The translations under genes were made by a program, and so were the position numbers. Below the pieces are notes generated by a model. It did not search any database, was not told the origin of the DNA, and saw nothing but the letters and a program-made list of their open reading frames with translations. A DNA stretch of 62,267 nt from Muribaculaceae bacterium (GTDB lineage Bacteria; Bacteroidota; Bacteroidia; Bacteroidales; G3-4614). Below are positions 1-62,267 of this stretch, in pieces (the stretch's first letter is position 1; the number at the start of each line of letters is the position of its first letter). The stretch lies in contig JAFYRT010000015.1 of the NCBI GenBank assembly GCA_017546805.1, positions 1 to 62,267 of the forward strand, in the 5' to 3' direction.

Positions 1-377
1 AAATAAATTTTAGGTCATATCCTTTTTGTTATTAAACAACTAAATTAAATTGACTCGCCTACGCTCGTCGATTTATAGCGGGGCATGTTAAGGACAATAT
101 CTTTGCGTGAACGACTGCCCTCATTGAGTTCCTCAAAAAAAAGACTGCAGCAAGGATATTCCCTTAAAATAAATTTTAGGTCATATCCCTACTGCAGTCT
201 TTGCTTTTTGTTAACACAAAAAAAAGGGCAGTCGCTCACGCGATATGGCCCTTCATCAAATTTAAATTCATCACATTATGCTTATTAAAGTGCTGTTTAC
301 GCTCACGCGTAAGTTTTGAAAGTGTAGTTTGTTTGTCTGTTTGGTTTTATTTGTCTTTTATATTATAAACAACCTAT
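1..377. other. Intergenic region with repeats, no gene
   Basis: No convincing coding sequence. It holds the nested inverted repeat at 105-241 and a direct repeat: the 22 bases beginning AAATAAATTTTAGG at 1-22 recur at 168-189, both followed shortly by TTTTTGTTA. The 67-codon open frame at 85-288 runs through the hairpin and has no recognisable protein character, so I do not call it. Confidence 0.6.
98..241 (+). repeat. Nested long hairpin, possible small RNA
   Basis: The outer arms are 105-121 and 225-241, 17 bp with one G-T pair (the 5' arm begins GCGTGAACGACTGCCC). The inner arms are 141-150 with 192-201 (10 bp, core ACTGCAGT), extended by GGATAT (154-159) with ATATCC (183-188). The inner hairpin is followed by a T-rich stretch at 200-209 that could terminate transcription. 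A TATCTTTG at 98-105 matches the Bacteroidetes -7 box, but I see no good -33 element. It could be a small structured RNA or a MITE-like repeat. Confidence 0.45.
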
Positions 378-971
378 TTATAAAATTGTTCGATTGTTGT
401 ATCTTTTTTCTATAATATCCCAATTTAATATCATCCAAAGTGCCGAAAGATGTTCGGCTCTAAGATTTTGGTAATCGAGATAGTATGCGTGTTCCCACAC
501 ATCAAAAGTTAGTAGCGGAATTCGTTTTTTAAGAATTGGGTTGTCGGCATTAGAACATTTGTCTATTTGTAAATTGCCATCAACATCGGCAGATAACCAT
601 ACCCAGCCCGATCCGAATATGTTTATCCCCTCCATAACAAATCGCTCTTTAAACCCTATCTCGCTTCCAAAATCTCGTTCAATGGCAGCTCTTAAATCGC
701 CTTTAAGACGGCTGTTCCTTCCATCTGTAAATTGCTCAAAGTAGAAGATGTGGTTCCATGCTTGTGCTGCATTGTTAAATATAGCCCCTTCGCTGTTTTT
801 TATAATCTCCACTAACGATTTCCCGTTGAGAGGCGAATTTTCAATAAGTTTGTTTAGATTATCAAAATAGGCTTTTGTATGTTTACCATAATGATAACCT
901 ATAGTTTTTTTACTTATAACAGGAGCAAGAGCATCTTCTCCAAAAGGTAACGAAGGAAGAGAGTATTTCAT
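378..971 (-). CDS. sodB: Superoxide dismutase (Fe/Mn family)
   Basis: Cytoplasmic enzyme that converts superoxide to oxygen and hydrogen peroxide. At 197 residues it has the normal family length. The four metal ligands are visible: H27 in the N-terminal helical hairpin (GYHYGKH), H74 (AWNHIFYF), and D157 and H161 in the DVWEHAYYLDY signature. The glutamine in NNAAQAWNH (Q70) is the arrangement typical of iron-type enzymes; Bacteroidales homologues are often cambialistic, so metal use is not settled. ATG start at 971. It is transcribed alone, divergently from the uvrD-like gene, with a 135-bp gap that must hold both promoters. Function is very likely; the sodB name reflects the Fe-type signature. 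Confidence 0.95.
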   Translation of the reverse strand: MKYSLPSLPFGEDALAPVISKKTIGYHYGKHTKAYFDNLNKLIENSPLNGKSLVEIIKNSEGAIFNNAAQAWNHIFYFEQFTDGRNSRLKGDLRAAIERDFGSEIGFKERFVMEGINIFGSGWVWLSADVDGNLQIDKCSNADNPILKKRIPLLTFDVWEHAYYLDYQNLRAEHLSALWMILNWDIIEKRYNNRTIL

Positions 972-1076
972 AGTATTATGTTTTTGTCATCATAACATCT
1001 CAAGTGGTAAAATAGTTCAAAAAATTATTGTTAATAACTATTTTTATAGTCAACATTATTATTCAATCTTATTTCT

Positions 1077-1084
1077 TATCTTTG
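1077..1084 (+). promoter_or_regulatory. Bacteroidetes -7 box for the UvrD/PcrA gene
   Basis: TATCTTTG fits the TAnnTTTG consensus and lies 22 nt before the ATG at 1107, giving a leader of about 15 nt. No clear -33 TTTG is seen at the expected spacing. Confidence 0.5.
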
Positions 1085-1106
1085 TGGATATTGTAAAAAA
1101 TAAGAT

Positions 1107-3431
1107 ATGCAACCTTTAGATTTAAACAACTTAAACGAAAGTCAACGTAATGCAGTGGAGTTTTGCGATGGTGTTTCGCTTGTGATAGCCGGAGCAGGGT
1201 CGGGTAAAACACGCGTGCTTACACATAAAATTGCATATCTTTTGAATATGGGATATTCGCCATATTCAATTCTTGCATTAACCTTTACCAATAAGGCGGC
1301 AGACGAGATGAAAGCTCGTATTGCCACAATGATAGGAGGAGATGTGGCATCTCGAATATGGGCAGGAACATTTCACTCAATATTTTTGCGAATACTTCGC
1401 CCTTATGCAAACCGCTTGGGCTTTCCCTCAGATTTTACAATATATGATAGCTCCGACTCTCGCAGTCTAATAACCTCTATCATAAAGGAGATGAAGCTCG
1501 ACGATAAGGTATATAAACCTCGTAGTATAGCATCAATCATATCAAAAGCCAAGAATGCACTTATAACCCCCAATTCCTATGCATCAAACAGAGAGATAGT
1601 AGAGGACGACTTCAGGGCAAAGCGACCGGCAACAAAAGATATATACAGAGCCTATTGCGAGCGATGTCATCGAGCAGGAGCAATGGATTTTGATGACATA
1701 TTGTTATATACGAATATCCTTTTCCGCGATCATCCCGATGTAGTGGACCATTATGGCGAGATTTTCCGATATGTTTTGGTCGATGAGTATCAGGATATAA
1801 ACTTTGCGCAACACTTAATCGTAAAACAGATAGTAAAACGTTGCGGAAGATTGTGTGTGGTAGGAGACGATGCACAAAGCATATACTCATTCCGAGGTGC
1901 AAATATCAGCAATATTCTTAACTTGCAAAACGAATATGCGGGATGCAGAATATTCAAATTGGAGCAGAACTATCGCTCAACACAAATGATAGTGAATGCA
2001 GCCAACAGTCTAATTGCAAAAAACAAAGGGCAGATACCCAAAAATATATTCTCAGAGAATGAGAAGGGCGAGAAGGTAAAACTTGTAAAATCATATTCCG
2101 ATTACGAGGAGGCATATATGGTTGCAGGCTCAATAAGTGAGGTGCATTTACGATATGGCGATTCATATAACAATTTTGCAATACTTTACCGAACAAACGC
2201 ACAATCTCGAATATTTGAGGAGGCACTTCGTAAAAGAAATATCCCATATCGTATTTACGGAGGCATATCGTTTTATCAACGCAAGGAGATAAAAGATGTA
2301 ATAGCATATATTCGTATGGTACTGAATCCAAGTGACGAGGAGGCGTTAAAGCGAATAATAAACTATCCGGCAAGAGGTATTGGCGATACAACCGTAGGTA
2401 AGATAGCAGAGGCGGCAACGCTTCACTCACAAACCCTATGGACAATACTTTGCAATCCGCTTGAGTATGGAGTAAAAATAAATTCGGGAACACAATCAAA
2501 ACTAAAAACATTCTCAACGCTTATTGAGGAGTTGCAACAAGATGTGGCTGAGTTGGATGCTGCAGAATTTGTTGAAAAACTAATACGTAAAACAGGAATA
2601 TTTGCCGATGTATATGTCGATAAACTCCCCGAAAATATCAGCAAACAGGAGAACTTACAAGAGCTATTGAATGGTATAGTTGAGTTTTGCGATAACAGAA
2701 AAGAGAGTGGAGAGAGTGCAACAATAACAGATTTTCTTTCGGAAGTGTCGCTTGCAACCGACCAAGATAAAGGAGATGAGGCCGAGATTGATAAGGTAAC
2801 TCTGATGACTGTGCATGCAGCAAAAGGATTGGAGTTCGCAAACATATATATAGTTGGATTGGAGGAGAATCTCTTCCCCTCGTCAATGAGTATGGAAACG
2901 ATGAGCGAGTTGGAGGAGGAGCGTCGACTATTCTATGTGGCAATAACCCGTGCTGAAAAACGATGCACATTGTCGTATGCAGTATCGCGTTATCGCAACG
3001 GACAAACTACCGCTTCGCCACCAAGCCGATTTATAAAAGATTTGGATTTTCAATATATAAACGATACAACAGGCAGCTCGCAATTCCGCGAAGTGACAGT
3101 TTCACAACAACCAAGGGTACAAGTCATTAGACCGCAATCTACATTTGGAGGAGTGTCGTATAACACAACCGAGAGAGAAGAACCAAAACAAAACCTACGC
3201 TCAATGCGTTCGGCAATATATACGCAATCTCCCAAAACAGATGTTGAGTCAAAGACAAACGATGCGACACTACAAGTGGGTTCTCACATACGTCACGACC
3301 GCTTTGGAGAGGGTGAAGTATTATCAATGTCCGGAGTCGGAGATAACAGAAAAATTGAAGTGGAATTTAAAAATGTCGGTAAAAAGACACTATTGCTTAA
3401 ATTTGCACGATATACTATAATTAGTTGTTAG
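1107..3431 (+). CDS. pcrA: ATP-dependent DNA helicase UvrD/PcrA
   Basis: SF1A 3'-5' DNA helicase acting in nucleotide excision and mismatch repair and in clearing stalled forks. The 774 residues carry the motifs in order: a Q-motif (LNESQRNAVEF, residues 9-19), Walker A GAGSGKTR (29-36), motif Ia GTFHS (87-91), Walker B VLVDEYQD (223-230), motif III VVGDDAQSIYSFRG (251-264), and motif VI VAITRAEKR near residue 615. The last ~60 residues (VGSHIRHDRFGEGEVL onward) form the Tudor-like tail of PcrA/UvrD that contacts RNA polymerase. That tail and the length separate it from Rep. The stop is followed at once by a TTAGTTGTTAG-type repeat. pcrA and uvrD are interchangeable names in this lineage. Confidence 0.95.
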   Translation: MQPLDLNNLNESQRNAVEFCDGVSLVIAGAGSGKTRVLTHKIAYLLNMGYSPYSILALTFTNKAADEMKARIATMIGGDVASRIWAGTFHSIFLRILRPYANRLGFPSDFTIYDSSDSRSLITSIIKEMKLDDKVYKPRSIASIISKAKNALITPNSYASNREIVEDDFRAKRPATKDIYRAYCERCHRAGAMDFDDILLYTNILFRDHPDVVDHYGEIFRYVLVDEYQDINFAQHLIVKQIVKRCGRLCVVGDDAQSIYSFRGANISNILNLQNEYAGCRIFKLEQNYRSTQMIVNAANSLIAKNKGQIPKNIFSENEKGEKVKLVKSYSDYEEAYMVAGSISEVHLRYGDSYNNFAILYRTNAQSRIFEEALRKRNIPYRIYGGISFYQRKEIKDVIAYIRMVLNPSDEEALKRIINYPARGIGDTTVGKIAEAATLHSQTLWTILCNPLEYGVKINSGTQSKLKTFSTLIEELQQDVAELDAAEFVEKLIRKTGIFADVYVDKLPENISKQENLQELLNGIVEFCDNRKESGESATITDFLSEVSLATDQDKGDEAEIDKVTLMTVHAAKGLEFANIYIVGLEENLFPSSMSMETMSELEEERRLFYVAITRAEKRCTLSYAVSRYRNGQTTASPPSRFIKDLDFQYINDTTGSSQFREVTVSQQPRVQVIRPQSTFGGVSYNTTEREEPKQNLRSMRSAIYTQSPKTDVESKTNDATLQVGSHIRHDRFGEGEVLSMSGVGDNRKIEVEFKNVGKKTLLLKFARYTIISC

Positions 3432-3443
3432 TTGTTAGTTGCG
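3423..3443 (+). repeat. TTAGTTGTTAG intergenic repeat
   Basis: A short tandem of 7-nt GTTAGTT units starts within or directly after the uvrD-like stop codon. Related tracts follow other genes near 4662-4690, 5741-5815 (both orientations), 13141-13185, 31997-32027 and 35382-35395. Confidence 0.7.
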
Positions 3444-3524
3444 TTCGCAAATTCGTTAATATAAAAAATACCAATTTGTCTAATTGGTCTTATTGGACTA
3501 ATTAGAATAATAAAAAAATATAAG

Positions 3525-4658
3525 ATGAAAAGAGAAGAAATTCCTTCACCCTCGTTTGTACTTGAAGAGGAGAAGTTTCGTAAAAACCTTGCACTCATTC
3601 GTTCGGTAAAAGAGCGAGCAGGAGTAGATATAATAATGGCATTCAAAGCATTTGCCCTTTGGAAAGTATTTGATGTGGTACGCGAATATATCCCTTATAC
3701 AACAGCAAGCTCGCTATCCGAAGCGCGTCTTGCATATGAGGAGATGAAGTCGTATGCACACACCTACGCACCAGTATATAGCAATGAGGAGTTTCCCGAA
3801 ATTCTCTCTTGCAGTAGCCATATAACATTTAACTCGCTAACCCAATACGAACATTTCCGTTCACAAATAGAGGTATCGGAGCGTCATATATCATGCGGTG
3901 TACGTATTAACCCTGAATATTCACAAGTCGAAACCGACCTTTACAACCCTTGTGCTCCCGGTTCACGTCTTGGAGTAACAGCTGATAAGATGAAACAGCT
4001 CCCCGAGGGTATCGAGGGATTGCATTGCCATACATTGTGTGAGTCCGACTCATATATGTTGGCAAACGTATTGGAGAAGGTTGAGGAGCGATTTGGACAT
4101 CTATTGCCTCAAATAAAGTGGTTGAATATGGGAGGAGGGCACTTAATGACTCGCGAGGGATATGATACTGAACACCTAATATTATTGCTTCAAAACTTCA
4201 AAGCAAAATACCCTAACTTGCAAATAATATTGGAGCCGGGCAGTGCCTTTGCTTGGCGAGCAGGATACCTAAAATCAACAATTCTTGACATTGTTGAGAA
4301 CCGAGGAATTCGTACCCTTATGCTAAACGTATCGTTTGCATGTCACATGCCCGACTGTTTGGAGATGCCTTACCGCCCCGAAGTGGTAGGAGCGCACGTC
4401 CCTCACGGTGGCGAAACAGTTTATCGTTTAGGTGGAAACTCTTGCCTTAGTGGCGACTTTGTAGGTGATTACGCCTTTGACAAGGAACCACAAATTGGCG
4501 ATACAATCATTCTGTGCGATATGATGCACTATACAACAGTTAAAACAACAATGTTCAACGGAGTGTCGCATCCATCAATCGTGTGGGAAGCCGAAGACGG
4601 AACAGCAACCATACTCCGCCAATTCGGTTACGAGGATTATAAAAATAGAATGAGTTGA
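3525..4658 (+). CDS. nspC: Carboxynorspermidine/carboxyspermidine decarboxylase
   Basis: PLP-dependent, alanine-racemase-fold (group IV) decarboxylase that removes CO2 from carboxyspermidine or carboxynorspermidine in the alternative polyamine pathway used by Bacteroidetes. In 377 residues it shows the Schiff-base lysine K41 in IIMAFKAFALW, the LHCHTLCE strand, the GGGHLMTREGYD phosphate-binding loop, LEPGSAFAW, and the catalytic cysteine in GGNSCLSGDFVGDY. Its start (ATG at 3525) follows an AT-rich stretch with no clear SD, as is common in this phylum. The partner carboxyspermidine dehydrogenase is not in the window. Substrate chain length cannot be told from sequence; spermidine is likely. 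Confidence 0.93.
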   Translation: MKREEIPSPSFVLEEEKFRKNLALIRSVKERAGVDIIMAFKAFALWKVFDVVREYIPYTTASSLSEARLAYEEMKSYAHTYAPVYSNEEFPEILSCSSHITFNSLTQYEHFRSQIEVSERHISCGVRINPEYSQVETDLYNPCAPGSRLGVTADKMKQLPEGIEGLHCHTLCESDSYMLANVLEKVEERFGHLLPQIKWLNMGGGHLMTREGYDTEHLILLLQNFKAKYPNLQIILEPGSAFAWRAGYLKSTILDIVENRGIRTLMLNVSFACHMPDCLEMPYRPEVVGAHVPHGGETVYRLGGNSCLSGDFVGDYAFDKEPQIGDTIILCDMMHYTTVKTTMFNGVSHPSIVWEAEDGTATILRQFGYEDYKNRMS

Positions 4659-4757
4659 TTAATAGTTGTTAGTTTTTAGTTGTTAGTTGTCAGCAAACGA
4701 CTTTAATGACACTAAATACCTAATACAAGTAACACTCTCAGATAATAGATTGAACCT

Positions 4758-4788
4758 TTTGTTAAGCAAAAAAATATTAATACTTTTG
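4758..4788 (+). promoter_or_regulatory. Strong Bacteroidetes -33/-7 promoter
   Basis: TTTG at 4758-4761, a 19-nt spacer, and TACTTTTG at 4781-4788 match the -33/-7 consensus of Bacteroidetes primary-sigma promoters. Transcription would start near 4795 and run through structured RNA A toward the gene at 5160. Confidence 0.75.
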
Positions 4789-4904
4789 CAATAACAAGAA
4801 TATACAAATTATGAATTAATTACTAATTACTAATTTCTAATTGTGGCTTTAGTCACGAACTAATTAATATAGATTGCCTATGAAACATTAGCGTATAGTT
4901 GATA

Positions 4905-5106
4905 CGCACATCTTGAACATATTGGAAAAAGCGTTTTAGCTTTATTCTTTCTCTTGCGAAAGTTTGGCGACTTAAAGACAACCTGAAAGAATAACGATAA
5001 AATGCTCACGTTTATACGTGGGCTTTTAGTTATTTGCAGGTTAGGGTTACGCCAAACACCCCGCGAGAGCAGATATGCTAAAAGTTCCGCGTTTTTTTTG
5101 TGTGCG
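4905..5106 (+). ncRNA. Rod-shaped structured RNA, copy A (6S-like shape)
   Basis: About 200 nt fold by eye into one long interrupted rod. The helices are 4905-4910/5101-5106; 4931-4940/5077-5090 (7 bp, 4-nt bulge, 3 bp); 4951-4958/5062-5069 (8 bp); 4963-4969/5050-5056 (7 bp); 4980-4985/5037-5042 and 4990-4995/5029-5034; and an apical hairpin GCTCACGT (5004-5011), loop TTAT, ACGTGGGC (5016-5023). A run of T at 5092-5099 follows the GCG/CGC helix and could be an intrinsic terminator. A rival small hairpin (4891-4896 with 4902-4907) would compete with the closing helix. The shape recalls 6S RNA, which I cannot confirm. The apical hairpin recurs in copy C and, diverged, in copy B. It ends 60 nt before the ATG at 5160. 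Confidence 0.65.
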
Positions 5107-5159
5107 CATTTGAACATTATATTTAAGGAACTATAGATAATAATATAACAACAATAATT

Positions 5160-5663
5160 ATGCAAAAAAAATACACGAAACACATTTTGATGATGTTGTT
5201 GGTATTCATACCATTTATAGGCATTAAAGCCACTGACTATATGAATGTCTATCTTACATCGCAAGGCTCATTTCAATCTATCAATATAGATGAAATAGAC
5301 AAAATCACCTTCCCCTCTGAAGATGAAGTAAACATCACCATATCGGGTATGGCAACCCCAATGGCAATAGATAATATCGAAGTCATCACCTTTGGCAATA
5401 CCAATATCACCGCCATAGAGGAGAGTGAAGCCAAAGTTGCCGAAATAGATATAACCTACTTAAAAGAAAGCGGTGAGATAAAAGTAACCACACCCGAGGC
5501 AATCAATCTTGTACACCTATACAATATGCAAGGAGTATTGATGCAAACACAAGCACCAAATACCACAGTTGCAACACTCAATGTAGGCGGCTGTCCAAGT
5601 GGAATATATATAGTAGCAGTACAATCAAACGGAAAAACAGAGATAAAGAAGATTATAAAATAG
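5160..5663 (+). CDS. Small secreted protein with a T9SS C-terminal sorting domain
   Basis: The 167 residues begin with a signal peptide (hydrophobic MMLLVFIPFIGI core, likely cleaved near residue 25), followed by a short segment with the Bacteroidetes motif VYLTSQGSFQSINIDEIDKI, the same DID/DSIxF-type motif as in the next gene. The last ~65 residues (LVHLYNMQGVLMQ, then PSGIYIVAVQSNGK and a lysine-rich end) are a type A T9SS sorting domain that directs export across the outer membrane. There is no large cargo domain between signal and tail, which is odd; it may be a small surface protein or a remnant. The hairpin GAGGAAC-ATTC-GTTCCTC at 5666-5683 follows. It is probably transcribed from the promoter at 4758 through RNA A. 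Molecular function unknown. Confidence 0.8.
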   Translation: MQKKYTKHILMMLLVFIPFIGIKATDYMNVYLTSQGSFQSINIDEIDKITFPSEDEVNITISGMATPMAIDNIEVITFGNTNITAIEESEAKVAEIDITYLKESGEIKVTTPEAINLVHLYNMQGVLMQTQAPNTTVATLNVGGCPSGIYIVAVQSNGKTEIKKIIK

Positions 5664-5665
5664 TT

Positions 5666-5737
5666 GAGGAACATTCGTTCCTCGAACCCGCTATCGTTCG
5701 GCATAATTTAATAAACTAAACTATGCTCTCACTTAAT
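5666..5737 (+). repeat. Post-gene hairpin and CTGCTC/GCTCTC dispersed repeat
   Basis: A 7-bp hairpin (GAGGAAC/GTTCCTC, 5666-5683) is followed by a GC-skewed repeat ending in CTCTCACTTAATTGCGG. Almost the same hairpin plus repeat follows the next gene at 6671-6745. Diverged copies lie near 7000-7040 and 38822-38880, and inverted ones at 61640-61800. Confidence 0.6.
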
Positions 5738-5871
5738 TGCGGCTTTGTTAGTTTTTAGTTGTACGGTACTTCGTACCTTAGTTTTTAGCAAATAAAGACT
5801 CTAACAACTAACAACTACCCGCAGGGCGGCAGAGTTTTGCGATGCCGACAACAAACAACTCAAAAAAAAGA

Positions 5872-6645
5872 ATGATGAAAACAAGACTAATCACATTGCT
5901 AATAGCAATAACAACTATAATAGGTAGTGCTTATGCACAAAAGAAAATAGAAGTATATAAAAATGGAGAAGTAGTATATAGTGAATATATTACAGATATA
6001 GATAGTATAAAATTTAAAGAGCAAACAGCGCCTCTGCCCAATACCGAAAACGGACACGAATATGTTGATCTTGGATTGCCTTCAGGAATTAAATGGGCAA
6101 CCTGTAATGTGGGAGCAAATTCACCCGAGGAGTATGGCGATTACTTTGCATGGGGCGAAACCGAGCCAAAAGATTATTATTCTTGGAGTACCTACAAATA
6201 TTGTAATGGTTCATATGATACAATAACCAAATATTGTACAAATTCAAAATATGGCACAGTAGATAATAAAACAACCCTTGAACTCTCAGACGATGCTGCT
6301 CGTGTAAATTGGGGAGGCAGTTGGCGCATGCCAACAAGAGCAGAACAAGATGAATTAGAAAATACCTCAAATTGTACATGGATATGGACCACACAAAACG
6401 GAGTAAAAGGATATAAGGTAACAAGCGTAAAGAACGGTAACTCCATATTTCTTCCTGCGGCGGGCCTTCTCGGCGGCGACGATCTCGACGTTGCAGGCGA
6501 CCTCGGCCGCTTCTGGTTGAATTCGCTCGACCCGACCCCGAACCGCTGCTACAACGCCTCCAACATGGCCTTCAATTCGTTCAACGCGTCCGGGACCTAC
6601 GAATACCGTTACTACAGGCGGTCTGTCCGCGCAGTCTGCGAGTAG
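5872..6645 (+). CDS. FISUMP-like secreted protein with a DGR-type variable C-terminus
   Basis: Signal peptide (MKTRLITLLIAITTIIGSAYAQ), then a KIEVYKNGEVVYSEYITDID motif segment, then a Fibrobacter-paralogous (FISUMP-like) domain beginning HEYVDLGLPSGIKWATCNVG near residue 60. The final ~65 codons (from about 6452) are abruptly GC-rich: 6541-6600 is 34/60 G+C against 17/60 in 6181-6240 of the same gene. They end in SVRAVCE, as does the protein at 59175-61601. FISUMP and C-type-lectin folds are common targets of diversity-generating retroelements in Bacteroidetes, and this C-terminus behaves like a variable repeat. An in-frame ATG at 5842 exists, but the signal peptide begins at the ATG pair 5872/5875, so I use 5872. 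Probable role is display of a binding surface; the ligand is unknown. Confidence 0.82.
   Translation: MMKTRLITLLIAITTIIGSAYAQKKIEVYKNGEVVYSEYITDIDSIKFKEQTAPLPNTENGHEYVDLGLPSGIKWATCNVGANSPEEYGDYFAWGETEPKDYYSWSTYKYCNGSYDTITKYCTNSKYGTVDNKTTLELSDDAARVNWGGSWRMPTRAEQDELENTSNCTWIWTTQNGVKGYKVTSVKNGNSIFLPAAGLLGGDDLDVAGDLGRFWLNSLDPTPNRCYNASNMAFNSFNASGTYEYRYYRRSVRAVCE
6452..6645 (+). repeat. Putative DGR variable repeat, copy 1
   Basis: Codons from CTTCCTGCGGCGGGC to the stop align with 61413-61601 except for a two-codon length difference near the middle. Many mismatched codon pairs differ at positions 1 and 2 and share a third-base pyrimidine (CTT/TAT, CTC/CGC, GGC/TAC, GAT/AAT, CTC/TAC, CGC/TAC, TTC/TAC). 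That is expected if a template rich in AAC/AAT codons was mutated at adenines. The 3' end (TCTGTCCGCGCAGT) is nearly invariant, fitting the conserved initiation segment of DGRs. Confidence 0.65.
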
Positions 6646-7073
6646 AAATTAAACATGTTTAATTTCAGTTGAGGAACATTCGTTCCTCGAACCTGCTCAT
6701 GCTCGGTAGTGCTTAAATAAATTTATCATTACTCTCGCTTATTCGCAGATTTGTTAGTTGAACGAGGGTGATTCTTTTGATACTTTTGTGTCATACTTAT
6801 TAGCCTAAATGCTCTAATAAGACCTAATGACTCAATTGACCTTATAATCCTGATTGTCTTCTTAAAAGATAATTTTATATGATAATACACAAAAAACCAT
6901 TGCTTTTTATGGCAATGGTTTTTTCATAACTACCAATAAAAATTTATATAATTCGCTATTAACTATATTAATAAGCCTATCTTTGTTGATTTTGCTCTCG
7001 CCAACAATGCACAAATAAATGCATTGTATTCGCTTAATCACAAAATTCCTAATTTCTAATTCCTCATTCCTAA
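6646..7073. other. Intergenic region of repeats and a terminator
   Basis: It holds the hairpin GAGGAAC/GTTCCTC (6671-6688) with the dispersed CTGCTC..CTCTCGCTTATTCGCAG repeat, a bidirectional terminator (6891-6924), another diverged repeat copy (7000-7040), and a TAATTCCTAATTTC-type repeat (7041-7076) directly after the recA stop. I see no gene. Confidence 0.65.
6891..6924. terminator. Bidirectional intrinsic terminator
   Basis: ACCATTGC (6896-6903) and GCAATGGT (6912-6919) form a stem with A-run and T-run on either side. It separates the converging FISUMP-like gene and recA. Confidence 0.8.
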
Positions 7074-7076
7074 TTA
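7041..7076 (-). repeat. AATTAGGAATTAGAAATTAGG repeat after recA
   Basis: On the minus strand the recA stop codon is followed at once by tandem units of AATTAGGAA and AATTAGAAA. Similar tracts follow the genes ending at 8339 (-), 51667 (+), 51756 (-) and 61601 (+), and one lies next to 32551-32583. The tract is built of ~10-nt units and is non-coding. Confidence 0.7.
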
Positions 7077-8093
7077 TTTTTTTATCGCCTCCATAATCAA
7101 ACCTTCCAACTCCTCTGCAAGTTCGGGATTATCCATAACCATACGTTTTGCAGCGTCGCGTCCTTGACCAAGTTTAGTGTCGCCGTAAGCAAACCAAGAA
7201 CCGCTTTTCTTAATAATACCATACTCAACACCAAGGTCAATTATCTCTCCCGATTTAGAGATACCTTCGCCAAACATAATGTCGAACTCTGCTTTGCGGA
7301 ATGGGGGAGCAACTTTGTTCTTAACAATTTTAACACGAGTTTGGTTACCAATAACATCCTCGCCATCTTTAATTTGAGATACTCTGCGAATGTCTATACG
7401 AACTGAAGAGTAGAACTTCAATGCGTTACCACCTGTTGTAGTTTCGGGGTTACCGAACATAACACCAATTTTTTCGCGCAATTGGTTGATGAATATACAA
7501 GTTGTGTTTGTTTTGCTGATTGTTGAAGTAAGTTTACGCAAAGCCTGGCTCATCAAGCGAGCTTGCAAACCTACGCGGTTGTCGCCCATATCACCCTCCA
7601 ACTCTGCTTTAGGAGTAAGAGCCGCAACAGAGTCAATAACAACAATGTCAACTGCCGACGATCTGATTAGTTGGTCGGCAATCTCCAATGCTTGCTCTCC
7701 ACTGTCGGGCTGAGAAATCCAAAGATTTTCAACGTCAACACCAAGTTTTTCGGCATAGAAACGGTCGAATGCATGCTCAGCGTCAATGATTGCTGCAATA
7801 CCACCATTTTTTTGAGCTTCGGCAATGGCGTGGATGGCCAATGTTGTTTTACCTGATGATTCGGGACCATATATTTCAATAACTCTTCCTCTTGGATAAC
7901 CTCCAACGCCAAGTGCGGCGTTGAGAGCAATTGAACCTGTTGATATAACGGCAACCTCTTCAACCATATCGTCGCCAAGTTTCATGATAGAACCTTTTCC
8001 GTAGCTTTTCTCAATTTTGTCCATTGCTGCTCTAAGAGCTTTAAGTTTATCCTCAGAGACTGTAACTTTTACTTTTTTCTCTTCGCTTTCCAT
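7074..8093 (-). CDS. recA: Recombinase RecA
   Basis: DNA-dependent ATPase that forms filaments on single-stranded DNA for homologous recombination and SOS induction. The 339 residues have the N-terminal helix, Walker [10 protein letters not shown] at 76-84, the Walker B strand ([16 protein letters not shown]), the L2-proximal [19 protein letters not shown] and the usual acidic C-terminus. ATG start at 8093; the N-terminus aligns with normal RecA after a short lysine-rich lead. It is monocistronic. Its stop lies against a repeat tract and the terminator at 6891-6924 lies beyond. I saw no obvious SOS box upstream, but did not search systematically. Confidence 0.98.
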
Positions 8094-8215
8094 ATTCTAT
8101 ATTTTTTAAATTTTACATTTATATATTGTTTCTCTCTCGTTTCTGATGCAAATATACTATCCTGTATATGCCAAAACATTGCACATATAATATTTTTTTT
8201 GAGAGAAAAACTCTT

Positions 8216-8340
8216 TTTTAATTAGAAATGAGGTATTAGTACGTTGCTTAAGCAATAATTAGTTCGCGACTTTGTCGCAATTAGAAATTAATTGATAATA
8301 AAAAAATCATTCCTAATTTCTAATTCCTAATTCCTAATTT
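8216..8340 (-). repeat. Composite post-gene repeat after the 8339 gene
   Basis: Read on the minus strand, the stop is followed by four AATTAGGAA/AATTAGAAA units, a spacer, and GCGACAAAGTCGC (a small hairpin) flanked by TTCTAATT and TTAGTTCG motifs. The same order, repeat-hairpin-repeat, is seen after the glycosyltransferase gene at 51664-51757 (GTGCTTCGCAC) and near 4842 (GTGGCTTTAGTCAC). Confidence 0.6.
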
Positions 8341-9181
8341 AAATACTATCCCCCTTGTGCACCTCAATTTGTTTCTTTAGGATAGCAATGGTTTGCGATG
8401 CAATGGCTTCATCGCGTTGAAATTTTTTAGTCAGTTTTATAATTTCAGCAAGTTTGTAGCTCTCTACAATTGCCTTACGAGTACTCTTTTCCATAGTGTA
8501 TGAATAGGGCTTTTTACCGTCGTAAGTTACAGTAATTGCAGCTCCTTTCGAGTCAATCACAAATTGAGCAATATCTAAAGTTTTAGGCTCTTTATATGTA
8601 ATTGTCTCAACATTCATGCCGTTGATTTTGTATCTGTAGTTGTTTGCTCCGTCATAAGGAATAACTTCGCTCATGATAAAGGAGCCGTCTTTTAGTGCAA
8701 GTCTGAAACTTTCATGTTGAATAGCTGCACTTCCCGAGTGAACACTTAAGATTTCCAATTTACCATCTTCTGTGACATACACTCTTAAGCACGATTTTGT
8801 TTGACTTGCCTTGTTGGGGTCGTGTTTATATACCAAAGTTCCTGTTGTTTGGTACTCCTCATCTTTTATAAGATCAAAATCTTTAAGCTTAATCTCAGTC
8901 TCTTTTTGCAGAATTCTAAGCATAGAGTCTGCATACACCAATGTCTGCTCGTTAATGGCAAGTTCAGCCTTGCGCGACAGTTGCATACCTCCTCTAATTT
9001 CGTCAAAAGCAGTTGGGTTTACAATTTTAATACTGTCGGTTAGCTCTTTGACTTTTAGGTAGTCGCCAATTTCGTACGACTCTTTAGCTTTAAAATAAAG
9101 GCTGCGAGCCTCTTTGTTGTCGCTGCAAGAGGCGAACAACAGAGAGGCTGCAACTACTATTCCGAAAAATATATTTTTCAT
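8339..9181 (-). CDS. Lipoprotein of unknown function
   Basis: 280 residues. The start has a lipoprotein signal: a hydrophobic stretch (FFGIVVAASLLFASC) with C19 as the lipidated cysteine, followed by SDN, an Asp-containing sequence that in Bacteroidetes can go with surface export. The body has a charged helical N-terminal half (residues 25-110, rich in K, E and L) and then alternating strands with a KPYSYTME hairpin. I do not recognise a family. It is followed on the same strand, after about 245 bp, by recA, and preceded by the DUF4301 gene (41-bp gap), with which it may be co-transcribed. Confidence 0.75.
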   Translation of the reverse strand: MKNIFFGIVVAASLLFASCSDNKEARSLYFKAKESYEIGDYLKVKELTDSIKIVNPTAFDEIRGGMQLSRKAELAINEQTLVYADSMLRILQKETEIKLKDFDLIKDEEYQTTGTLVYKHDPNKASQTKSCLRVYVTEDGKLEILSVHSGSAAIQHESFRLALKDGSFIMSEVIPYDGANNYRYKINGMNVETITYKEPKTLDIAQFVIDSKGAAITVTYDGKKPYSYTMEKSTRKAIVESYKLAEIIKLTKKFQRDEAIASQTIAILKKQIEVHKGDSI

Positions 9182-9222
9182 TAATTTTATATATATTTTT
9201 ATTACAAACCACTTATGGTTTT

Positions 9223-10746
9223 TTACAAGTGTGTTTCGCGAAGAAGATCGTTTACGGTCTTAACAGGGTTAAATGTTGAGATGGGAACTTCAACGAATAT
9301 AGTGTTCCAATCCGACATTGCTCCGTTCCACAAACCGGGACGTTCCAATGCTTTAAGTACTTTTCCGCTTTTCGATTTCTCAGATATAAAACCTGTGTTT
9401 TTATCAATAAAGTCAGGAAGGTTATAGTGATTGCCGTTCCAATCTCTTACCGAGCAAACAAGATCAACGGGGTTAAAGTGCGAACCACCCTCAAATGCAG
9501 TTTTTGATTCGGCATGAGCCATGTTGATTTGGCTGCTTTCCAAAATTTGGGGAGAGTAAGTACCATCTTCATTGTATGCTAAGAATGGGCCACCTCCTGG
9601 CTCTCCAATGTTTTTAACCATACCACAAACACGTAGAGGTCGGTTTAGTTTTTTCAATAGGTACATTGCGAGGTCGCTATCCTCCATTTGTTTAATTTCA
9701 GGATTTTTAGTGCAAAGCTCTTTTTGTACAAATTGAATAATTTCGCGTAGGTCATCAATAGTGTAATTTCCGCTTTCAAGAAGTTTACCATATGCAAAAA
9801 TCTTTTCACGAGCTTCAGCCAAAACTCCTGCCAATACTTTTTTGTATAGTACAGTGTCAGCTTTGAATGAGTCGGGAACTACGTTGTCTATGTTTTTTAC
9901 AAATATCACGTCGGCATCAATCTCGTTAAGGTTTTCAATTAACGAGCCATGACCTCCCGGACGGAACAAAAGAGCTCCGTTTTCTCTGAATGGTTGATTC
10001 TCTCCGTCAGCTGCAATAGTATCAGTTTCGGGCTTTTGTTCTGAAAAAGAGATATTGTATTTTACGCCAAACTCTTTTTCGTATGCAGGAACAACTCTTT
10101 CTGTCAACTCTTTAAAGAAAGGCATGTGATCGTGCGAAACGGTAAAGTGGATGTTTACTGTTGCATCGCCGTTTTTAGCATACAAAGCACCTTCAACAAG
10201 ATGTTCTTCCATAGCAGCACGAGAAGCAGTGGGGTAGTTGTGGAATAGAAGTAAACCTTTTGGTAACCAACCATAATTCAACCCTTTTTCAGCAAGAAGG
10301 TTTTCAACTACGCTTTTGTATTTACCGTCAGCCATAAGAGAATCAATGTCTGCACCCTCATTTTTTTGACACATTTCGTTTAGTGCATTATAGAATGCAA
10401 ATGTTTTAATGTGTGTAAAAAAGTTTTTCTCAAAAGAACTCTCAGGAGTATCGTAATCGGCATCCAAGAATCCGAATAAATCTTTAAACATACGGCTTGC
10501 AGCGCCAGAAGCAGGAACAAATTTTACGCTTTTTACCCCTTCCTCAATGAGTTTATCCCATTTCTCGGCATATGCCTCGGCAGAGTCGTTTAATTGTTTG
10601 ATTCCGCTACCAAGTGACGCGCTGTTTTCGAGTTTTAGGTATGGAAATCCTTTTTTGAAACACTCCAATTGCTCCTCAACTGTTTCTACAGTCATTCCTT
10701 TTGCTTCGATTTGAGCAAGATCTTCTTGTGAAAAACAATACTTCAT
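9223..10746 (-). CDS. DUF4301 family protein
   Basis: 507 residues, soluble, without signal or membrane segments. The N-terminus (CFSQEDLAQIEAKGMTVE) and the GAASRMFKDLF, LLFRPGGHGSLIENLN and GMVKNIGEPGGGPF blocks match what I know of the Bacteroidetes-specific DUF4301 family. The PxSGAASRMFK segment and the RPGGHGSLIENL block resemble parts of sugar-nucleotidyltransferase folds, so a nucleotide- or phosphosugar-binding role is possible, but none is established. ATG start at 10746. The next gene on this strand is the 8339 lipoprotein. Upstream is the divergent RelA-type gene (179-bp gap). Confidence 0.85.
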   Translation of the reverse strand: MKYCFSQEDLAQIEAKGMTVETVEEQLECFKKGFPYLKLENSASLGSGIKQLNDSAEAYAEKWDKLIEEGVKSVKFVPASGAASRMFKDLFGFLDADYDTPESSFEKNFFTHIKTFAFYNALNEMCQKNEGADIDSLMADGKYKSVVENLLAEKGLNYGWLPKGLLLFHNYPTASRAAMEEHLVEGALYAKNGDATVNIHFTVSHDHMPFFKELTERVVPAYEKEFGVKYNISFSEQKPETDTIAADGENQPFRENGALLFRPGGHGSLIENLNEIDADVIFVKNIDNVVPDSFKADTVLYKKVLAGVLAEAREKIFAYGKLLESGNYTIDDLREIIQFVQKELCTKNPEIKQMEDSDLAMYLLKKLNRPLRVCGMVKNIGEPGGGPFLAYNEDGTYSPQILESSQINMAHAESKTAFEGGSHFNPVDLVCSVRDWNGNHYNLPDFIDKNTGFISEKSKSGKVLKALERPGLWNGAMSDWNTIFVEVPISTFNPVKTVNDLLRETHL

Positions 10747-10925
10747 ATCCTTTATGTTTTAAATTATTGATATTCATAGCAGTGCGAAAAATCTGTATAA
10801 GGTTGTCTTAATTATGCCTTCATCCTACAAATTATTTCATCTCCAAATATACAAAATTAACCTTATATAATTTTATGTTATAAGAAAAAACTCTATATTT
10901 GAGAAGATTTTATTGAAACACACTT

Positions 10926-13142
10926 ATGCAAAGTCAAGAATTGATGTTCTCGGCAGAGGAAAAGATAGAATTTTTACACTCATATTTAGAGTTGCGACGT
11001 CAGACCCGTTCACTTATAAATGAAAGTGAATTTGAGAAACTACGTCATATCATCTCCGAAGCTACGGCAAAAGACCAATATGGACGAGATCGCAACGGAA
11101 ACAGCATATTGTTGCGAAATTTCAATACGGCACTTATCCTCTCAAAAGAGGTTGGCTTGGATCGTTCCACGCTTCTTTCTATTTTGCTATACAATGTTGT
11201 GGCCCACAAAAGTCGTACTATTGAATATATCGAAAAGGAGTTTGGATGCGACGTGGCCGCTATAATATCGCACCTTATAAAAACCGAGAGCCTATATTCA
11301 AAACATGCAACTGTTCAAAGCGATAACTTCAGAAAATTACTTTTGTCGTTTGCCAACGATGCGAGGGTGATAATAATACTTATTGCCGATAACCTATGTT
11401 TGATGCGAATGATAAACCATCACCCCGACAATAACTATCGATTAAGCATTGCAAGCGAAGCATCATACCTATATGCCCCATTGGCACACCGTTTGGGATT
11501 GTATAAGATAAAATCAGAACTTGAAGACCTCTCGTTGAAATATACAAATCGCGAGGTGTTCTCCTCAATTGCATCAAAACTTACTCAAACAAAAGAGAAG
11601 CGTCAAAAATATATAGAGTCGTTTATATCGCCCATAAGAGAAAAGCTTATAAAAGAGGGGTATAAATTTGAGATGAAAGGTAGAACAAAATCTATCTACT
11701 CGATATACAACAAGATGAAAAAGCAAAAGGCCGAGTTTGAAGATATTTATGACCTTTTTGCTATCAGAATAATTTTGGATACTCCATTGGAGCGAGAAAA
11801 ATCGGATTGCTGGAGAATATTCTCTATTATAGCCGACATGTATAAACCCAATCCCTCACGAATGCGCGATTGGTTAACCATACCTAAAAGCAACGGATAT
11901 GAATCGTTACACATAACAGTGTGGGGGCCTGAAGACCGTTGGGTAGAGGTGCAGATTCGCACCAAACGCATGGACGAGATTGCGGAGAATGGCTTGGCCG
12001 CGCATTGGCGATATAAAGGAGTTAAGAGCGAAAGCGGATTGGACGATTGGCTAAACAGTATGCGCGACATATTGGAATCGTCTGATGACAAAGATGCTCT
12101 TGAACTTGTGAAAGACTTTAGTAAGGATGATTACGATAAAGAGGTATTTGTCTTCTCTCCCAAAGGCGATTTGTATAAACTAACCAAAGGAGCTACAGTT
12201 TTGGACTTTGCTTACCTTGTTCACACAAACATTGGAAACAAGTGTGTGGGGGCAAAGGTTGACGAGAAAAATCAATCGTTGAGATACCAAATAAAGAGTG
12301 GTGATACTATTGAAATTTTGACATCACCACAACAAAAACCAAAACAAGATTGGTTGAATATAGCAACACAAACACGCACAAAACAGAAGATACGTCAGGC
12401 ACTGAAAGAGGCGGAGAATCGTGAAGCCGAGTATGGAAAAGAGATGTTCTTCCGTCGCTTGAAAAACAAAAAAATAGAACTTGATGAGGCTGCCTTAACA
12501 CAACTGATAAAGAAATCGGGATTTAAGACAGCAACAAAATTCTTCTCAACCGTTGCGCAGGATAAGATAGACATAAACTCTACGATAGATAAGTTTGTGC
12601 AGATAAGTCGTGAAAACGATGAGGATAACATCCATCAACGTTCGGCAGAAAATTTTGTTCCGCAGACACCTGTTCAGCAACAAACAAAAGAGGATGTGTT
12701 GGTGATTGATGGCTCGTTGAAGGATATAGAGTATAAACTGTCTAAGTGTTGCAACCCTATATATGGCGATGAGATATTTGGATTTGTAAACTCGCAGGGA
12801 GGAATAAAAATACATAGAATGGATTGTCCTAATGCCGCTGATTTGCGAGGACGCTTTGGCTATCGAGTAGTCCCTGCAAAATGGTCTGGCAAGCATGGCT
12901 CTCAATATGTGGTTGTATTACGTGTTGTAGGAAACGATGATATAGGAATTGTTACAAACATAACATCAATAATATCGAAAGAGAGTGGGGTGGCGATGCG
13001 AAGCATATCAATCGATTCAAATGATGGACTGTTTCAGGGCCACATAACCGTGATGGTAAACCATGTGCCGGCGCTGAATGCTTTGATAAAGAAATTGAAA
13101 ACTGTAAAAGGAGTCAAAAACGTAGAGAGAACAACAGAATAA
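10926..13142 (+). CDS. relA: RelA-type (p)ppGpp synthetase with a degenerate hydrolase domain
   Basis: 738 residues with full RSH architecture. The hydrolase-like domain (~1-195) is degenerate: the canonical HDxxED is YNVVAH at 89-94, and the DRLHNMRT region reads ADNLCLMRM. The synthetase domain (~235-365) is intact, with KGRTKSIYSIYNKM (G-loop), EDIYDLFAIRI, the substrate loop RMRDWLTIPKSNGYESLH, and EVQIRT at 341-346. TGS follows (~405-465, VFVFSPKGDLYKLTKGAT), then a zinc-finger-like segment (LSKCCNPIYGDEI), and ACT at the C-terminus (~665-738). It should therefore make but not degrade the stringent alarmone, as in RelA; a bifunctional SpoT-like partner is expected elsewhere. A TATATTTG at 10894-10901 may be its -7 box. 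Confidence 0.92.
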   Translation: MQSQELMFSAEEKIEFLHSYLELRRQTRSLINESEFEKLRHIISEATAKDQYGRDRNGNSILLRNFNTALILSKEVGLDRSTLLSILLYNVVAHKSRTIEYIEKEFGCDVAAIISHLIKTESLYSKHATVQSDNFRKLLLSFANDARVIIILIADNLCLMRMINHHPDNNYRLSIASEASYLYAPLAHRLGLYKIKSELEDLSLKYTNREVFSSIASKLTQTKEKRQKYIESFISPIREKLIKEGYKFEMKGRTKSIYSIYNKMKKQKAEFEDIYDLFAIRIILDTPLEREKSDCWRIFSIIADMYKPNPSRMRDWLTIPKSNGYESLHITVWGPEDRWVEVQIRTKRMDEIAENGLAAHWRYKGVKSESGLDDWLNSMRDILESSDDKDALELVKDFSKDDYDKEVFVFSPKGDLYKLTKGATVLDFAYLVHTNIGNKCVGAKVDEKNQSLRYQIKSGDTIEILTSPQQKPKQDWLNIATQTRTKQKIRQALKEAENREAEYGKEMFFRRLKNKKIELDEAALTQLIKKSGFKTATKFFSTVAQDKIDINSTIDKFVQISRENDEDNIHQRSAENFVPQTPVQQQTKEDVLVIDGSLKDIEYKLSKCCNPIYGDEIFGFVNSQGGIKIHRMDCPNAADLRGRFGYRVVPAKWSGKHGSQYVVVLRVVGNDDIGIVTNITSIISKESGVAMRSISIDSNDGLFQGHITVMVNHVPALNALIKKLKTVKGVKNVERTTE

Positions 13143-13185
13143 GAGTTGTTAGTTGTTAGTTGTTAGTTTGTTAGTTGTTAGTTAG
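13141..13185 (+). repeat. TTGTTAGTTGTTAG tract after relA
   Basis: Tandem GTTAGTT units follow the relA stop codon with only 1-2 nt between, as after several other plus-strand genes here. Confidence 0.7.
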
Positions 13186-13211
13186 GCAACACTCTAATTA
13201 TAAAGTAAAAT

Positions 13212-14435
13212 ATGAAAAAAGGAAGGTTGATAAAGTGGCTGGTAGCCATTGTAATCATTACAGGATTGGTAATATGGGTAAACTCACGTTGGAGTGTTTG
13301 GTTTGGCGATTTACCAGAGCCTGAATATAAGGTGGAGAATAAGATTTCTCGACTTTTGATGACCTACGGAGCAGAAGGAGAGGAGTCGCGAACCTTTACT
13401 TGGATGTGTGGTGAGACTCTACAACCTGCAGTTTTTGAACTTGCAGTACTTGGAGATACAATACACTTTGAGGGTGAAGGCGAGGTTTATGAATCTCGTT
13501 CGGGTAAGGCTGCATATTATAAAACCACAATTCAATCACTTCCGCAAGGATTGAATTATAGCTATAGAGTAGTACATCCATTCGATACAACAGAGTGGTA
13601 TTCGTTTGAAGTTCCTCTTAAAAACGATAATCGTACATTTATATTTTTAGGGGATGTTCAAGACGATTATACAGGTGTAACCACAAAAATATTTTCAGAG
13701 ATATTTGAGCTATACCCTGATGTCGATTTTTACCTCTTTGGTGGAGATGTAATTGAGCGACCAATGTCCGCCTATTGGGATTATTGGTTCTCTTCAATGC
13801 AAGATATACCAAAAGTAAAACCAATTTTGGCAGCAGCAGGAAATCATGAATATCTTAAATCGTTACCGCGTCATCTCGAGGATAGATTCGGATTGGTCTT
13901 TCCATATGCCGCTGCAGAAAATAATAAAGGGAATGCTCTATTCTCTGTTGAACTTGGTGATGCTCAATTCTTTTTGTTGGACTCAAATAAAGACTTTTGG
14001 AAATATTTCTATCAAAGAGCGTGGTTAAAAGATGAATTGAAAAATAGCAACGCACAATGGCAAATAGTGGTGCAACATCATCCCATATATTCTGTAAAAG
14101 GACATTTTAATCAATTATTGCAACGCATGGCATTTAACCCTGTAATTAAAAAGAGGGGAGTGGATTTGGTGTTGCAAGGACACGAACATGCCTATATGAG
14201 AACCTCAGATAAAATGGACGATGGTTCGTTGCAGTCACCTGTCTATATAACATCGCACTGTTCGCCCAAAAACTATAAAATATCGTATATGTCTGATTAT
14301 ACCATAACCGATAGCAAAGATAGATATTATCAATTAATCTCATACGACTCTGAAAAAATAGTTGTTGAGAGTTACAATTCTCAACACGAACAAATTGATA
14401 GAATTGAAATTCTTTCCACAGGAGAGGTGTTATAA
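13212..14435 (+). CDS. Membrane-anchored calcineurin-like phosphoesterase
   Basis: 407 residues. A single N-terminal membrane segment (WLVAIVIITGLVIWV, ~9-23) is followed by a β-rich N-terminal domain like that of purple acid phosphatases, then a metallophosphoesterase domain. The five metal motifs are visible: FLGDVQDD, FGGDVIE, GNHEY, VVQHHPIYS and GHEHAY. It probably hydrolyses phosphoesters in the periplasm, using a dinuclear metal centre; the substrate is not evident. It sits 69 bp downstream of relA and is followed by a convergent terminator at 14439-14468. Confidence 0.88.
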   Translation: MKKGRLIKWLVAIVIITGLVIWVNSRWSVWFGDLPEPEYKVENKISRLLMTYGAEGEESRTFTWMCGETLQPAVFELAVLGDTIHFEGEGEVYESRSGKAAYYKTTIQSLPQGLNYSYRVVHPFDTTEWYSFEVPLKNDNRTFIFLGDVQDDYTGVTTKIFSEIFELYPDVDFYLFGGDVIERPMSAYWDYWFSSMQDIPKVKPILAAAGNHEYLKSLPRHLEDRFGLVFPYAAAENNKGNALFSVELGDAQFFLLDSNKDFWKYFYQRAWLKDELKNSNAQWQIVVQHHPIYSVKGHFNQLLQRMAFNPVIKKRGVDLVLQGHEHAYMRTSDKMDDGSLQSPVYITSHCSPKNYKISYMSDYTITDSKDRYYQLISYDSEKIVVESYNSQHEQIDRIEILSTGEVL

Positions 14436-14438
14436 AAG

Positions 14439-14468
14439 AAATGGCGACTAAATTGTCGCCATTTTCTT
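14439..14468. terminator. Bidirectional intrinsic terminator
   Basis: AAATGGCGAC (14439-14448) pairs with GTCGCCATTT (14455-14464), with a 6-nt loop and T-rich flanks on both strands. It ends the converging phosphoesterase and Na/Pi symporter genes. Confidence 0.85.
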
Positions 14469-14485
14469 GTTTTAAGAATAGAATA

Positions 14486-16222
14486 TTACCTTTTATTTGC
14501 AAAAGCGCTATACAGGTCTTGTGAGATATTAATAATATAATCTCCCATTCTTTCAAGATGGTTTATAATATCCAGGTAATAAACACTTGTTTGGTAATTT
14601 TTTCTGTTGTTTTCAATATCTTCAATTTCCGTATCACGGAGTTCATTTCGTAACTCATTTATGCGATCTTCTGCATTGTAAGCATTGTTTATGTCTGTTA
14701 ATCCACCTTTGTGAGCAATTGTTAGATTATCAATCATAACTTGGTATGCATTGTCAACACAATTGATAAGTTCCTCAACTTTTTTGATGGTGTCTGCATC
14801 GAATCTCTTTTTATGGATATTTCTTCTTGATAGAATACGACTTATAGTGTCTCCTGAATCTCCGAGTGATTCCAACTCCCCAATAATTTTATACATAGCT
14901 TTAACTTTTGCAGAGGTTGTTTCGCTTATGTCTCCTACCGATAGAGCATTTAAGAAAGTTGCAATCTCTAATTCTATCCTATCAGAAATCTCTTCGTATT
15001 TCACCAATTTATTTCGTAACTCTGTAAACTTATCATTGTCTGTCTCTCCAATAATTGATTTTGTAAATCCAAGACCTCTTCTTGATATTTCGGCAAAATG
15101 AATAATCTCTTTAAATGCTTGCTCTGTTGCAAGTTCAGGAGTTGATAATGGACCTGCCGATATATATTTTAGTCTGAAAATCTCGCTTTCTTGGTTTTTA
15201 GGACTCTTTATAATCCATGTAACCGCCTTTTCGATGTATCTTATAAACCAAACCAAAATGAAGGTGTTTATGGTGTTAAACAGAGTGTGCAACATTGATA
15301 GTCCGTAAAGTGCGGCAACACTTGTCGCAGCATCTGTAGAGGTAACGCTAAAGTTGTCTGCCGCAGGATTCGGTAATCCGAAAAGCTCAATAACGCTTCC
15401 GACAAGTGCAAGGAATGGGGTAAAAAATATTAATGCCCATACAACTCCAAATAGATTGAAAATGGTGTGCGACATTGCTGCTCTTTTTGCTTGAGTGTTA
15501 CCTATCGATGCCGCAATATTTGCTGTGATTGTAGTACCGATATTCTCTCCCAATACCATTGCACATGCCATGTTAAACGGAATCCATCCCATGCTTAGCA
15601 TGATAAGAGTAATGGCCATGGTTGCTGATGATGATTGTAGTACAAGTGTAAGAATTGTACCGAAAGCAAGGAATATTAAAACCGAAGTAAATCCATAACT
15701 CGACCATGTTTTTACAAAATCCAATACCTCGGGGGTTGAATTTAGATCAGGAACCGATTCTTTCATAAATGAAAGTCCGAGGAATAGAAGACAGAAGCCC
15801 ACTATCAATTCTCCAATATTTTGTCTTTGGTTCTTTTTTGAGTTTGAGAACAAGAATCCAAACAGCATCAAAGGAATAGCAAGGATTGAAATGTCTGCTT
15901 TAAATCCTAACCATGCGACAAGCCATGCAGTAACGGTGGTACCGATATTGGCACCCATAATAACTCCGATTGCTTGATATAGAGTAAGTAATCCTGCATT
16001 GACAAAACTGACAACCATAACGGTTGTTGCCGATGAGGATTGAATTATTGAAGTAATTCCAACTCCTGTCAGCACCCCTTTGAATGGATTGGATGTCATT
16101 GCTGACAGAAAACCACGTAGTTTATCTCCAGAAGCTTTTTGAAGGCCCGAACTCATTAAGTTCATTCCGTAAAGGAACATGCCGAGAGCTCCTAATAATG
16201 TGAAAATTTGAAGAATTCCCAT
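14486..16222 (-). CDS. Na/Pi cotransporter family protein with a PhoU-like tail
   Basis: 578 residues. Residues 1-~340 are polytopic, with the two inverted symporter repeats marked by QSSSATTVMVVSFVNAG and QSSSATMAITLIMLS and by GANIGTTVTAW and GENIGTTITAN. The last ~220 residues are helical and PhoU-like (EISRRGLGFTKSI, then ELESLGDSGDTISRIL and HLERMGDYIINISQDL). The family (NptA/PNaS) imports phosphate with sodium across the inner membrane; the tail may sense or regulate. The length and fusion are usual for Bacteroidetes. No regulatory site was recognised. Confidence 0.92.
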   Translation of the reverse strand: MGILQIFTLLGALGMFLYGMNLMSSGLQKASGDKLRGFLSAMTSNPFKGVLTGVGITSIIQSSSATTVMVVSFVNAGLLTLYQAIGVIMGANIGTTVTAWLVAWLGFKADISILAIPLMLFGFLFSNSKKNQRQNIGELIVGFCLLFLGLSFMKESVPDLNSTPEVLDFVKTWSSYGFTSVLIFLAFGTILTLVLQSSSATMAITLIMLSMGWIPFNMACAMVLGENIGTTITANIAASIGNTQAKRAAMSHTIFNLFGVVWALIFFTPFLALVGSVIELFGLPNPAADNFSVTSTDAATSVAALYGLSMLHTLFNTINTFILVWFIRYIEKAVTWIIKSPKNQESEIFRLKYISAGPLSTPELATEQAFKEIIHFAEISRRGLGFTKSIIGETDNDKFTELRNKLVKYEEISDRIELEIATFLNALSVGDISETTSAKVKAMYKIIGELESLGDSGDTISRILSRRNIHKKRFDADTIKKVEELINCVDNAYQVMIDNLTIAHKGGLTDINNAYNAEDRINELRNELRDTEIEDIENNRKNYQTSVYYLDIINHLERMGDYIINISQDLYSAFANKR

Positions 16223-16269
16223 AAATTTATAGATATAAAGTTTATAAATAATCTTTCTGTAAACTTGAA

Positions 16270-16728
16270 TTATTTAATAAGATTTTTAATTTGAGCTATT
16301 TCGTATTCCCCCATACTTGTACACGGACTATATTGAAAAGGAATATATTCAAGAAGTTGGATGTATGCCTTTTGAGTGGATTTGCTGTAAAATATCACCA
16401 ATCTTAAATCCTGACCGTTTCCGTTTTCAGAGATGTTTATTGTATTGGGGTCTGATTTTAGTGCGGCAATGATAGTGGGTTTCATCTTTTGTTGAAATGA
16501 TAACTCGCGTTTTAAATATAACTCCCCACTTTCACTCTCTTTGTATGCTCTTTTTAGTACAAAGGCGAGAACGATGCCTAAAATAATCAGTGAGTATCCT
16601 CCAAAAACAACTCCAATACCGTTAAACGCAAATGAAATTACGGCTCCTGTAATTATGAGAGATAAGGATATAATAATATCTTTAATTGTACGAACTTTTA
16701 TGAAATTCTTTTCCATTTTATTTATCAT
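16270..16728 (-). CDS. Small membrane protein of unknown function
   Basis: 152 residues with two adjacent membrane segments (~residues 13-58: ISLSLIITGAVISFAF and YSLIILGIVLAFVLKR) and a soluble C-terminal half of about 90 residues that ends in EIAQIKNLIK. Two ATG starts are possible, 16728 and 16716 (MEKNF). It lies 47 bp upstream of the Na/Pi symporter on the same strand and may be co-transcribed with it. I do not recognise a family. Confidence 0.65.
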   Translation of the reverse strand: MINKMEKNFIKVRTIKDIIISLSLIITGAVISFAFNGIGVVFGGYSLIILGIVLAFVLKRAYKESESGELYLKRELSFQQKMKPTIIAALKSDPNTINISENGNGQDLRLVIFYSKSTQKAYIQLLEYIPFQYSPCTSMGEYEIAQIKNLIK

Positions 16729-16865
16729 TTAGTTTGTGTATAATTTTATATTTCAGCAACATTACATAAATAATGTGCTTTTTATTTTGTTTATGACAAG
16801 TAGTGCGATATCTTCCACTAATGAGCAGAGATACCACATAAACTAAGATTTGTGTAAACTAAGGG

Positions 16866-17246
16866 CTAAATGATAAGTTTGCCAAATCTAATCAGCATCT
16901 GATTTTGATTGACAAAAAATTGATTTGGAGTTAAGGATGAGTTTATAATGTATTGACTAAAGTAGGGATTGATTATTTTACCCTCTTTGTCTAATTCAAA
17001 ATTGTTTCGGTTTGTTGTATTTACTCTTTTTGAAGGAGATTGTCGAAGTGCAACCGCGGATATAGATTGTGGTGGCAGACAAAATTCCGAGTTAATCTCT
17101 ATCGAATCGGTATAATACGAAACGTCTTCTGTTTCAATATTATCTGAGTATATCTTCGAGGTTGTGGTATTTGATTGCTCTTCCGCTGCGATGAGACTTA
17201 TCGCAACGAATATAAATGGAATTATATATTTAAGTAGTTTTATCAC
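16866..17246 (-). CDS. Small secreted protein of unknown function
   Basis: About 126 residues from a GTG at 17246, which puts KLLKYIIPFIFVAISLIAA at the N-terminus as a normal signal peptide. A longer reading from a TTG at 17273 adds nine residues. There is no ATG near. The mature part is short, with a Q/S/T- and N-rich segment and no known motif. Its existence rests on an intact signal peptide and an open frame, so I am only moderately sure. Confidence 0.5.
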   Translation of the reverse strand: MIKLLKYIIPFIFVAISLIAAEEQSNTTTSKIYSDNIETEDVSYYTDSIEINSEFCLPPQSISAVALRQSPSKRVNTTNRNNFELDKEGKIINPYFSQYIINSSLTPNQFFVNQNQMLIRFGKLII

Positions 17247-17330
17247 AAATAATAAACAATATTCCTTATGCAAATATAGTCAAAGAAATTTAATTGCTAA
17301 AATTTATGGGTTGAGAATAGCTGTTTATTC

Positions 17331-17370
17331 GTATGAAAAAAAAACTAACGAGGCTTTAGCCCCGTTAGTT
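17331..17370 (-). terminator. Intrinsic terminator of ndk
   Basis: AACTAACG (17343-17350) pairs with CGTTAGTT (17363-17370), extended by GGC/GCC. On the minus strand it is followed by a run of T. Confidence 0.85.
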
Positions 17371-17409
17371 AAGATAAATATGTGTTATACTATTTTGTCT
17401 TCTGTTTTT

Positions 17410-17874
17410 TTAAAATTCATCATTTGCATACAGATAGTCAAAAGTTGCCAATTTGTAATCGAAAATCTCTTCGGCTTTGAAGAAACGTTTCAATTCAGCC
17501 TCAGCTGTTTCGGGAGAGTCCGATGCGTGAACAATGTTCTCTTGGAAGCTCATGCTGAAATCGCCACGAATTGTTCCTGCGGGAGCTTTACGGCCTGTTG
17601 TGGGACCTGTAATGGTTCTTACCGCCTCAATGGCATCAACACCCTCATAGCAACATACAATAACGGGGCAAGTCATCATTGAGTCTTTTACTCTTTGAAA
17701 GAAAGGTTTGCTACTTAAGTGAGAGTAATGCTCGCTTAATACATCGTCGGTAAGTTGAACCATCTTCATACCGCAGAGTCTCAAACCTTTTTGCTCAAAG
17801 CGTTTTGTAACTTCGCCAATCAAACCTCTTTGTACAGTACAAGGCTTTAAAATAACAAGAGTTTTTTCTAACAT
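17410..17874 (-). CDS. ndk: Nucleoside-diphosphate kinase
   Basis: Transfers the γ-phosphate of ATP to NDPs through a phosphohistidine. The 154 residues show TLVILKPCTVQRGLIG at the N-terminus, ITGPTTGRKAPAGTIRGDF, and the active-site motif NIVHASDS with H116. Length is normal. It is monocistronic, with a clear terminator at 17331-17370. One change from the classical sequence is HASDS in place of HGSDS, which is common in Bacteroidetes. Confidence 0.96.
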   Translation of the reverse strand: MLEKTLVILKPCTVQRGLIGEVTKRFEQKGLRLCGMKMVQLTDDVLSEHYSHLSSKPFFQRVKDSMMTCPVIVCCYEGVDAIEAVRTITGPTTGRKAPAGTIRGDFSMSFQENIVHASDSPETAEAELKRFFKAEEIFDYKLATFDYLYANDEF

Positions 17875-18013
17875 GATTATTTATGTTTTAGATTTATAAA
17901 ATGCTTAAAATAAAATTTTTATAAAGGTATAAATTTATTTTTATATAAGATAATTTTATGAGTAAATAATTTTAAGAAGATTAATTCGGTGCATGAATAT
18001 AAGATTACGGATA

Positions 18014-18044
18014 ATAAAAAAAGCTGCACCAAGTGGTACAGCTT
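18014..18044 (-). terminator. Intrinsic terminator of the 18068 gene
   Basis: AAGCTGCACC (18021-18030) pairs with GGTACAGCTT (18035-18044) with one mismatch. The minus strand continues into T7. Confidence 0.85.
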
Positions 18045-18067
18045 TCGTATATTTGAGATTTGTTTTT

Positions 18068-18625
18068 TTAGTATCCTCCGTTATCCTCACTAAAGTCCAT
18101 GTCGCTGAAGCCATCAGTATCCAACTCGTCAGGATTGTATCCGTTTTCAATACCAAAGTCATCCTCGTCAATGTCAATAGAAGATGTTGCTGCCATTTTT
18201 TTATCCAACTCTTCAATTGACATAACTTGTTTGGGTGCTTTACCCTTAACCTTAGTACATAGAGGGTCTAACAAATTTTTACCCAACTCGATTTCTCTCA
18301 ACTCCATAAAGAACGAACGATCTGCCATCATATCAAATACAAAAAGCATACGTTGGTGTTCATCCTCAATCAACTCACTCAAACGAGTATCTTCCATCAA
18401 CCATACATCCTCATCAGAAGATGAGTCCATCTCTATAAGAGTGACTTCTTCTCTCTTTTCCCAATTGTCTTCACAAATAAAGAATGATGTCAATTGGTCT
18501 TTTGTGTAATTTACCGATTCCAAAATAGCATCATTCAATTCCAAGAATGTAGCCTCAGAGTCAATGCATATTTCTCTTGAAAAGGTCTCTACCTCGTCTG
18601 AAAGTAATAAAAACTTGTATATCAT
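18068..18625 (-). CDS. IS1096/pRiA4b ORF3-like domain protein
   Basis: 185 residues. The N-terminal ~130 residues (IYKFLLLSDEVETFSREI, LNDAILESVNYTKDQLTSFF, then LIEDEHQRMLFVFDMMADRSF) resemble the pRiA4b ORF-3-like family, known as a passenger of IS elements but widespread as a chromosomal stand-alone gene in Bacteroidetes. The last ~50 residues are strongly acidic and disordered (DEDDFG, then SEDNGGY). No transposase is nearby, and flanking genes (ndk, lpxA) are core. The biochemical role is unknown; it is probably cytosolic. It ends at a good terminator (18014-18044). Confidence 0.8.
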   Translation of the reverse strand: MIYKFLLLSDEVETFSREICIDSEATFLELNDAILESVNYTKDQLTSFFICEDNWEKREEVTLIEMDSSSDEDVWLMEDTRLSELIEDEHQRMLFVFDMMADRSFFMELREIELGKNLLDPLCTKVKGKAPKQVMSIEELDKKMAATSSIDIDEDDFGIENGYNPDELDTDGFSDMDFSEDNGGY

Positions 18626-18728
18626 AAAATTTCTATTTAATCTCTTAATTAAGTTCTAATTTTAAGACAAAGTTATGTAATACCTCTTAAATAGACAATA
18701 TCTTTGGGTATAATTTTATGCTAAAAAA

Positions 18729-19502
18729 TTATTTACCTTTTACAATACCTCTGTCTGAAGATTTTACGAAATTAACAATAATCTCTTTTTCTTCTGAATC
18801 GGGTACTTCAGCAATAATTTTATTAATTGCATCGGTGTTGTTAAGGTCCGAATTATACAGAATTCGGTACATTGCTTGAATATTCTCTATTTGTTCGGCA
18901 GTAAATCCTCTACGTCTTAAACCAATCAAGTTAATACCGGCAAATACGGTTGGTATTCTTCCCACAACAGCAAAAGGAGGTACGTCTTTGTTGATGTGGC
19001 TACCGCCTTGAATCATTACTTGAGTACCAATTTTTGAGAATTGGTGCATAAGAGTTCCTCCACCAATTGTAGCAAAGTCGTCTATCTCAACCTCTCCTGC
19101 TATTTGTGAAGCATTGGCTACGATAATATTGTTTTTCAATATACAGTCGTGAGCTATGTGAGAGTATGCCATAATAAGACAGTTGTTTCCTACAACGGTT
19201 TTTCCTCTCGATGCAGTTCCTCTGTTTACAGTAACAAATTCTCTGATGGTTGTGTTGTCTCCAATCTCTGCAGTACTATATTCTCCTCTGAATTTTAGGT
19301 CTTGAGGTTCTCCGCCAATAACGGCACCTGAGCAAATATGGCAATTTTTACCAATTCTTGAACCTTTTAAAATACTTGCATTAGAGTCAATTCTGGTTCC
19401 GTCTCCAATTATAACATCCTCTTCAATGGTGACAAAAGGACCAATGACAACATCTTTGCCAATTTGAGCATCGGGATGTATCGAAGCTAGTGTTTGTTGC
19501 AT
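18729..19502 (-). CDS. lpxA: UDP-N-acetylglucosamine acyltransferase LpxA
   Basis: First step of lipid A synthesis: transfer of the 3-hydroxyacyl chain from ACP to UDP-GlcNAc. The 257 residues form a left-handed β-helix of hexapeptide repeats. The catalytic histidine is H118 in SHIAHDC, and the C-terminal helical cap begins near GLRRRGFTAEQ. It is the last gene of lpxD-lpxC/fabZ-lpxA; only 11 bp separate it from the fusion gene, so they are co-transcribed. Confidence 0.96.
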   Translation of the reverse strand: MQQTLASIHPDAQIGKDVVIGPFVTIEEDVIIGDGTRIDSNASILKGSRIGKNCHICSGAVIGGEPQDLKFRGEYSTAEIGDNTTIREFVTVNRGTASRGKTVVGNNCLIMAYSHIAHDCILKNNIIVANASQIAGEVEIDDFATIGGGTLMHQFSKIGTQVMIQGGSHINKDVPPFAVVGRIPTVFAGINLIGLRRRGFTAEQIENIQAMYRILYNSDLNNTDAINKIIAEVPDSEEKEIIVNFVKSSDRGIVKGK

Positions 19503-19513
19503 ATCTTTATCTA

Positions 19514-20896
19514 TTATTTGTTTTTTACTATTTGGGCAAGGAATTCTGCTTCCGTTGCAATTTTATCTCCTACAAAAACGTATCCTTTCATTGAGGCAAT
19601 TCCTCTGCGTAGTTCCGATACAAATGATACGTGGAATATTGCAGTATCTCCGGGAACAACTTTTTGTCTGAATTTTACATTATTAATTGTCAAGAAGTAT
19701 GTTGAATACTCTTCAGGGTTGTCCACAGAGCTTAATACCAATAATCCTCCTGTTTGAGCCATAGCCTCAACCAGCAATACTCCGGGAACAACAGGCTCTT
19801 GAGGGAAGTGTCCTTGGAAGAATGGTTCGTTGGCTGTAAAGTTTTTAAGACCTACGATGGCTTTGCTATCCATATCGATGATTTTGTCTACCAATAGCAT
19901 TGGATAGCGGTGGGGCAACAACTCTTTAATGCGGTTAACATCCATTAAAGGAGCATTGTTTGGATTGTAATTAGGAGCCTGTACCTCTTGCTTTTTCATA
20001 TCCTTGCGGATAGCTTTTGCAAGTTTGTTGTTGATACCGTGTCCTGAGCGAGTTGCAATAACTCTACCTTTGATTGGTTTGCCAATTAGAGCAAGGTCTC
20101 CAATAAGATCAAGGAGTTTGTGTCTTGCAGGTTCGTTGTCAAAAACCAAAGGTTTGTTGTTTATATATCCAAGTTCTAATGAATTTTTCTTTTGAGTGCC
20201 CATTAAATCAGACAATCTGTCCAATCCCTCTTGCGACATCTCTTGGTCGTATATAACAATTGCATTGTCAAGGTCTCCACCTTTTATAAGACCTGCATTC
20301 AAAAGAGGCTCAATCTCTCGCACAAAAACAAATGTTCTGCTTGCGGCAATCTCCTCTTTGAAATTTTCCATGTTTTCAAGAGTTGCAAATTGATTGCTCA
20401 ATACAGGCGAGTTAAAGCTGATAAGGGTGTTGATGCTGAAATTCTCATCCGGGAGAATGATAAGAGAGGCACCGCTCTCCTCGTCTTTAACCTCCATTTT
20501 GTTTTTTACAACATAGAAGTCTTGGTCTGCATCCAACTCTACTATACCAACTCTTTCAATCTCCTCGACATAGCGAATAGCACTACCGTCAAGAATAGGG
20601 AATTCTGGTGCGTTAACTTCGATTAAACAGTTTGTGATACCATAAGCATACAAAGCAGCCATACCGTGTTCAATGGTACTTACGCAAGCTTCGCCTTTTT
20701 TGATTACGGTTCCACGTTGAGTTTGACAAACCGCTTCTGCCACAGCGTCTATAATAGGCTGTTCGGGTAGGTCAACGCGTTTTATTTTGTATCCGAAGTT
20801 TTCGGGAGCAGGATTGAATGTTACAGTTATGTCAAGACCTGTGTGTAATCCTTTTCCGCTTAACGAAAAACTCTCTTTTAAACTTTTCTGTTTCAT
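19514..20896 (-). CDS. lpxC/fabZ: Bifunctional UDP-3-O-acyl-GlcNAc deacetylase / FabZ dehydratase
   Basis: A fusion typical of Bacteroidetes. From the ATG at 20896 (MKQKSLKESF) it is 460 residues; an upstream in-frame ATG at 20929 adds 11 residues not seen in homologues. LpxC occupies ~1-300, with zinc ligands H77 (STIEHGM), H259 and D263 (RHKLLDLIGD) and the catalytic H286 (RSGHGIN). FabZ occupies ~315-460, with LLPHRYPMLLVDKI, H363 in FQGHFPQEP and E377 in LLVEAMAQTGG. LpxC catalyses the committed step of lipid A synthesis; FabZ dehydrates 3-hydroxyacyl-ACP, so the fusion joins two users of the same acyl pool. Confidence 0.97.
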   Translation of the reverse strand: MKQKSLKESFSLSGKGLHTGLDITVTFNPAPENFGYKIKRVDLPEQPIIDAVAEAVCQTQRGTVIKKGEACVSTIEHGMAALYAYGITNCLIEVNAPEFPILDGSAIRYVEEIERVGIVELDADQDFYVVKNKMEVKDEESGASLIILPDENFSINTLISFNSPVLSNQFATLENMENFKEEIAASRTFVFVREIEPLLNAGLIKGGDLDNAIVIYDQEMSQEGLDRLSDLMGTQKKNSLELGYINNKPLVFDNEPARHKLLDLIGDLALIGKPIKGRVIATRSGHGINNKLAKAIRKDMKKQEVQAPNYNPNNAPLMDVNRIKELLPHRYPMLLVDKIIDMDSKAIVGLKNFTANEPFFQGHFPQEPVVPGVLLVEAMAQTGGLLVLSSVDNPEEYSTYFLTINNVKFRQKVVPGDTAIFHVSFVSELRRGIASMKGYVFVGDKIATEAEFLAQIVKNK

Positions 20897-21037
20897 GGTT
20901 AAATATTTTCCGTACAAACCTAAATGCAAATAAACTCAAATATTTTATACAAAAAAAATGTTTTGTAAAAAATAATCGTTGTCTTTTAATCTTTTTTGCT
21001 AAGACCTTTGTTTTAGGATGTCGTTTTATACTTAAAA

Positions 21038-22093
21038 TTAATTATTTTCTTTTTCAGAAAGTTGAGCTTTTAACTTCTCAACCTCTTTTTGTAACTCTCT
21101 CACTGCGTTGTTGATTTCGGGTAGTCGTTTTGTTAAAACAACCTGTCTTGCAAACTCTTTTGCAGGAACGGCAGGATATCCTAAAAGATTTGCTTTTGCC
21201 TCAACGCTGTTTGGAATACCAGATTGTGCTCCAATGTTTACATTGTCGCCAATAGTTATGTGTCCGGCAAAACCAACTTGTCCGCCAATCATACAATGTT
21301 TACCAACCTTTGTTGAGCCTGCAACACCAACTTGTGCTGCCATAACTGTGCTTTCGCCAATCTCAACATTGTGGGCAACCTGAATAAGGTTGTCCAATTT
21401 GGCGCCACGTCTAACAACGGTAGAACCCATTGTGGCTCTGTCTATAGAAGTGTTTGCACCAATCTCAACGTTATCCTCAATGATTACATTTCCAATTTGG
21501 GCAATTTTTACATACTCTCCGTTTTGAGGAGCAAAGCCAAAGCCATCACTGCCAATAACAGTTCCGGCATGGATGATTACGTTGTTTCCGATTACGCAGT
21601 TGTGGTAGATTTTAACACCGGGATATATTATACAGTTTGTTCCAATTTTTACATTGTCGCCAATGTAAGACTGAGGATATATTTTAGTGTTGTTGCCAAT
21701 CGTCGCAAAATCCGAAATGTATGCAAAAGCACCAACGAAAACATCTTCGCCGATAGTTGCGCTATCCGATATGTATGAATTGTCCTCTATGCCGTTTTTT
21801 TGAGGTCTGGTAGCTTGGTCAACCATGTTTAACAATAGGGCAAGGCAAGCATAAGGGTCGTCAACCTTGATAAGAGTGGTTTTAACCTCTTGCTCAGCAA
21901 CAAAATCTCTTCTTACAAGAACTGCACTTGCTTTAGTGTCGTAAATATGGTGTGTATATTTGCTATTTGCAAGGAATGATAATGTTCCTGGTTTACCGTC
22001 GTCTATTTTAGAAAGATTATTTACTTTAATAGAACCATCTCCTACAACCTCTCCGTGTAAGAACGATGCAATTTGCTCAACTGAAAATTCCAT
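21038..22093 (-). CDS. lpxD: UDP-3-O-acylglucosamine N-acyltransferase LpxD
   Basis: Third acylation-pathway enzyme of lipid A: adds the N-linked 3-hydroxyacyl chain. In 351 residues there is an N-terminal uridine-binding domain (~1-95), a hexapeptide left-handed helix with catalytic H241 ([10 protein letters not shown]), and a C-terminal helix ([18 protein letters not shown]) that trimerises. It is 141 bp upstream of lpxC/fabZ on the same strand, with no clear terminator between. Confidence 0.97.
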
Positions 22094-22455
22094 AATATTT
22101 TACTTTCTCGCTGTTATGTTGTAGCATTGTTTTCCTTGTTCAAACAACATATATCATCAACATAACAAGGCATTGATTATATCATGCAAATTTCGTAAAA
22201 AAAATCAAAAGAACAATCTTTTTTATACTAAAATTAATTAAATGTGTAATTCCATTTTATAAAACAGCTCTAATTAGTTGTTATATAGAGCATATCTTCT
22301 CTTTTGTTTTATAAAAATGTATAAATGATAATGTTAAAGAGTTTTGAATAAATTAACAAAAAATATTTGACTGATTAACGAATATTAATTGAAAAAAGTA
22401 AGTTTAAATTAAATAAATTTCCTTTTTTTGCAAAAAAATTAATTTAATAAGAAAA
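22094..22455. other. AT-rich divergent intergenic region
   Basis: 362 bp between divergent lpxD and the first Asp-box protein gene, so it should hold both promoters; I do not see a good TAnnTTTG box. Near lpxD a perfect 10-bp inverted repeat, TGTTATGTTG (22112-22121) and CAACATAACA (22158-22167), could form a hairpin in the lpxD leader. No gene is seen. Confidence 0.5.
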
Positions 22456-25400
22456 ATGAAACAAAACAGAAGTTTAGTAGTTTTAATTTGCTTGCTTTTT
22501 ACACTGTTTGAAAGTATTGCAATGGAGAAGTTATATGACCCATATATGCCTGAGCCTCTACCGTCAGGAGCTCCCGAATGGATGAAGGCTATAGAAGAGA
22601 ATCCGTCAGGGGTAAACTTCAATGAAATGCAACGCCAATATCAAGCATGGACAGCAGAAGATGTTGATGTTCGTGTAAGAATAGTGGAAAACAAACAGGT
22701 GGTCAATTTCTATCGCAGATGGATGAGTGCATATAAGAAGTATGCTCAACCCGATGGCACAATAAAACTTATGACAATGGATGAATATGCCAAGCAGATT
22801 GATGCCATGAATGCATCTGTTTCAAAACCAAAACGTCATTTAAAATCAGAGGAGATAACACAAATTTGGCGAAATATAGGACCCAATAAAACATATGTGC
22901 AAAAAAACGGAGAGGTTAAAGAGAAAGACTCTCAAGTTTGTGTGTTTCGTATAGCGGTAAGTTTAAGCGATAAAAACGTGCTATATTGTGGAACAGAGAA
23001 AGGTGTGGTATTTAAAACAACCGACCATGGAGAAAATTGGTATCCTTGCGCACCTTTGCATAACTTTGGAGGTTCAATCTTTAGTATAGCAATAGACCCT
23101 GAAGACAATAATATAGTATATGTAGGAGGAGGTCCATGGTTATGGAAGTCGACAGACGGAGGCGATACATGGAAACGCTGTGAAGGGATAACAAACCGAG
23201 TAAACTCTATACGAATAAATCCCGACAATAGAAAAAATATTACCATTGCAACAGGAGATAAGGATAACAAAAACGGAAGCGGTTTCTATATCTCTGAAGA
23301 TGGAGGCGAGAACTTCTTTTGTACAATAATGGGAATATGTTTTGACCACGAATTACAACCCGGAAATCCCAATAGAATATACCTTATAAAAAGAGATTAT
23401 TACGGAGTGTGGACCTATTTCTACTACTCAACCGATGGCGGATTTTCGTGGACACAATCATCTTTGCCGGTAAGCTTTACAGTATGCGGACGTTTAGCCG
23501 TAAGTGAAGCCGAAGGGGGCGAAAATTATGTTTATGCACTTATGACTTCAAGCTCGTATGGATATGACAGCGGACCTTTTGGCGGAAAAGGGGAACCTGC
23601 AATTCTTGTATCAAAAGATGCAGGATTGAATTGGGAAGACAAAACAAAATACGGAGGGTGGGGAACATTCTCTCCAATCATGGATACAGCAGGAGGACAA
23701 GGATATTTTGATATGATGATAGGAGCATCTCCTTCAGACCCTAAAAAAGTTTTGTTTGGTTTAACCTCGTTATATCGCTCAACAGAGGAGGGAGTAACAG
23801 ATTATCGTGACGGAGCAATAGGCGGATATCAACGATCTGATTGGATGCACTGTGATATTCAAGACATAGCAATTCATCCATGTGGTGATACATGGATTTG
23901 TAACGATGGAGGAATAAAATACTCTGCCGACTTTTTTGAGACCAAAGGTGAAGATAAATATAGAGGTATATATGCGTCCGACTATCAAGGATTAGGTGTT
24001 GGATGGAATGAGGATGTAATGGCTGCAGGGCGTTGGCATAATGGAGATGTTGTGCACGCTAAAAGTTTTGGAGAGGGAAACTCCCTTCATGTAGGAGGAG
24101 TGGAGATAGCAACAGGATATGTAATGTTGAGCAACCCGTGGAAAGTATATTTTACCGATGCAGGAACGAGAGTTCTCTCACCCGAAATGGGAGGTATTGT
24201 AGTTGACGATTATAAGACATGGTTTTCGGATATAAAACCATACGAGTCGTTGCGAATAAACGGAAAAATTGCAACCGACCCAAGATATGCTCAAAAAGTA
24301 TTTATTCAAGATATGACCAATGTGGTAGAGGGTTATATGTCATATGATGAAGGAGCTTCGTTCCAAAAAGTATTTGATAGCGATGGAGAAGATTTTTATG
24401 ACTATGAGTTTGCTCGTACCAATCCGGATAGAGTGTATATAATAGGTAACTACCATTTCTGGCGTTCAGATGATGGAGGATTGACATTTAAAGAGATGGA
24501 GGCATGGCCATTCCCCGAGTTGAATGTCTATATGTACTATACCAAAGTTGTTGTCGACCCCAATGACGCCGATCACGTCATAGCAATCTGTTGTAACTAT
24601 GAAGGAAAAGTTGTTGAGAGTTTCAATGGAGGAGAGTCGTGGCAAGAGTTTGATTTGGGAGCATTTAAGGATAAAAAAATACACCAGATAATTCTTGTTG
24701 GAGATGAGTATAACAGTTGTTATATGACATCTTTCGATGGTGCATACGTTTGGTTCAAGGATAATACAATGTCTGATTTCATTGATTATTCAACAGGATT
24801 GCCTCCTGGTGCAAGAATCTCAAAAGTAGTACCATTCTATAAAGATGCTGTATTGCGTATGGCTACCGATCAAGGATTGTGGGAAGCACCACTATATCAT
24901 CAAACATTCCGCCCTGTAGCTCAGCCTATGGCACTTAATTTGGGTGGAGGTGATTTGACAATGAACCCAAGTAAAGTTGTGCAATTTGATAGTTACAGTA
25001 TAGTTCGTCAAGACGAAAATACTGTTTGGAAATGGAGTTTCTCTCCGCAACCGCAATCGGTAAGCAATGCTAACGTTCGTAATCCGCAAGTAGTGTTTGG
25101 GAGGCCAGGAAAATATGATGTAACACTTACAGTAACAACCCCTGCAGGAACAAGTTCTCGTACAATAGAGGATATGATAGTTATTGATGGACCTGAAGGA
25201 GTGAACGATAGTGAATTGGTAGGAGAGGTAGGAGTAAAAAGCAATGTAATATCATCTTTGGAGAGTTTGATATTTATCACATCAGGATTAACCTCCGATG
25301 GAGTTATTACCATTCACAATACAAAAGGACAGTTGATGCATACACAACAACTATTGTCAACAGATGATGAGGTTGAGATAAATCTTCCTAATCTAAGCAA

Positions 25401-25467
25401 TGGAATATATATCTATTCTATCAAAACACCAACACAAAAATTCTTTGGAAAATTTATAATCAAATAA
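22456..25467 (+). CDS. T9SS-exported Asp-box (BNR/sortilin-like) β-propeller protein, paralogue 1
   Basis: 1003 residues. A signal peptide (SLVVLICLLFTLFESIA) is followed by ~130 charged residues and a large propeller with many Asp-box motifs: TTDHGENWYPC, STDGGDTWKRC, SEDGGENFF, STDGGFSWTQ, SDDGGLTFKE and FNGGESWQEF. Next is a PKD-like segment (YDVTLTVTTPAGTSS, ~residues 885-905) and a T9SS sorting domain at the end (LMHTQQLL, then LSNGIYIYSIKTPTQKFFGK). Such proteins are exported and anchored on the surface. The Asp boxes suggest a sialidase/Vps10-like fold, but I see no sialidase catalytic set. The stop is 3 bp before the next gene, a paralogue with the same layout. Confidence 0.88.
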   Translation: MKQNRSLVVLICLLFTLFESIAMEKLYDPYMPEPLPSGAPEWMKAIEENPSGVNFNEMQRQYQAWTAEDVDVRVRIVENKQVVNFYRRWMSAYKKYAQPDGTIKLMTMDEYAKQIDAMNASVSKPKRHLKSEEITQIWRNIGPNKTYVQKNGEVKEKDSQVCVFRIAVSLSDKNVLYCGTEKGVVFKTTDHGENWYPCAPLHNFGGSIFSIAIDPEDNNIVYVGGGPWLWKSTDGGDTWKRCEGITNRVNSIRINPDNRKNITIATGDKDNKNGSGFYISEDGGENFFCTIMGICFDHELQPGNPNRIYLIKRDYYGVWTYFYYSTDGGFSWTQSSLPVSFTVCGRLAVSEAEGGENYVYALMTSSSYGYDSGPFGGKGEPAILVSKDAGLNWEDKTKYGGWGTFSPIMDTAGGQGYFDMMIGASPSDPKKVLFGLTSLYRSTEEGVTDYRDGAIGGYQRSDWMHCDIQDIAIHPCGDTWICNDGGIKYSADFFETKGEDKYRGIYASDYQGLGVGWNEDVMAAGRWHNGDVVHAKSFGEGNSLHVGGVEIATGYVMLSNPWKVYFTDAGTRVLSPEMGGIVVDDYKTWFSDIKPYESLRINGKIATDPRYAQKVFIQDMTNVVEGYMSYDEGASFQKVFDSDGEDFYDYEFARTNPDRVYIIGNYHFWRSDDGGLTFKEMEAWPFPELNVYMYYTKVVVDPNDADHVIAICCNYEGKVVESFNGGESWQEFDLGAFKDKKIHQIILVGDEYNSCYMTSFDGAYVWFKDNTMSDFIDYSTGLPPGARISKVVPFYKDAVLRMATDQGLWEAPLYHQTFRPVAQPMALNLGGGDLTMNPSKVVQFDSYSIVRQDENTVWKWSFSPQPQSVSNANVRNPQVVFGRPGKYDVTLTVTTPAGTSSRTIEDMIVIDGPEGVNDSELVGEVGVKSNVISSLESLIFITSGLTSDGVITIHNTKGQLMHTQQLLSTDDEVEINLPNLSNGIYIYSIKTPTQKFFGKFIIK

Positions 25468-25470
25468 CAT

Positions 25471-28400
25471 ATGAAAATACGTAATCTTATAGCAGGAATA
25501 GCTATTATGGCTTCAGGTTTGAGTCTGTTTGCTCAAACTTCGGCGGATATGGAAAAATACTACACTCCATATATGTTGGATTATTTACCGGCAGGCTCCC
25601 CTGCATGGATGGCAAAGTTGGCAAAACCGCAGAATCTCAACTATTATGCCATGCTCGATAGTTTTAATACATATTTAAGAGCCAATCCCGATGCTCGAAG
25701 AAAAACACCACAAACAAAACAGGTGGTAAATCATTTTCGTCGTTTTCAGGATGCATATGTGAACTTTGTCGATAAGGACGGAATAATACGCTTGCCAAAG
25801 GTTGAGCAATACCGCAAAGAGGTAAGCGATATGAATCGTATAATATCAAAAAACAACATATTGAAGTCCACATTAACCGACAACGATGAGGAAGGCAAAT
25901 GGAAGGTGATATCTCCATATATAACATACGATATATATAGAAAGGAGGTCTCTCCCGCGCAAACAAATATTCAGAGATTTGCCGCTTCTCGTTCAAATCC
26001 AAATATATTGTATTGCGGTTCAGAGACAGGGTTAATATTTAAGTCAGTCGATAAAGGAATGAGTTGGACTCCATGTAATGGCGGAGAGTGGTTGTCAGGA
26101 GAGATAACGGCGGTTGACATTAGCCATACAAATCCAAATAAGGTAATTGTAGGAGCAGGAGGAGCATATTGGCTTACGACCGATGGCGGTACGGTTTGGA
26201 AAGATATTACTCCCGATCCATACAACTACAGTCGCACAAGTGCAGCGCAATTCAAACCTAACAACGATAAGGTAATTTTGGCAGGAACACGCACAAATCT
26301 ATATCGCTCAACCGATGGCGGAGAAAATTGGTATATCATGCTTAACGGAATGGTTTTTGATGTAAGATTTTCACTTCAAAATCCCAACATATGTTATGCT
26401 GCCGTAAAACAAAACAACACAGTGGCATTTTACAAGAGTTCTGATGCCGGCGAGAGTTGGGAAAAGCTCTCGGTAACCGACCGTCCTTTGATTAGTGCCA
26501 GAATAGGATTAAGTGAAGCGCCAACAGGGGCAGATTATGTATATATATGGGCGTGTAGAATTGACAGTTATACTCAATACGACGACCTATACTTAAGCGG
26601 TTCTCCTTTAATATTTAAAAGCACTAATGCAGGAAATTCATTTACAGAGTATGACCCTGTAAGCCAAATGGAGACAGTCGATAAGTTTGGAGGACAAGGT
26701 TATTACGATATGGTGTGTGTAGCATCTGCAACCGATCCCGAAACAGTATTGTTTGGAATAATTCAACTTTACCGTTCAAAAGACGGAGGTAAGACAATAG
26801 AAAATATTGGTGGATATTATGGGAATAGCAGCAAGGCAAATTTCGATTTGCACTGCGACCAACAATGTATTCAAACCAATGGCTCTGGCGATACATGGCT
26901 CTCAACCGATGGAGGAATTATATATAGTAACGACTTTTTTGAGTGGCATGCCGAGGGTCGTTTCAGTGGAATATATGCTTCGGAGTTGTGGGGATTTGAC
27001 CAAGGTTGGAACGAGGATGTTATGGTAGGAGGTAGAAATCATAACGGAAATATGTCGCAAATTGATCAGTACAACGGAGCAAGTATATATATGCGAGGAT
27101 CGGAACGCCCAACAGGATATATTTTCTTGTCAAATCCACGCAAGGTATTTTATACCGATGGTAGTGGAGCGGTGATACTTCCTGACGACATGAACGATGA
27201 ATTTGAAACCTTGTATAACTTTTGGATATATCCAAAGGAGTCTACTCAACACGGAATAGGATTTGAATTTGACCCACGATATGCACAATGTTTTTATGTG
27301 GTAAAAAGTAGTAGTTTCTGGGATGAGGAGTATAAGGTGTTATGGCGAACAACAGACGATGGATTATCATTCTCAGAGGTTTATAAGTTTAACAATCCAA
27401 TATCGTCGGTTGCAGTTTCTCGATCAAACCCCAATAAGATAGTAGTGGGAACATACGGAAGAATATACTACTCGACCGATATGGGAGAGACATTTACAGA
27501 GTATATGATACCCGATGATATGACATATACCATAAACTATAAAATAGCCATACACCCTACAAATGAAAATGAAATATGGGTAAGCGATAATAACCCGGGA
27601 GGAATGTGGGTGACAAAAAACAACGGAGCAACATGGGAGAAATTTGATAAAGGATTAACCATAGCATCGTGGGATAATACTATAACGCCACATCAAGTGG
27701 GACGTTTCTTCCTTACAGGAAACGAAAAGAATGCAGTATATGCCGTTGCATTTACAATGGGATACTTGAACGAAAGATATACAACCCCACGAGGTCGACT
27801 TTTATATTGTGATGATACAACCGACGGATGGATTGATTTGCATGACGGATTACCAAAAGTAATGGTACTAAATCGTTTATTGCCTTTCTATAAAGAGGGA
27901 GTGGCTCGTTTAGCAACAAACAATGGAATTTGGGAGAGAGATTTGGTGGATAAAGAGTTTAAGCCCATAGCTCAACCATTGTTGTTGAATGTTGGTTCAG
28001 GGGATAATACAACATCATCTTATCCCACCGAGATACAACTTGAGAGTTATAGTATAGTAAATCAAACCAATGCCGAGTGGAAGTGGGATATAATGCCCGA
28101 ACCATTATATATAAGTTCAAAAACCGAGCGTAATCCCGTTATGCGAATCGAAAAAGATCAGTCGTATGATATAACTCTTACGGTAACAACCCCTGCAGGA
28201 ACCGATTCAAAAACCATAAAATCTATGATTAAGGGTTCAAAACCTGTGCCTGAAGATACGGGGGTAGAGGAGGCATATATCAATACTCGCAATCTTAAGC
28301 TAATTTCAGGCAATAGTGTAGAGACAGGGAAAGATTTCATCTTTGCACTTCAAAACATAGGAAGTATAGAAATGAAAATATACTCAACAAACGGTAAAAT

Positions 28401-28530
28401 GGTATTAGCAAAAAAAGGTTCAGCAACAATCAATATACCAACTGAGGGAATGACTGCAGGAGTATATTTTTACATGGCACTCGATGATAAAGGATACAAA
28501 TACACAGGAAAACTCTTGGTAAAAGAGTAG
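25471..28530 (+). CDS. T9SS-exported Asp-box β-propeller protein, paralogue 2
   Basis: 1019 residues, collinear with the preceding protein: the N-terminal pattern YTPYMLDYLPAGSPAWM matches YDPYMPEPLPSGAPEWM. Asp boxes include SVDKGMSWTPC, TTDGGTVWKDI, STDGGENWYI, SSDAGESWEKL and STDMGETFTE. A PKD-like YDITLTVTTPAGTDS and a T9SS tail (MTAGVYFYMALDDKGYKY) follow. The pair arose by tandem duplication and is translated from one transcript with the TonB-dependent receptor 20 bp downstream. The role may be capture of a host or dietary protein for uptake; this is inference from the neighbours. Confidence 0.88.
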   Translation: MKIRNLIAGIAIMASGLSLFAQTSADMEKYYTPYMLDYLPAGSPAWMAKLAKPQNLNYYAMLDSFNTYLRANPDARRKTPQTKQVVNHFRRFQDAYVNFVDKDGIIRLPKVEQYRKEVSDMNRIISKNNILKSTLTDNDEEGKWKVISPYITYDIYRKEVSPAQTNIQRFAASRSNPNILYCGSETGLIFKSVDKGMSWTPCNGGEWLSGEITAVDISHTNPNKVIVGAGGAYWLTTDGGTVWKDITPDPYNYSRTSAAQFKPNNDKVILAGTRTNLYRSTDGGENWYIMLNGMVFDVRFSLQNPNICYAAVKQNNTVAFYKSSDAGESWEKLSVTDRPLISARIGLSEAPTGADYVYIWACRIDSYTQYDDLYLSGSPLIFKSTNAGNSFTEYDPVSQMETVDKFGGQGYYDMVCVASATDPETVLFGIIQLYRSKDGGKTIENIGGYYGNSSKANFDLHCDQQCIQTNGSGDTWLSTDGGIIYSNDFFEWHAEGRFSGIYASELWGFDQGWNEDVMVGGRNHNGNMSQIDQYNGASIYMRGSERPTGYIFLSNPRKVFYTDGSGAVILPDDMNDEFETLYNFWIYPKESTQHGIGFEFDPRYAQCFYVVKSSSFWDEEYKVLWRTTDDGLSFSEVYKFNNPISSVAVSRSNPNKIVVGTYGRIYYSTDMGETFTEYMIPDDMTYTINYKIAIHPTNENEIWVSDNNPGGMWVTKNNGATWEKFDKGLTIASWDNTITPHQVGRFFLTGNEKNAVYAVAFTMGYLNERYTTPRGRLLYCDDTTDGWIDLHDGLPKVMVLNRLLPFYKEGVARLATNNGIWERDLVDKEFKPIAQPLLLNVGSGDNTTSSYPTEIQLESYSIVNQTNAEWKWDIMPEPLYISSKTERNPVMRIEKDQSYDITLTVTTPAGTDSKTIKSMIKGSKPVPEDTGVEEAYINTRNLKLISGNSVETGKDFIFALQNIGSIEMKIYSTNGKMVLAKKGSATINIPTEGMTAGVYFYMALDDKGYKYTGKLLVKE

Positions 28531-28549
28531 AAAAAGCTTTTGGATTCAG

Positions 28550-30763
28550 ATGAAATATATAAAGCAGGCAATTTTTGTAGCAATCTCCTTATTCTCTGCG
28601 GTACTTTCGGCAAACGATAGTACTCAGGTTGATTTGGATGAAATTGTTATTGCGGCAAGTCGTTGGCACCAGAATATACACTCAGAGCCCGTAAAGGTAA
28701 CACGTCTTGGCTTTGAGGCAACAAACTCATACAACCCACAAACAGCAGCAGATATGCTAAGCCTGTCGGGTGAGATATTTGTGCAAAAGAGCCAATATGG
28801 AGGAGGTAGCCCTATGATACGAGGATTTGCCACCAATCGACTGCTTTATTCTGTGGATGGAGTCAGAATGAATACCGCAATATTTCGTTCAGGTAACATT
28901 CAAAATGTAATCTCGCTCGACCCATTTGCAATAGCTTCAACCGAGGTGTTGTTTGGACCCGGAGCTGTAAGTTATGGAAGTGATGCAATAGGTGGAGTTA
29001 TGGTTTTCTCAACTCTTTCGCCTCAGCTTTCCAAAACAGAAAAACCTCAGGTTTATGGTTCTGCAACGTTAAGAGGAGCAACGGCTTCGGGCGAATTTAC
29101 AGGGCATGCACACGTAGGAGCCGGATTTAAAAAATGGGGATTTCTTACAAGTTTTACCTACTCAAAATTCGGAGACCTTAAACAAGGAACATGCGGACCT
29201 GAAGATTATATACAAAAATATATAGTGCAACCGAACTATTTAGTGGGTAAAAGTGTTAATGACATAGTAACAGTAAATACCAACGAGAGATTGCAAACCC
29301 CATCGGGTTATGACCAATTCAATATAATGCAAAAATTTCGCTATGCACCAAATCAACGTTTGAATTTAGAGTATGCATTTCATTATAGCCAAACCTCGGA
29401 GTATGCACGTTACGATCGTCATCAGCGAATGAGAAACGGTCTTCCTCGATATGCAGAGTGGAATTATGGCCCTCAAAAGTGGATGATGAATCAGATAAAG
29501 CTTGAGAGTTCCCGCTCAAATGTGATGTGCGATTCATTGAAAGTGAACGGAGCATTTCAAATATTTGAGGAGAGTCGCATATCGCGAGAATTGAATAAAT
29601 CTCTCCGTGAGACACAAAGCGAGAGGGTAGAGGCATGGAGTGCAAATATCGATTTAAGAAAAGATATTCTCACTTCTCTGTCCATTTTTTATGGAGCAGA
29701 GTATGTTCAGAACAATGTTACGTCAATTGGCGAGGGGTTGGATGTGGTGACAAACGAAACATCTGTTGTAGCATCACGCTATCCAAAAGCCAAATGGTAT
29801 AGTATGGGAGTATATACGCAGGTTGAGTGGGAGCCAATAAAGAGATTGAATATAGCTGCAGGATTAAGATATAACCACTATCTGATATCATCAGATTACT
29901 CAACAGCAGGATACGAAGTGCCATTTGATGAAAAGCAAAAATCGAATGCAGGAAGTGTGAGCGCTAATATCGGTCTTAATTGGCGACCCAACAGAGGTTG
30001 GTTGATGAGATTGAACTATGCACGAGGTTTTCGGGCTCCAAATGTTGACGATATGGGAAAACTTTTTGATAGTGCCGATGGCTACGTAACAGTACCCAAT
30101 CCCTCGCTCAAACCCGAATATGCCGATAATATAGAACTCGGACTTGCAAAAAAGTTTGGGACGTTTTTAACCATTGATGTAACAGGTTATTATACACATT
30201 TGAACAATGCAATAGTACGTCGAAATTCCACCTTTAACGGAAGCGAAACATTGAGTTACGAAGGAGAGGATTGTCGTGTACAGATGTTACAGAATGCAGC
30301 CGTAGCAAATGTATGTGGAGTACAGGCAGGGTTAGATGCCAAGTTTGCCAAATGGTTCTACTTTAACGGAAGAATAAATTACCAGTATGGACGAGAGGAG
30401 TTGGATAATGGAGAGAAATCTCCATCGCGACATGCAGCTCCATTTTTTGGACGTATGGCATTAGGTTTTAAACATGAAAAAGTAACAGTAGAAGCATACT
30501 CCCTTTATCAAGGAGCATGCAGAGCAGAGAATATGCCCGAGGAAGAGAAACAGAAAACCGAGATTTATGCATTGGATGCAAACGGAAATGCTTATTCTCC
30601 CGCTTGGATAACAATAAATTTGCGAGCAACATACAATATATACAAAGGATTGACATTGAATACAACACTTGAAAATATAGCCGATAAACGATATCGTCCT
30701 TACAGTTGTGGAATAAGTGCTCCGGGCATAAACTTTACAGTAAGTGCAACATATAGTTTTTAG
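28550..30763 (+). CDS. TonB-dependent outer-membrane receptor, heme/hemoglobin-receptor-like
   Basis: 737 residues: a signal peptide (AIFVAISLFSAVLSA), a plug domain (~30-150, with SPMIRGFATNRLLYSVDGVR and YGSDAIGGVM), and a 22-strand barrel ending in aromatic F. The barrel contains FRAP and, ~30 residues later, NPSL, matching the YRAP/NPxL pair of HmuR-type heme receptors, and the QTSEYARYDRHQ segment is like that of hemoglobin receptors. There is no SusD partner and no N-terminal carboxypeptidase-like extension, so it is not a SusC-type glycan importer. The start is ATG at 28550, 20 bp after the T9SS protein. Heme uptake is a fair inference, not proven. Confidence 0.85.
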   Translation: MKYIKQAIFVAISLFSAVLSANDSTQVDLDEIVIAASRWHQNIHSEPVKVTRLGFEATNSYNPQTAADMLSLSGEIFVQKSQYGGGSPMIRGFATNRLLYSVDGVRMNTAIFRSGNIQNVISLDPFAIASTEVLFGPGAVSYGSDAIGGVMVFSTLSPQLSKTEKPQVYGSATLRGATASGEFTGHAHVGAGFKKWGFLTSFTYSKFGDLKQGTCGPEDYIQKYIVQPNYLVGKSVNDIVTVNTNERLQTPSGYDQFNIMQKFRYAPNQRLNLEYAFHYSQTSEYARYDRHQRMRNGLPRYAEWNYGPQKWMMNQIKLESSRSNVMCDSLKVNGAFQIFEESRISRELNKSLRETQSERVEAWSANIDLRKDILTSLSIFYGAEYVQNNVTSIGEGLDVVTNETSVVASRYPKAKWYSMGVYTQVEWEPIKRLNIAAGLRYNHYLISSDYSTAGYEVPFDEKQKSNAGSVSANIGLNWRPNRGWLMRLNYARGFRAPNVDDMGKLFDSADGYVTVPNPSLKPEYADNIELGLAKKFGTFLTIDVTGYYTHLNNAIVRRNSTFNGSETLSYEGEDCRVQMLQNAAVANVCGVQAGLDAKFAKWFYFNGRINYQYGREELDNGEKSPSRHAAPFFGRMALGFKHEKVTVEAYSLYQGACRAENMPEEEKQKTEIYALDANGNAYSPAWITINLRATYNIYKGLTLNTTLENIADKRYRPYSCGISAPGINFTVSATYSF

Positions 30764-30808
30764 AGAGTCTATTTTTAGGGAGAAAACGAAATAAACGAAA
30801 GATCTATT

Positions 30809-31996
30809 ATGAAATTATTACAACAAAAACTTGCAAAATATGATGCTCCACAAAAGGCAAAAGCATTAGGAGTATATCCCTACTTCAGAGCAATAGAGAG
30901 TGATCAAGATACAGAGGTAATCATAAACGGAAAGAAGGTCTTGATGTTTGGCTCTAACAGCTATTTGGGTTTGACAAACCATCCCAAGATAAAGGAGGCA
31001 GCCATTGAAGCAACAAAAAAATACGGAACAGGATGTGCCGGCTCACGTTTCTTAAACGGAACATTGGATATTCACACCCGATTAGAGCAACGTTTGGCAG
31101 AGTTTGTAGGCAAGGAGGAGGCAATAATCTATTCAACAGGATTTCAGGTTAACCTTGGAGTGGTTTCGTGTCTTACAGGGCGTGCCGACTATATAATCTG
31201 GGATGAGTTAGACCATGCCTCAATCATAGAGGGACGTCGATTGTCTTTCTCAACTCAACTAAAATACAAACACAACGATATGGACTCTTTGGAGAAGGTA
31301 TTAAAATCTCTCCCCGAAGACAAAGTAAAATTGATTGTAACAGACGGAGTTTTTAGTATGGAGGGTGATGTAGCAAACTTGCCCGAGATAGTACGTTTGG
31401 CAGAAAAATACAATGCAGCAACATATGTTGATGAGGCTCACGGAATAGGAGTTTTTGGACGTAACGGACGTGGAACATGCGACCATTTTGGAGTAACCAA
31501 AGATGTTGATTTGATAATGGGAACATTCTCAAAATCGTTTGCTTCGTTAGGAGGATTTATTGCAACAGATGCCGTAACTGCAAACTACTTACGACACAAC
31601 TCGCGTTCATATATCTTCAGTGCAAGTATAACTCCTGCATCAACAGCCGCCGCCAATGCCGCACTCGATATTATGTTGAGCGAGCCCGAGCGTATCGAGA
31701 ATCTTTGGACTATAACAAATTATGCTTTGGATGGATTTCGCAATATGGGATGTGAAATAGGCAATACCTCAACACCAATCATACCGCTTTATATTCGCGA
31801 TAACAACAAAACTTTTATGATTACCCGAGAGTTGTTTGAGGAGGGATTGTTTGTAAACCCGGTAGTATCTCCTGCGGTGCCAAGTCAAGATACCTTGATA
31901 CGATTCTCGCTAATGGCAACACACACTAAAGAGCAACTTGATTATGCCTTTGATAAAATAGAGAAGGTATTTAAAAAATATGAAGTGATAAAATGA
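30809..31996 (+). CDS. spt: Serine palmitoyltransferase (α-oxoamine synthase)
   Basis: PLP enzyme joining serine with an acyl-CoA as the first step of sphingolipid synthesis, a Bacteroidetes hallmark. In 395 residues: MFGSNSYLGLTNHP, GTGCAGSRFLNGTLDIH, the PLP-stacking EGRRLSFSTQ, DEAHGIGVFG (D208, H211) and Schiff-base lysine K242 in GTFSKSFASLGGF. The close relative glycine C-acetyltransferase (kbl) has the same fold; the N-terminus and the Bacteroidetes setting favour Spt. It is 45 bp after the TonB receptor gene and ends at a terminator (32051-32089). Confidence 0.85.
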   Translation: MKLLQQKLAKYDAPQKAKALGVYPYFRAIESDQDTEVIINGKKVLMFGSNSYLGLTNHPKIKEAAIEATKKYGTGCAGSRFLNGTLDIHTRLEQRLAEFVGKEEAIIYSTGFQVNLGVVSCLTGRADYIIWDELDHASIIEGRRLSFSTQLKYKHNDMDSLEKVLKSLPEDKVKLIVTDGVFSMEGDVANLPEIVRLAEKYNAATYVDEAHGIGVFGRNGRGTCDHFGVTKDVDLIMGTFSKSFASLGGFIATDAVTANYLRHNSRSYIFSASITPASTAAANAALDIMLSEPERIENLWTITNYALDGFRNMGCEIGNTSTPIIPLYIRDNNKTFMITRELFEEGLFVNPVVSPAVPSQDTLIRFSLMATHTKEQLDYAFDKIEKVFKKYEVIK

Positions 31997-32050
31997 GTTG
32001 TTAGCTTTTAGTTTTCAGTTGTTAGCAATTGAGATTGAATATAAAATAAG

Positions 32051-32089
32051 AAAAGAGTTGCATTTTGAACGAAGTGCAACTCTTTTTGT
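32051..32089 (+). terminator. Intrinsic terminator of spt
   Basis: AAAAGAGTTGCA (32051-32062) pairs perfectly with TGCAACTCTTTT (32075-32086), 12-nt loop, and is followed by T-rich sequence. Confidence 0.88.
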
Positions 32090-32092
32090 ATT

Positions 32093-32157
32093 AGAAGCTG
32101 TTTAAATTTTATTTCGGAATTATAAAAATATTTTTCAATAAAATTTAAACAGTTTCT
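32093..32157. repeat. 65-bp near-perfect inverted repeat
   Basis: 21-bp arms (32093-32113 and 32137-32157; AGAAGCTGTTTAAATTTTAT and its complement) differ at one G-T pair. The AT-rich centre is 23 nt and could also pair. It lies just after the spt terminator and before the convergent DUF486 gene. It looks like a MITE-like relic; I saw no target-site duplication. Confidence 0.6.
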
Positions 32158-32175
32158 TATTCTAACAACTAATAT

Positions 32176-32550
32176 CTATTTCATGAAAACGAAATATACT
32201 GCCATAACAAGGCAGATGAATGCGGCAAGGTGATTCCAATGCAGAGCTTCGCCTTTGAAACATACCGAAGCAAAAATTGTAAACACCACAAGAGTAATAA
32301 CCTCTTGAATAACCTTTAACTGCATAAGAGTGAAAGGACCTCCATTACCCACGAAGCCTATTCTGTTTGCAGGAATTTGAAAAGAGTACTCTGCCAAGGC
32401 AATACCCCACGAGAATAGAATAACCACCCAAATAGGCCAACCTGTAGAGATTTTCATATCTTGCAATTTAAGGTGTCCGTACCATGCAAGAGTCATAAAT
32501 ACATTTGATATGACTAATAAAATTACTGTGTAAAACGCTGATAAATACAT
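32176..32550 (-). CDS. DMT family inner-membrane protein (DUF486)
   Basis: 124 residues with four membrane segments (FYTVILLVISNVFMTLAW, IWVVILFSWGIALAEY, IQEVITLVVFTIFASV, HLAAFICLVMAVYFVFM). The HLKLQDMK and EYSFQIPANRIG loops are typical of the DUF486 branch of the drug/metabolite transporter superfamily. Substrate unknown. It is preceded on this strand by ttcA, 50 bp away, with an AATTAGGAATTAG repeat in the gap. Confidence 0.88.
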   Translation of the reverse strand: MYLSAFYTVILLVISNVFMTLAWYGHLKLQDMKISTGWPIWVVILFSWGIALAEYSFQIPANRIGFVGNGGPFTLMQLKVIQEVITLVVFTIFASVCFKGEALHWNHLAAFICLVMAVYFVFMK

Positions 32551-32583
32551 GTGTTAAATTAGGAATTAGAAATTAGGAATTAT
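32551..32583 (-). repeat. AATTAGGAATTAG repeat between ttcA and the DUF486 gene
   Basis: Three ~10-nt units of the same family as at 7041-7076 lie between the DUF486 start and the ttcA stop. Confidence 0.6.
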
Positions 32584-32600
32584 CTTTTGTCGTAAAGGTG

Positions 32601-33344
32601 CTAACAACTCTTCTTCGGTAAATAGTCAGGCATAATGTTCTCCATACTTTTCCAAATGCTGCTTTTAACATTTGGGTTGAGTTTCTCGAGGTCTGCAATA
32701 ACCTTTTCGGCATCGCTCCTAAAGCTACTCTTTTCGTAGGGGCAACTCTTTTTCTGAATAATATACTTCTCGTTTATAGCCAACTCTTTAATATCGCGCT
32801 CCTCAATCAAAGCCAAAGGTCTTATAATGGCAACATCAAATTTGTTCATCTGCATAAGAGGAGGCATTGAAGAGAATGAGCCCTGAAAAGCCATATTCAT
32901 AATAAGAGTGGCAATAATATCATCTTTGTGATGTCCCAAAGCAATACGCTTAAACCCGTTCTTTTTTGCATACTCAAAAAGAGCTTTGCGTCTGTACCAC
33001 GAACACAAGAAACATGGCGATTTGCGTTTGTCTTTTGTTAAGTCAATAGAGATATCAATAACCTCAAACTCCACGCCGAGCTTCTCGCAGAACTCCTTTA
33101 GATATTCAGTATCCGAAGCATAGCCCATACCTTCGTTTCTGATATGCAAAGCCGTAACGCTGAATTTGGGAGCATGAATCTTAGAACGCATAGCAAGCAA
33201 TTGAGTAAGAGCCAACGAGTCTTTACCTCCCGAAAGACCAATCAGTACCTTATCTCCGTCGTTGATAAGCCCATAATCCTTGATACAAGTTCTTACCAAC
33301 TTGTCGCACTTCTTAAGTAATGAGTTGCTATCTGTTTGCATCAT
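32601..33344 (-). CDS. ttcA: tRNA 2-thiocytidine synthetase TtcA
   Basis: Thiolates C32 of tRNAs, using ATP and a [4Fe-4S] cluster. From ATG at 33344 (or 33341) it is ~248 residues. The PP-loop is VLIGLSGGKDSLAL, followed by the cluster cysteines of SPCFLCSWYRRK and KSCPYEKS and the FKRIALGHHKDDIIATL block. An open frame extends upstream to 33533, but those 63 residues are not family-like and would overlap the divergent gene starting at 33465, so I use the internal ATG. Confidence 0.93.
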   Translation of the reverse strand: MMQTDSNSLLKKCDKLVRTCIKDYGLINDGDKVLIGLSGGKDSLALTQLLAMRSKIHAPKFSVTALHIRNEGMGYASDTEYLKEFCEKLGVEFEVIDISIDLTKDKRKSPCFLCSWYRRKALFEYAKKNGFKRIALGHHKDDIIATLIMNMAFQGSFSSMPPLMQMNKFDVAIIRPLALIEERDIKELAINEKYIIQKKSCPYEKSSFRSDAEKVIADLEKLNPNVKSSIWKSMENIMPDYLPKKSC

Positions 33345-33464
33345 AAAAATTTTGAGTTGCAAATTTACCACTTTCTTATAATAAGAGCCATAAAATTTGA
33401 GCATCTTTTTAAACTTTTCCTTAAATTTGTGTTCTATATAACAAAGAAGCAACAACATATATAA

Positions 33465-33923
33465 ATGGAGATAAAGACAAAAATATATTCGATGCGTCCC
33501 ATGCAGTTTGTAAACATAATACTGCATCTTCAACTTAAACGTTATCGTTACGTTGCAGTAGCTGTCGCAATATTATTGGTGGTTCTACCCATAATAAAAC
33601 TACACTACATATACGCATCAATAATAGTGCTTTTCGGAACAGTGCCATTTATAATATTTCATCTCTACTTTTCGGCGCTCACACAAATAAAAATAAGTCC
33701 GTTTGCCGATAAATATATCCTAATAGAGGATAATAAACTAACAGTAGTTCCAACAATGGGAGATGTAAAAGAGTTTGCTCGCTCCGATATTAAATACATG
33801 GGGTATAATAGTGGCTACTACATACTATCAACTCCCGACAAAGGTCTGTTAATGGTATCTGCCGAAGCCTTTAATGACGAGAGTGAGCGAAATAAATTTT
33901 TAAAAACCTACGCTACAAATTAA
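33465..33923 (+). CDS. Membrane protein of unknown function
   Basis: 152 residues. Two hydrophobic segments (~residues 25-62: YVAVAVAILLVVLPIIKL and ASIIVLFGTVPFIIF) are followed by a soluble domain of ~85 residues with a PH-like strand pattern (DKYILIEDNKLTVVPTMG, then GYYILSTPDKGLLMVSAEAF). The form (two TMs then a β-rich domain) is like YcxB/PH-type membrane proteins, but I am not sure of the family. It is followed closely by the TPR/PD40 gene. Confidence 0.7.
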   Translation: MEIKTKIYSMRPMQFVNIILHLQLKRYRYVAVAVAILLVVLPIIKLHYIYASIIVLFGTVPFIIFHLYFSALTQIKISPFADKYILIEDNKLTVVPTMGDVKEFARSDIKYMGYNSGYYILSTPDKGLLMVSAEAFNDESERNKFLKTYATN

Positions 33924-33932
33924 ACAATATTG

Positions 33933-33940
33933 TACCTTTG
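33933..33940 (+). promoter_or_regulatory. Bacteroidetes -7 box for the TPR/PD40 gene
   Basis: TACCTTTG, 19 nt before the ATG at 33960, giving a short leader of ~13 nt. This supports the 33960 start over the upstream alternative at 33930. Confidence 0.55.
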
Positions 33941-33959
33941 TATAATAAACAAAGAATCT

Positions 33960-35384
33960 ATGAAAAGAGTAACCCATATAATCGTATCCCTAATTTTATT
34001 AGCATTACCTTTTGCTCTATCTGCACAAACACTCGAGGAGGCAAAAAAGATGTATAAGCAAGGCGAATTTGCGAAACCCAAAGAGGTGTTTAAAAAACAG
34101 CTAAAGAGTCGTCCAAACGATGCACAACTCAATCAGTGGTATGGAGTGTGTCTTTACGAAACAGGCGAACGAGACAAAGCAGAACCATATCTGCAAAAAG
34201 CAGCAAAAAAGAAGATACAAGACTCATATCTATATTTGGGAAAAATTGCATTTGATGCATATAAGTTTACCGAAGCAAAAGAGTATTTTTCACAATATAC
34301 CGAAGCCCTTGAAGGAAATAAAAAAGATACAACTCCCGGTAAAAGATTGTATGACAGAGCCGAAAAATGCGAATCAATGTTGCGCCGAACAGAGAATGTT
34401 AGAATAATAGACTCATTGGTAATATCGCGCGATAGATTTTTAGACGCATATAAACTATCTCACGAATGTGGAACAATATCGTACGTTGCCGATATCTTTA
34501 AAGATGAAGAGCAGGGAGGAACATTGTACAAAAATCAGCGCAACGACAAAGTAATATATGCATCTGCATCTGATGGCAAATACTCAATAAACATGCGTAA
34601 CTGTATGAATGACGGTAATTGGAGTGAAAATATCCCTGTTGATGTAATGCCCGAAGTTGAAGGAAATATAGCATACCCATATCTCTTAAGTGATGGATTG
34701 ACAATATATTTTGCGACAGATAACGATTCTCTCTCAATAGGAGGATACGATATATTTGTAACACGTAAAAACTTAAACAGCGATGAGTATCTCTCTCCAA
34801 GAAATATGGGAATGCCATTTAACTCAACAGCCAATGACTATATGATGGTAGTGGATGAGTATCACAATATAGGATGGTTTGCCACCGATCGCAATCAACA
34901 TCCCGATAGTGTGGTAGTATATACATATATCCCTAATGAGGTAAAAGAGTTGTACTCAGGATTATCTCTCGATTTAATTATCCCATATGCACAAATTACA
35001 TCTATATCAGACACTTGGCGTAGTGGTGAGGAGGAGAGTTATAAGACATTGTTGAGCCAACTCGATGCACCTGTAGCACCCAAAGAGGATAAAGAGAAAG
35101 CCGAGTTTGAGTTTGTGGTAGCACCTGGAGTAATCTATACAAAATACTCACAATTTAAGAGCAGCAGTGCATTGGAATCGTACAAACGTTCCGAAGAACT
35201 TGAACGAGAAATAGAGAAACAGAAAGCAACACTCAAAGCATTGCGTAAAGAGTATTCCAAAGCATCGCAATCTCAACGAGAGCAACTTACTCCCTCAATC
35301 TTAAAAGCAGAGGAGTATATAAAAACACTATACCCACAACCCGAGCAATACCGCAATGCGGCGAGAGTGGAGGAGATGGAATAG
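33960..35384 (+). CDS. Exported TPR / PD40-repeat protein
   Basis: 474 residues from ATG 33960: a signal peptide (THIIVSLILLALPFALSAQ), TPR-like helices (~20-130: EEAKKMYKQGEFAKPKEVF, LNQWYGVCLYETGERDKA), and a β-propeller-like region with PD40 motifs (LSDGLTIYFATDNDSLSIGG and DIFVTRKN), followed by a charged coiled coil (~residues 400-470, LEREIEKQKATLKALRKEY). The plan resembles periplasmic PorE/PorW or OmpA-linked proteins of the T9SS periphery, but there is no OmpA peptidoglycan-binding domain. The role is inferred as envelope-related only. Confidence 0.8.
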   Translation: MKRVTHIIVSLILLALPFALSAQTLEEAKKMYKQGEFAKPKEVFKKQLKSRPNDAQLNQWYGVCLYETGERDKAEPYLQKAAKKKIQDSYLYLGKIAFDAYKFTEAKEYFSQYTEALEGNKKDTTPGKRLYDRAEKCESMLRRTENVRIIDSLVISRDRFLDAYKLSHECGTISYVADIFKDEEQGGTLYKNQRNDKVIYASASDGKYSINMRNCMNDGNWSENIPVDVMPEVEGNIAYPYLLSDGLTIYFATDNDSLSIGGYDIFVTRKNLNSDEYLSPRNMGMPFNSTANDYMMVVDEYHNIGWFATDRNQHPDSVVVYTYIPNEVKELYSGLSLDLIIPYAQITSISDTWRSGEEESYKTLLSQLDAPVAPKEDKEKAEFEFVVAPGVIYTKYSQFKSSSALESYKRSEELEREIEKQKATLKALRKEYSKASQSQREQLTPSILKAEEYIKTLYPQPEQYRNAARVEEME

Positions 35385-35855
35385 TTGTTAGTTGACGAGT
35401 TCGGTTTTGTCAGCTATCAGATTAATCGTATTTTTACTAAACTTATTAAAACTAATAGCCTCAAAACCGATATTGATTCAGATGAAGAGTGGACGAATTT
35501 ATTAGAAGAGTCATACATTGTTAAATGTTATATTTTAAAGTTATGCTCTAATAATAAGTCTATAGGGTTTATTTATACAAAGAGAGAGGATTTCAATGGA
35601 AAAATATTTTCTGTTCACGGAGGTGGTTGGGAAAAACCTCTAATGTGTTATCGTGGATATATATTAATGTTGACGTATCTTCTTAGTAATGGACTCAAAG
35701 TAAGAACCTATTGTCAGTTATCAAATCCTACTGCAATACGTTTTTCAAGAAGTGTAGGTTTTGTACCATATCGCTATACACAAGATGAAGTGTTTATGTG
35801 GATATCATATAAAAGACTCAAAAGCAGTAAGATTTATAAGTATTTTTATAAATAA
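35385..35855 (+). CDS. GNAT-like acetyltransferase, possibly 5'-truncated
   Basis: 156 codons open from a TTG placed directly after the previous stop, within a TTAGTTG repeat. There is no ATG in the first ~85 codons. The C-terminal half looks like a GNAT fold: a strand (YILKLCSNNKSIGFIY), the acetyl-CoA side region, and NPTAIRFSRSVGFVPY, the typical N..A....k.GF motif. The start is unclear. It may be a gene whose 5' end was replaced by the repeat, or be translated from TTG. Low certainty on both start and function. Confidence 0.5.
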   Translation: MLVDEFGFVSYQINRIFTKLIKTNSLKTDIDSDEEWTNLLEESYIVKCYILKLCSNNKSIGFIYTKREDFNGKIFSVHGGGWEKPLMCYRGYILMLTYLLSNGLKVRTYCQLSNPTAIRFSRSVGFVPYRYTQDEVFMWISYKRLKSSKIYKYFYK

Positions 35856-35890
35856 ACATTGTTTAAAAGACTTTATGTAATGATATAATA

Positions 35891-35929
35891 ATGGCATATG
35901 TTTGAAACTAAAGTTTCTTCATACGCCAT
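35891..35929. terminator. Hairpin between converging genes
   Basis: ATGGCATATGTTTGAAACT (35891-35909) pairs with the 18 nt at 35912-35929 with a few mismatches. There is no strong T-run, so a bidirectional terminator is likely but not sure. Confidence 0.5.
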
Positions 35930-35999
35930 CGTTATTTATTTGTAGAGGATATCCCAATTGATGTGAAACAATAACCAAATTCCTCGTTATAACTAACAA

Positions 36000-37031
36000 C
36001 TACAATAGTTGTATATTATGTTTCAAGCACTCTGCAATTTGTTCTTCGGGCCAAATACTTGCTTGAACCTCTCCAATGTGAGCCTTTTGCAAAAGGTACA
36101 TACACAAACGAGATTGACCGATACCTCCACCAATTGAAAGAGGAAGCTCGTCGTTCAACAACATTTTGTGGAAGCTCAATTCTGCACGCTCTGGGCAACC
36201 CTTAATCTCCAATTGGCTCTTAAGAGCAACTTTGTCAACCCTGATACCCATTGACGATAACTCAAAAGGAATATCCAAAATTGGATTCCATAGCATAATG
36301 TCTCCGTTCAAACCTCTGTAACCGTCGCTATTCATGGTTACCCAATCGTCGTAGTCGGGGGCGCGACCATCGTGAGGCTCGCCGTTCGATAGGTTTGAAC
36401 CGATACCAATTATAAACACTGCACCATATTTCTTTGTGATTTTCGCCTCTCGCTCTTTTGGAGTGCAGTCGGGGTATAGTTGCAATAACTCTTCAGAGTT
36501 TATAAATGTAATGTTCTCGGGCAAAAATGGAGTAATGTGAGGGAAGCTCTCATAAACCTCCATCTCCAACTCTTTAATAATTGCATAAAGCTTATTTACA
36601 ACCTCTTTTAGGTATTCAAGGTTGCGTTCTTTCTCAGTAATAACTTGTTCCCAATCCCATTGGTCAACATACAATGAGTGTAGGTTATCTAAATCCTCGT
36701 CACAGCGGATAGCGTTCATATCGGTGTAGATACCATAACCGGGAGATATTCCGTAAGCTCCCAATTTCATACGTTTCCATTTAGCAAGAGAGTGAACCAC
36801 CTCTGCTCGTTTACCCATACATTTGATGTTAAACGATACGGGAGCCTCTTTGCCACTCAAATCGTCATTTACTCCTGTTCCCGATAATACAAACAATGGG
36901 GCTGTAACACGACGAAGGTTAAGCTTCTTTTTAAGTTTATCTTGAAACGAAACTTTTAATGTTTTAATAGCCTCCTCGGTAGTTTCGGGAAGCAATTTAA
37001 GTTTATAGTTTCTTGGTATTATTAGTGCCAT
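36000..37031 (-). CDS. asnA: Aspartate-ammonia ligase (AsnA)
   Basis: Makes asparagine from aspartate, ammonia and ATP (AMP-forming). 343 residues, matching the family. It has the class II aminoacyl-synthetase-like core, with KRMKLGAYGISPGYGIYTDM, DQWDWEQVI, the active-site GIGSNLSNGEPHDGRAPDYD, and GGGIGQSRLCMYLLQK near the C-terminus. It is monocistronic. No operator was recognised. Confidence 0.96.
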   Translation of the reverse strand: MALIIPRNYKLKLLPETTEEAIKTLKVSFQDKLKKKLNLRRVTAPLFVLSGTGVNDDLSGKEAPVSFNIKCMGKRAEVVHSLAKWKRMKLGAYGISPGYGIYTDMNAIRCDEDLDNLHSLYVDQWDWEQVITEKERNLEYLKEVVNKLYAIIKELEMEVYESFPHITPFLPENITFINSEELLQLYPDCTPKEREAKITKKYGAVFIIGIGSNLSNGEPHDGRAPDYDDWVTMNSDGYRGLNGDIMLWNPILDIPFELSSMGIRVDKVALKSQLEIKGCPERAELSFHKMLLNDELPLSIGGGIGQSRLCMYLLQKAHIGEVQASIWPEEQIAECLKHNIQLL

Positions 37032-37120
37032 AATAGGTTCAAAACTGTTTTTTCTTGTACAAATATTCTGCGAATATACGAAAAATAGCGTTGTTCTTCA
37101 ATAAGTTTTGCTATAAAAAT

Positions 37121-38278
37121 TTACAAATCTCTATTATCGGGGTATAATAAATATCGATTTCTTAACTTTTTGTATCTATCAAGTTCTTCTTTCCATCGGG
37201 CTTTAATCTCTTGTTCGGTTTTTCCGTTGATAATATCCGAACGTAGTTGTCCGTCTCCCGAGAGTTTTTCAAAAAAGTTGTTGCTATTAAAGAATTTCTC
37301 TTTGTTCGATGAGTTTTTATACATCTCAATCAAATATTTTAGCGAGAAACCTTGTGGCTCTTTCTCCTCCCTTAAATCAATGCCGTAGCAAGTTTGCCCT
37401 TTGTGAAGCGGATTTTTATCAAACCCTTCAAGAGGGGTAGGGGTAAAAGAGAACTTTCCTAAACATTTATCAGGAGCGCCAATCATCTGGAATGGGTAGT
37501 ATGTGCCACGTCCCACGCTAATGGTTGTTCCTTCAAACAAACAAAGCGAGGGGTATAGAGCAATGCTTTTTGCGTTAGGCAGATTTGGCGATGGCTTAAT
37601 TTTAAGTTCATACTTCTCTCCGTGCCTCCAGCCATCAACTGCAATTACTTTTAAATTCAAACTCTTTGTGTTACCCCAATTCTCGCCCTTAATCATAGAG
37701 GCAAGTTCTCCAACCGTCAGTCCGTGCATAATAGGCAAGGGTAGAGTCCCTACAAACGATTTCAAATTCATATCCATCATTGCACCATCAACAAAGTCGT
37801 TTGGGTTTGGGCGGTCAAGAACTAAAAACTCTTTGCCAAACTCAGTAGCCGATTGCATGGCATAATACATGGTTGAGATATATGTATAAAACCTTGCTCC
37901 CACATCTTGAATGTCAAACACAATCAAATCGATATCCGACAGTTGTTCAGCATTAGGCTTTTTGTTTTTTCCGTAGAGCGAAATAATCTTAACTCCGCTT
38001 TTTGAATCTACTCCGTCCTTAACACTCTCTCCTGCATCGGCATTACCTCTAAACCCATGTTCAGGGGCAAATATGGTCTCTATTTTAACTCCTCTTGCAA
38101 TAAGAGTGTCAACAATATGAGTGCCGTTTTCTGTTACCGATGTTTGGTTTACAATAAGAGCAACTCTTTTGTCTGTTGTGATATTTAAAATCTCCTCAAT
38201 TTTGTCGGCTCCGCATTTTACCTGGGCATTTACATAAACAAAAGAGAATAGTAATATAAATGTTATAAATCTTTTCAT
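37121..38278 (-). CDS. DUF1343 exo-β-N-acetylmuramidase (NamZ-like)
   Basis: 385 residues with a signal peptide (RFITFILLFSFVYVNAQ). Blocks seen: VALIVNQTSVTENGTHIVDT, FAPEHGFRGNADAGE, DIDLIVFDIQDVGARFYTY, FLVLDRPNPNDFVDG and TISVGRGTYYPFQMIG. The family (DUF1343) contains NamZ, which releases terminal N-acetylmuramic acid from peptidoglycan fragments. Periplasmic or secreted. A recycling role is likely, since Bacteroidetes of this kind may use MurNAc. ATG start at 38278. Confidence 0.9.
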   Translation of the reverse strand: MKRFITFILLFSFVYVNAQVKCGADKIEEILNITTDKRVALIVNQTSVTENGTHIVDTLIARGVKIETIFAPEHGFRGNADAGESVKDGVDSKSGVKIISLYGKNKKPNAEQLSDIDLIVFDIQDVGARFYTYISTMYYAMQSATEFGKEFLVLDRPNPNDFVDGAMMDMNLKSFVGTLPLPIMHGLTVGELASMIKGENWGNTKSLNLKVIAVDGWRHGEKYELKIKPSPNLPNAKSIALYPSLCLFEGTTISVGRGTYYPFQMIGAPDKCLGKFSFTPTPLEGFDKNPLHKGQTCYGIDLREEKEPQGFSLKYLIEMYKNSSNKEKFFNSNNFFEKLSGDGQLRSDIINGKTEQEIKARWKEELDRYKKLRNRYLLYPDNRDL

Positions 38279-38369
38279 GTTTTGGGTAGCTATCTATTAC
38301 AAAAGTAAACAATCCTTTGTCTGAAACAAAAAAAATAACTAAAATTGCAAATGTAAACTCTATAAAAAT

Positions 38370-38816
38370 ATGAAACACTATACAAAAAGTATAATAATCG
38401 CATTTTTTGCGCTGTTGTCATATGGCGTAGCCTATGCTCAAGAGGCTGTTAATGATACAGTAATATTTTCGCGTACTTGTAAATTTGAGGAGTCTATCGA
38501 TGTTATAGGATTTGAAAAGCGATTGAAGGATAAAGACGAATTATATATTGTTCGTAATAATACTCAACATACAATAACTCTTATAAAATTGAGAGTCTTT
38601 TACAAGACAACAACAGATGAAATGTTGGATTATAGAGAAGTAACTCTTCGTGGCGAGTTTTTGCCTCAAACAACAAAACAATTTGAGGTTGAAAGTTTTG
38701 ATAAAGGCAAACGCTACTATTACATTGAATCGCCCGATCAGAATCCCAAGTTAGAGGGTTATCCCTTTAAGATAACCTACGAACTTCTCCGCTACGATGT
38801 TGCAGTTACTAAATAA
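38370..38816 (+). CDS. Secreted protein of unknown function
   Basis: 148 residues with a signal peptide (SIIIAFFALLSYGVAYAQ). The mature part is a small β-sandwich-like sequence (IDVIGFEKRLKDKDELYIV, TITLIKLRVFYKT, REVTLRGEFLPQTT) of the kind found in small FixH/fibronectin-like Bacteroidetes periplasmic proteins. No motif lets me name it. It is followed by a dispersed repeat and by a terminator at 38947-38982. Confidence 0.72.
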   Translation: MKHYTKSIIIAFFALLSYGVAYAQEAVNDTVIFSRTCKFEESIDVIGFEKRLKDKDELYIVRNNTQHTITLIKLRVFYKTTTDEMLDYREVTLRGEFLPQTTKQFEVESFDKGKRYYYIESPDQNPKLEGYPFKITYELLRYDVAVTK

Positions 38817-38821
38817 TTAGG

Positions 38822-38916
38822 AAATCTGCTCCCGCTCGGCATTGCTCAAATAAATTTGGCAATGCTCTCGCTTAATCGCAAAATTGTGACTAAGTTACGC
38901 ACTAATTCCTAATTCA
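38822..38916 (+). repeat. GCTCGGCATTGC palindromic repeat with post-gene tract
   Basis: A copy of the family seen after 5663 and 6645. CATTGC and GCAATG flank a TCAAATAAATTTG centre that can form a hairpin, followed by CTCTCGCTTAATCGC, then GTGACTAAGTTACGCAC and CTAATTCCTAATTC units. Confidence 0.6.
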
Positions 38917-38946
38917 ATAAAACATTCGCTCCATAAAATGTGTTAT

Positions 38947-38982
38947 AGAGAGGGATAACCAAATGGTTATTTCTCTTTTTTT
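38947..38982 (+). terminator. Intrinsic terminator
   Basis: ATAACCA and TGGTTAT stem with AGAG/CTCT extension, followed by T7. It lies between the 38370 gene and the Hsp20 gene. Confidence 0.75.
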
Positions 38983-38997
38983 AGTTTAATGTTTTAA

Positions 38998-39015
38998 TTG
39001 GAGGACAAATTTATG
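38998..39015 (+). promoter_or_regulatory. Clear Shine-Dalgarno deciding the Hsp20 start
   Basis: TTGGAGGACAAATTTATG: a GGAGG core 8 nt before the ATG at 39013. The TTG that opens the frame at 38998 is part of this site, so the true start is the ATG. A strong SD is unusual in this AT-rich genome. Confidence 0.75.
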
Positions 39016-39441
39016 ATGCCTGTAAAAAAGGGGCAGAACTGGCTGCCTATGATTTTTCACGATTTTTTTGGTAACGAGTGGATTGAACGAGCAAAAAGTG
39101 CTTCAACTCCTGCGGTAAATATCATTGAGAATGATAAGGAGTATGAGGTTCAAATTGCAGCACCCGGAGTTAGCAAAGAGGATATTTCGGTAAATATCAA
39201 CGAAGATAACTACCTCGAAATAACCGTAGAGGAGAAGAAGGAGAATGACGAAAAAGACAAAAAAGGAAAATATCTTCGTCGCGAGTTTTCATACTCTCAA
39301 TTTCGTCAAACCCTCGCATTACCCGATAATGTCGAAGCCGATAAAATTGAGGCAACTCAGCACAACGGTATATTAAAGGTTGTAATCCCCAAAAAGGCTT
39401 TGCCTGCACCTAAAGAGCCTAAAAAGATAGCAATAAAATAG
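39013..39441 (+). CDS. Small heat-shock protein (Hsp20/α-crystallin)
   Basis: 142 residues from ATG 39013. The α-crystallin domain (~residues 30-130) shows NIIENDKEYEVQIAAPGVS, EDISVNINEDNYLEITVEEK, REFSYSQFRQTLALPDNV and the terminal AxxxNGILKVVIPK. The C-terminal tail holds KKIAIK, close to the IxI/V oligomerisation motif. It holds unfolding proteins in an ATP-independent way. It has its own strong SD and sits after a terminator, so it is a separate unit, probably heat-regulated; no CIRCE element was seen. Confidence 0.93.
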   Translation: MMPVKKGQNWLPMIFHDFFGNEWIERAKSASTPAVNIIENDKEYEVQIAAPGVSKEDISVNINEDNYLEITVEEKKENDEKDKKGKYLRREFSYSQFRQTLALPDNVEADKIEATQHNGILKVVIPKKALPAPKEPKKIAIK

Positions 39442-39469
39442 GAAGTCTAAAAAGCGTATTTCTTCGTTA

Positions 39470-39526
39470 TGCTCGCTTTCGAAATCCTCATTTACGTTTA
39501 GTAAACTGCGGTTTCTTGAGCATCGC
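39470..39526. repeat. Hairpin after Hsp20
   Basis: TTTACGTTTAGTAAA forms the tip, and TGCTCGCTTTCGAAATCC / GGTTTCTTGAGCA the base. It is an imperfect 57-nt hairpin between converging genes and could end transcription in either direction. Confidence 0.4.
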
Positions 39527-39546
39527 AAGCCTTGAACTACAACTTT

Positions 39547-40734
39547 TTATCTTCTTATTCGCCAAGTATAGTTTCTGTACGAACTGTTTTTGCCAAGAAT
39601 GGCAAAGCGGATATTCTCTATGGGGCGAATAAAATCGTAAAAGAGAGTCTCAAAACCGTTAACACCACAGTTTAATGTTTTTGAGGCTCTGTTTATAATA
39701 ATACTTTGACTCAAATATCTTATTGCAAACATGCTAATAGCTATTGTGTATAGCAAATAGTTGGAGATTATTCCCCATACAACAATTGCAATAAAGCTGA
39801 TATAAAACAAAATACAACTTATCTGCTCAATTCCAAAAACAAAATGAGCCGAAGTCTTTAAAATCTTATCTGTAAAAGAGCGTCTTAAACGCATCTCTCT
39901 CAAATCTCCGTTAATATCGTACATTCTATTTTCAATAGCAGCTTCGCTCGATAGTTCAACGCGACAATTCTCCTTTGTCATAATCTCGTTGGCAAAAATA
40001 TCATCTTCGCCATACTGAACCGATAGGTTGCTCGAAAAGCCTCTGTTGTTAAAGAACAACTCTTTTCTAATAAACATATTTGTTCCCTCTCCCATATAGG
40101 GGCGACGCATGATTGCATAGCTGAAAAATTTTAGCTTAAAGAATAGACGATAAAATCTATAACTCCACTTGGCTTTCTCTTCGCCCAACTCATAGCTGTT
40201 GCCAATAACAATATCGATGTCGGTAATAAAGTTTCTAATCATCTTAGCCAACCATTTGTTAGAAGTTGGGCGACAGAAAGCGTCTGTAAAACCAACAATG
40301 TCATATTTTGTGGCTTTAATACCTACGGTTAGGGCAAGTTTCTTTCTGCTTAACGAATGAGCCTCTCTGGGAACATATGTGTAGCTCAAATTGGGGTATC
40401 TCTCTTTAAGAAGAGTTACCGTATCCTTTAAGTCGCTATCATCTCCGTCATTAACAATAACAACCTCAAAGTTGGGGTAATCTTGTTCTAAAAAGGCAAT
40501 AATGTGTTGCCCTATATCGTCAAAATTCTCATTGCAATATACAATCACCGAAACATTAGGTTTGGCAGCACTGTGCCAAAATTTTCCCTTCTCGCTCTTT
40601 TTTGCATAACGTGTAGGTTTTGCAAACATAGCAATATAGAAGAAGCATTGAATAAACCAAATGAAAGCAAGCGATGCCAAACCCCAAAGTTCGGCAGTAG
40701 AGAAATTTTCGATAAAAAAGTTATATATATACAT
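39547..40734 (-). CDS. Membrane glycosyltransferase, family 2
   Basis: 395 residues. An N-terminal membrane segment (LWGLASLAFIWFIQCFFYIA) precedes a GT-A domain with VIVYCNENFDD, the UDP-sugar binding VVIVNDGDDSD, a DAFCRP acidic motif and EDDIFANEIM; two C-terminal segments (CILFYISFIAIVVWG and YLLYTIAISMFAIRYL) follow. Likely a processive or membrane-linked GT2 for a surface polysaccharide. It lies 32 bp after the CpsB-like gene on the same strand, suggesting capsule or exopolysaccharide regulation. Confidence 0.85.
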   Translation of the reverse strand: MYIYNFFIENFSTAELWGLASLAFIWFIQCFFYIAMFAKPTRYAKKSEKGKFWHSAAKPNVSVIVYCNENFDDIGQHIIAFLEQDYPNFEVVIVNDGDDSDLKDTVTLLKERYPNLSYTYVPREAHSLSRKKLALTVGIKATKYDIVGFTDAFCRPTSNKWLAKMIRNFITDIDIVIGNSYELGEEKAKWSYRFYRLFFKLKFFSYAIMRRPYMGEGTNMFIRKELFFNNRGFSSNLSVQYGEDDIFANEIMTKENCRVELSSEAAIENRMYDINGDLREMRLRRSFTDKILKTSAHFVFGIEQISCILFYISFIAIVVWGIISNYLLYTIAISMFAIRYLSQSIIINRASKTLNCGVNGFETLFYDFIRPIENIRFAILGKNSSYRNYTWRIRR

Positions 40735-40766
40735 TATTATTTAGTAAAAATCAGATGAATATCTAA

Positions 40767-41513
40767 CTACAAAAGTTCGTTGTTTTTAATAGCAGGAGCA
40801 AGTCTCTCGGCAATTGAGGGATACTCTTTAGAGCGCAGAAAACGATTTATAACCTCAACGTGCCCAAAGTGGTGGAGGTCAGTACCTACAAACGAAACGT
40901 ACCCTCTGTTTGCCAACCATAGAGCTGTCTCTTTTTCTCTGTCTCCGTAATAACCAGCCAAAGAAAGAAGGTTGATTTGAAATTCGCAACCGGCGTTAAA
41001 CAGTTCGTCATAAACCTCTTTCTTGCGTTGGTAGTAACCATAGCGTTCGGGGTGGGCAAGAATAGGCTTTATATCCTTGAGTTGAAGCTCATATATGATA
41101 TTCTTTAAGTCGATAGGTGGCTGAACAAACGAGTTCTCGATTAATAGATAATTGTTTGGCATAACAAGCAGATTATCATCCTCAATCATTTTTCTGAATC
41201 TGTCATCAATTCTGTGTTCGGCAGAGAATTTTACTTCCATTTCCGTTCCCGTATCAAGCATTCGGGTAGAAAGTTTATCGTAGGCATTTTTGATGCTTTG
41301 AGGAGTGTTTTCAAAATTCTCTTCTGCAATATGCGGAGTTGCAATAATCGCGGTTATACCCCAACTTTTCATTGCATCCAAAAGGGCTATTGATACATCG
41401 GTGTTTGGCGAACCATCATCTATGCCCGGAAGAACATGTGAATGAATATCAGTAGAGTAAAAAAGTTTTTGAGGCTCAGCCTTTTCTTTCTTTTTAAAGA
41501 AATTGAATAACAT
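40767..41513 (-). CDS. CpsB/CapC-type tyrosine-protein phosphatase (PHP fold)
   Basis: 248 residues. PHP metal motifs: DIHSHVLPGIDDGSPN, ATPHI, LIENSF, LAHPERYGYYQ and GTDLHHFG. These manganese-dependent phosphatases dephosphorylate the tyrosine kinases that govern polysaccharide export. The adjacent glycosyltransferase supports that role. The kinase is not in this window. Confidence 0.9.
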   Translation of the reverse strand: MLFNFFKKKEKAEPQKLFYSTDIHSHVLPGIDDGSPNTDVSIALLDAMKSWGITAIIATPHIAEENFENTPQSIKNAYDKLSTRMLDTGTEMEVKFSAEHRIDDRFRKMIEDDNLLVMPNNYLLIENSFVQPPIDLKNIIYELQLKDIKPILAHPERYGYYQRKKEVYDELFNAGCEFQINLLSLAGYYGDREKETALWLANRGYVSFVGTDLHHFGHVEVINRFLRSKEYPSIAERLAPAIKNNELL

Positions 41514-41632
41514 TATCTTATTTGCTATTAAAAACTAATGCGAAGATACTACTTTTTTTTGAGAGACGAAAGCCTCTTTTTATATATAAAGATGAGCTAT
41601 TGAGAATTATTCAATAAAAAAGAGTATAAAAC

Positions 41633-41665
41633 TTTTTGCCAAGTAAAAAATTTTGAGTACCTTTG
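41633..41665 (+). promoter_or_regulatory. -33/-7 promoter of rpmE2
   Basis: TTTTTG at 41633-41638, a 19-nt spacer and TACCTTTG at 41658-41665. The leader is ~75 nt. Confidence 0.8.
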
Positions 41666-41745
41666 CGTGCCATTACGAGAGAACTATATATGCACGCCAC
41701 CAACGTGCTACTAATTTCGGAAACAATTAAAAATACAATATAACA

Positions 41746-42003
41746 ATGAAAAAAGGACTTCACCCCGAAAATTACCGCGAGGTTGTTTTCAAAGATATGT
41801 CGAACGAGGAGATCTTCATCACACGTTCAACAGTAGCAACAAAAGAGACAATTGAGGTTGATGGTGTAACTTATCCTTTGGTAAAACTTGAGATTACCAA
41901 TACTTCACACCCATTCTTCACAGGTAAACAAAAACTTGTCGATACAGCAGGTCGCGTAGACAAGTTCATGAGCCGTTACGCAAAATTTGCGAAGAAGAAA
42001 TAA
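41746..42003 (+). CDS. rpmE2: Ribosomal protein bL31, type B (zinc-independent)
   Basis: 85 residues beginning [15 protein letters not shown] and ending in a lysine-rich tail. It has no cysteine, so it is the C- (type B) paralogue that does not need zinc; in many bacteria this form is made when zinc is scarce. Here it may be the only L31. It has a good -33/-7 promoter and a clean terminator at 42021-42057. No Zur-like operator was recognised. Confidence 0.96.
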
Positions 42004-42020
42004 TTGTTATAAACAATATA

Positions 42021-42057
42021 AAGAGAGCCTCGCTTAATAGCAAGGCTCTCTTTTTGT
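42021..42057 (+). terminator. Intrinsic terminator of rpmE2
   Basis: AAGAGAGCCT (42021-42030) pairs with AGGCTCTCTT (42043-42052), extended by GC/GC, followed by T-rich sequence. Confidence 0.9.
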
Positions 42058-42087
42058 TTGTATGCCTTTATTATAAAAGGCAATCTA

Positions 42088-42190
42088 CGTTGTTATTATC
42101 AATATTCTACCTCAGTCACGTACTTTTGTGTACGCTCCTTTCGATCTAAATCTCAAAGCCTTGTATCTTACAAATTCTAACAACCCTTAT
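42088..42190 (+). repeat. Dispersed non-coding repeat E1
   Basis: GTTGTTATTATCAATATT, then CTCAGTCACGTACTTTTGTG and TACGCTCCTTTCG, then AAGCCTTGTATCTTACAAAT. The reverse complement of 57636-57740 matches this at about three quarters of positions over ~90 nt. A GTAC/GTAC core could form a small hairpin. Both copies lie 230-270 nt upstream of structured RNAs B and C. Confidence 0.65.
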
Positions 42191-42298
42191 CAACGCACAT
42201 ATATAATTAGCAATCTGCTTTGGGGACAATAAAAAATTAGACCAATTAGTCAATTGGGCATTATAAGGATGCGAACCAAAAATCACCTTTTAGCCCTT

Positions 42299-42326
42299 CT
42301 CTTGGGCGTAGGAGATTAATTGCTAA
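42299..42326. repeat. Left copy of 28-bp direct repeat flanking the DUF262 cassette
   Basis: 24 of 28 positions match 45303-45330, including TAGGAGATTAATT in both. The right copy covers the last codons of clpB. Confidence 0.6.
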
Positions 42327-42392
42327 ATTTATAATCTATTAGAAGTTTGTTATATATTTTAGAAAGAAAGGAATACAATAAGAAAAAATATT

Positions 42393-42400
42393 TATCTTTG
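42393..42400 (+). promoter_or_regulatory. Possible -7 box upstream of RNA B
   Basis: TATCTTTG, with no good -33 partner. Transcription would start near 42407, 54 nt before the first helix of RNA B. Confidence 0.45.
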
Positions 42401-42460
42401 TAATGGTGAATTGAAATAATTCATCAATTTTTGAGAAATAGTAGCGTTATGCTCTCTTGT

Positions 42461-42608
42461 TAATGAAAACCTAGGAAATTTTCAAAAGTACAAAGAAGGC
42501 ATGATGGTTTCACGTGTATTCACGTGGACTGTTATATCCATATTTGTACTTTGGGTTTTCCTAGGACCTTCATTAGCAATGTGGAATAAATAGTCCACGT
42601 TTCTTTTT
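42461..42608 (+). ncRNA. Structured RNA, copy B, with its own terminator
   Basis: Helices: 42461-42467/42569-42575 (7 bp) and CCTAGG 42470-42475/42560-42565, extended by AAA/TTT; 42485-42494/42543-42552 (10 bp, AAAGTACAAA type); and an apical hairpin CACGTG (42511-42516), loop TATT, CACGTG (42521-42526). A separate hairpin GTGGA (42581-42585)/TCCAC (42594-42598) with a T-rich tail ends the unit. That terminator is close to the one of copy C. The unit stops 40 nt before the ATG of the DUF262 gene. This may be a leader/attenuator or an independent small RNA. Confidence 0.65.
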
Positions 42609-42647
42609 ATAAATTTTTCAGTTTTTAATTTCTAAAAATTATTTATT

Positions 42648-45233
42648 ATGGCAAGAGAAAATGTGCCTATAAAAGTAGGAATCCTTGATTTATTAGGTGG
42701 TGTTAATGGTGCACAATTTGTAATACCTGCATATCAAAGGAATTATACATGGACGGCAAAGAAAGAAGTTCATCAATTGCTTTATGATTTATTGGCAGTG
42801 TTGACCAAAGAACGTTCTAAACATTTTGTTGGAATAATGATTTATCTTGAAAAATCAATTACTCCGTTTCATTGGGAACGTTCTGTTATTGATGGACAGC
42901 AGCGTTTAACAACTATCTTTTTAACTCTATATGCGGTAAAGGAATTAATGATTGAAAAGGGGATAGCTTTAGATGCAGAAAAGTTAGAGAATCAATATTT
43001 GATAAATCCTTATGATGAGGTTAGTAAATTTAAACTGAAACCCTTGGTCTCTGACGATGAAGTATATCAGCATATAGTAAAAAGAGATTTTGTTAACATA
43101 AAAAATAGGAATTCTAATGTATATAAGAATTTTATCTATATAAAAGACGTGTTAAGAGATGTTTCAGAGAAATATTCTTTTAATGATATTCTTAGAGCTT
43201 TAAATAATTTGTATATAGTATGTGTTCCGATAGGAGAGGATGATTATCCTCAAAAAATATTTGAGAGTATTAATGCTACAGGAATAAAGCTTACAGCTTC
43301 AGATCTTATTCGTAATTTCCTTTTGATGCCTATTGTTAGCGATAAGCAAGATGAATATTACGAAAAATATTGGAAGCAAATTGAAGAACTTGTTGATTAT
43401 GATGCAAAAAAATTAGAAGCATTCTTTCGCTTTTTTATAATGGCAAAAAAAAGAAGTCTTGTTAATAAAAATGCAGTTTATCAACAATTTACAAAATGGT
43501 ATGATGAATATATTATAAATGTTGATATAGAAGACGTCTTTATTGAAATAGTAAATTATGCTAAGTGCTATAATTATTTATATAAAGCTCCGATAGATAA
43601 ACTAGACAAAGATTTAAGAGAATCCATTTTTGAGTTTAGACTTAACTTATCTGATATGCCAGCTCCATTATTAATGGAATTGTATTCAATACATTTATAC
43701 CATTGTGATAACAATGAAAATGAGTTGTCTGCAAAACAATTGTCAGAAATTATTACAATTTTGAATTCATATTTGATGCGTCGCTCTTTGTGTGGTATGG
43801 ATACTAGTGATATATCAAATTATTTCCCTGAATTATTAAGAAGTTTGCTAAATTTCTGCAATGCAGATTATTCTGACATTGTTGAAACTTTTAAACGTTT
43901 CTTGGTAGATAATAATCGCTCTAATGCAAGAGAAATGCCAGATGATAAACGCTTAGTAGAGCGAATAAAGCATGCGAATATGTATAGGTTAAGACAGTGG
44001 GTGAATATATTTTTTCGTAAGTTAGAATCAGATGGAAATCCTGCTCCAGTAGATTTTTCCGCTTTGAGTATTGAGCATTTAATGCCTCAGACACCAACTA
44101 AGTTATGGATGGTAAGCTTGGAGTGTGATGAAGATTCTTATGAGTCAAATGTTAATAGATTAGGGAATTTAACATTAGCTGCGAAATCTGATAATAGTAG
44201 GATGAGTAATAATGTTTGGGAGTATAAGAATAAAATTCTTGCATCAACAAACCATCTAAAGATGAATTCAACTCTATTAGCATGTGATAGATGGAAATTA
44301 GAAAATATAGAGAATAGAACAGATGAACTAATAAAAGAAATTGCTCGTTTGTATCCGTATTACAGCAGTAAGGCAGGTTTTAAAACTTTTCCGTCAAAGA
44401 AAATAGATAGACTCAAAATTTTTATAGAAGATTATGGAATTAAGGCCTCGGCATATTACTATCCTGAGACAGATGCGGTTGAAGTTAAAGCTGGATCTAT
44501 ATTGAGAAATGTAAATGAAGAAGATGATTTTGCAAAACTTTTATCTCCTTTTAGGGAAATGTTACTAAAAAATGGGAGACTCCATAAGGAAAATGATAAG
44601 TTGGTGTTTGCTCAAAATTATCTTTTTGAAAAAGAAGGCTTGGGAATGTCTGCGACTATAATACTCTCTGAATATATTAAGGATCCTGAAATTATTTGGC
44701 ATTTGGCAAATGGATCAACATTGAAAGAATGGAAAGATGCTAGGAGTAATGAATCAATCGAAACTGTTGAAGAAAATTTTGCAGAAAGTGATAGTATAGA
44801 TATTATTTTAAATCATAAGGTAGGAAGTAGATTATTGTTGCAAACGAAAAAAGTTGATTGGTCTTTAATGACAAGTTCTATAACATTATCGAATGAATGT
44901 AGAGAAAAAATTCAAAGTAATGGTGATTGGCGAATGAAAATAAATGAGCGGCGTAACGTGAAAATAATAATAAATGATGAATATTTTGATTCATATATGC
45001 ACTATTATAATTATGATGGTCGTCCTAATCCTGTAATGCAAATAAGATACCCTGGTAGAAAAAGTTTAATTGTTAGTAGGCTTAAAGATATATGCTCTGA
45101 AAAGTATTATGATTTGGAACAAAAACGCTTAAGCGAGGAAAATGGAATAATATATAAAGAGACATCAGGAGATAGATATGTCCATATTTATATGACGGAA
45201 AAACCAAATGTGATTAGGTTTGTTTTTAAGTAA
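42648..45233 (+). CDS. DUF262-DUF1524-DUF4357 protein, GmrSD-like nuclease
   Basis: 861 residues. The N-terminal DUF262 has PAYQRNYTW (27-35) and the NTP-binding VIDGQQRLTT (80-89), plus FESINATGIKLTASDLIRN. The middle DUF1524 carries the HNH/His-Me finger pieces IEHLMPQT (~473-480) and NRLGNLTL (~503-510). A DUF4357-like region (~585-700, GLGMSATIILSEY then NGSTLKEWK) is followed by ~160 residues I do not recognise. GmrSD proteins are type IV restriction nucleases against modified phage DNA, so defence is likely. The gene is more AT-rich and uses AGA/TTA more than its core neighbours (rpmE2, clpB), and the flanking direct repeat suggests insertion. Confidence 0.85.
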   Translation: MARENVPIKVGILDLLGGVNGAQFVIPAYQRNYTWTAKKEVHQLLYDLLAVLTKERSKHFVGIMIYLEKSITPFHWERSVIDGQQRLTTIFLTLYAVKELMIEKGIALDAEKLENQYLINPYDEVSKFKLKPLVSDDEVYQHIVKRDFVNIKNRNSNVYKNFIYIKDVLRDVSEKYSFNDILRALNNLYIVCVPIGEDDYPQKIFESINATGIKLTASDLIRNFLLMPIVSDKQDEYYEKYWKQIEELVDYDAKKLEAFFRFFIMAKKRSLVNKNAVYQQFTKWYDEYIINVDIEDVFIEIVNYAKCYNYLYKAPIDKLDKDLRESIFEFRLNLSDMPAPLLMELYSIHLYHCDNNENELSAKQLSEIITILNSYLMRRSLCGMDTSDISNYFPELLRSLLNFCNADYSDIVETFKRFLVDNNRSNAREMPDDKRLVERIKHANMYRLRQWVNIFFRKLESDGNPAPVDFSALSIEHLMPQTPTKLWMVSLECDEDSYESNVNRLGNLTLAAKSDNSRMSNNVWEYKNKILASTNHLKMNSTLLACDRWKLENIENRTDELIKEIARLYPYYSSKAGFKTFPSKKIDRLKIFIEDYGIKASAYYYPETDAVEVKAGSILRNVNEEDDFAKLLSPFREMLLKNGRLHKENDKLVFAQNYLFEKEGLGMSATIILSEYIKDPEIIWHLANGSTLKEWKDARSNESIETVEENFAESDSIDIILNHKVGSRLLLQTKKVDWSLMTSSITLSNECREKIQSNGDWRMKINERRNVKIIINDEYFDSYMHYYNYDGRPNPVMQIRYPGRKSLIVSRLKDICSEKYYDLEQKRLSEENGIIYKETSGDRYVHIYMTEKPNVIRFVFK

Positions 45234-45266
45234 TTTTTTCAGAAAATTACCATTAATCGATTATAC

Positions 45267-45304
45267 AAATAGCCCCAAAGTTTGTAAAAGCTTTGGGGCT
45301 ATTT
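45267..45304. terminator. Bidirectional intrinsic terminator
   Basis: AAATAGCCCCAAAG (45267-45280) pairs perfectly, 14 bp, with CTTTGGGGCTATTT (45291-45304), loop 10 nt. It serves the converging DUF262 gene and clpB. Confidence 0.9.
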
Positions 45305-45330
45305 CTTGGGGATAGGAGATTAATTTCTAA
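45303..45330. repeat. Right copy of 28-bp direct repeat at the clpB 3' end
   Basis: Matches 42299-42326 at 24 of 28 positions. It includes the clpB stop codon and last two codons, as expected if an element inserted at the 3' end of clpB and left part of the target on both sides. Confidence 0.6.
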
Positions 45331-47908
45331 TAATCAGTTCGTCGTTCTGAGCATCTATGGTAATTGGTTTGCTTCTATCAACCTTTTGAGCAAGAAGTTC
45401 TTTAGAAAGGTGGTTAAGTACGTCGCGGTGAATAACTCTCTTAACAGGTCTTGCGCCAAATTGAGGATCGTAACCCTCGTGGGCGATATATTTAACAGCC
45501 TCGGGGGTAAAGTTAAGGGTAATGCCGTTTTGCGCCAATAGTTTTTTAACTCCGTTCAATTGAATCGAAACAATCTCTCCAATTTCCTCTTCGTTAAGAG
45601 GAGCAAACATTATAATATCATCAATACGATTTAGAAACTCAGGACGAACACTCTGTTTCAATAACTCCATCACTTCGTTTTTGCTCTTTTCGATAATCTC
45701 CTCTTTGTTTGTTGAGTTTAGCTTCTCAAAGTTTTCGCGAATAAGAGAAGAACCGATGTTCGATGTCATTATAATAATGGTATTTTTAAAGTTTACCAAG
45801 CGTCCTTTGTTGTCAGTTAAACGACCATCGTCAAGTACTTGGAGCAATGTGTTGAACACATCTGGGTGAGCCTTCTCAATTTCGTCGAAAAGCACAACCG
45901 AGTAGGGTTTTCTTCTAATGGCTTCGGTAAGTTGACCTCCTTCGTCATAACCAACATATCCTGGAGGAGAACCAATGAGACGAGTAACGCTGAATTTCTC
46001 TTGATACTCGCTCATGTCAATACGAGTCATCATATTTTCGTCGTCAAACAGATACTCGGCAAGAGCCTTTGCAAGTTCGGTTTTACCCACACCTGTAGTT
46101 CCTAAAAATATAAATGAACCTATCGGACGTTTGGGGTCGCTCAAACCAGCTCTACTGCGTCTTACAGCATCCGAAACCGCAGTAATGGCCTCCTCTTGAC
46201 CAACCACTCTGTTGTGTAGCTCCTCCTCAAGGTTCAGGAGTTTCTCTCGTTCGCTTTGCAACATCTTAGTGACAGGAATACCCGTCCAGCGAGATACAAC
46301 ATCTGCAATATCATCAGCGGTGACCTCCTCTTTAATCATTGCATCATCGCCTTGCAATGTTTTAAGACGTTCCTGAGTCTCTTTAATTTCATTCTCTTTA
46401 GCAACAATTTTTGCATATCTTATCTCTGCAACCTTGCCATAATCACCCTCACGTTCGGCCTTTTCAGCCTCGTATTTAAGATGCTCAATATCAATTTTGT
46501 TTTGCTGTATCTTGTTAACCAACTCTTTTTCCGAGTTCCATTTTGCGCTATAACGCATCTCCTCCTCTTTAAGATTTGCGATAGAACGGTTAAGTTCCTC
46601 TAATTTCGCTTTATCGTTTTCGCGTTTAATAGCCTCTCGTTCAATTTCAAGTTGCTTAATCTTACGGCTTGTTTCATCAAGTTCTTCAGGAACAGAGTCC
46701 ACCTCCAAACGAAGTTTAGCGGCAGCCTCGTCCATAAGGTCAATGGCTTTGTCGGGTAAGAAGCGGTCTGTGATATATCGTGATGATAGTTGTACGGCAG
46801 CAATAATAGCCTCGTCTTTAATCCTTACTTTATGGTGATTCTCATATCTCTCTTTCAAGCCTCTTAAAATTGAGATTGTATTTGCCTCATCTGGTTCATC
46901 AACCATGACAATTTGGAAACGACGCTCGAGAGCCTTGTCTTTCTCAAAATATTTTTGGTATTCGTCAAGAGTGGTGGCACCTATCGAACGAAGCTCGCCA
47001 CGAGCCAAAGCAGGTTTCAGAATATTTGCTGCATCCATTGCGCCCTCTCCTTTACCTGCACCAACAAGAGTGTGAATCTCATCTATAAACAAAATTATCT
47101 CTCCTTCGGCATGTATAACCTCGTTTACAACAGCTTTAAGACGCTCCTCAAATTCACCTTTGTATTTTGCTCCTGCAACAAGGGCTCCCATATCCAACGA
47201 GAAAATCTCTTTTCTCTTAAGGTTCTCGGGAACATCGCCTCTTACAATTCTATGAGCAAGTCCCTCGGCAATAGCCGTTTTACCGGTACCGGGTTCTCCA
47301 ATAAGAATAGGATTGTTTTTAGTTCTACGGCTTAATATTTGAAGTACTCTACGAATCTCATCATCTCTACCAATAACGGGGTCTAACTTGCCATCTCTTG
47401 CACGTTCGTTAAGATTAATGGCATATTTCGATAGCGCATTATACGTCTCCTCTGCACTTGCATCATTAACCTTTTTGCCTTTTCTAAGTTCATCAATGGC
47501 ACTTCCAAGTCCCTTTTCGGTAATGCCTGCGTCTTTCAAAAACTGACTGACTCTGTTTTTTACCATTACCAAAGACATAATGATGCTTTCCAAAGCAACA
47601 AATTGGTCTCCACATTTTTTAGAATACTCCTCGGCTTTGGTTAAAACCTCATTACATTCACGGCTTAAATAAGGTTCTCCGCCATTGACTTTTGGTAAAG
47701 TATTAATCTCTCTATCTACTAAATTTGTCAATAACGAGACATTTGCTCCCAATTTGTTAAAAAGGAATTCGGCAACAGAGCCTTCAATCCCCATAACGCC
47801 TTTGAGCAAGTGAAGTGTCTCGATAGACTGATTGTTGTTTCTGTTAGCAATCTCAACGGCCTTTTGAATAGCCTCTTGCGATTTAATTGTAAAGTTGTTC
47901 ATATTCAT
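45320..47908 (-). CDS. clpB: ATP-dependent chaperone ClpB
   Basis: AAA+ disaggregase that, with DnaK, threads aggregated proteins. 862 residues: an N domain (~1-145, [15 protein letters not shown]), NBD1 with GEPGTGKTA and [12 protein letters not shown], the long coiled-coil middle domain (~400-530) that marks ClpB from ClpA/C, and NBD2 with [17 protein letters not shown] and [14 protein letters not shown]. No ClpP-binding IGF-type loop was noted. Divergent from tgt, with a 315-bp gap. Its stop overlaps the direct repeat that bounds the DUF262 cassette. Confidence 0.97.
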
Positions 47909-48176
47909 AACTCAAATCTCCTTTCGGTAACAAATGTTTTTACTTCAATAATAACAAACTAAATGCCATTGGGTTTTAAATGACAAAATGTCTGTTTTTC
48001 AGATGTTTATAACTAATATGTGTCACTATTGTTTTCAGAACTCGTTGAAATTTTGCAAGTTGCGTAACTGACAAAAAGACATGTTTTTAAAGAGTTTGAA
48101 ATAATAAAGGGTGTTTACTTGTCATATGTTAAAAAAATAAATAGTTCAAACTCTATATATTTCGCTCTCGTTTCAC

Positions 48177-48184
48177 TATCTTTG
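48177..48184 (+). promoter_or_regulatory. -7 box of tgt
   Basis: TATCTTTG. A transcription start near 48191 would leave almost no leader for the ATG at 48197 but ~33 nt for the ATG at 48224, favouring the latter. Confidence 0.6.
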
Positions 48185-48223
48185 CATAAGTGAATAATGT
48201 CAACCAACGACGCAAATACACCT

Positions 48224-49354
48224 ATGGAATTTGAACTGATAAAAAACGATATATGCAGTAATGCAAGAGCAGGAGTGATAACCACTTCTCATGGAAAAAT
48301 TGAAACACCAATATTCATGCCTGTAGGAACGGCGGCAACTGTAAAATGCTGTCATCGTCATGAATTGGAAGAAGATATAAATGCTCCAATAATATTGGGA
48401 AACACATACCATTTGTATCTTCGTCCGGGGCTTGATATATTAAGAAGCGCGGGTGGTTTGCATGGATTTTCGGGATGGAACAGAGCCATGCTTACAGATA
48501 GTGGAGGATTTCAAGTATTTTCACTTTCAGGAAATAGAAAATTAAAAGAGGAGGGAGTACACTTCCGCTCACACATCGATGGAAGCAAACATCTCTTTAC
48601 GCCCGAAAACGTAGTTGACATTCAACGAGTAATAGGTGCAGATATAATGATGGCATTGGATGAGTGTACACCAGGAACAGCCGATTTCTCGTATGCAAAA
48701 AAATCGTTGGATTTAACCATGCGTTGGTTGCAACGAGGATGGAAACACTTCAACGAAACAGAACCATTATACGGACATAGTCAAACATTCTTTCCCATAG
48801 TGCAAGGATGCGTATATCCCGAACTGCGTTGTCGTGCAGCCGAGGAGGTTGCTGCACTTGGAGCAGAGGGTAATGCCATTGGTGGATTGGCAGTTGGTGA
48901 GCCTGCCGAGCAGATGTATGAGATGATTGAGGTTGTAAACGAAATACTACCAAAAGACAAACCTCGTTACCTTATGGGAGTAGGAACACCAGCCAACATA
49001 CTTGAGGCAATAGAACGAGGAGTGGATATGTTCGATTGTGTGATGCCAACCCGCAACGGACGCAACGCAATGCTATTTACTCGCAATGGAATAATGAATA
49101 TGCGAAACAAAAAGTGGGCAACCGATTTCTCGCCGATAGAGGAGGGAGGAGCATCATATGTCGATGAAGCATATACAAAAGCCTATCTTCGTCACCTATT
49201 CATCAGCGACGAATTCTTGGCAATGCAGATAGCATCGTTACACAATTTGGCATTCTATCTATGGTTGGTTCGCGAGGCACGTCGTCAAATACTTGCAGGA
49301 ACATTCAAGCAATGGAAAGACGAGATGATAGTAAGAGTAACAACAAGACTATAA
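48224..49354 (+). CDS. tgt: tRNA-guanine transglycosylase
   Basis: Exchanges G34 for preQ1 or queuine in GUN tRNAs. From ATG 48224 it is 376 residues; an in-frame ATG at 48197 adds nine residues upstream. The catalytic aspartate lies in AMLTDSGGFQVFSLSG, and the nucleophile in GVDMFDCVMPTRNGRN. Where E. coli Tgt has a CxCxxC zinc site before AYLHHL, this protein has GASYVDEAYTKAYLRHL, with none of the three cysteines; the fourth ligand region SLHNLAFY keeps its histidine. It is followed 16 bp later by an LptF/G permease gene, likely in one transcript. Confidence 0.94.
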   Translation: MEFELIKNDICSNARAGVITTSHGKIETPIFMPVGTAATVKCCHRHELEEDINAPIILGNTYHLYLRPGLDILRSAGGLHGFSGWNRAMLTDSGGFQVFSLSGNRKLKEEGVHFRSHIDGSKHLFTPENVVDIQRVIGADIMMALDECTPGTADFSYAKKSLDLTMRWLQRGWKHFNETEPLYGHSQTFFPIVQGCVYPELRCRAAEEVAALGAEGNAIGGLAVGEPAEQMYEMIEVVNEILPKDKPRYLMGVGTPANILEAIERGVDMFDCVMPTRNGRNAMLFTRNGIMNMRNKKWATDFSPIEEGGASYVDEAYTKAYLRHLFISDEFLAMQIASLHNLAFYLWLVREARRQILAGTFKQWKDEMIVRVTTRL

Positions 49355-49370
49355 AACAACTTTTTTACTT

Positions 49371-50441
49371 ATGCTTAAGAAAATAGACTTTTACATAATA
49401 AAGAAGTTTTTAGGAACATACATATTTGCAATACTATTGATAATATCTATTGCAGTGGTGTTTGATATAAATGAGAAAATCGACGACTTTATAAACGCAC
49501 CATTGAAAGAGATAATCTTTGATTATTATGTAAACTTCATACCCTATTATGCAAACCTGTTCAGTCAGTTGTTTACCTTTATTGCGGTAATATTTTTTAC
49601 ATCGAAATTAGCCGACAACTCTGAGATAATAGCGATACTCTCAAGTGGAATAAGCTTTAAGCGACTAATGGTGCCTTACATGGTATCGGCGGCAATAATA
49701 TCATCGTTGACATTTACGCTAAACAGCTTTGTCATACCACCTGCAAACAAAACCAGAATAGAGTTTCAGAACAAGTATGTATCAAATAAAAAGGTCGATT
49801 ATGCAGCCAATGTTCAGTTGCAGGTATCTCCGGGAGTCATAGCATACATAAACCGATATGACGATAACCTTAAAACAGGCTATCGCTTTTCAATGGAAAA
49901 GTTCGAAGGAAAAAGCCTTAGATCAAAACTAACAGCAGAGTCGATACGTTATGATAGTGCCTACCATTGGATTGTGCGTAACTATACGATACGCGATTTT
50001 GATGGAATGGAGGAGACCTTCCGAAAAGGCACACGTTTAGACACAATTATAACAATAGCGCCGTCCGACTTTTTGATATCGCGTTACGATGCCGAACTTA
50101 TGACAACACCCGAGCTTTATCGATACATAGAAAAACAAAAAGAGCGAGGAGCATCAAACGTAAAGCCCTTTCAGATAGAGTATGAAGGACGTATAGCATC
50201 CATATTTGCCGCATTCATATTAACATCAATAGGAATGTCGCTATCCTCACGAAAAGTAAAAGGAGGCATGGGAGTAAACATTGGAATAGGACTGATATTG
50301 AGTTTTACATACATCATGTTCTCAACAATATCGTCCACATTTGCAACCAATGGCGACATGTCACCGCGATTTGCAGTATGGTTGCCAAATATACTATATA
50401 TAATAATAGCCATTTACCTTTATACAAAAGCACCCAAATAG
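49371..50441 (+). CDS. LptF/LptG-type permease (YjgP/YjgQ)
   Basis: 356 residues with three membrane segments at each end (FLGTYIFAILLIISIAVVF, FSQLFTFIAVIFFTSKLA, YMVSAAIISSLTFTLN; and IASIFAAFILTSIGMSLSS, IGIGLILSFTYIMFSTI, NILYIIIAIYLY) around a β-jellyroll periplasmic domain. The family forms the LPS-export ABC transporter with LptB and takes lipid A/LPS to the periplasmic bridge. It follows tgt by 16 bp. Whether it is LptF or LptG cannot be said from this alone. Confidence 0.92.
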   Translation: MLKKIDFYIIKKFLGTYIFAILLIISIAVVFDINEKIDDFINAPLKEIIFDYYVNFIPYYANLFSQLFTFIAVIFFTSKLADNSEIIAILSSGISFKRLMVPYMVSAAIISSLTFTLNSFVIPPANKTRIEFQNKYVSNKKVDYAANVQLQVSPGVIAYINRYDDNLKTGYRFSMEKFEGKSLRSKLTAESIRYDSAYHWIVRNYTIRDFDGMEETFRKGTRLDTIITIAPSDFLISRYDAELMTTPELYRYIEKQKERGASNVKPFQIEYEGRIASIFAAFILTSIGMSLSSRKVKGGMGVNIGIGLILSFTYIMFSTISSTFATNGDMSPRFAVWLPNILYIIIAIYLYTKAPK

Positions 50442-50533
50442 TACTACTTAAAAACAAATATCAAAAAAACGAGACAAATATTTGTTTTTAAATATCTTTT
50501 GTTGTAAAATTGTATCCCTAAAATAAAAACACA

Positions 50534-51667
50534 GTGTCAAAGAGAATACACGTAATATCATTTCAAGTACCTTATCCTGCCGATTACGGAGGAGTAATAG
50601 ATGTCTATTATAAGGTAAAAGCATTAAAGGATGCAGGATACAAAGTAGCCTTGCACTGCTTTGCCTATAAGGGAAGAAAAGATTCACCATCGTTGCATAA
50701 CATTGCCGATGAGGTATATATCTACAAGCGCAACACATGTGTTTTAAACCGAATGTTGTTAAAGCCCTACATAGTAAAGAGTCGCCAATCAAAAGAGCTA
50801 TTGGAACGTCTATTGCAAGATAACGACCCTATACTATTCGAGGGACTACACACAACGCATCTATTATCGTCACCACTGTTAAAGGATCGCAAAAAATTTG
50901 TGAGAGCCCACAACATCGAGGGAGAATATTACAAATATTTGGCAGATGCAACAGTGTCGATGAAGAAAAAATTCTTCTTCAATTGGGAATCTCGAAGATT
51001 ACAACGATACGAAAAAGTATTGAGCAATGCAGATGTAATATTTGCAATAACCGAGAAAGAGAAGAGATATTTCACCACAACATATCCAAATGTAACAACC
51101 GAGTTGTTGCCATGTTTCCATAATGGAGCAGAAGACAGTGTAACCACATCGCAACGCGGAGCAGGCAAATATCTGCTATATAACGGAAACTTAAGTGTAG
51201 AGGAGAATCTGAATGCAGTCTATTTCTTGGCGGAGAGAGTAATACCATCGTTTCCCGAGGTAAAATGGATTATCGCAGGCGGAAATCCTCCCAAAGAGTT
51301 ATATGAGGTGGTTCAAGCAATGGATAATGTGGAGATAATAGCCAATCCATCATCAAGCAAAATGTCAACGCTAATAACCGAGGCGGCGGCAAATGTCCTT
51401 ATAACCTTCCAATCAACAGGAATCAAACTCAAACTAATCAATGCCCTATACAAAGGAGGACACTGTATAGTAAACGATAAAATGATTGAAAGCACAGGAC
51501 TAAAAGATGTATGTATGGTAACACACTCCGACAAAGATTTGATAGATACAATCAAAAAAGCCCTATCGCAAAAAATCACCGACGAGGAGTTAGCACTTCG
51601 TAAAGAGGTGTTACGCCAAAGCTACGACAATGACGAGAACATAAAGATACTAACTAAGTACCTTTAG
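50534..51667 (+). CDS. Glycosyltransferase (GT4-like fold)
   Basis: 377 residues from GTG at 50534. The N-terminus has PYPADYGGVIDVYYKVKAL, an acceptor-binding pattern of GT-B enzymes, and the C-terminal half has YNGNLSVEENLNAVYFL and KWIIAGGNPPKEL, then FQSTGIKLKLINALYKGG as the donor loop. No DXD is expected in this fold. It probably adds a sugar to LPS or an exopolysaccharide, and follows the LptF/G gene by ~90 bp. Sugar specificity is unknown. It is followed at once by a composite AATTAGGAATT repeat with GTGCTTCGCAC. Confidence 0.8.
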   Translation: MSKRIHVISFQVPYPADYGGVIDVYYKVKALKDAGYKVALHCFAYKGRKDSPSLHNIADEVYIYKRNTCVLNRMLLKPYIVKSRQSKELLERLLQDNDPILFEGLHTTHLLSSPLLKDRKKFVRAHNIEGEYYKYLADATVSMKKKFFFNWESRRLQRYEKVLSNADVIFAITEKEKRYFTTTYPNVTTELLPCFHNGAEDSVTTSQRGAGKYLLYNGNLSVEENLNAVYFLAERVIPSFPEVKWIIAGGNPPKELYEVVQAMDNVEIIANPSSSKMSTLITEAAANVLITFQSTGIKLKLINALYKGGHCIVNDKMIESTGLKDVCMVTHSDKDLIDTIKKALSQKITDEELALRKEVLRQSYDNDENIKILTKYL

Positions 51668-51757
51668 TTTTTAATTAGGAATTAGTGTGGTGCTTCGCAC
51701 CGATTAGAAATTAGGAATGTTTTTAATTTCTAATTCATAATTCCTAACTCCTAATTC
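51664..51757 (+). repeat. Composite post-gene repeat between two converging genes
   Basis: After the glycosyltransferase stop: TTTTTAATTAGGAATTAG, then GTGGTGCTTCGCACC (hairpin), then ATTAGAAATTAGGAATG. After the pepD stop, on the other strand, AATTAGGAGTTAGGAATT type. This is the fullest example of the family in the window. Confidence 0.65.
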
Positions 51758-53216
51758 ATTTAAGAGGGCTATTCTCCAAAATACCGAGTAGGAAGTTCCA
51801 AAATTTTTCGACCGAAGCAATTTCGACTCTCTCGTCAGGAGAGTGGGGGTGAAGCATATTCGGACCAATAGAAATCATATCCATTTTTGGGTATATCGAC
51901 GATATAATACCGCACTCCAAACCTGCATGCATAACTTTAGTTTTAAGCTCTTCACCATAACATTGCCTGTAAAAATCCTTTGCAACATTTAAAATAGGAG
52001 AGCTCAAATTTGGAGTCCACGAAGGATAATCGCCAAATAGTTCAATCTCAGCGTCAACAAGCGAGTAAAGACTCCATAACTTTGAAACATAGTTATATTT
52101 TCGGCTTGCCATGGTTGAGCGAACCAAAATATGAATCCATGCAACACCATCATTACAGAAAACAACAGCCAAGTTCGAAGATGTCTCAACAGTATCCTCA
52201 AATCCCGGAATCATTCGCTCCACACCGTCAGGTGTAGCTTCAATAACATTAACAAACTTTCTTTGAAAATCAACAGGAAGAATACCTTTGGGCATATCCA
52301 CCTCTTCGCATATCAAGGCAATGTTGCTTTCAATAAGATTATATTCGTGGCGGAACAACTTTTTGAAAAGAGCCACCTCTTTAATAAAATCATCGCAGAA
52401 TCTATCCTCTATAACAACCACCGTTTCGGCACTGCGAGGAATTGCATTTCGAGTATTGCCACCATTAAATTCAGCAATTCTTGCATTATATGATTGAGAA
52501 ATAAAATTCAAGAAACGGAACAATAACTTATTGGCATTAGCCCTGCCTCTGTGAATGTCAACACCCGAATGTCCACCACTCAAGCCCTTTAAAGTCAATT
52601 TATATGCTTTACCTTCAATATCGCAAACCTCATTAATGTAGTTTAGAGTAGCCTTAAAATCGATACCACCGGCACACCCTATAAAGGCAGAGTCATCCTC
52701 TTCCGAGTCGGTATTAATCATAATAGAGTGTTTTAACAGCTCCTTGTCTAAAAGAGCAGCACCCTCCATGCCACACTCCTCATCAAGAGTAAAGAGAGCT
52801 TCAATTTTGGGATGAGCAATAGAGGAATCATCCAAGATTGCCAAAATAGCAGCAACACCAATGCCGTTGTCTGCCCCTAACGAAGTATCAACAGCCCTAA
52901 CCCAACCATTGTCAACATATAAAGTTAACGGGTCTGTCGCGAAGTTGTGAACAGAGTTAAGGCTCTTTTGTCCCACCATATCAATATGAGCCTGAATAAT
53001 AATACCCTCTCTATTCTCCATTCCTTTTGAAGCAGATTTATAAACAACAATATTGCCTGTGTTGTCTTTCGAATAACACAACCCTCTCTCTTTAGCAAAC
53101 TCAACAATATAATCCGAAATTTTTTCGAGATTATGCGACGTGTGCGGAATTTTACAAATGTCATAAAAAAACTTCCACACACAAGTGGGCTTAAGCGATA
53201 AAATCTGTTCTTTCAT
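51756..53216 (-). CDS. pepD: Aminoacyl-histidine dipeptidase (PepD, M20)
   Basis: Zinc dipeptidase for Xaa-His and other dipeptides. From ATG 53216 it is 486 residues; the open frame begins with a TTG six bases upstream. Metal and catalytic motifs of M20: IIQAHIDMVGQKS (H and D), SLGADNGIGVAAIL, LDEECGMEGA, HAGLECGIISS and MLHPHSPDERVEIASVEKF. Length is normal. It is monocistronic. Confidence 0.94.
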   Translation of the reverse strand: MKEQILSLKPTCVWKFFYDICKIPHTSHNLEKISDYIVEFAKERGLCYSKDNTGNIVVYKSASKGMENREGIIIQAHIDMVGQKSLNSVHNFATDPLTLYVDNGWVRAVDTSLGADNGIGVAAILAILDDSSIAHPKIEALFTLDEECGMEGAALLDKELLKHSIMINTDSEEDDSAFIGCAGGIDFKATLNYINEVCDIEGKAYKLTLKGLSGGHSGVDIHRGRANANKLLFRFLNFISQSYNARIAEFNGGNTRNAIPRSAETVVVIEDRFCDDFIKEVALFKKLFRHEYNLIESNIALICEEVDMPKGILPVDFQRKFVNVIEATPDGVERMIPGFEDTVETSSNLAVVFCNDGVAWIHILVRSTMASRKYNYVSKLWSLYSLVDAEIELFGDYPSWTPNLSSPILNVAKDFYRQCYGEELKTKVMHAGLECGIISSIYPKMDMISIGPNMLHPHSPDERVEIASVEKFWNFLLGILENSPLK

Positions 53217-53342
53217 AAACAATACTAAAAGAGTAAGGCTAAAATATCAAAAGGGTTGGGTAAATATGCAAAATAGTAACAGTACGCATCTATTCCTATA
53301 GAATAGTAACAACCATTATGCGGAAAAGTTCATTCTGCAACT

Positions 53343-54347
53343 CTATAATTTTAAACTGTTTTTAGATGTGTTTCTCTTATCAAGAGATATGGCAATAAAG
53401 GTATAAATACCCATAACAATAGTCATAATAAGTTGAGCACCATGAGCCACAAGAGCAAAAGCACCTGCGGTATCCTCGTTCAAGCCATAAAGAGTCAAAA
53501 TGCAAATAACCGCCCAATGCCAAGGGCCAATACCACCTTGAACAGGTAATCCCATTCCAATACTGCCAAATAAAAAGGCAGAGAACGCACATACAATACC
53601 AAGCGATTCGGTCTGTTTAAATGCAAAAAAGCAGACATATAACTCAATAAAATACAAACTCCACATCAAAACAGTATAAAATAGGAACAGCCATTTATCC
53701 TTCATCTGAAAAATGGTTTTAAACCCATTAATCAAGTTGTCGAACAACCCCTTGATTTTAACAATAATAGAGTTGTTGCTCTTGTATTTGAAAAGAAAAA
53801 TCAAGCCAATAACACCCGCGGCAATAACGCAGTAAAGTAGGGGAGAAGAAACTATTTTAACAACAGAATCCATAATGATAGGCTGTTCGCTCAAAAGCTT
53901 CATAACCATATCAAATTGCAAAAAGAAAGTAACAACGGTAATTGTGGCAACGGTAAGAGTATCGGTTACACGTTCCGAAATCATAGAACCAACCACCTTT
54001 ACAAACGATTGGTTTTCGCTGTGGGCAACATAACCGCAACGCCACACCTCGCCCATACGAGGAAATATAAGATTAACAGCATAAGTGCCAAAAATAGCGT
54101 TAACCAAAACTCTCATAGGAGGGTTGGCAGGCAGAGCTTTAAGTTGTAATTTCCAACGTGCAGCTCTAACAAAATGACTCAACATACCAATAATTCCCGA
54201 AAGCAGAATCCACCAATAGTTAATATCATATTGAAGAATCTTTCCAACCTCGTTCATATCCATTTTGCTATAGACATACCAAAACAATCCAAGTCCAAAA
54301 GCAAGCGGAATAATAAATTTGAATATATAAGATACTATTCGTTTCAA
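53343..54347 (-). CDS. Flippase-like / lysylphosphatidylglycerol synthase TM family protein (UPF0104)
   Basis: 334 residues with about eight membrane segments (FIIPLAFGLGLFWYVYSK, WWILLSGIIGMLSHFVRA, NAIFGTYAVNLIFPRMGE, and others near the C-terminus). The GEVWRCGYVA loop and the GLPVQGGIGPWHW motif are typical of the AglD/MprF membrane family. It starts at TTG 54347; I see no ATG or GTG close by that gives a better N-terminus. It has no cytoplasmic synthase domain. The lipid substrate is unknown. Confidence 0.85.
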   Translation of the reverse strand: MKRIVSYIFKFIIPLAFGLGLFWYVYSKMDMNEVGKILQYDINYWWILLSGIIGMLSHFVRAARWKLQLKALPANPPMRVLVNAIFGTYAVNLIFPRMGEVWRCGYVAHSENQSFVKVVGSMISERVTDTLTVATITVVTFFLQFDMVMKLLSEQPIIMDSVVKIVSSPLLYCVIAAGVIGLIFLFKYKSNNSIIVKIKGLFDNLINGFKTIFQMKDKWLFLFYTVLMWSLYFIELYVCFFAFKQTESLGIVCAFSAFLFGSIGMGLPVQGGIGPWHWAVICILTLYGLNEDTAGAFALVAHGAQLIMTIVMGIYTFIAISLDKRNTSKNSLKL

Positions 54348-54364
54348 TTTTTTGAGAATTTAAT

Positions 54365-54372
54365 TATCTTTG
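54365..54372 (+). promoter_or_regulatory. -7 box upstream of rsmA
   Basis: TATCTTTG, 117 nt before the rsmA ATG, in the divergent gap. The -33 side is weak. Confidence 0.45.
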
Positions 54373-54488
54373 CGATATTGTACTTTCAATTAAAAAAACA
54401 AAATCGGTTACAAAGGTAACCTTTTTGCAGAAAAACGAGGGTATAATAAAACAAAAATATAGGATAAAAGCAGTAAAAATAGTTCAGA

Positions 54489-55277
54489 ATGGCAAAGTTG
54501 GTACGCCCCAAGAAGAGTTTAGGACAACATTTTCTAACCGACCTCGACATAGCACGACGAATAGCCGAAACCCTCTCCGAATACAAGGGAATGCCCATAT
54601 TGGAAGTAGGACCCGGAATGGGAGTGTTGACACAGTATTTGTTAGAGGAGAAGCATGATGTAACAGTAGTGGAGATAGATACCGAGTCGGTGGCATATCT
54701 AAACAAGAACTTTCCGCAATTATCGGGAAGAATCGTAGAGGGTGACTTCTTGCAGATGGATTTAGCCAAAGAGTTTGGTAAAAACCTATGCGTAATCGGA
54801 AACTACCCCTATAACATATCAAGTCAAATATTCTTCAAAGTATTGGATTACAAAGATATGGTTCCCTGTTGTAGCGGAATGATACAAAAAGAGGTAGCCG
54901 AACGATTAGCGGCAAAACCAGGTAGCAAAACCTACGGAATACTATCGGTATTGATGCAAGCGTGGTACAACGTAGAGTACCTATTTACCGTATCGGAACA
55001 TGTATTCAACCCACCGCCAAAAGTAAAATCGGCGGTAATCCGTATGACACGTAACGATGTCACGGAATTGGGATGCAACGAGCAACTATTCAAGCGAATA
55101 GTAAAAACAGCATTCAACCAACGCCGAAAAACAATGCGTAACTCGTTGAAATCCATAATAGAACCTGGTTCTCCAATATTGGCAAACGAAGTATTCAATC
55201 TTCGTCCCGAACAAATATCGGTAGCACAATTCATTGAACTAACAAATGAGATAGAGAAGCATATCGTTAAACTCTAA
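54489..55277 (+). CDS. rsmA: 16S rRNA dimethyladenosine transferase RsmA (KsgA)
   Basis: Dimethylates two adjacent adenosines (A1518/A1519 in E. coli numbering) late in small-subunit assembly. 262 residues: KKSLGQHFLTDLDIARRI, the SAM loop LEVGPGMGVLTQYLLE, EIDTESVAYL, and the catalytic NYPYNISSQIFFK. The C-terminal helical domain has FNQRRKTMRNSLK. It is followed 11 bp later by mgtE. Confidence 0.96.
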   Translation: MAKLVRPKKSLGQHFLTDLDIARRIAETLSEYKGMPILEVGPGMGVLTQYLLEEKHDVTVVEIDTESVAYLNKNFPQLSGRIVEGDFLQMDLAKEFGKNLCVIGNYPYNISSQIFFKVLDYKDMVPCCSGMIQKEVAERLAAKPGSKTYGILSVLMQAWYNVEYLFTVSEHVFNPPPKVKSAVIRMTRNDVTELGCNEQLFKRIVKTAFNQRRKTMRNSLKSIIEPGSPILANEVFNLRPEQISVAQFIELTNEIEKHIVKL

Positions 55278-55288
55278 AACAATTGACG

Positions 55289-56638
55289 ATGATAGAACTA
55301 TCACCCGAATATCTAAAAGAGATAAAAGAGATAATAGAAGAGAAAAATATCGACAAGATTAAGGAACTATTAAAAGACCTTCACCCTGCCGATATAGCTG
55401 AGATATATCAAGAGTTAAGCCTCGAAGAAGCCGAGTTTATATACACACTTCTTAAACCCGAAATAGCGGCAGAGGTGTTGATGGAGTTGGAAGAAGACGA
55501 TCGTCAAAAACTTTTGAAGCACGTCTCAAACGAGGAGATTGCGCACCAGGTCATTGAACAGTTGGACACCGACGATGCCGTAGACCTTATTCGAGAGATG
55601 GACGAGGAGGACCAAGAGGAGATTCTTGCCCATATCGATGACGTAGAGCAAGCAGGAGACATCGTTGACCTATTGAAATACGACGAGGATACAGCCGGAG
55701 GATTAATGGGTACCGAGATGGTAATCGTTAATGAGAATTGGAGTATGCCCGAGTGTTTGAAAGAGATGCGTAAACAAGCCGAGGAGATGGACGAAATCTA
55801 CTATGTATATGTAGTAGACGACGACCACAAGCTAAAAGGCGTGTTCCCTTTGAAAAAGATAATCACACACCAATCGGTAGCCAAGATAAAACACGTAATG
55901 AAACGTGAACCCATATCATTGCATGCCGATACCCCAATTGATGAAGTAGCTCAAGCCTTCGAAAAGTATAACCTTGTGGCAATGCCCGTAATCGACAGTA
56001 TCGGACGCTTGGTAGGACGTATCACAGTCGATGACATCATGGACGAGGTGCGTGAGCAATCAGAACGTGAATACCAATTGGCATCAGGTATCTCGCAAGA
56101 CGTTGAAGTTGACGACAGCGTCTTCACTCAAACCAGAGCACGTTTGCCATGGCTGATAATAGGAATATTCGGAGGATTGTTAAACTCAATTATGCTTGGC
56201 TCATTCGAAGATGGCTTTGCCGTAAATCCCGCCATAGCACTATTCATTCCATTGATTGCAGGAACAGCAGGAAACGTAGGAGTACAGTCATCAGCAATCA
56301 TCGTACAAGGTTTGGCAAACGGATCGTTAGACCTCCGCAATGCAGGAACACAAATCATAAAAGAGTTGGGAGTGTCGTTAATCAATGCGAGCATAATAGC
56401 CCTGATAACCTTTGGCTTTAATATATTCATGGGAATACCCGGAAGTCTTACAGTTGCGGTAAGCTTGTCGCTATTTGTAGTGGTAATATTTGCCTCAATT
56501 TTTGGAACGTTGGTACCCATAACATTGGAACGACTAAAAGTTGACCCTGCCATTGCAACAGGGCCCTTTATCACAACAACCAACGACATTGTAGGATTGC
56601 TGATATATATGCTCTGTTGCACAATGATGATGGCATAG
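55289..56638 (+). CDS. mgtE: Magnesium transporter MgtE
   Basis: 449 residues from ATG 55289; a TTG six bases upstream opens the frame but is unlikely. N domain (~1-130; LLKDLHPADIAEIYQELS, DDRQKLLKHVSNEEIAHQV), a CBS pair (~135-255; GTEMVIVNENWSMPEC and MKREPISLHADTPIDEVA), a plug helix, and five TM helices with FGGLLNSIMLG, the conserved PLIAGTAGNVGVQSSAI and PFITTTNDIVGLL, which lines the Mg2+ pore. Conducts Mg2+ into the cell, gated by cytosolic Mg2+. It follows rsmA by 11 bp. Confidence 0.95.
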   Translation: MIELSPEYLKEIKEIIEEKNIDKIKELLKDLHPADIAEIYQELSLEEAEFIYTLLKPEIAAEVLMELEEDDRQKLLKHVSNEEIAHQVIEQLDTDDAVDLIREMDEEDQEEILAHIDDVEQAGDIVDLLKYDEDTAGGLMGTEMVIVNENWSMPECLKEMRKQAEEMDEIYYVYVVDDDHKLKGVFPLKKIITHQSVAKIKHVMKREPISLHADTPIDEVAQAFEKYNLVAMPVIDSIGRLVGRITVDDIMDEVREQSEREYQLASGISQDVEVDDSVFTQTRARLPWLIIGIFGGLLNSIMLGSFEDGFAVNPAIALFIPLIAGTAGNVGVQSSAIIVQGLANGSLDLRNAGTQIIKELGVSLINASIIALITFGFNIFMGIPGSLTVAVSLSLFVVVIFASIFGTLVPITLERLKVDPAIATGPFITTTNDIVGLLIYMLCCTMMMA

Positions 56639-56683
56639 ACAAAGATAAAACACATATTGCAAACCCTTTAAAAAAAGAGAATT

Positions 56684-57565
56684 ATGAAAAAGTTAAGAGT
56701 AATAATTGTATTGATGTTATTAGTGGTAGCATCGGTAGCTTATGCAGAACCATTAAGTCTGCAAAACTCAAAATCCAAGAATAATGAGTATAACAAGTTT
56801 TCATTCCGTATTCAAGCAGGAGTGAATCTCTCTAATACATCGGACGATGTATTTGATGAGACTCATACGTTGATAATAGACGATTTTGATGAATACATAA
56901 ACGTGGTACCTTCAGTGGGTTATAACGTAGGATTGAGATTAGACAAACAATTTAACAGATACTTTGCAATTCAAACAGGATTGGACTATACCTTTAAAGC
57001 AGTAGAAATCTTTACAGAGTATAAATTAGATTTCCCAAGCGGAGAATACATCTATTGTAAAGATGAAGAAAAATATTCATTCCACTATCTTCAAATACCA
57101 TTGATGGTAGGAGCTAGATGCGACTTTGATTGTAACGTTCCCGTACAACTACAATTCAATACAGGACCATACATTGCTGTTGCATTGGCAGGAAAGCATA
57201 AAGTAGATGCCTATTTCGAAGAAAAAATCGCGGATGGTTACAATCCCACAACAGGAAGATATACATATACAACAACTAATGCGTCAGAAAAATATTCTCA
57301 AAATGCATTCGGGGATATAAACGACAACGAAAAAGCAGAGAGAATCGAAGATGAAGTATTGGGACTAAAAAGATTTGATATAGGTTGGAGATTTGACGTA
57401 GGAGTGGATATAAACAAATTTTATATAGGAGTAGCTTACGATTTAGGATTCTTTGATATCCAAAACGAGCAAGTAAAGAAAGAATATAAAAAGATCTATG
57501 GTGCAGGAAATTATGAACCATTCACAACAAGTAGCGCTTCATTTAACGTAGGTTACAGATTCTAA
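56684..57565 (+). CDS. Outer-membrane β-barrel protein (PorT-like)
   Basis: 293 residues: a signal peptide (VIIVLMLLVVASVAYAE), then an eight-to-ten-stranded barrel rich in amphipathic strands: FSFRIQAGVNLSN, YNVGLRLDKQFNRYFAIQTG, FHYLQIPLMVGARCDF and the closing SFNVGYRF with terminal F. The form is that of Bacteroidetes outer membrane beta-barrel (OMP_b-brl_2/PorT-like) proteins. The exact role is not known. It is 45 bp after mgtE. Confidence 0.85.
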   Translation: MKKLRVIIVLMLLVVASVAYAEPLSLQNSKSKNNEYNKFSFRIQAGVNLSNTSDDVFDETHTLIIDDFDEYINVVPSVGYNVGLRLDKQFNRYFAIQTGLDYTFKAVEIFTEYKLDFPSGEYIYCKDEEKYSFHYLQIPLMVGARCDFDCNVPVQLQFNTGPYIAVALAGKHKVDAYFEEKIADGYNPTTGRYTYTTTNASEKYSQNAFGDINDNEKAERIEDEVLGLKRFDIGWRFDVGVDINKFYIGVAYDLGFFDIQNEQVKKEYKKIYGAGNYEPFTTSSASFNVGYRF

Positions 57566-57591
57566 TAAAACATATCATCAAAAACATAAAT

Positions 57592-57630
57592 GGAGGCTGT
57601 GTCAAAATGCAAATTTTGATATCAGCCTCT
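57592..57630 (+). terminator. Hairpin after the OMP gene
   Basis: GAGGCTG (57593-57599)/CAGCCTC (57623-57629) and TCAAAAT (57602-57608)/ATTTTGA (57613-57619) stack into one hairpin with a GCAA loop. There is no long T-run. The GGCTGTGTCAAAA end resembles some IS termini, so it may be an element end instead. Confidence 0.55.
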
Positions 57631-57635
57631 TAAGA

Positions 57636-57740
57636 TTTGTAAGAATTGATAAAATACAAGGCGTTTAAATTTAGGGCGAAAGGAGTGTACTTATGTACAT
57701 GACTGAGCCCTAATATTGAAAACAACACAGTAGTTTGTCA
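57636..57740 (-). repeat. Dispersed non-coding repeat E2
   Basis: Reverse complement of this stretch matches E1 at 42088-42190, with CTCAGTCATGTAC, then GTACACTCCTTTCG and GCCTTGTATTTTAT aligned. It may extend to 57757. Confidence 0.6.
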
Positions 57741-57988
57741 ATTATGACACATCGCCTTGTTTCTATAATTTTTGTAAAAAATATTTCACTGTAAATCAAT
57801 CTTTTAATTTTCGAAATAAAATAGAATGTTGTACTATTAAAAAAAAATGTTCAATTTTGTATAAATAAAGTTCTAATATTAAAGTATATAAGAAAAATAG
57901 CAAACAAAGAGTATACAAGAAAATAAAACAATATAAAAACACTAAAATAACTATTTGTTAAATAAAGCATTAGCTAACTATTCGGTAT

Positions 57989-58137
57989 CATCCTAAAACC
58001 TGAGAAATTTTAGAAAAAACAATACCTCGAATAAGTCGGTAAAATGCTCACGTATCTATACGTGGGCTTGGCTTATCCGGTATTGTGGGCAATCTCAGGG
58101 CCTAAGGATGTGGATAATGTCAAGTCCACATTTTTTT
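57989..58137 (+). ncRNA. Structured RNA, copy C, with its own terminator
   Basis: Helices: 57989-57994/58105-58110 and CCTGAGA 57999-58005/58093-58099; 58019-58026/58079-58086 (8 bp, ACAATACC type) and 58031-58035/58072-58076; and an apical hairpin GCTCACGTA (58046-58054), loop TCTA, with TACGTGGGC (58059-58067). The nine bases AAAATGCTC and the TACGTGGGCTT arm are shared with copy A. A terminator follows: TGTGGA (58109-58114)/TCCACA (58125-58130) and T7, sharing GTGGA/TCCAC with copy B. It overlaps the base of the first helix, so the two may be alternatives. It ends 54 nt before the next ATG. Confidence 0.68.
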
Positions 58138-58190
58138 GTCCTAAGTAACCCATAATAGAGTAGGAGAGTCAATGCAAAAACACGTAAGAT

Positions 58191-58403
58191 ATGGAGCAAA
58201 TACACATTGGCTCAATAATTCGTTGCGAGTTACGCAAACAGAATAGGAGTAATCGCTGGTTGGCAGATCAAATTGGGGTGATACCACGCACCATAAACAA
58301 AATATTCTTGAAGCAAGATATGGATACGACACAACTCTTTCGTATCTCGAAAGCGATGCAAGTTGATTTCTTTTCATATTACTCAAAAGAGTTAAAAAAA
58401 TAA
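58191..58403 (+). CDS. XRE-family helix-turn-helix protein
   Basis: 70 residues: a DNA-binding HTH (~18-48; RSNRWLADQIGVIPRTINKIF) with the closing LFRISKAMQVDFFSYYSKEL, as in small Bacteroidetes XRE proteins. It has no C-terminal sensor domain. It may regulate the next genes: the perfect 38-bp palindrome 24 bp downstream is a candidate operator. ATG at 58191. Confidence 0.8.
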   Translation: MEQIHIGSIIRCELRKQNRSNRWLADQIGVIPRTINKIFLKQDMDTTQLFRISKAMQVDFFSYYSKELKK

Positions 58404-58426
58404 TCTCTTTTTATCCTAAACAACCA

Positions 58427-58464
58427 TATAGTCCAAAATGGGCAATTGCCCATTTTGGACTATA
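58427..58464. promoter_or_regulatory. Perfect 38-bp palindrome, candidate operator
   Basis: TATAGTCCAAAATGGGCAA followed by its exact complement, with no unpaired centre. It lies between the HTH gene and the nuclease-like gene. No T-run follows, so it is not a good terminator. It could be a binding site for the HTH protein or a recombination site. Confidence 0.55.
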
Positions 58465-58539
58465 ATGATTCTTGTACTATATATTATCTTACATATAATT
58501 TTGAAAATATTAATATTACGTAAATTTATTTTGTGAAAT

Positions 58540-59172
58540 ATGAAAAATAAAATCAAAGAAGTATTGGAAAACTTAAAATTGAAACGTAAAGCATTCTGTT
58601 CAGAAGCAGATTTTCAGTTTGAGTTTGCCTGGGAATTACAAAAAAAATTACCTAAAGCAAAAATCAGATTAGAACGTCCAATATTAATAAATAAAGTTTA
58701 TTATATAGATATTTGGCTAATATATGAAAATAAATATTACCCTATTGAATTAAAGTATAAAACGAGGTTGTCAACTATTATAGATAATGGAGAGGAGATA
58801 GAGTTGGCTAATCATGCGGCAGTAGATTTAGGTTGTTATGCCTATATAAAAGATATTGTTCGTATTGAAGAAATTAAAAACAACATGGGCGAGGAAAAAT
58901 TTGGTGGAGGATTTGCAATAATGCTTACAAATGAACCATTATATTATAGGGATACAAAAAGAAATTCATCATATCAGCAATTTAAAATCTTTGAAAATAG
59001 GGAGATAACGGGTAACCTTTCATGGGGCAAAACACAAACAGGAAATGAATTTGCATTGAAGAAGAAGTTTCCACCTTTAAATCTTAAAGATAAATATAAA
59101 ATATCATGGTTCGACTATTCTATTGTTAATAACAGTCCAAATTTCAAATATACAATAACACACATAAAATAA
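58540..59172 (+). CDS. PD-(D/E)XK-like nuclease-fold protein
   Basis: 210 residues. The N-terminal ~75 residues match the PD-(D/E)XK pattern: a helix with acidic residues (EADFQFEFAWELQKK), then IDIWLIYENKYYPIELKYK, which gives D57 and E70-x-K72. Restriction-like endonucleases of this type are common in defence and mobile genes. The rest is unrecognised. The gene is AT-rich and its stop lies 2 bp before the large lipoprotein gene, so they are translated together. I infer nuclease function only from the motif; an accessory role for the adhesin is possible. Confidence 0.6.
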   Translation: MKNKIKEVLENLKLKRKAFCSEADFQFEFAWELQKKLPKAKIRLERPILINKVYYIDIWLIYENKYYPIELKYKTRLSTIIDNGEEIELANHAAVDLGCYAYIKDIVRIEEIKNNMGEEKFGGGFAIMLTNEPLYYRDTKRNSSYQQFKIFENREITGNLSWGKTQTGNEFALKKKFPPLNLKDKYKISWFDYSIVNNSPNFKYTITHIK

Positions 59173-59174
59173 TT

Positions 59175-61601
59175 ATGAAACACAAACACTTATTAAAAAG
59201 CATACTGTCAGTAATGCTGATAACATTAACTACAGTAATATCAATATTTATAACCTCATGTGCCGAGGAGGAAGAAAACAAATCAAATACAACCCCATCT
59301 GTGTGCAAAGTCTCAGTAATTAGCGGAGAGGGCGGAACAGCAAAAACATCTGAAACAGAATTAATACCCGGTTGGGAGGTAACCATAACCGCAACACCCG
59401 AAGAGACCTACCGTTTTGTAAACTGGACAGTAGGCGGGAAAGAGGTATCAAAAGAAAACCCATATACAATAGCGATAAACCAAAATACACAATTTAAAGC
59501 CAATTTTGAGAAAGATAACTACACCCTCAAAGTAACCGCGGGCGAGGGAGGTGTTGTAAAAGCATCACAAGAGGGCATTGTGTTAAACGGAACAAAAGTC
59601 ACTCTTACTGCTACTCCAAAAGAAGGCTATGGTTTTGTAAATTGGACAGTAAACGGAGAAGAGGTATCAAAAGAAAACCCCTACACAGTAACAATAACAA
59701 ACGACATAGAGTATGTCGCCAACTTCATAACCCATAAAGTAACCGTAATAGCAGGTGAAGGCGGTACAGCCGAAACATCAAAAACACAAGCAGGACATAA
59801 CGAACAAGTAACCCTTACAGCCACTCCCAATGATGGCTACAGCTTTGTCAATTGGACAGTAAACGGAGAAGAAGTATCAAAAGAAAACCCCTACACAGTA
59901 ACCGTAACAAAAGATGTAGAGTATATTGCTAACTTCATAACCCATAAAGTAACTGTAATAGCAGGTGAAGGTGGTACAGCCACAGTCTCAAAAACACAAG
60001 CAGGACATAATGAACAAGTCACTCTTACTGCTACTCCCAACGAAGGCTATAGTTTTGTAAATTGGACAGTAAACGGCGAGGAGGTATCTACATCTGCAAC
60101 ATACACAGTAACCGTAACAAAAGATGTAGAGTATGTCGCTAATTTTATCAGTTATAAAGTAACAGTATTGTCAGGCGAAGGTGGAACAGCCACAGCAAAT
60201 AAAACACAAGTAGGATATAACGGGCAAGTCACCCTCACTGCCACACCCAACGACGGTTATGGTTTTGTTAATTGGACAGTCAACGGAGAGGAAGTATCAA
60301 CCGCGAACCCATATACAGCGACAATAACAGCAAATACAGAGTTTAAAGCCAACTTTATCAGTTATAAAGTATCTGTAATAACAGGTGAGGGCGGAACGGC
60401 TACGGCAAATAAAACACAAGTATCCCCTAACGGACAAGTAACCCTCACCGCCATGCCAAAAGAAGGCTATAGCTTTGTCAATTGGATAGTGGACGGAGTT
60501 GAGGTTTCAAGACAAGCAACATACACCGCAACAATAACAGCAGATACAGAATTTAAAGCCAATTTTATCAGTTATAAAGTAACAGTATTGTCAGGCGAAG
60601 GCGGAACTGCTACAGCAAATAAAGCACAAGTAGGCTATAACGAACAAGTGACCCTCACCGCTACCCCTAACGATGGCTATAGCTTTGTCAATTGGACAGT
60701 AAACGGCGAGGAAGTATCAACATCTGCAACATATACCGCAACAATAACAGCAGATACAGAATTTAAAGCCAACTTTATTAGTTATAAAGTAACCGTAGTA
60801 TCAGGCGAAGGCGGAACCGCCAAAGTGGATAAAACGCAATTAGCACATAACGGACAAGTAACCCTCACCGCCACACCTGAAGAAGATTACTTCTTTGTCA
60901 ATTGGACAGTAAACGGAGAGGAGATATCAACATCTGCAACATATACCGCAACAATAACAGCAGATACAGAATTTAAAGCTAATTTTAGAGAAACATATAA
61001 ACCTACAGGATTAGAAAATGGAAAAGGTTTTGTAGAACTCGGTTTGCCAAGTGGACTAAAATGGGCAACATGCAATGTGGGAGCAACCACACCCGAAGGT
61101 TACGGCGATTACTTTGCTTGGGGCGAGACAGAACCAAAAGACTACTACGATTGGAGCACCTACAAATATTGTAATGGTTCTTCATCAACAATGACCAAAT
61201 ACTATACAAAATCAAGTTATGGCACAGTAGATAATAAAACCACCCTTGAACTCGCGGACGATGCCGCGCATGTAAATTGGGGAGGTAATTGGCGAATGCC
61301 AACAATTGAAGAACAAAAAGAGTTATTGAATAATTGCACTTGGACATGGACAACACAAAACGGAGTAAACGGGTGTAAAGTAACAAGTAAAAGGAACGGT
61401 AACTCCATTTTTCTTCCTGCTGCGGGCTATCGCTACGGCGACAATCTCGACAGTGCGGGCAGTTACGGCTACTACTGGTCGGGTTCGCTCGGCACGTACT
61501 ACAGCGACTACGCTTACCTCGTGTACTTCAGTTCGGACAGCGTAGGTTGGGAGTCCTACGACCGTTGCAGCGGGCAGTCTGTCCGCGCAGTATGCGAGTA
61601 G
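59175..61601 (+). CDS. Surface lipoprotein with eight InlB-type repeats and a DGR-type variable domain
   Basis: 808 residues. A lipoprotein signal (ISIFITSC, lipidation cysteine ~29, followed by acidic AEEEE) is typical of surface-exposed Bacteroidetes lipoproteins. Eight ~68-residue repeats (~43-615) carry the motif GEGGTA...TLTATP..GY.FVNWTVNGEEVS, as in divergent InlB/Listeria-Bacteroides repeats; they likely form a stalk. The final domain (from GKGFVELGLPSGLKWATCNV, ~615) is FISUMP-like, shared with the protein ending at 6645, and its last ~65 codons are GC-rich and hypervariable, ending SVRAVCE. The layout is of a variable-tip adhesin diversified by a retroelement in trans. The next upstream gene, a PD-(D/E)XK-like protein, is 2 bp away. 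Confidence 0.85.
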   Translation: MKHKHLLKSILSVMLITLTTVISIFITSCAEEEENKSNTTPSVCKVSVISGEGGTAKTSETELIPGWEVTITATPEETYRFVNWTVGGKEVSKENPYTIAINQNTQFKANFEKDNYTLKVTAGEGGVVKASQEGIVLNGTKVTLTATPKEGYGFVNWTVNGEEVSKENPYTVTITNDIEYVANFITHKVTVIAGEGGTAETSKTQAGHNEQVTLTATPNDGYSFVNWTVNGEEVSKENPYTVTVTKDVEYIANFITHKVTVIAGEGGTATVSKTQAGHNEQVTLTATPNEGYSFVNWTVNGEEVSTSATYTVTVTKDVEYVANFISYKVTVLSGEGGTATANKTQVGYNGQVTLTATPNDGYGFVNWTVNGEEVSTANPYTATITANTEFKANFISYKVSVITGEGGTATANKTQVSPNGQVTLTAMPKEGYSFVNWIVDGVEVSRQATYTATITADTEFKANFISYKVTVLSGEGGTATANKAQVGYNEQVTLTATPNDGYSFVNWTVNGEEVSTSATYTATITADTEFKANFISYKVTVVSGEGGTAKVDKTQLAHNGQVTLTATPEEDYFFVNWTVNGEEISTSATYTATITADTEFKANFRETYKPTGLENGKGFVELGLPSGLKWATCNVGATTPEGYGDYFAWGETEPKDYYDWSTYKYCNGSSSTMTKYYTKSSYGTVDNKTTLELADDAAHVNWGGNWRMPTIEEQKELLNNCTWTWTTQNGVNGCKVTSKRNGNSIFLPAAGYRYGDNLDSAGSYGYYWSGSLGTYYSDYAYLVYFSSDSVGWESYDRCSGQSVRAVCE
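59300..60990 (+). repeat. Tandem ~204-bp repeats (x8) in the lipoprotein gene
   Basis: Eight copies, with long near-identical stretches between copies (for example around 60151 and 60571). Copy number could change by slipped recombination. Confidence 0.8.
61413..61601 (+). repeat. Putative DGR variable repeat, copy 2
   Basis: In-frame with the lipoprotein. It begins CTTCCTGCTGCGGGC and ends TCTGTCCGCGCAGT. Compare copy 1 at 6452-6645. Confidence 0.65.
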
Positions 61602-61651
61602 TGTGCTTCGCTACAATTAGAAATTAGGAATGAGGAATTATGCGGGTAAGT

Positions 61652-61800
61652 GAGAGCAAAACAAGTTTACTTGAATTTTGCCGAACGTGAGCATAATCAA
61701 GAAACGCATGTTTCTTAATTAGAGATTAAGAGAGAGCAAAACAAGTTTACTTGAATTTTGCCGAACGTGAGCATAATCAAGAAACGTATGTTTCTTAATT
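61652..61800. repeat. Two tandem 69-bp repeats
   Basis: 61652-61720 and 61732-61800 differ by a single base (CGCATG against CGTATG) and are separated by 11 nt. They are inverted members of the family that follows the genes ending at 5663, 6645 and 38816. Confidence 0.8.
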
Positions 61801-61816
61801 GCAGATTTGTTAGAAT

Positions 61817-61849
61817 AACTGCCATAGGTTCTGTGAGCCTATGGCAGTT
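61817..61849. terminator. Strong hairpin, likely terminator
   Basis: AACTGCCATAGG (61817-61828) pairs perfectly with CCTATGGCAGTT (61838-61849). It lies ~215 bp after the lipoprotein stop. No strong T-run follows. Confidence 0.6.
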
Positions 61850-62267
61850 GTATGTAGGGACGTGGCATCGCTACGTCCGCCAAGAATGGGGTTAAATATG
61901 GGTATGTAATGGACTGCTTGCAACCCTGTCTTTCAGACATATTTATTCCATCTGCTGAAGTAGCATAAAAATAGTAAACAACATTTTCTTTTTATTGGTG
62001 TCTGGTAAAAATTTTTACAACAAATATATTTGATTTACAATTAATACATTAAAAATGTTCTTATAAAGTAGGGGTTGTACTATTATTAGAAATCTATATG
62101 ATAGACACATTAGTCAGAACTTATAAATTTTTATAAACTTTTTGACCGCAAAAAGTTACAAAAACTCTCGCACCTGATATAAAACAGTCATTCAAATTTT
62201 TGTTCGGGAGTTCTTCGAACATCCCTCAGTCAATTTTCATTTGCCGTTACAGCTATTCCCTCGTTTG

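Follow-up and report, generated by a model that had tools for sequence, protein, structure and literature searches.

A GC-rich gene end in a Bacteroidales genome as one of 17 dispersed DGR variable repeats, with the retroelement found in sister species

The gene at 5842-6645 in the window, by which we mean the whole 62,267-nucleotide stretch of DNA analysed, raises the question of why the 3′ end of a coding sequence should be so much richer in GC than the rest of it, and whether this end is a repeat rewritten by a DGR, as the first-pass annotation had proposed. At this end of the window we recognise the following:

5160..5663, + strand: upstream neighbour, encoding 167 aa, to which a profile match assigns a Por_Secre_tail domain (type IX secretion).
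5842..6645, + strand: target gene for a secreted FISUMP/Lcl_C-type protein of 267 aa, from the ORF, the profiles of aligned relatives and a structure model.
6448..6642, + strand: DGR variable repeat (VR), codons FLPAAG...SVRAVCE, assigned from adenine-directed mismatches to the template of sister genome G006.

The target gene, whose real start is likely 5872 or 5875 with the signal peptide MMKTRLITLL, remains open in frame through its GC-rich end to a TAG at 6643-6645, as had been noted, and the G+C counts given earlier (34/60 in 6541-6600, 17/60 in 6181-6240) are exact. GC content is 36.1% in the gene body (5842-6447) and 61.6% in 6448-6645, against a window mean of 37.5%. The highest value for any 195 bp in the 62-kb window, 62.6%, falls at 6451, and the only other spot of at least 59%, at 61416, lies inside a second VR. 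A FISUMP-domain paralogue on contig C5 that carries no VR has a tail of just 37% GC, which indicates that the GC-rich tail tracks the VR and not the fold.

The label FISUMP-like, which the gene had been given from the outset, holds at the level of the family: in a profile search with 18 aligned relatives (E<=0.01), 15 matched Lcl_C and 7 matched TIGR02145 FISUMP, whereas the window protein alone matched neither. Both Lcl_C/DUF1566 and FISUMP are known DGR target domains in gut Bacteroidales and have been reported to be mutually similar (PMC4159848, PMC8143477). The structure model of the target protein has a mean pLDDT of 85.8; Foldseek returned no significant match for it, the weak ones including the Legionella Lcl C-terminal domain (prob 0.35, E 0.4), and sequence searches of the PDB likewise yielded none. 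A small protein gene precedes the FISUMP target here (5160-5663), where this copy bears the type IX secretion tail, and a similar one does so in the cassette of sister genome G002 (L088 10690-11199), the chromosomal sites being unrelated. Certain AT-rich intergenic phrases, e.g. TTAGTTTTTAGTTGTTAG and TAATTTCTAATTCCTAATT, recur in the window at 4640-4850, 5740-5830, 7050-7080 and 8220-8340, and resemble a family of repeats scattered through this genome.

A template sequence was predicted from the repeats of this genome alone, by setting their variable positions to A, and was then searched in sister genomes. The prediction led to a real non-coding sequence in G006, 93% identical over 189 bases, with an accessory gene on one side and, on the other, the start of a reverse transcriptase (RT) gene truncated by the contig end. 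Relative to this template, the window VR carries a 6-base in-frame insertion and is mismatched at 34/57 adenines and 20/132 other bases (Fisher p=1.7e-9), an adenine bias that was reached in 0/20000 codon-position-matched permutations. Homology to the template begins at about 6446-6448, placing the first-pass start of 6452 within 4-6 bases of the boundary. Near the far end of the window lie a second target and its repeat:

59175..61601, + strand: second target gene; its product, lipoprotein-like and 808 aa long, carries repeated InlB-B-type units and a C-terminus of the FISUMP/Lcl_C type.
61410..61598, + strand: second VR, differing from the template at 31/57 adenines vs 10/132 other bases (p 6.8e-12).

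When the 17 repeats of the genome are compared with the G006 template, 477/921 adenines (52%) and 242/2154 other bases (11%) differ. At the 21 AAY codons of the template, the repeats differ pairwise by 0.65/0.57/0.17 at the three codon positions, the reverse of what these genes show upstream of the repeat (0.10/0.12/0.37). With mismatches clustering at template adenines, and with a template, an RT and an accessory gene all present in sister genomes, the earlier reading of the GC-rich end is borne out, and we consider 6448-6642 to be almost certainly a DGR variable repeat. Its 20/132 non-adenine changes, 12 of them at codon positions 1-2, exceed those of most copies, so that some of the divergence is due to ordinary drift or to a second template.

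Ordinary diversifying selection together with recombination between paralogues might also vary the C-termini of a large, surface-exposed family (~24 FISUMP-type domains) with no DGR involved. However, such processes do not lead one to expect changes clustered at adenine positions of a real sister-genome template, or codons that keep their third positions while positions 1-2 become near random, and gene conversion would homogenise the adenine sites as well; this explanation is therefore very improbable. A compositional artefact, or a 3′ domain gained by horizontal transfer, as the step from 36% GC in the remainder of the gene to 62% might bring to mind, is just as improbable, since the high GC content of the VRs is explained by a 50% GC template whose adenines are replaced mostly by G and T. 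The same composition is found in the 17 repeats and not in the paralogue without a VR, and the common template skeleton is present.

The genome from which the window derives (G000) is a Bacteroidales assembly of 2.1 Mb in 75 contigs, 96.6% complete. All 17 of its VR-like places lie in frame inside FISUMP-domain ORFs, which rules out each of them as the template; its FISUMP-type domains number ~24, so that several are without a VR. The front parts of the target proteins vary, with InlB-B-type repeats, an FGE-sulfatase domain, and lipoprotein or plain signal peptides, while the C-terminal domain common to these proteins is Lcl_C/DUF1566 and FISUMP at the family level. In the 16/17 VRs that are not cut short by a contig end the frame is open through SVRAVC, and 3 of these 16 (the first copy on C48, the first copy on C43, and that on C36) are internal to longer ORFs rather than ORF-terminal. 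The aligned repeats have a common fixed skeleton with NNC/NNT codons, and their fixed non-adenine bases divide them into two groups (GCT/GCG at codon 4, GCG/GCA at codon 16 and mostly GTA/GTG at codon 45; at codon 18 one group has AGT and the other mostly different codons). This division suggests that there may have been two template alleles; the window VR sits in the second group and is among the more drifted copies. Because even the closest pair of full-length VRs is at least 6/130 non-adenine columns apart, these repeats have not been rewritten recently from a single template.

The complete cassette of G002 consists of a target with a VR, a 187-aa accessory protein, the template and a 384-aa RT, whose motif IGNLTSQ fits the DGR pattern [ILV]GxxxSQ. 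The match of the accessory to MutS domain I is weak (best E 2e-5, 18 relatives), and the order of target, accessory, template region and RT is repeated in other Bacteroidales genomes and on IMG/VR contigs. A conserved accessory of ~185 aa with this weak MutS domain I match is found between target and template in chromosomal and viral Bacteroidales DGRs alike (L105-L127, e.g. L105:4031-4594). In G006, the cassette VR differs from its own template at 29/57 adenines and 0/132 other bases, and a VR on another contig at 27/57 and 1/132. The corresponding values in G002 are 20/54 and 0/135 for the cassette VR; of two distant VRs, one has 23/54 and 1/135, the other 22/54 and 1/135. Since nearly all differences of the cassette and distant VRs from the template of their own genome fall at adenines, a single template appears to serve targets in trans in each of these genomes, and both cassettes look active.

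None of this machinery was recovered from G000. Neither the RVT_1 profile nor a sister RT query (E<=1, no fragment) found a DGR RT, a sister accessory protein query gave no fragment at E<=1, and the predicted-template search found no template repeat. The site that adjoins tig and holds the cassette in G002 is intact and empty in G000, on one contig. The first-pass annotation had called for a search for an RT and a template and had named their absence from the genome as evidence against a variable repeat. The search fails in this assembly, which literally lacks both, and succeeds in the sister genomes, where mismatches fall mostly at adenines; the identity of the repeat stands, given its adenine signature and the machinery carried by congeneric genomes. 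A DGR currently at work in this genome is not supported.

Elsewhere in the genus, G003 and G004 also have repeats but no DGR-type RT, and G001 and G007 have neither. The RT that G004 does encode (445 aa) was rejected as a DGR enzyme, being of another type that lacks IGNLTSQ and is not matched by the DGR RT query; judged from its sequence only, this protein (L053 1309-2646, G004:C14) is retron-like in appearance. A broken cassette occurs in G005 (L090, G005:C43, 494-1721), in which codons 1 to 80 of the accessory gene have been fused by a deletion to RT sequence that starts at residue 36. This deletion took out the template repeat, and the RT match also has an in-frame TAA.

The retroelement is probably gone from G000, with the caveat that C43 ends inside its second VR and that repeats break assemblies, so that a cassette could reside in an unassembled piece. 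The corresponding alternative, that the species does have an active DGR whose cassette has fallen into an assembly or binning gap, is less likely, though it deserves to be taken seriously: many VRs lie near contig ends, a contig end also interrupts the RT of G006, and the completeness of G000 is below 100%. Nonetheless, not even a fragment of RT or accessory gene was detected at E<=1, the tig-side insertion site is empty, and the nearly complete G004 likewise has repeats (5) and no DGR-type RT. The full-length VRs of G000 are also at least 6 non-adenine changes apart, compared with the 0-1 that separate cassette-type VRs from their templates in the sister species. Rewriting in trans by a visiting DGR, borne by a phage or plasmid, is improbable. 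While IMG/VR contigs carry related cassettes with RTs 51-61% identical, every RT found on a viral contig was more distant than the chromosomal RTs of the genus (85% or more).

The sequence immediately downstream of the window VR has features of its own:

6645..6666, unstranded: perfect 22-base palindrome, GAAATTAAACATGTTTAATTTC, directly 3′ of the VR and overlapping the stop codon.
6671..6688, unstranded: second stem-loop, GAGGAACATTCGTTCCTC, which recurs after VRs of the same class.

A stop-overlapping palindrome follows about half of the G000 VRs and some sister VRs, its stem differing in sequence while the pairing is kept. The sister cassette VRs have no such palindrome and are followed instead by TAGTGTGCG... 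and, farther on, by a GC-rich hairpin. An attempt to treat the VR 3′ flanks as a single conserved element failed, since they fall into at least two classes. Non-adenine changes in G006 number 0-1 in the two VRs of cassette type and 4 and 14 in the two of palindrome type, a link between flank class and change count that is suggestive only. In the DGR of Bordetella phage BPP-1, where the 3′ VR is likewise followed by an inverted repeat with the potential to form a cruciform, this repeat is needed for efficient homing (PMC3240598), and the palindrome at 6645-6666 is possibly its cruciform or hairpin counterpart. Unlike the BPP-1 element, the window palindrome is AT-rich, overlaps the stop codon, has a putative role in homing and is absent after the sister cassette VRs.

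Taken as a whole, these results make it very probable that 6448-6642 is a VR written by a DGR of the sister type, as were 16 other dispersed FISUMP/Lcl_C domains. Such a DGR, composed of target, MutS-I-like accessory, template repeat and RT, would have copied a template RNA while misreading its adenines, and the mutagenised cDNA would have taken the place of the 3′ end of the target gene, the 16 other domains being rewritten in the same way. The outcome would be a secreted protein with a fixed scaffold and a diversified C-terminal face, which probably binds a ligand. This account draws on the adenine-directed divergence from a real template, on the 17 repeats and on the active-looking, apparently trans-acting cassette of two sister species; that the rewriting was done by a cassette of the organism's own lineage, since lost from G000 or unassembled in it, we infer.

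Cassettes with DUF1566/Fib_succ_major targets have been described in Bacteroidales, both in the Bacuni phages of Bacteroides uniformis (PMC8143477) and among human-microbiome DGRs (PMC4159848), and resemble the present system in the C-terminal position of the VR within a FISUMP/DUF1566 domain and in the order of target, accessory, template and RT seen in the sister species. In the Bacuni phages, too, one target is close to the RT and another lies at a distance, but the targets of G000 are chromosomal, dispersed and 17 in number, with the cassette absent from the assembly, and the sister accessory weakly matches MutS domain I, while that of Bacuni is annotated Avd. The partial DGRs of Nanoarchaeota, which comprise target, VR and cis elements and no RT, likewise show adenine-directed changes with no RT nearby, and were proposed by their authors to be fossils or to undergo remote diversification (PMC4372165). 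The copies here are far more numerous and belong to a bacterial genus in which sister species keep the cassette, so that these two readings can be compared. As in the multi-VR set of DiGReF (PMC3521204) and Thiohalocapsa PB-PSB1 (PMC10907252), paralogous targets lie far from the RT and depend on one template, alongside paralogues without a VR. The DiGReF table lists up to 4 repeats per DGR (PMC3521204), compared with 17 in this one genome, which has evidence of two template lineages and no RT found.

Multi-target DGRs, trans-acting DGRs and repeats without an RT are thus each known separately (PMC3521204, PMC10907252, PMC4372165). What is new is how many dispersed repeats occur here with no RT, together with a single genus in which the cassette is present, broken and absent. 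DGR surveys usually start from the RT and seek targets beside it, and therefore miss dispersed or orphaned targets, as PMC8144416 says of its own survey. Somewhat more tentatively than for the loss itself, we lean towards the view that 17 dispersed surface-protein domains were diversified in trans and have kept open frames after loss of the retroelement, as a frozen hypermutation repertoire in which at least two template alleles may still be read. Because the genus includes cassette-bearing, cassette-less and broken (G005) genomes in which repeats can be recognised, repeats under rewriting can be compared directly with those that have been released from it, and the number of distant genes served by one template can be counted.

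Follow-up and report, generated by a model that had tools for sequence, protein, structure and literature searches.

We found that positions 61408–61581 of the window (the whole stretch of DNA analysed here, 62,267 nucleotides, which makes up one entire contig, C19, of a 2.1-Mb Muribaculaceae genome in 75 contigs) are very probably the variable region (VR) of a target gene of a diversity-generating retroelement (DGR), a system in which a reverse transcriptase (RT) scrambles a limited part of a gene; the region would have been rewritten in this lineage from an adenine-mutagenised template. The system is of a known kind, with an unusually large set of targets: the gene's last 212 bases match 17 distinct sites in its own genome, counting two pieces on contig C36 as one site and treating an 18-base piece as a chance match. 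What was originally predicted as a 'second' DGR target is instead one among some 17 copies of the VR in the genome. The DGR reading itself is upheld, and population data were not needed to test it, since relatives of the organism carry both the template repeat (TR) and the RT. The features discussed below are as follows.

59175–61601, forward strand: probable DGR target gene, 808 aa, with lipoprotein signal, InlB-type repeats and C-terminal variable domain
59175–59261, forward strand: predicted lipoprotein signal peptide, FITSC end and then acidic AEEEE, read by eye
59300–60990, forward strand: eight InlB-type (Flg_new_2, PF18998) repeats, presumed stalk (354 bits versus a cut-off of 23.6)
61002–61598, forward strand: C-terminal Lcl_C/FISUMP-like domain, C-type-lectin-like in model
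61408–61581, forward strand: variable region of about 170 nt at the gene's 3' end, probably overwritten recently from a shared template
61578–61598, forward strand: conserved 3' end (SVRAVCE), located where an initiation-of-mutagenic-homing (IMH) segment would be expected
5842–6645, forward strand: second probable DGR target gene of the window, secreted, with an older and more decayed VR
6429–6645, forward strand: VR of the second target (L021), 6 nt above standard length
5160–5663, forward strand: 167-aa gene; its relatives stand immediately before the cassette-linked target in two related genomes (G002 and G006) and the target on contig C41 of the genome itself

The 808-residue product was put forward as an InlB-repeat lipoprotein. 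The InlB B-repeat family passes its curated cut-off in eight stretches (E 3.4e-108), and the predicted N-terminus, as judged by eye, is lipoprotein-like (ISIFITSC followed by AEEEE). A stalk-plus-tip design is plausible for this adhesin-like protein, with InlB repeats leading to a domain whose model aligns best to C-type lectin folds. The domain had been described as FISUMP-like and common to two genes of the window, and a common C-terminal domain does indeed end both this ORF and that at 5842–6645, 55 kb away. Its best label is, however, Lcl_C/DUF1566 (PF07603), matched by 32 of 33 relatives (E up to 0.1), as against just 4 of 33 for Fib_succ_major (PF09603). The window domain scores 31.1 bits with PF07603, its best-scoring family, below the curated cut-off of 34.9, and is assigned as Lcl_C-like only. 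An AlphaFold model built with 33 family members as input reached a pLDDT of 74.7 and a pTM of 0.74. Plain Foldseek of this model against the PDB and viral models gave no significant match, and in a second-look structural aligner the top seven alignments were all C-type lectin folds (Z 4.9–6.2; next row Z 3.1), among them the Legionella Lcl C-terminal domain (Z 5.6, 21% identity). At this moderate level of matching (Z 5–6) a C-type lectin fold of the variable domain, a fold frequent though not universal in DGR targets, is likely, if not firm.

The window VR lies inside the coding sequence and holds 57 template-adenine sites between 61429 and 61576, spread over 35 codons in the last quarter of the domain, with 55 of the 57 at codon positions 1 or 2. 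The variable span had been placed from 61413 onward; we delimit the recently rewritten tract at about 61408–61581, with the 'conserved end' falling at or beyond its 3' edge. By analogy with the Bordetella phage BPP-1 system this end, at 61578–61598, may act as the IMH segment; it evolves like ordinary coding sequence and stands outside the rewritten tract. The sequence TCTGTCCGCGCAGT occurs in exactly two copies in the window, at 61578 and 6622; with up to 2 mismatches allowed, the expectation from shuffled sequence was 0.10 matches, and two were never reached in 100 shuffles. The claim that both window genes share a conserved end therefore stands as regards these two exact 14-mer copies, but the conservation is one of protein (SVRAVC) and not of DNA, as third codon positions of the tail differ in 44% of comparisons among 15 copies, and first and second positions in 0%.

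The relatives, whose records are Bacteroidales MAGs (including one from water buffalo cecum and one from water deer rectum), supply the components of the cassette. An RVT_1 domain was found in three of eight genomes of the genus (G002, G004 and G005), the RTs of G002 and G005 being of DGR type and that of G004 retron-like. In G002 the gene order is target VR, a 187-aa accessory gene, an intergenic TR and the RT, and the template, LFLPAAGYRNNSNLNNAGSNGNYWSSSLNTSNSSNAYNLNFNSSNVDWNNNNRYYGQSVRAVCECA, carries AAC, AAT and AGC codons where the VRs vary. The G002 RT carries a GLPIGNLTSQ motif, the SQ form of which marks DGR RTs, together with YVDD. Among solved structures its best relative is chain 8ub7_A (E 3.3e-29), which we take to be a DGR RT structure. 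G006 keeps the same order up to the contig end, which falls inside the RT, and the G005 cassette lacks the accessory gene end, the TR and the RT start. The accessory gene between VR and TR encodes 181–187 aa (2849–3412 of L028 in G002 and 5059–5604 of L061 in G006); it has no match in Pfam, NCBIfam, PHROGs, PADLOC or solved structures, and may play the part of Avd. The G004 enzyme (L026, 1309–2646), related to the RT-protease XI and RT-TIR XII models, was considered as a DGR RT and rejected, leaving G004 with VR genes and no DGR RT.

Compared with their own TR, three VRs of G002 are changed at 20, 23 and 22 of 52 adenines and at 0, 1 and 1 of 101 other positions, and two VRs of G006 at 28 and 34 of 55 adenines and at 0 of 98 other positions in both. 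A fourth, older VR of G002 differs from its TR at 26 of 50 adenines and 23 of 100 non-adenines. For the window VR a proxy TR from another species (G006) was used, and the changes again fall on adenines (30 of 55, versus 7 of 98 elsewhere; p 1e-10), a contrast that is conservative because a template from another species inflates the non-adenine count. The substitutions at template adenines in the G002 and G006 VRs comprise 106 A to G, 66 A to T and 10 A to C, A to C being strongly short in these AAC-rich templates.

Within the genome itself the same specificity is seen between the window VR (L007) and its closest sister (L008), which differ at 24 of 57 adenine columns (42%) and 2 of 96 others (2%), columns being assigned from the TRs of the relatives. 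Third codon positions of this pair differ at 45 of 130 sites upstream (35%), at only 2 of 57 within the VR (4%), and at 5 of 6 in the tail, so that the copied tract has two sharp edges. Pairwise comparison of 15 copies from the genome gives divergences at the first, second and third codon positions of 0.14/0.15/0.36 for the domain upstream, 0.40/0.37/0.19 for the VR itself and 0/0/0.44 for the six-residue tail, the inversion being confined to the VR. Recent copying of a tract from one template, combined with scrambling of its adenines, is what marks mutagenic retrohoming.

The 17 VRs are found in diverse genes. Some carriers are InlB-repeat proteins, several with a lipoprotein-like N-terminus (C3, C55, C42, C2 and C19), others are shorter secreted proteins, and a long protein on C33 looks, by eye, FGE-sulfatase-like upstream of its VR. 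Two genes (C48 and C43) hold a tandem pair of VR domains; one C43 copy is cut by the contig end, and the C36 copy is internally shortened. The VRs also differ in age. Six of them (L007–L012, including the window VR) share one backbone with a non-adenine divergence of 0.053, compared with 0.094 and 0.21 in the other groups, and the window VR belongs by this measure to the most recently rewritten group, whereas L021 at 6429–6645 is among the most decayed.

We propose that a DGR RT prone to misreading adenines would convert an RNA copy of the AAC-codon-rich template into cDNA, which would overwrite the gene's 3' end between limits at about ATTTTTCTTCC and TCTGT. As many as 35 residues of the C-type-lectin-like domain at the tip of the InlB-repeat stalk could thereby be randomised. 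This variable tip would presumably be displayed on the cell surface, and would presumably vary what is bound; the window target may also be active at present. One template family would in this way have rewritten the roughly 17 VRs dispersed over the genome, by means of a trans-acting RT and TR that probably either sit in unassembled sequence or were recently lost.

RVT_1, protein and VR DNA searches of the 75 contigs of the genome itself, an assembly estimated to be 96.6% complete, detected neither an RT nor a TR nor an accessory gene. This, as well as the state of the cassette in other members of the genus, lends some weight to the view that the window VR was made by a DGR whose RT–TR cassette has since been lost, the sequence being now frozen and drifting like that of any gene. 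G004, at 99% completeness, retains five VRs, and yet at its locus homologous to that of G002 (flank 98% identical) the 3' end of the VR is left and the approximately 2.3 kb holding accessory gene, TR and RT is absent; G005, as noted, has a damaged cassette. Furthermore, the six recent VRs of the genome differ at 5.3% of non-adenine sites, versus 1.4–1.6% among the recent VRs of TR-bearing genomes (and 0.30 in G005). On the other hand, because the window VR and L008 differ at just 2 of 96 non-adenine columns, activity was recent. In addition, contig ends are enriched in VRs, 7 of the 17 being within 1 kb of one (P 9e-5), and the cassette may simply have gone unassembled. We regard a frozen, orphaned target as a real possibility though not the probable one, and the cassette may be missing because of a gap in the assembly, may have been lost, or may be supplied in trans. 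On the sequence distances, the DGR of this genome was itself active recently, perhaps less recently than those of G002 and G006.

Several places where a cassette might have been expected were examined and discarded. At the trigger-factor locus homologous to that of G002 the contig is continuous, with neither target nor cassette, and behind the C41 target, whose architecture resembles that of the cis target in G006, lies a long opposite-strand ORF instead. A known phage or plasmid source of the RT was likewise rejected, with no IMG/VR relative and all phage and plasmid RTs less than 60% identical (28–38% among those listed). The TR pattern had a single match in viral contigs, inside a tail-sheath-like ORF, and this was taken as chance. 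On a speculative and on balance unlikely view, the RT–TR cassette would be a transient visitor, and the VR surface genes stable residents, many of which are rewritten in trans on each visit: the state of the cassette varies through the genus, with different surroundings in G002 and G006, absence from G004, a deletion in G005 and none seen here.

The same enrichment near contig ends, in so fragmented an assembly, might suggest that strain mixtures or mis-binned contigs have swollen the count of 17, yet we consider this very improbable, given that contamination is estimated at 0.06%, that several VRs lie deep inside contigs of 31–116 kb with distinct genes upstream, and that the relatives too have up to 7 matches each. 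Finally, an ordinary paralog family shaped by positive selection and gene conversion, with no retroelement involved, would suit the many paralogs of one surface domain and their high first- and second-position divergence, but it is scarcely credible and is rejected because of the adenine specificity: gene conversion would level adenine and other columns alike, which the L007/L008 pair contradicts, and selection would ignore the template, whereas the VRs of the relatives change at template adenines and almost nowhere else, the template itself adjoining an RT.

Among the closest counterparts is the DGR of Treponema denticola (TvpA and remote targets; PMC4891356), in which one template likewise serves several dispersed targets, many of them predicted lipoproteins, an accessory gene is part of the cassette, and some strains have targets and no core cassette. 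That system belongs to another host phylum and has two to seven targets, compared with about 17 VRs here, and its accessory genes are annotated with helicase or RNaseD-type domains, whereas the present one matches nothing. DUF1566/Fib_succ_major targets from the human gut (PMC4159848) are alike in domain type, C-terminal VR and adenine-specific changes, and target contigs lacking an RT are on record there; they are single metagenome contigs, in contrast to the repertoire of an entire genome, in which there are InlB-repeat stalks, tandem VRs and VRs of layered ages. Thiohalocapsa PB-PSB1 (PMC10907252) also has many VRs per genome, 21 in 15 targets, with several VRs in a single protein and targets possibly served in trans, but in nine distinct DGR loci with conflict-system targets, as opposed to one template family with secreted or lipoprotein targets. 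BPP-1 (PMC12875486) shares the adenine-specific rewriting of AAC codons and a TR–RT cassette with a small gene near the TR; its target is a phage one, while here the targets are cellular, no constant 3' hairpin is present and A to C is rare.

Our data stand out for the roughly 17 VRs that one template family has in a 2.1-Mb gut Bacteroidales genome, more than the seven targets of the T. denticola system, and for changes of length that stay in frame. This genome would be wholly overlooked by surveys that require an RT no more than 1 kb from a repeat, and the 2021 global DGR survey states that remote targets were beyond its detection. With VRs of layered ages, from fresh to decayed, one can study the rate at which each target is rewritten and the fate of targets after a cassette departs.

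VR lengths were seen to vary by whole codons (-3 to +12 nt), both in the genome itself (L015, L017, L018, L019 and L021) and in relatives (G006_C70, G004_C9, G004_C12b, G004_C14 and G004_C18), and some of these changes fall in template AAC runs. G006_C70 has one extra codon, its remaining differences being 27 of 55 at adenines and 1 of 98 elsewhere. In-frame indels in AAC repeats of the BPP-1 DGR have been attributed to slippage (PMC12875486).

An IMH segment at a VR 3' end is often accompanied by a DNA hairpin; in this genome hairpins follow many, not all, of the VRs. An element of about 120 bp with two hairpins lies 3' of the stops of six VR genes (L009, L010, L013, L018, L019 and L020; 88–100% identity), its loop ATTC being kept while the stem sequence changes between copies. 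We rejected it as VR-specific: a 20-nt pattern matched VR loci only, but a longer query found it dispersed elsewhere in the genome at lower identity, and inverted relatives occur in the window at 61650–61715 and 61734–61798. As to other genes of the window, the neighbour at 58540–59172, taken at first to be nuclease-like, shows nothing beyond a TnsA-like match below threshold (E 0.088, 13.8 bits versus a cut-off of 26.5), and has no NCBIfam or PADLOC match. The 861-aa protein encoded at 42648–45233 matches the PADLOC 'Orf5' models (E 6e-99), and the HEC-06 and SspE models more weakly, and is possibly the product of an anti-phage defence gene.
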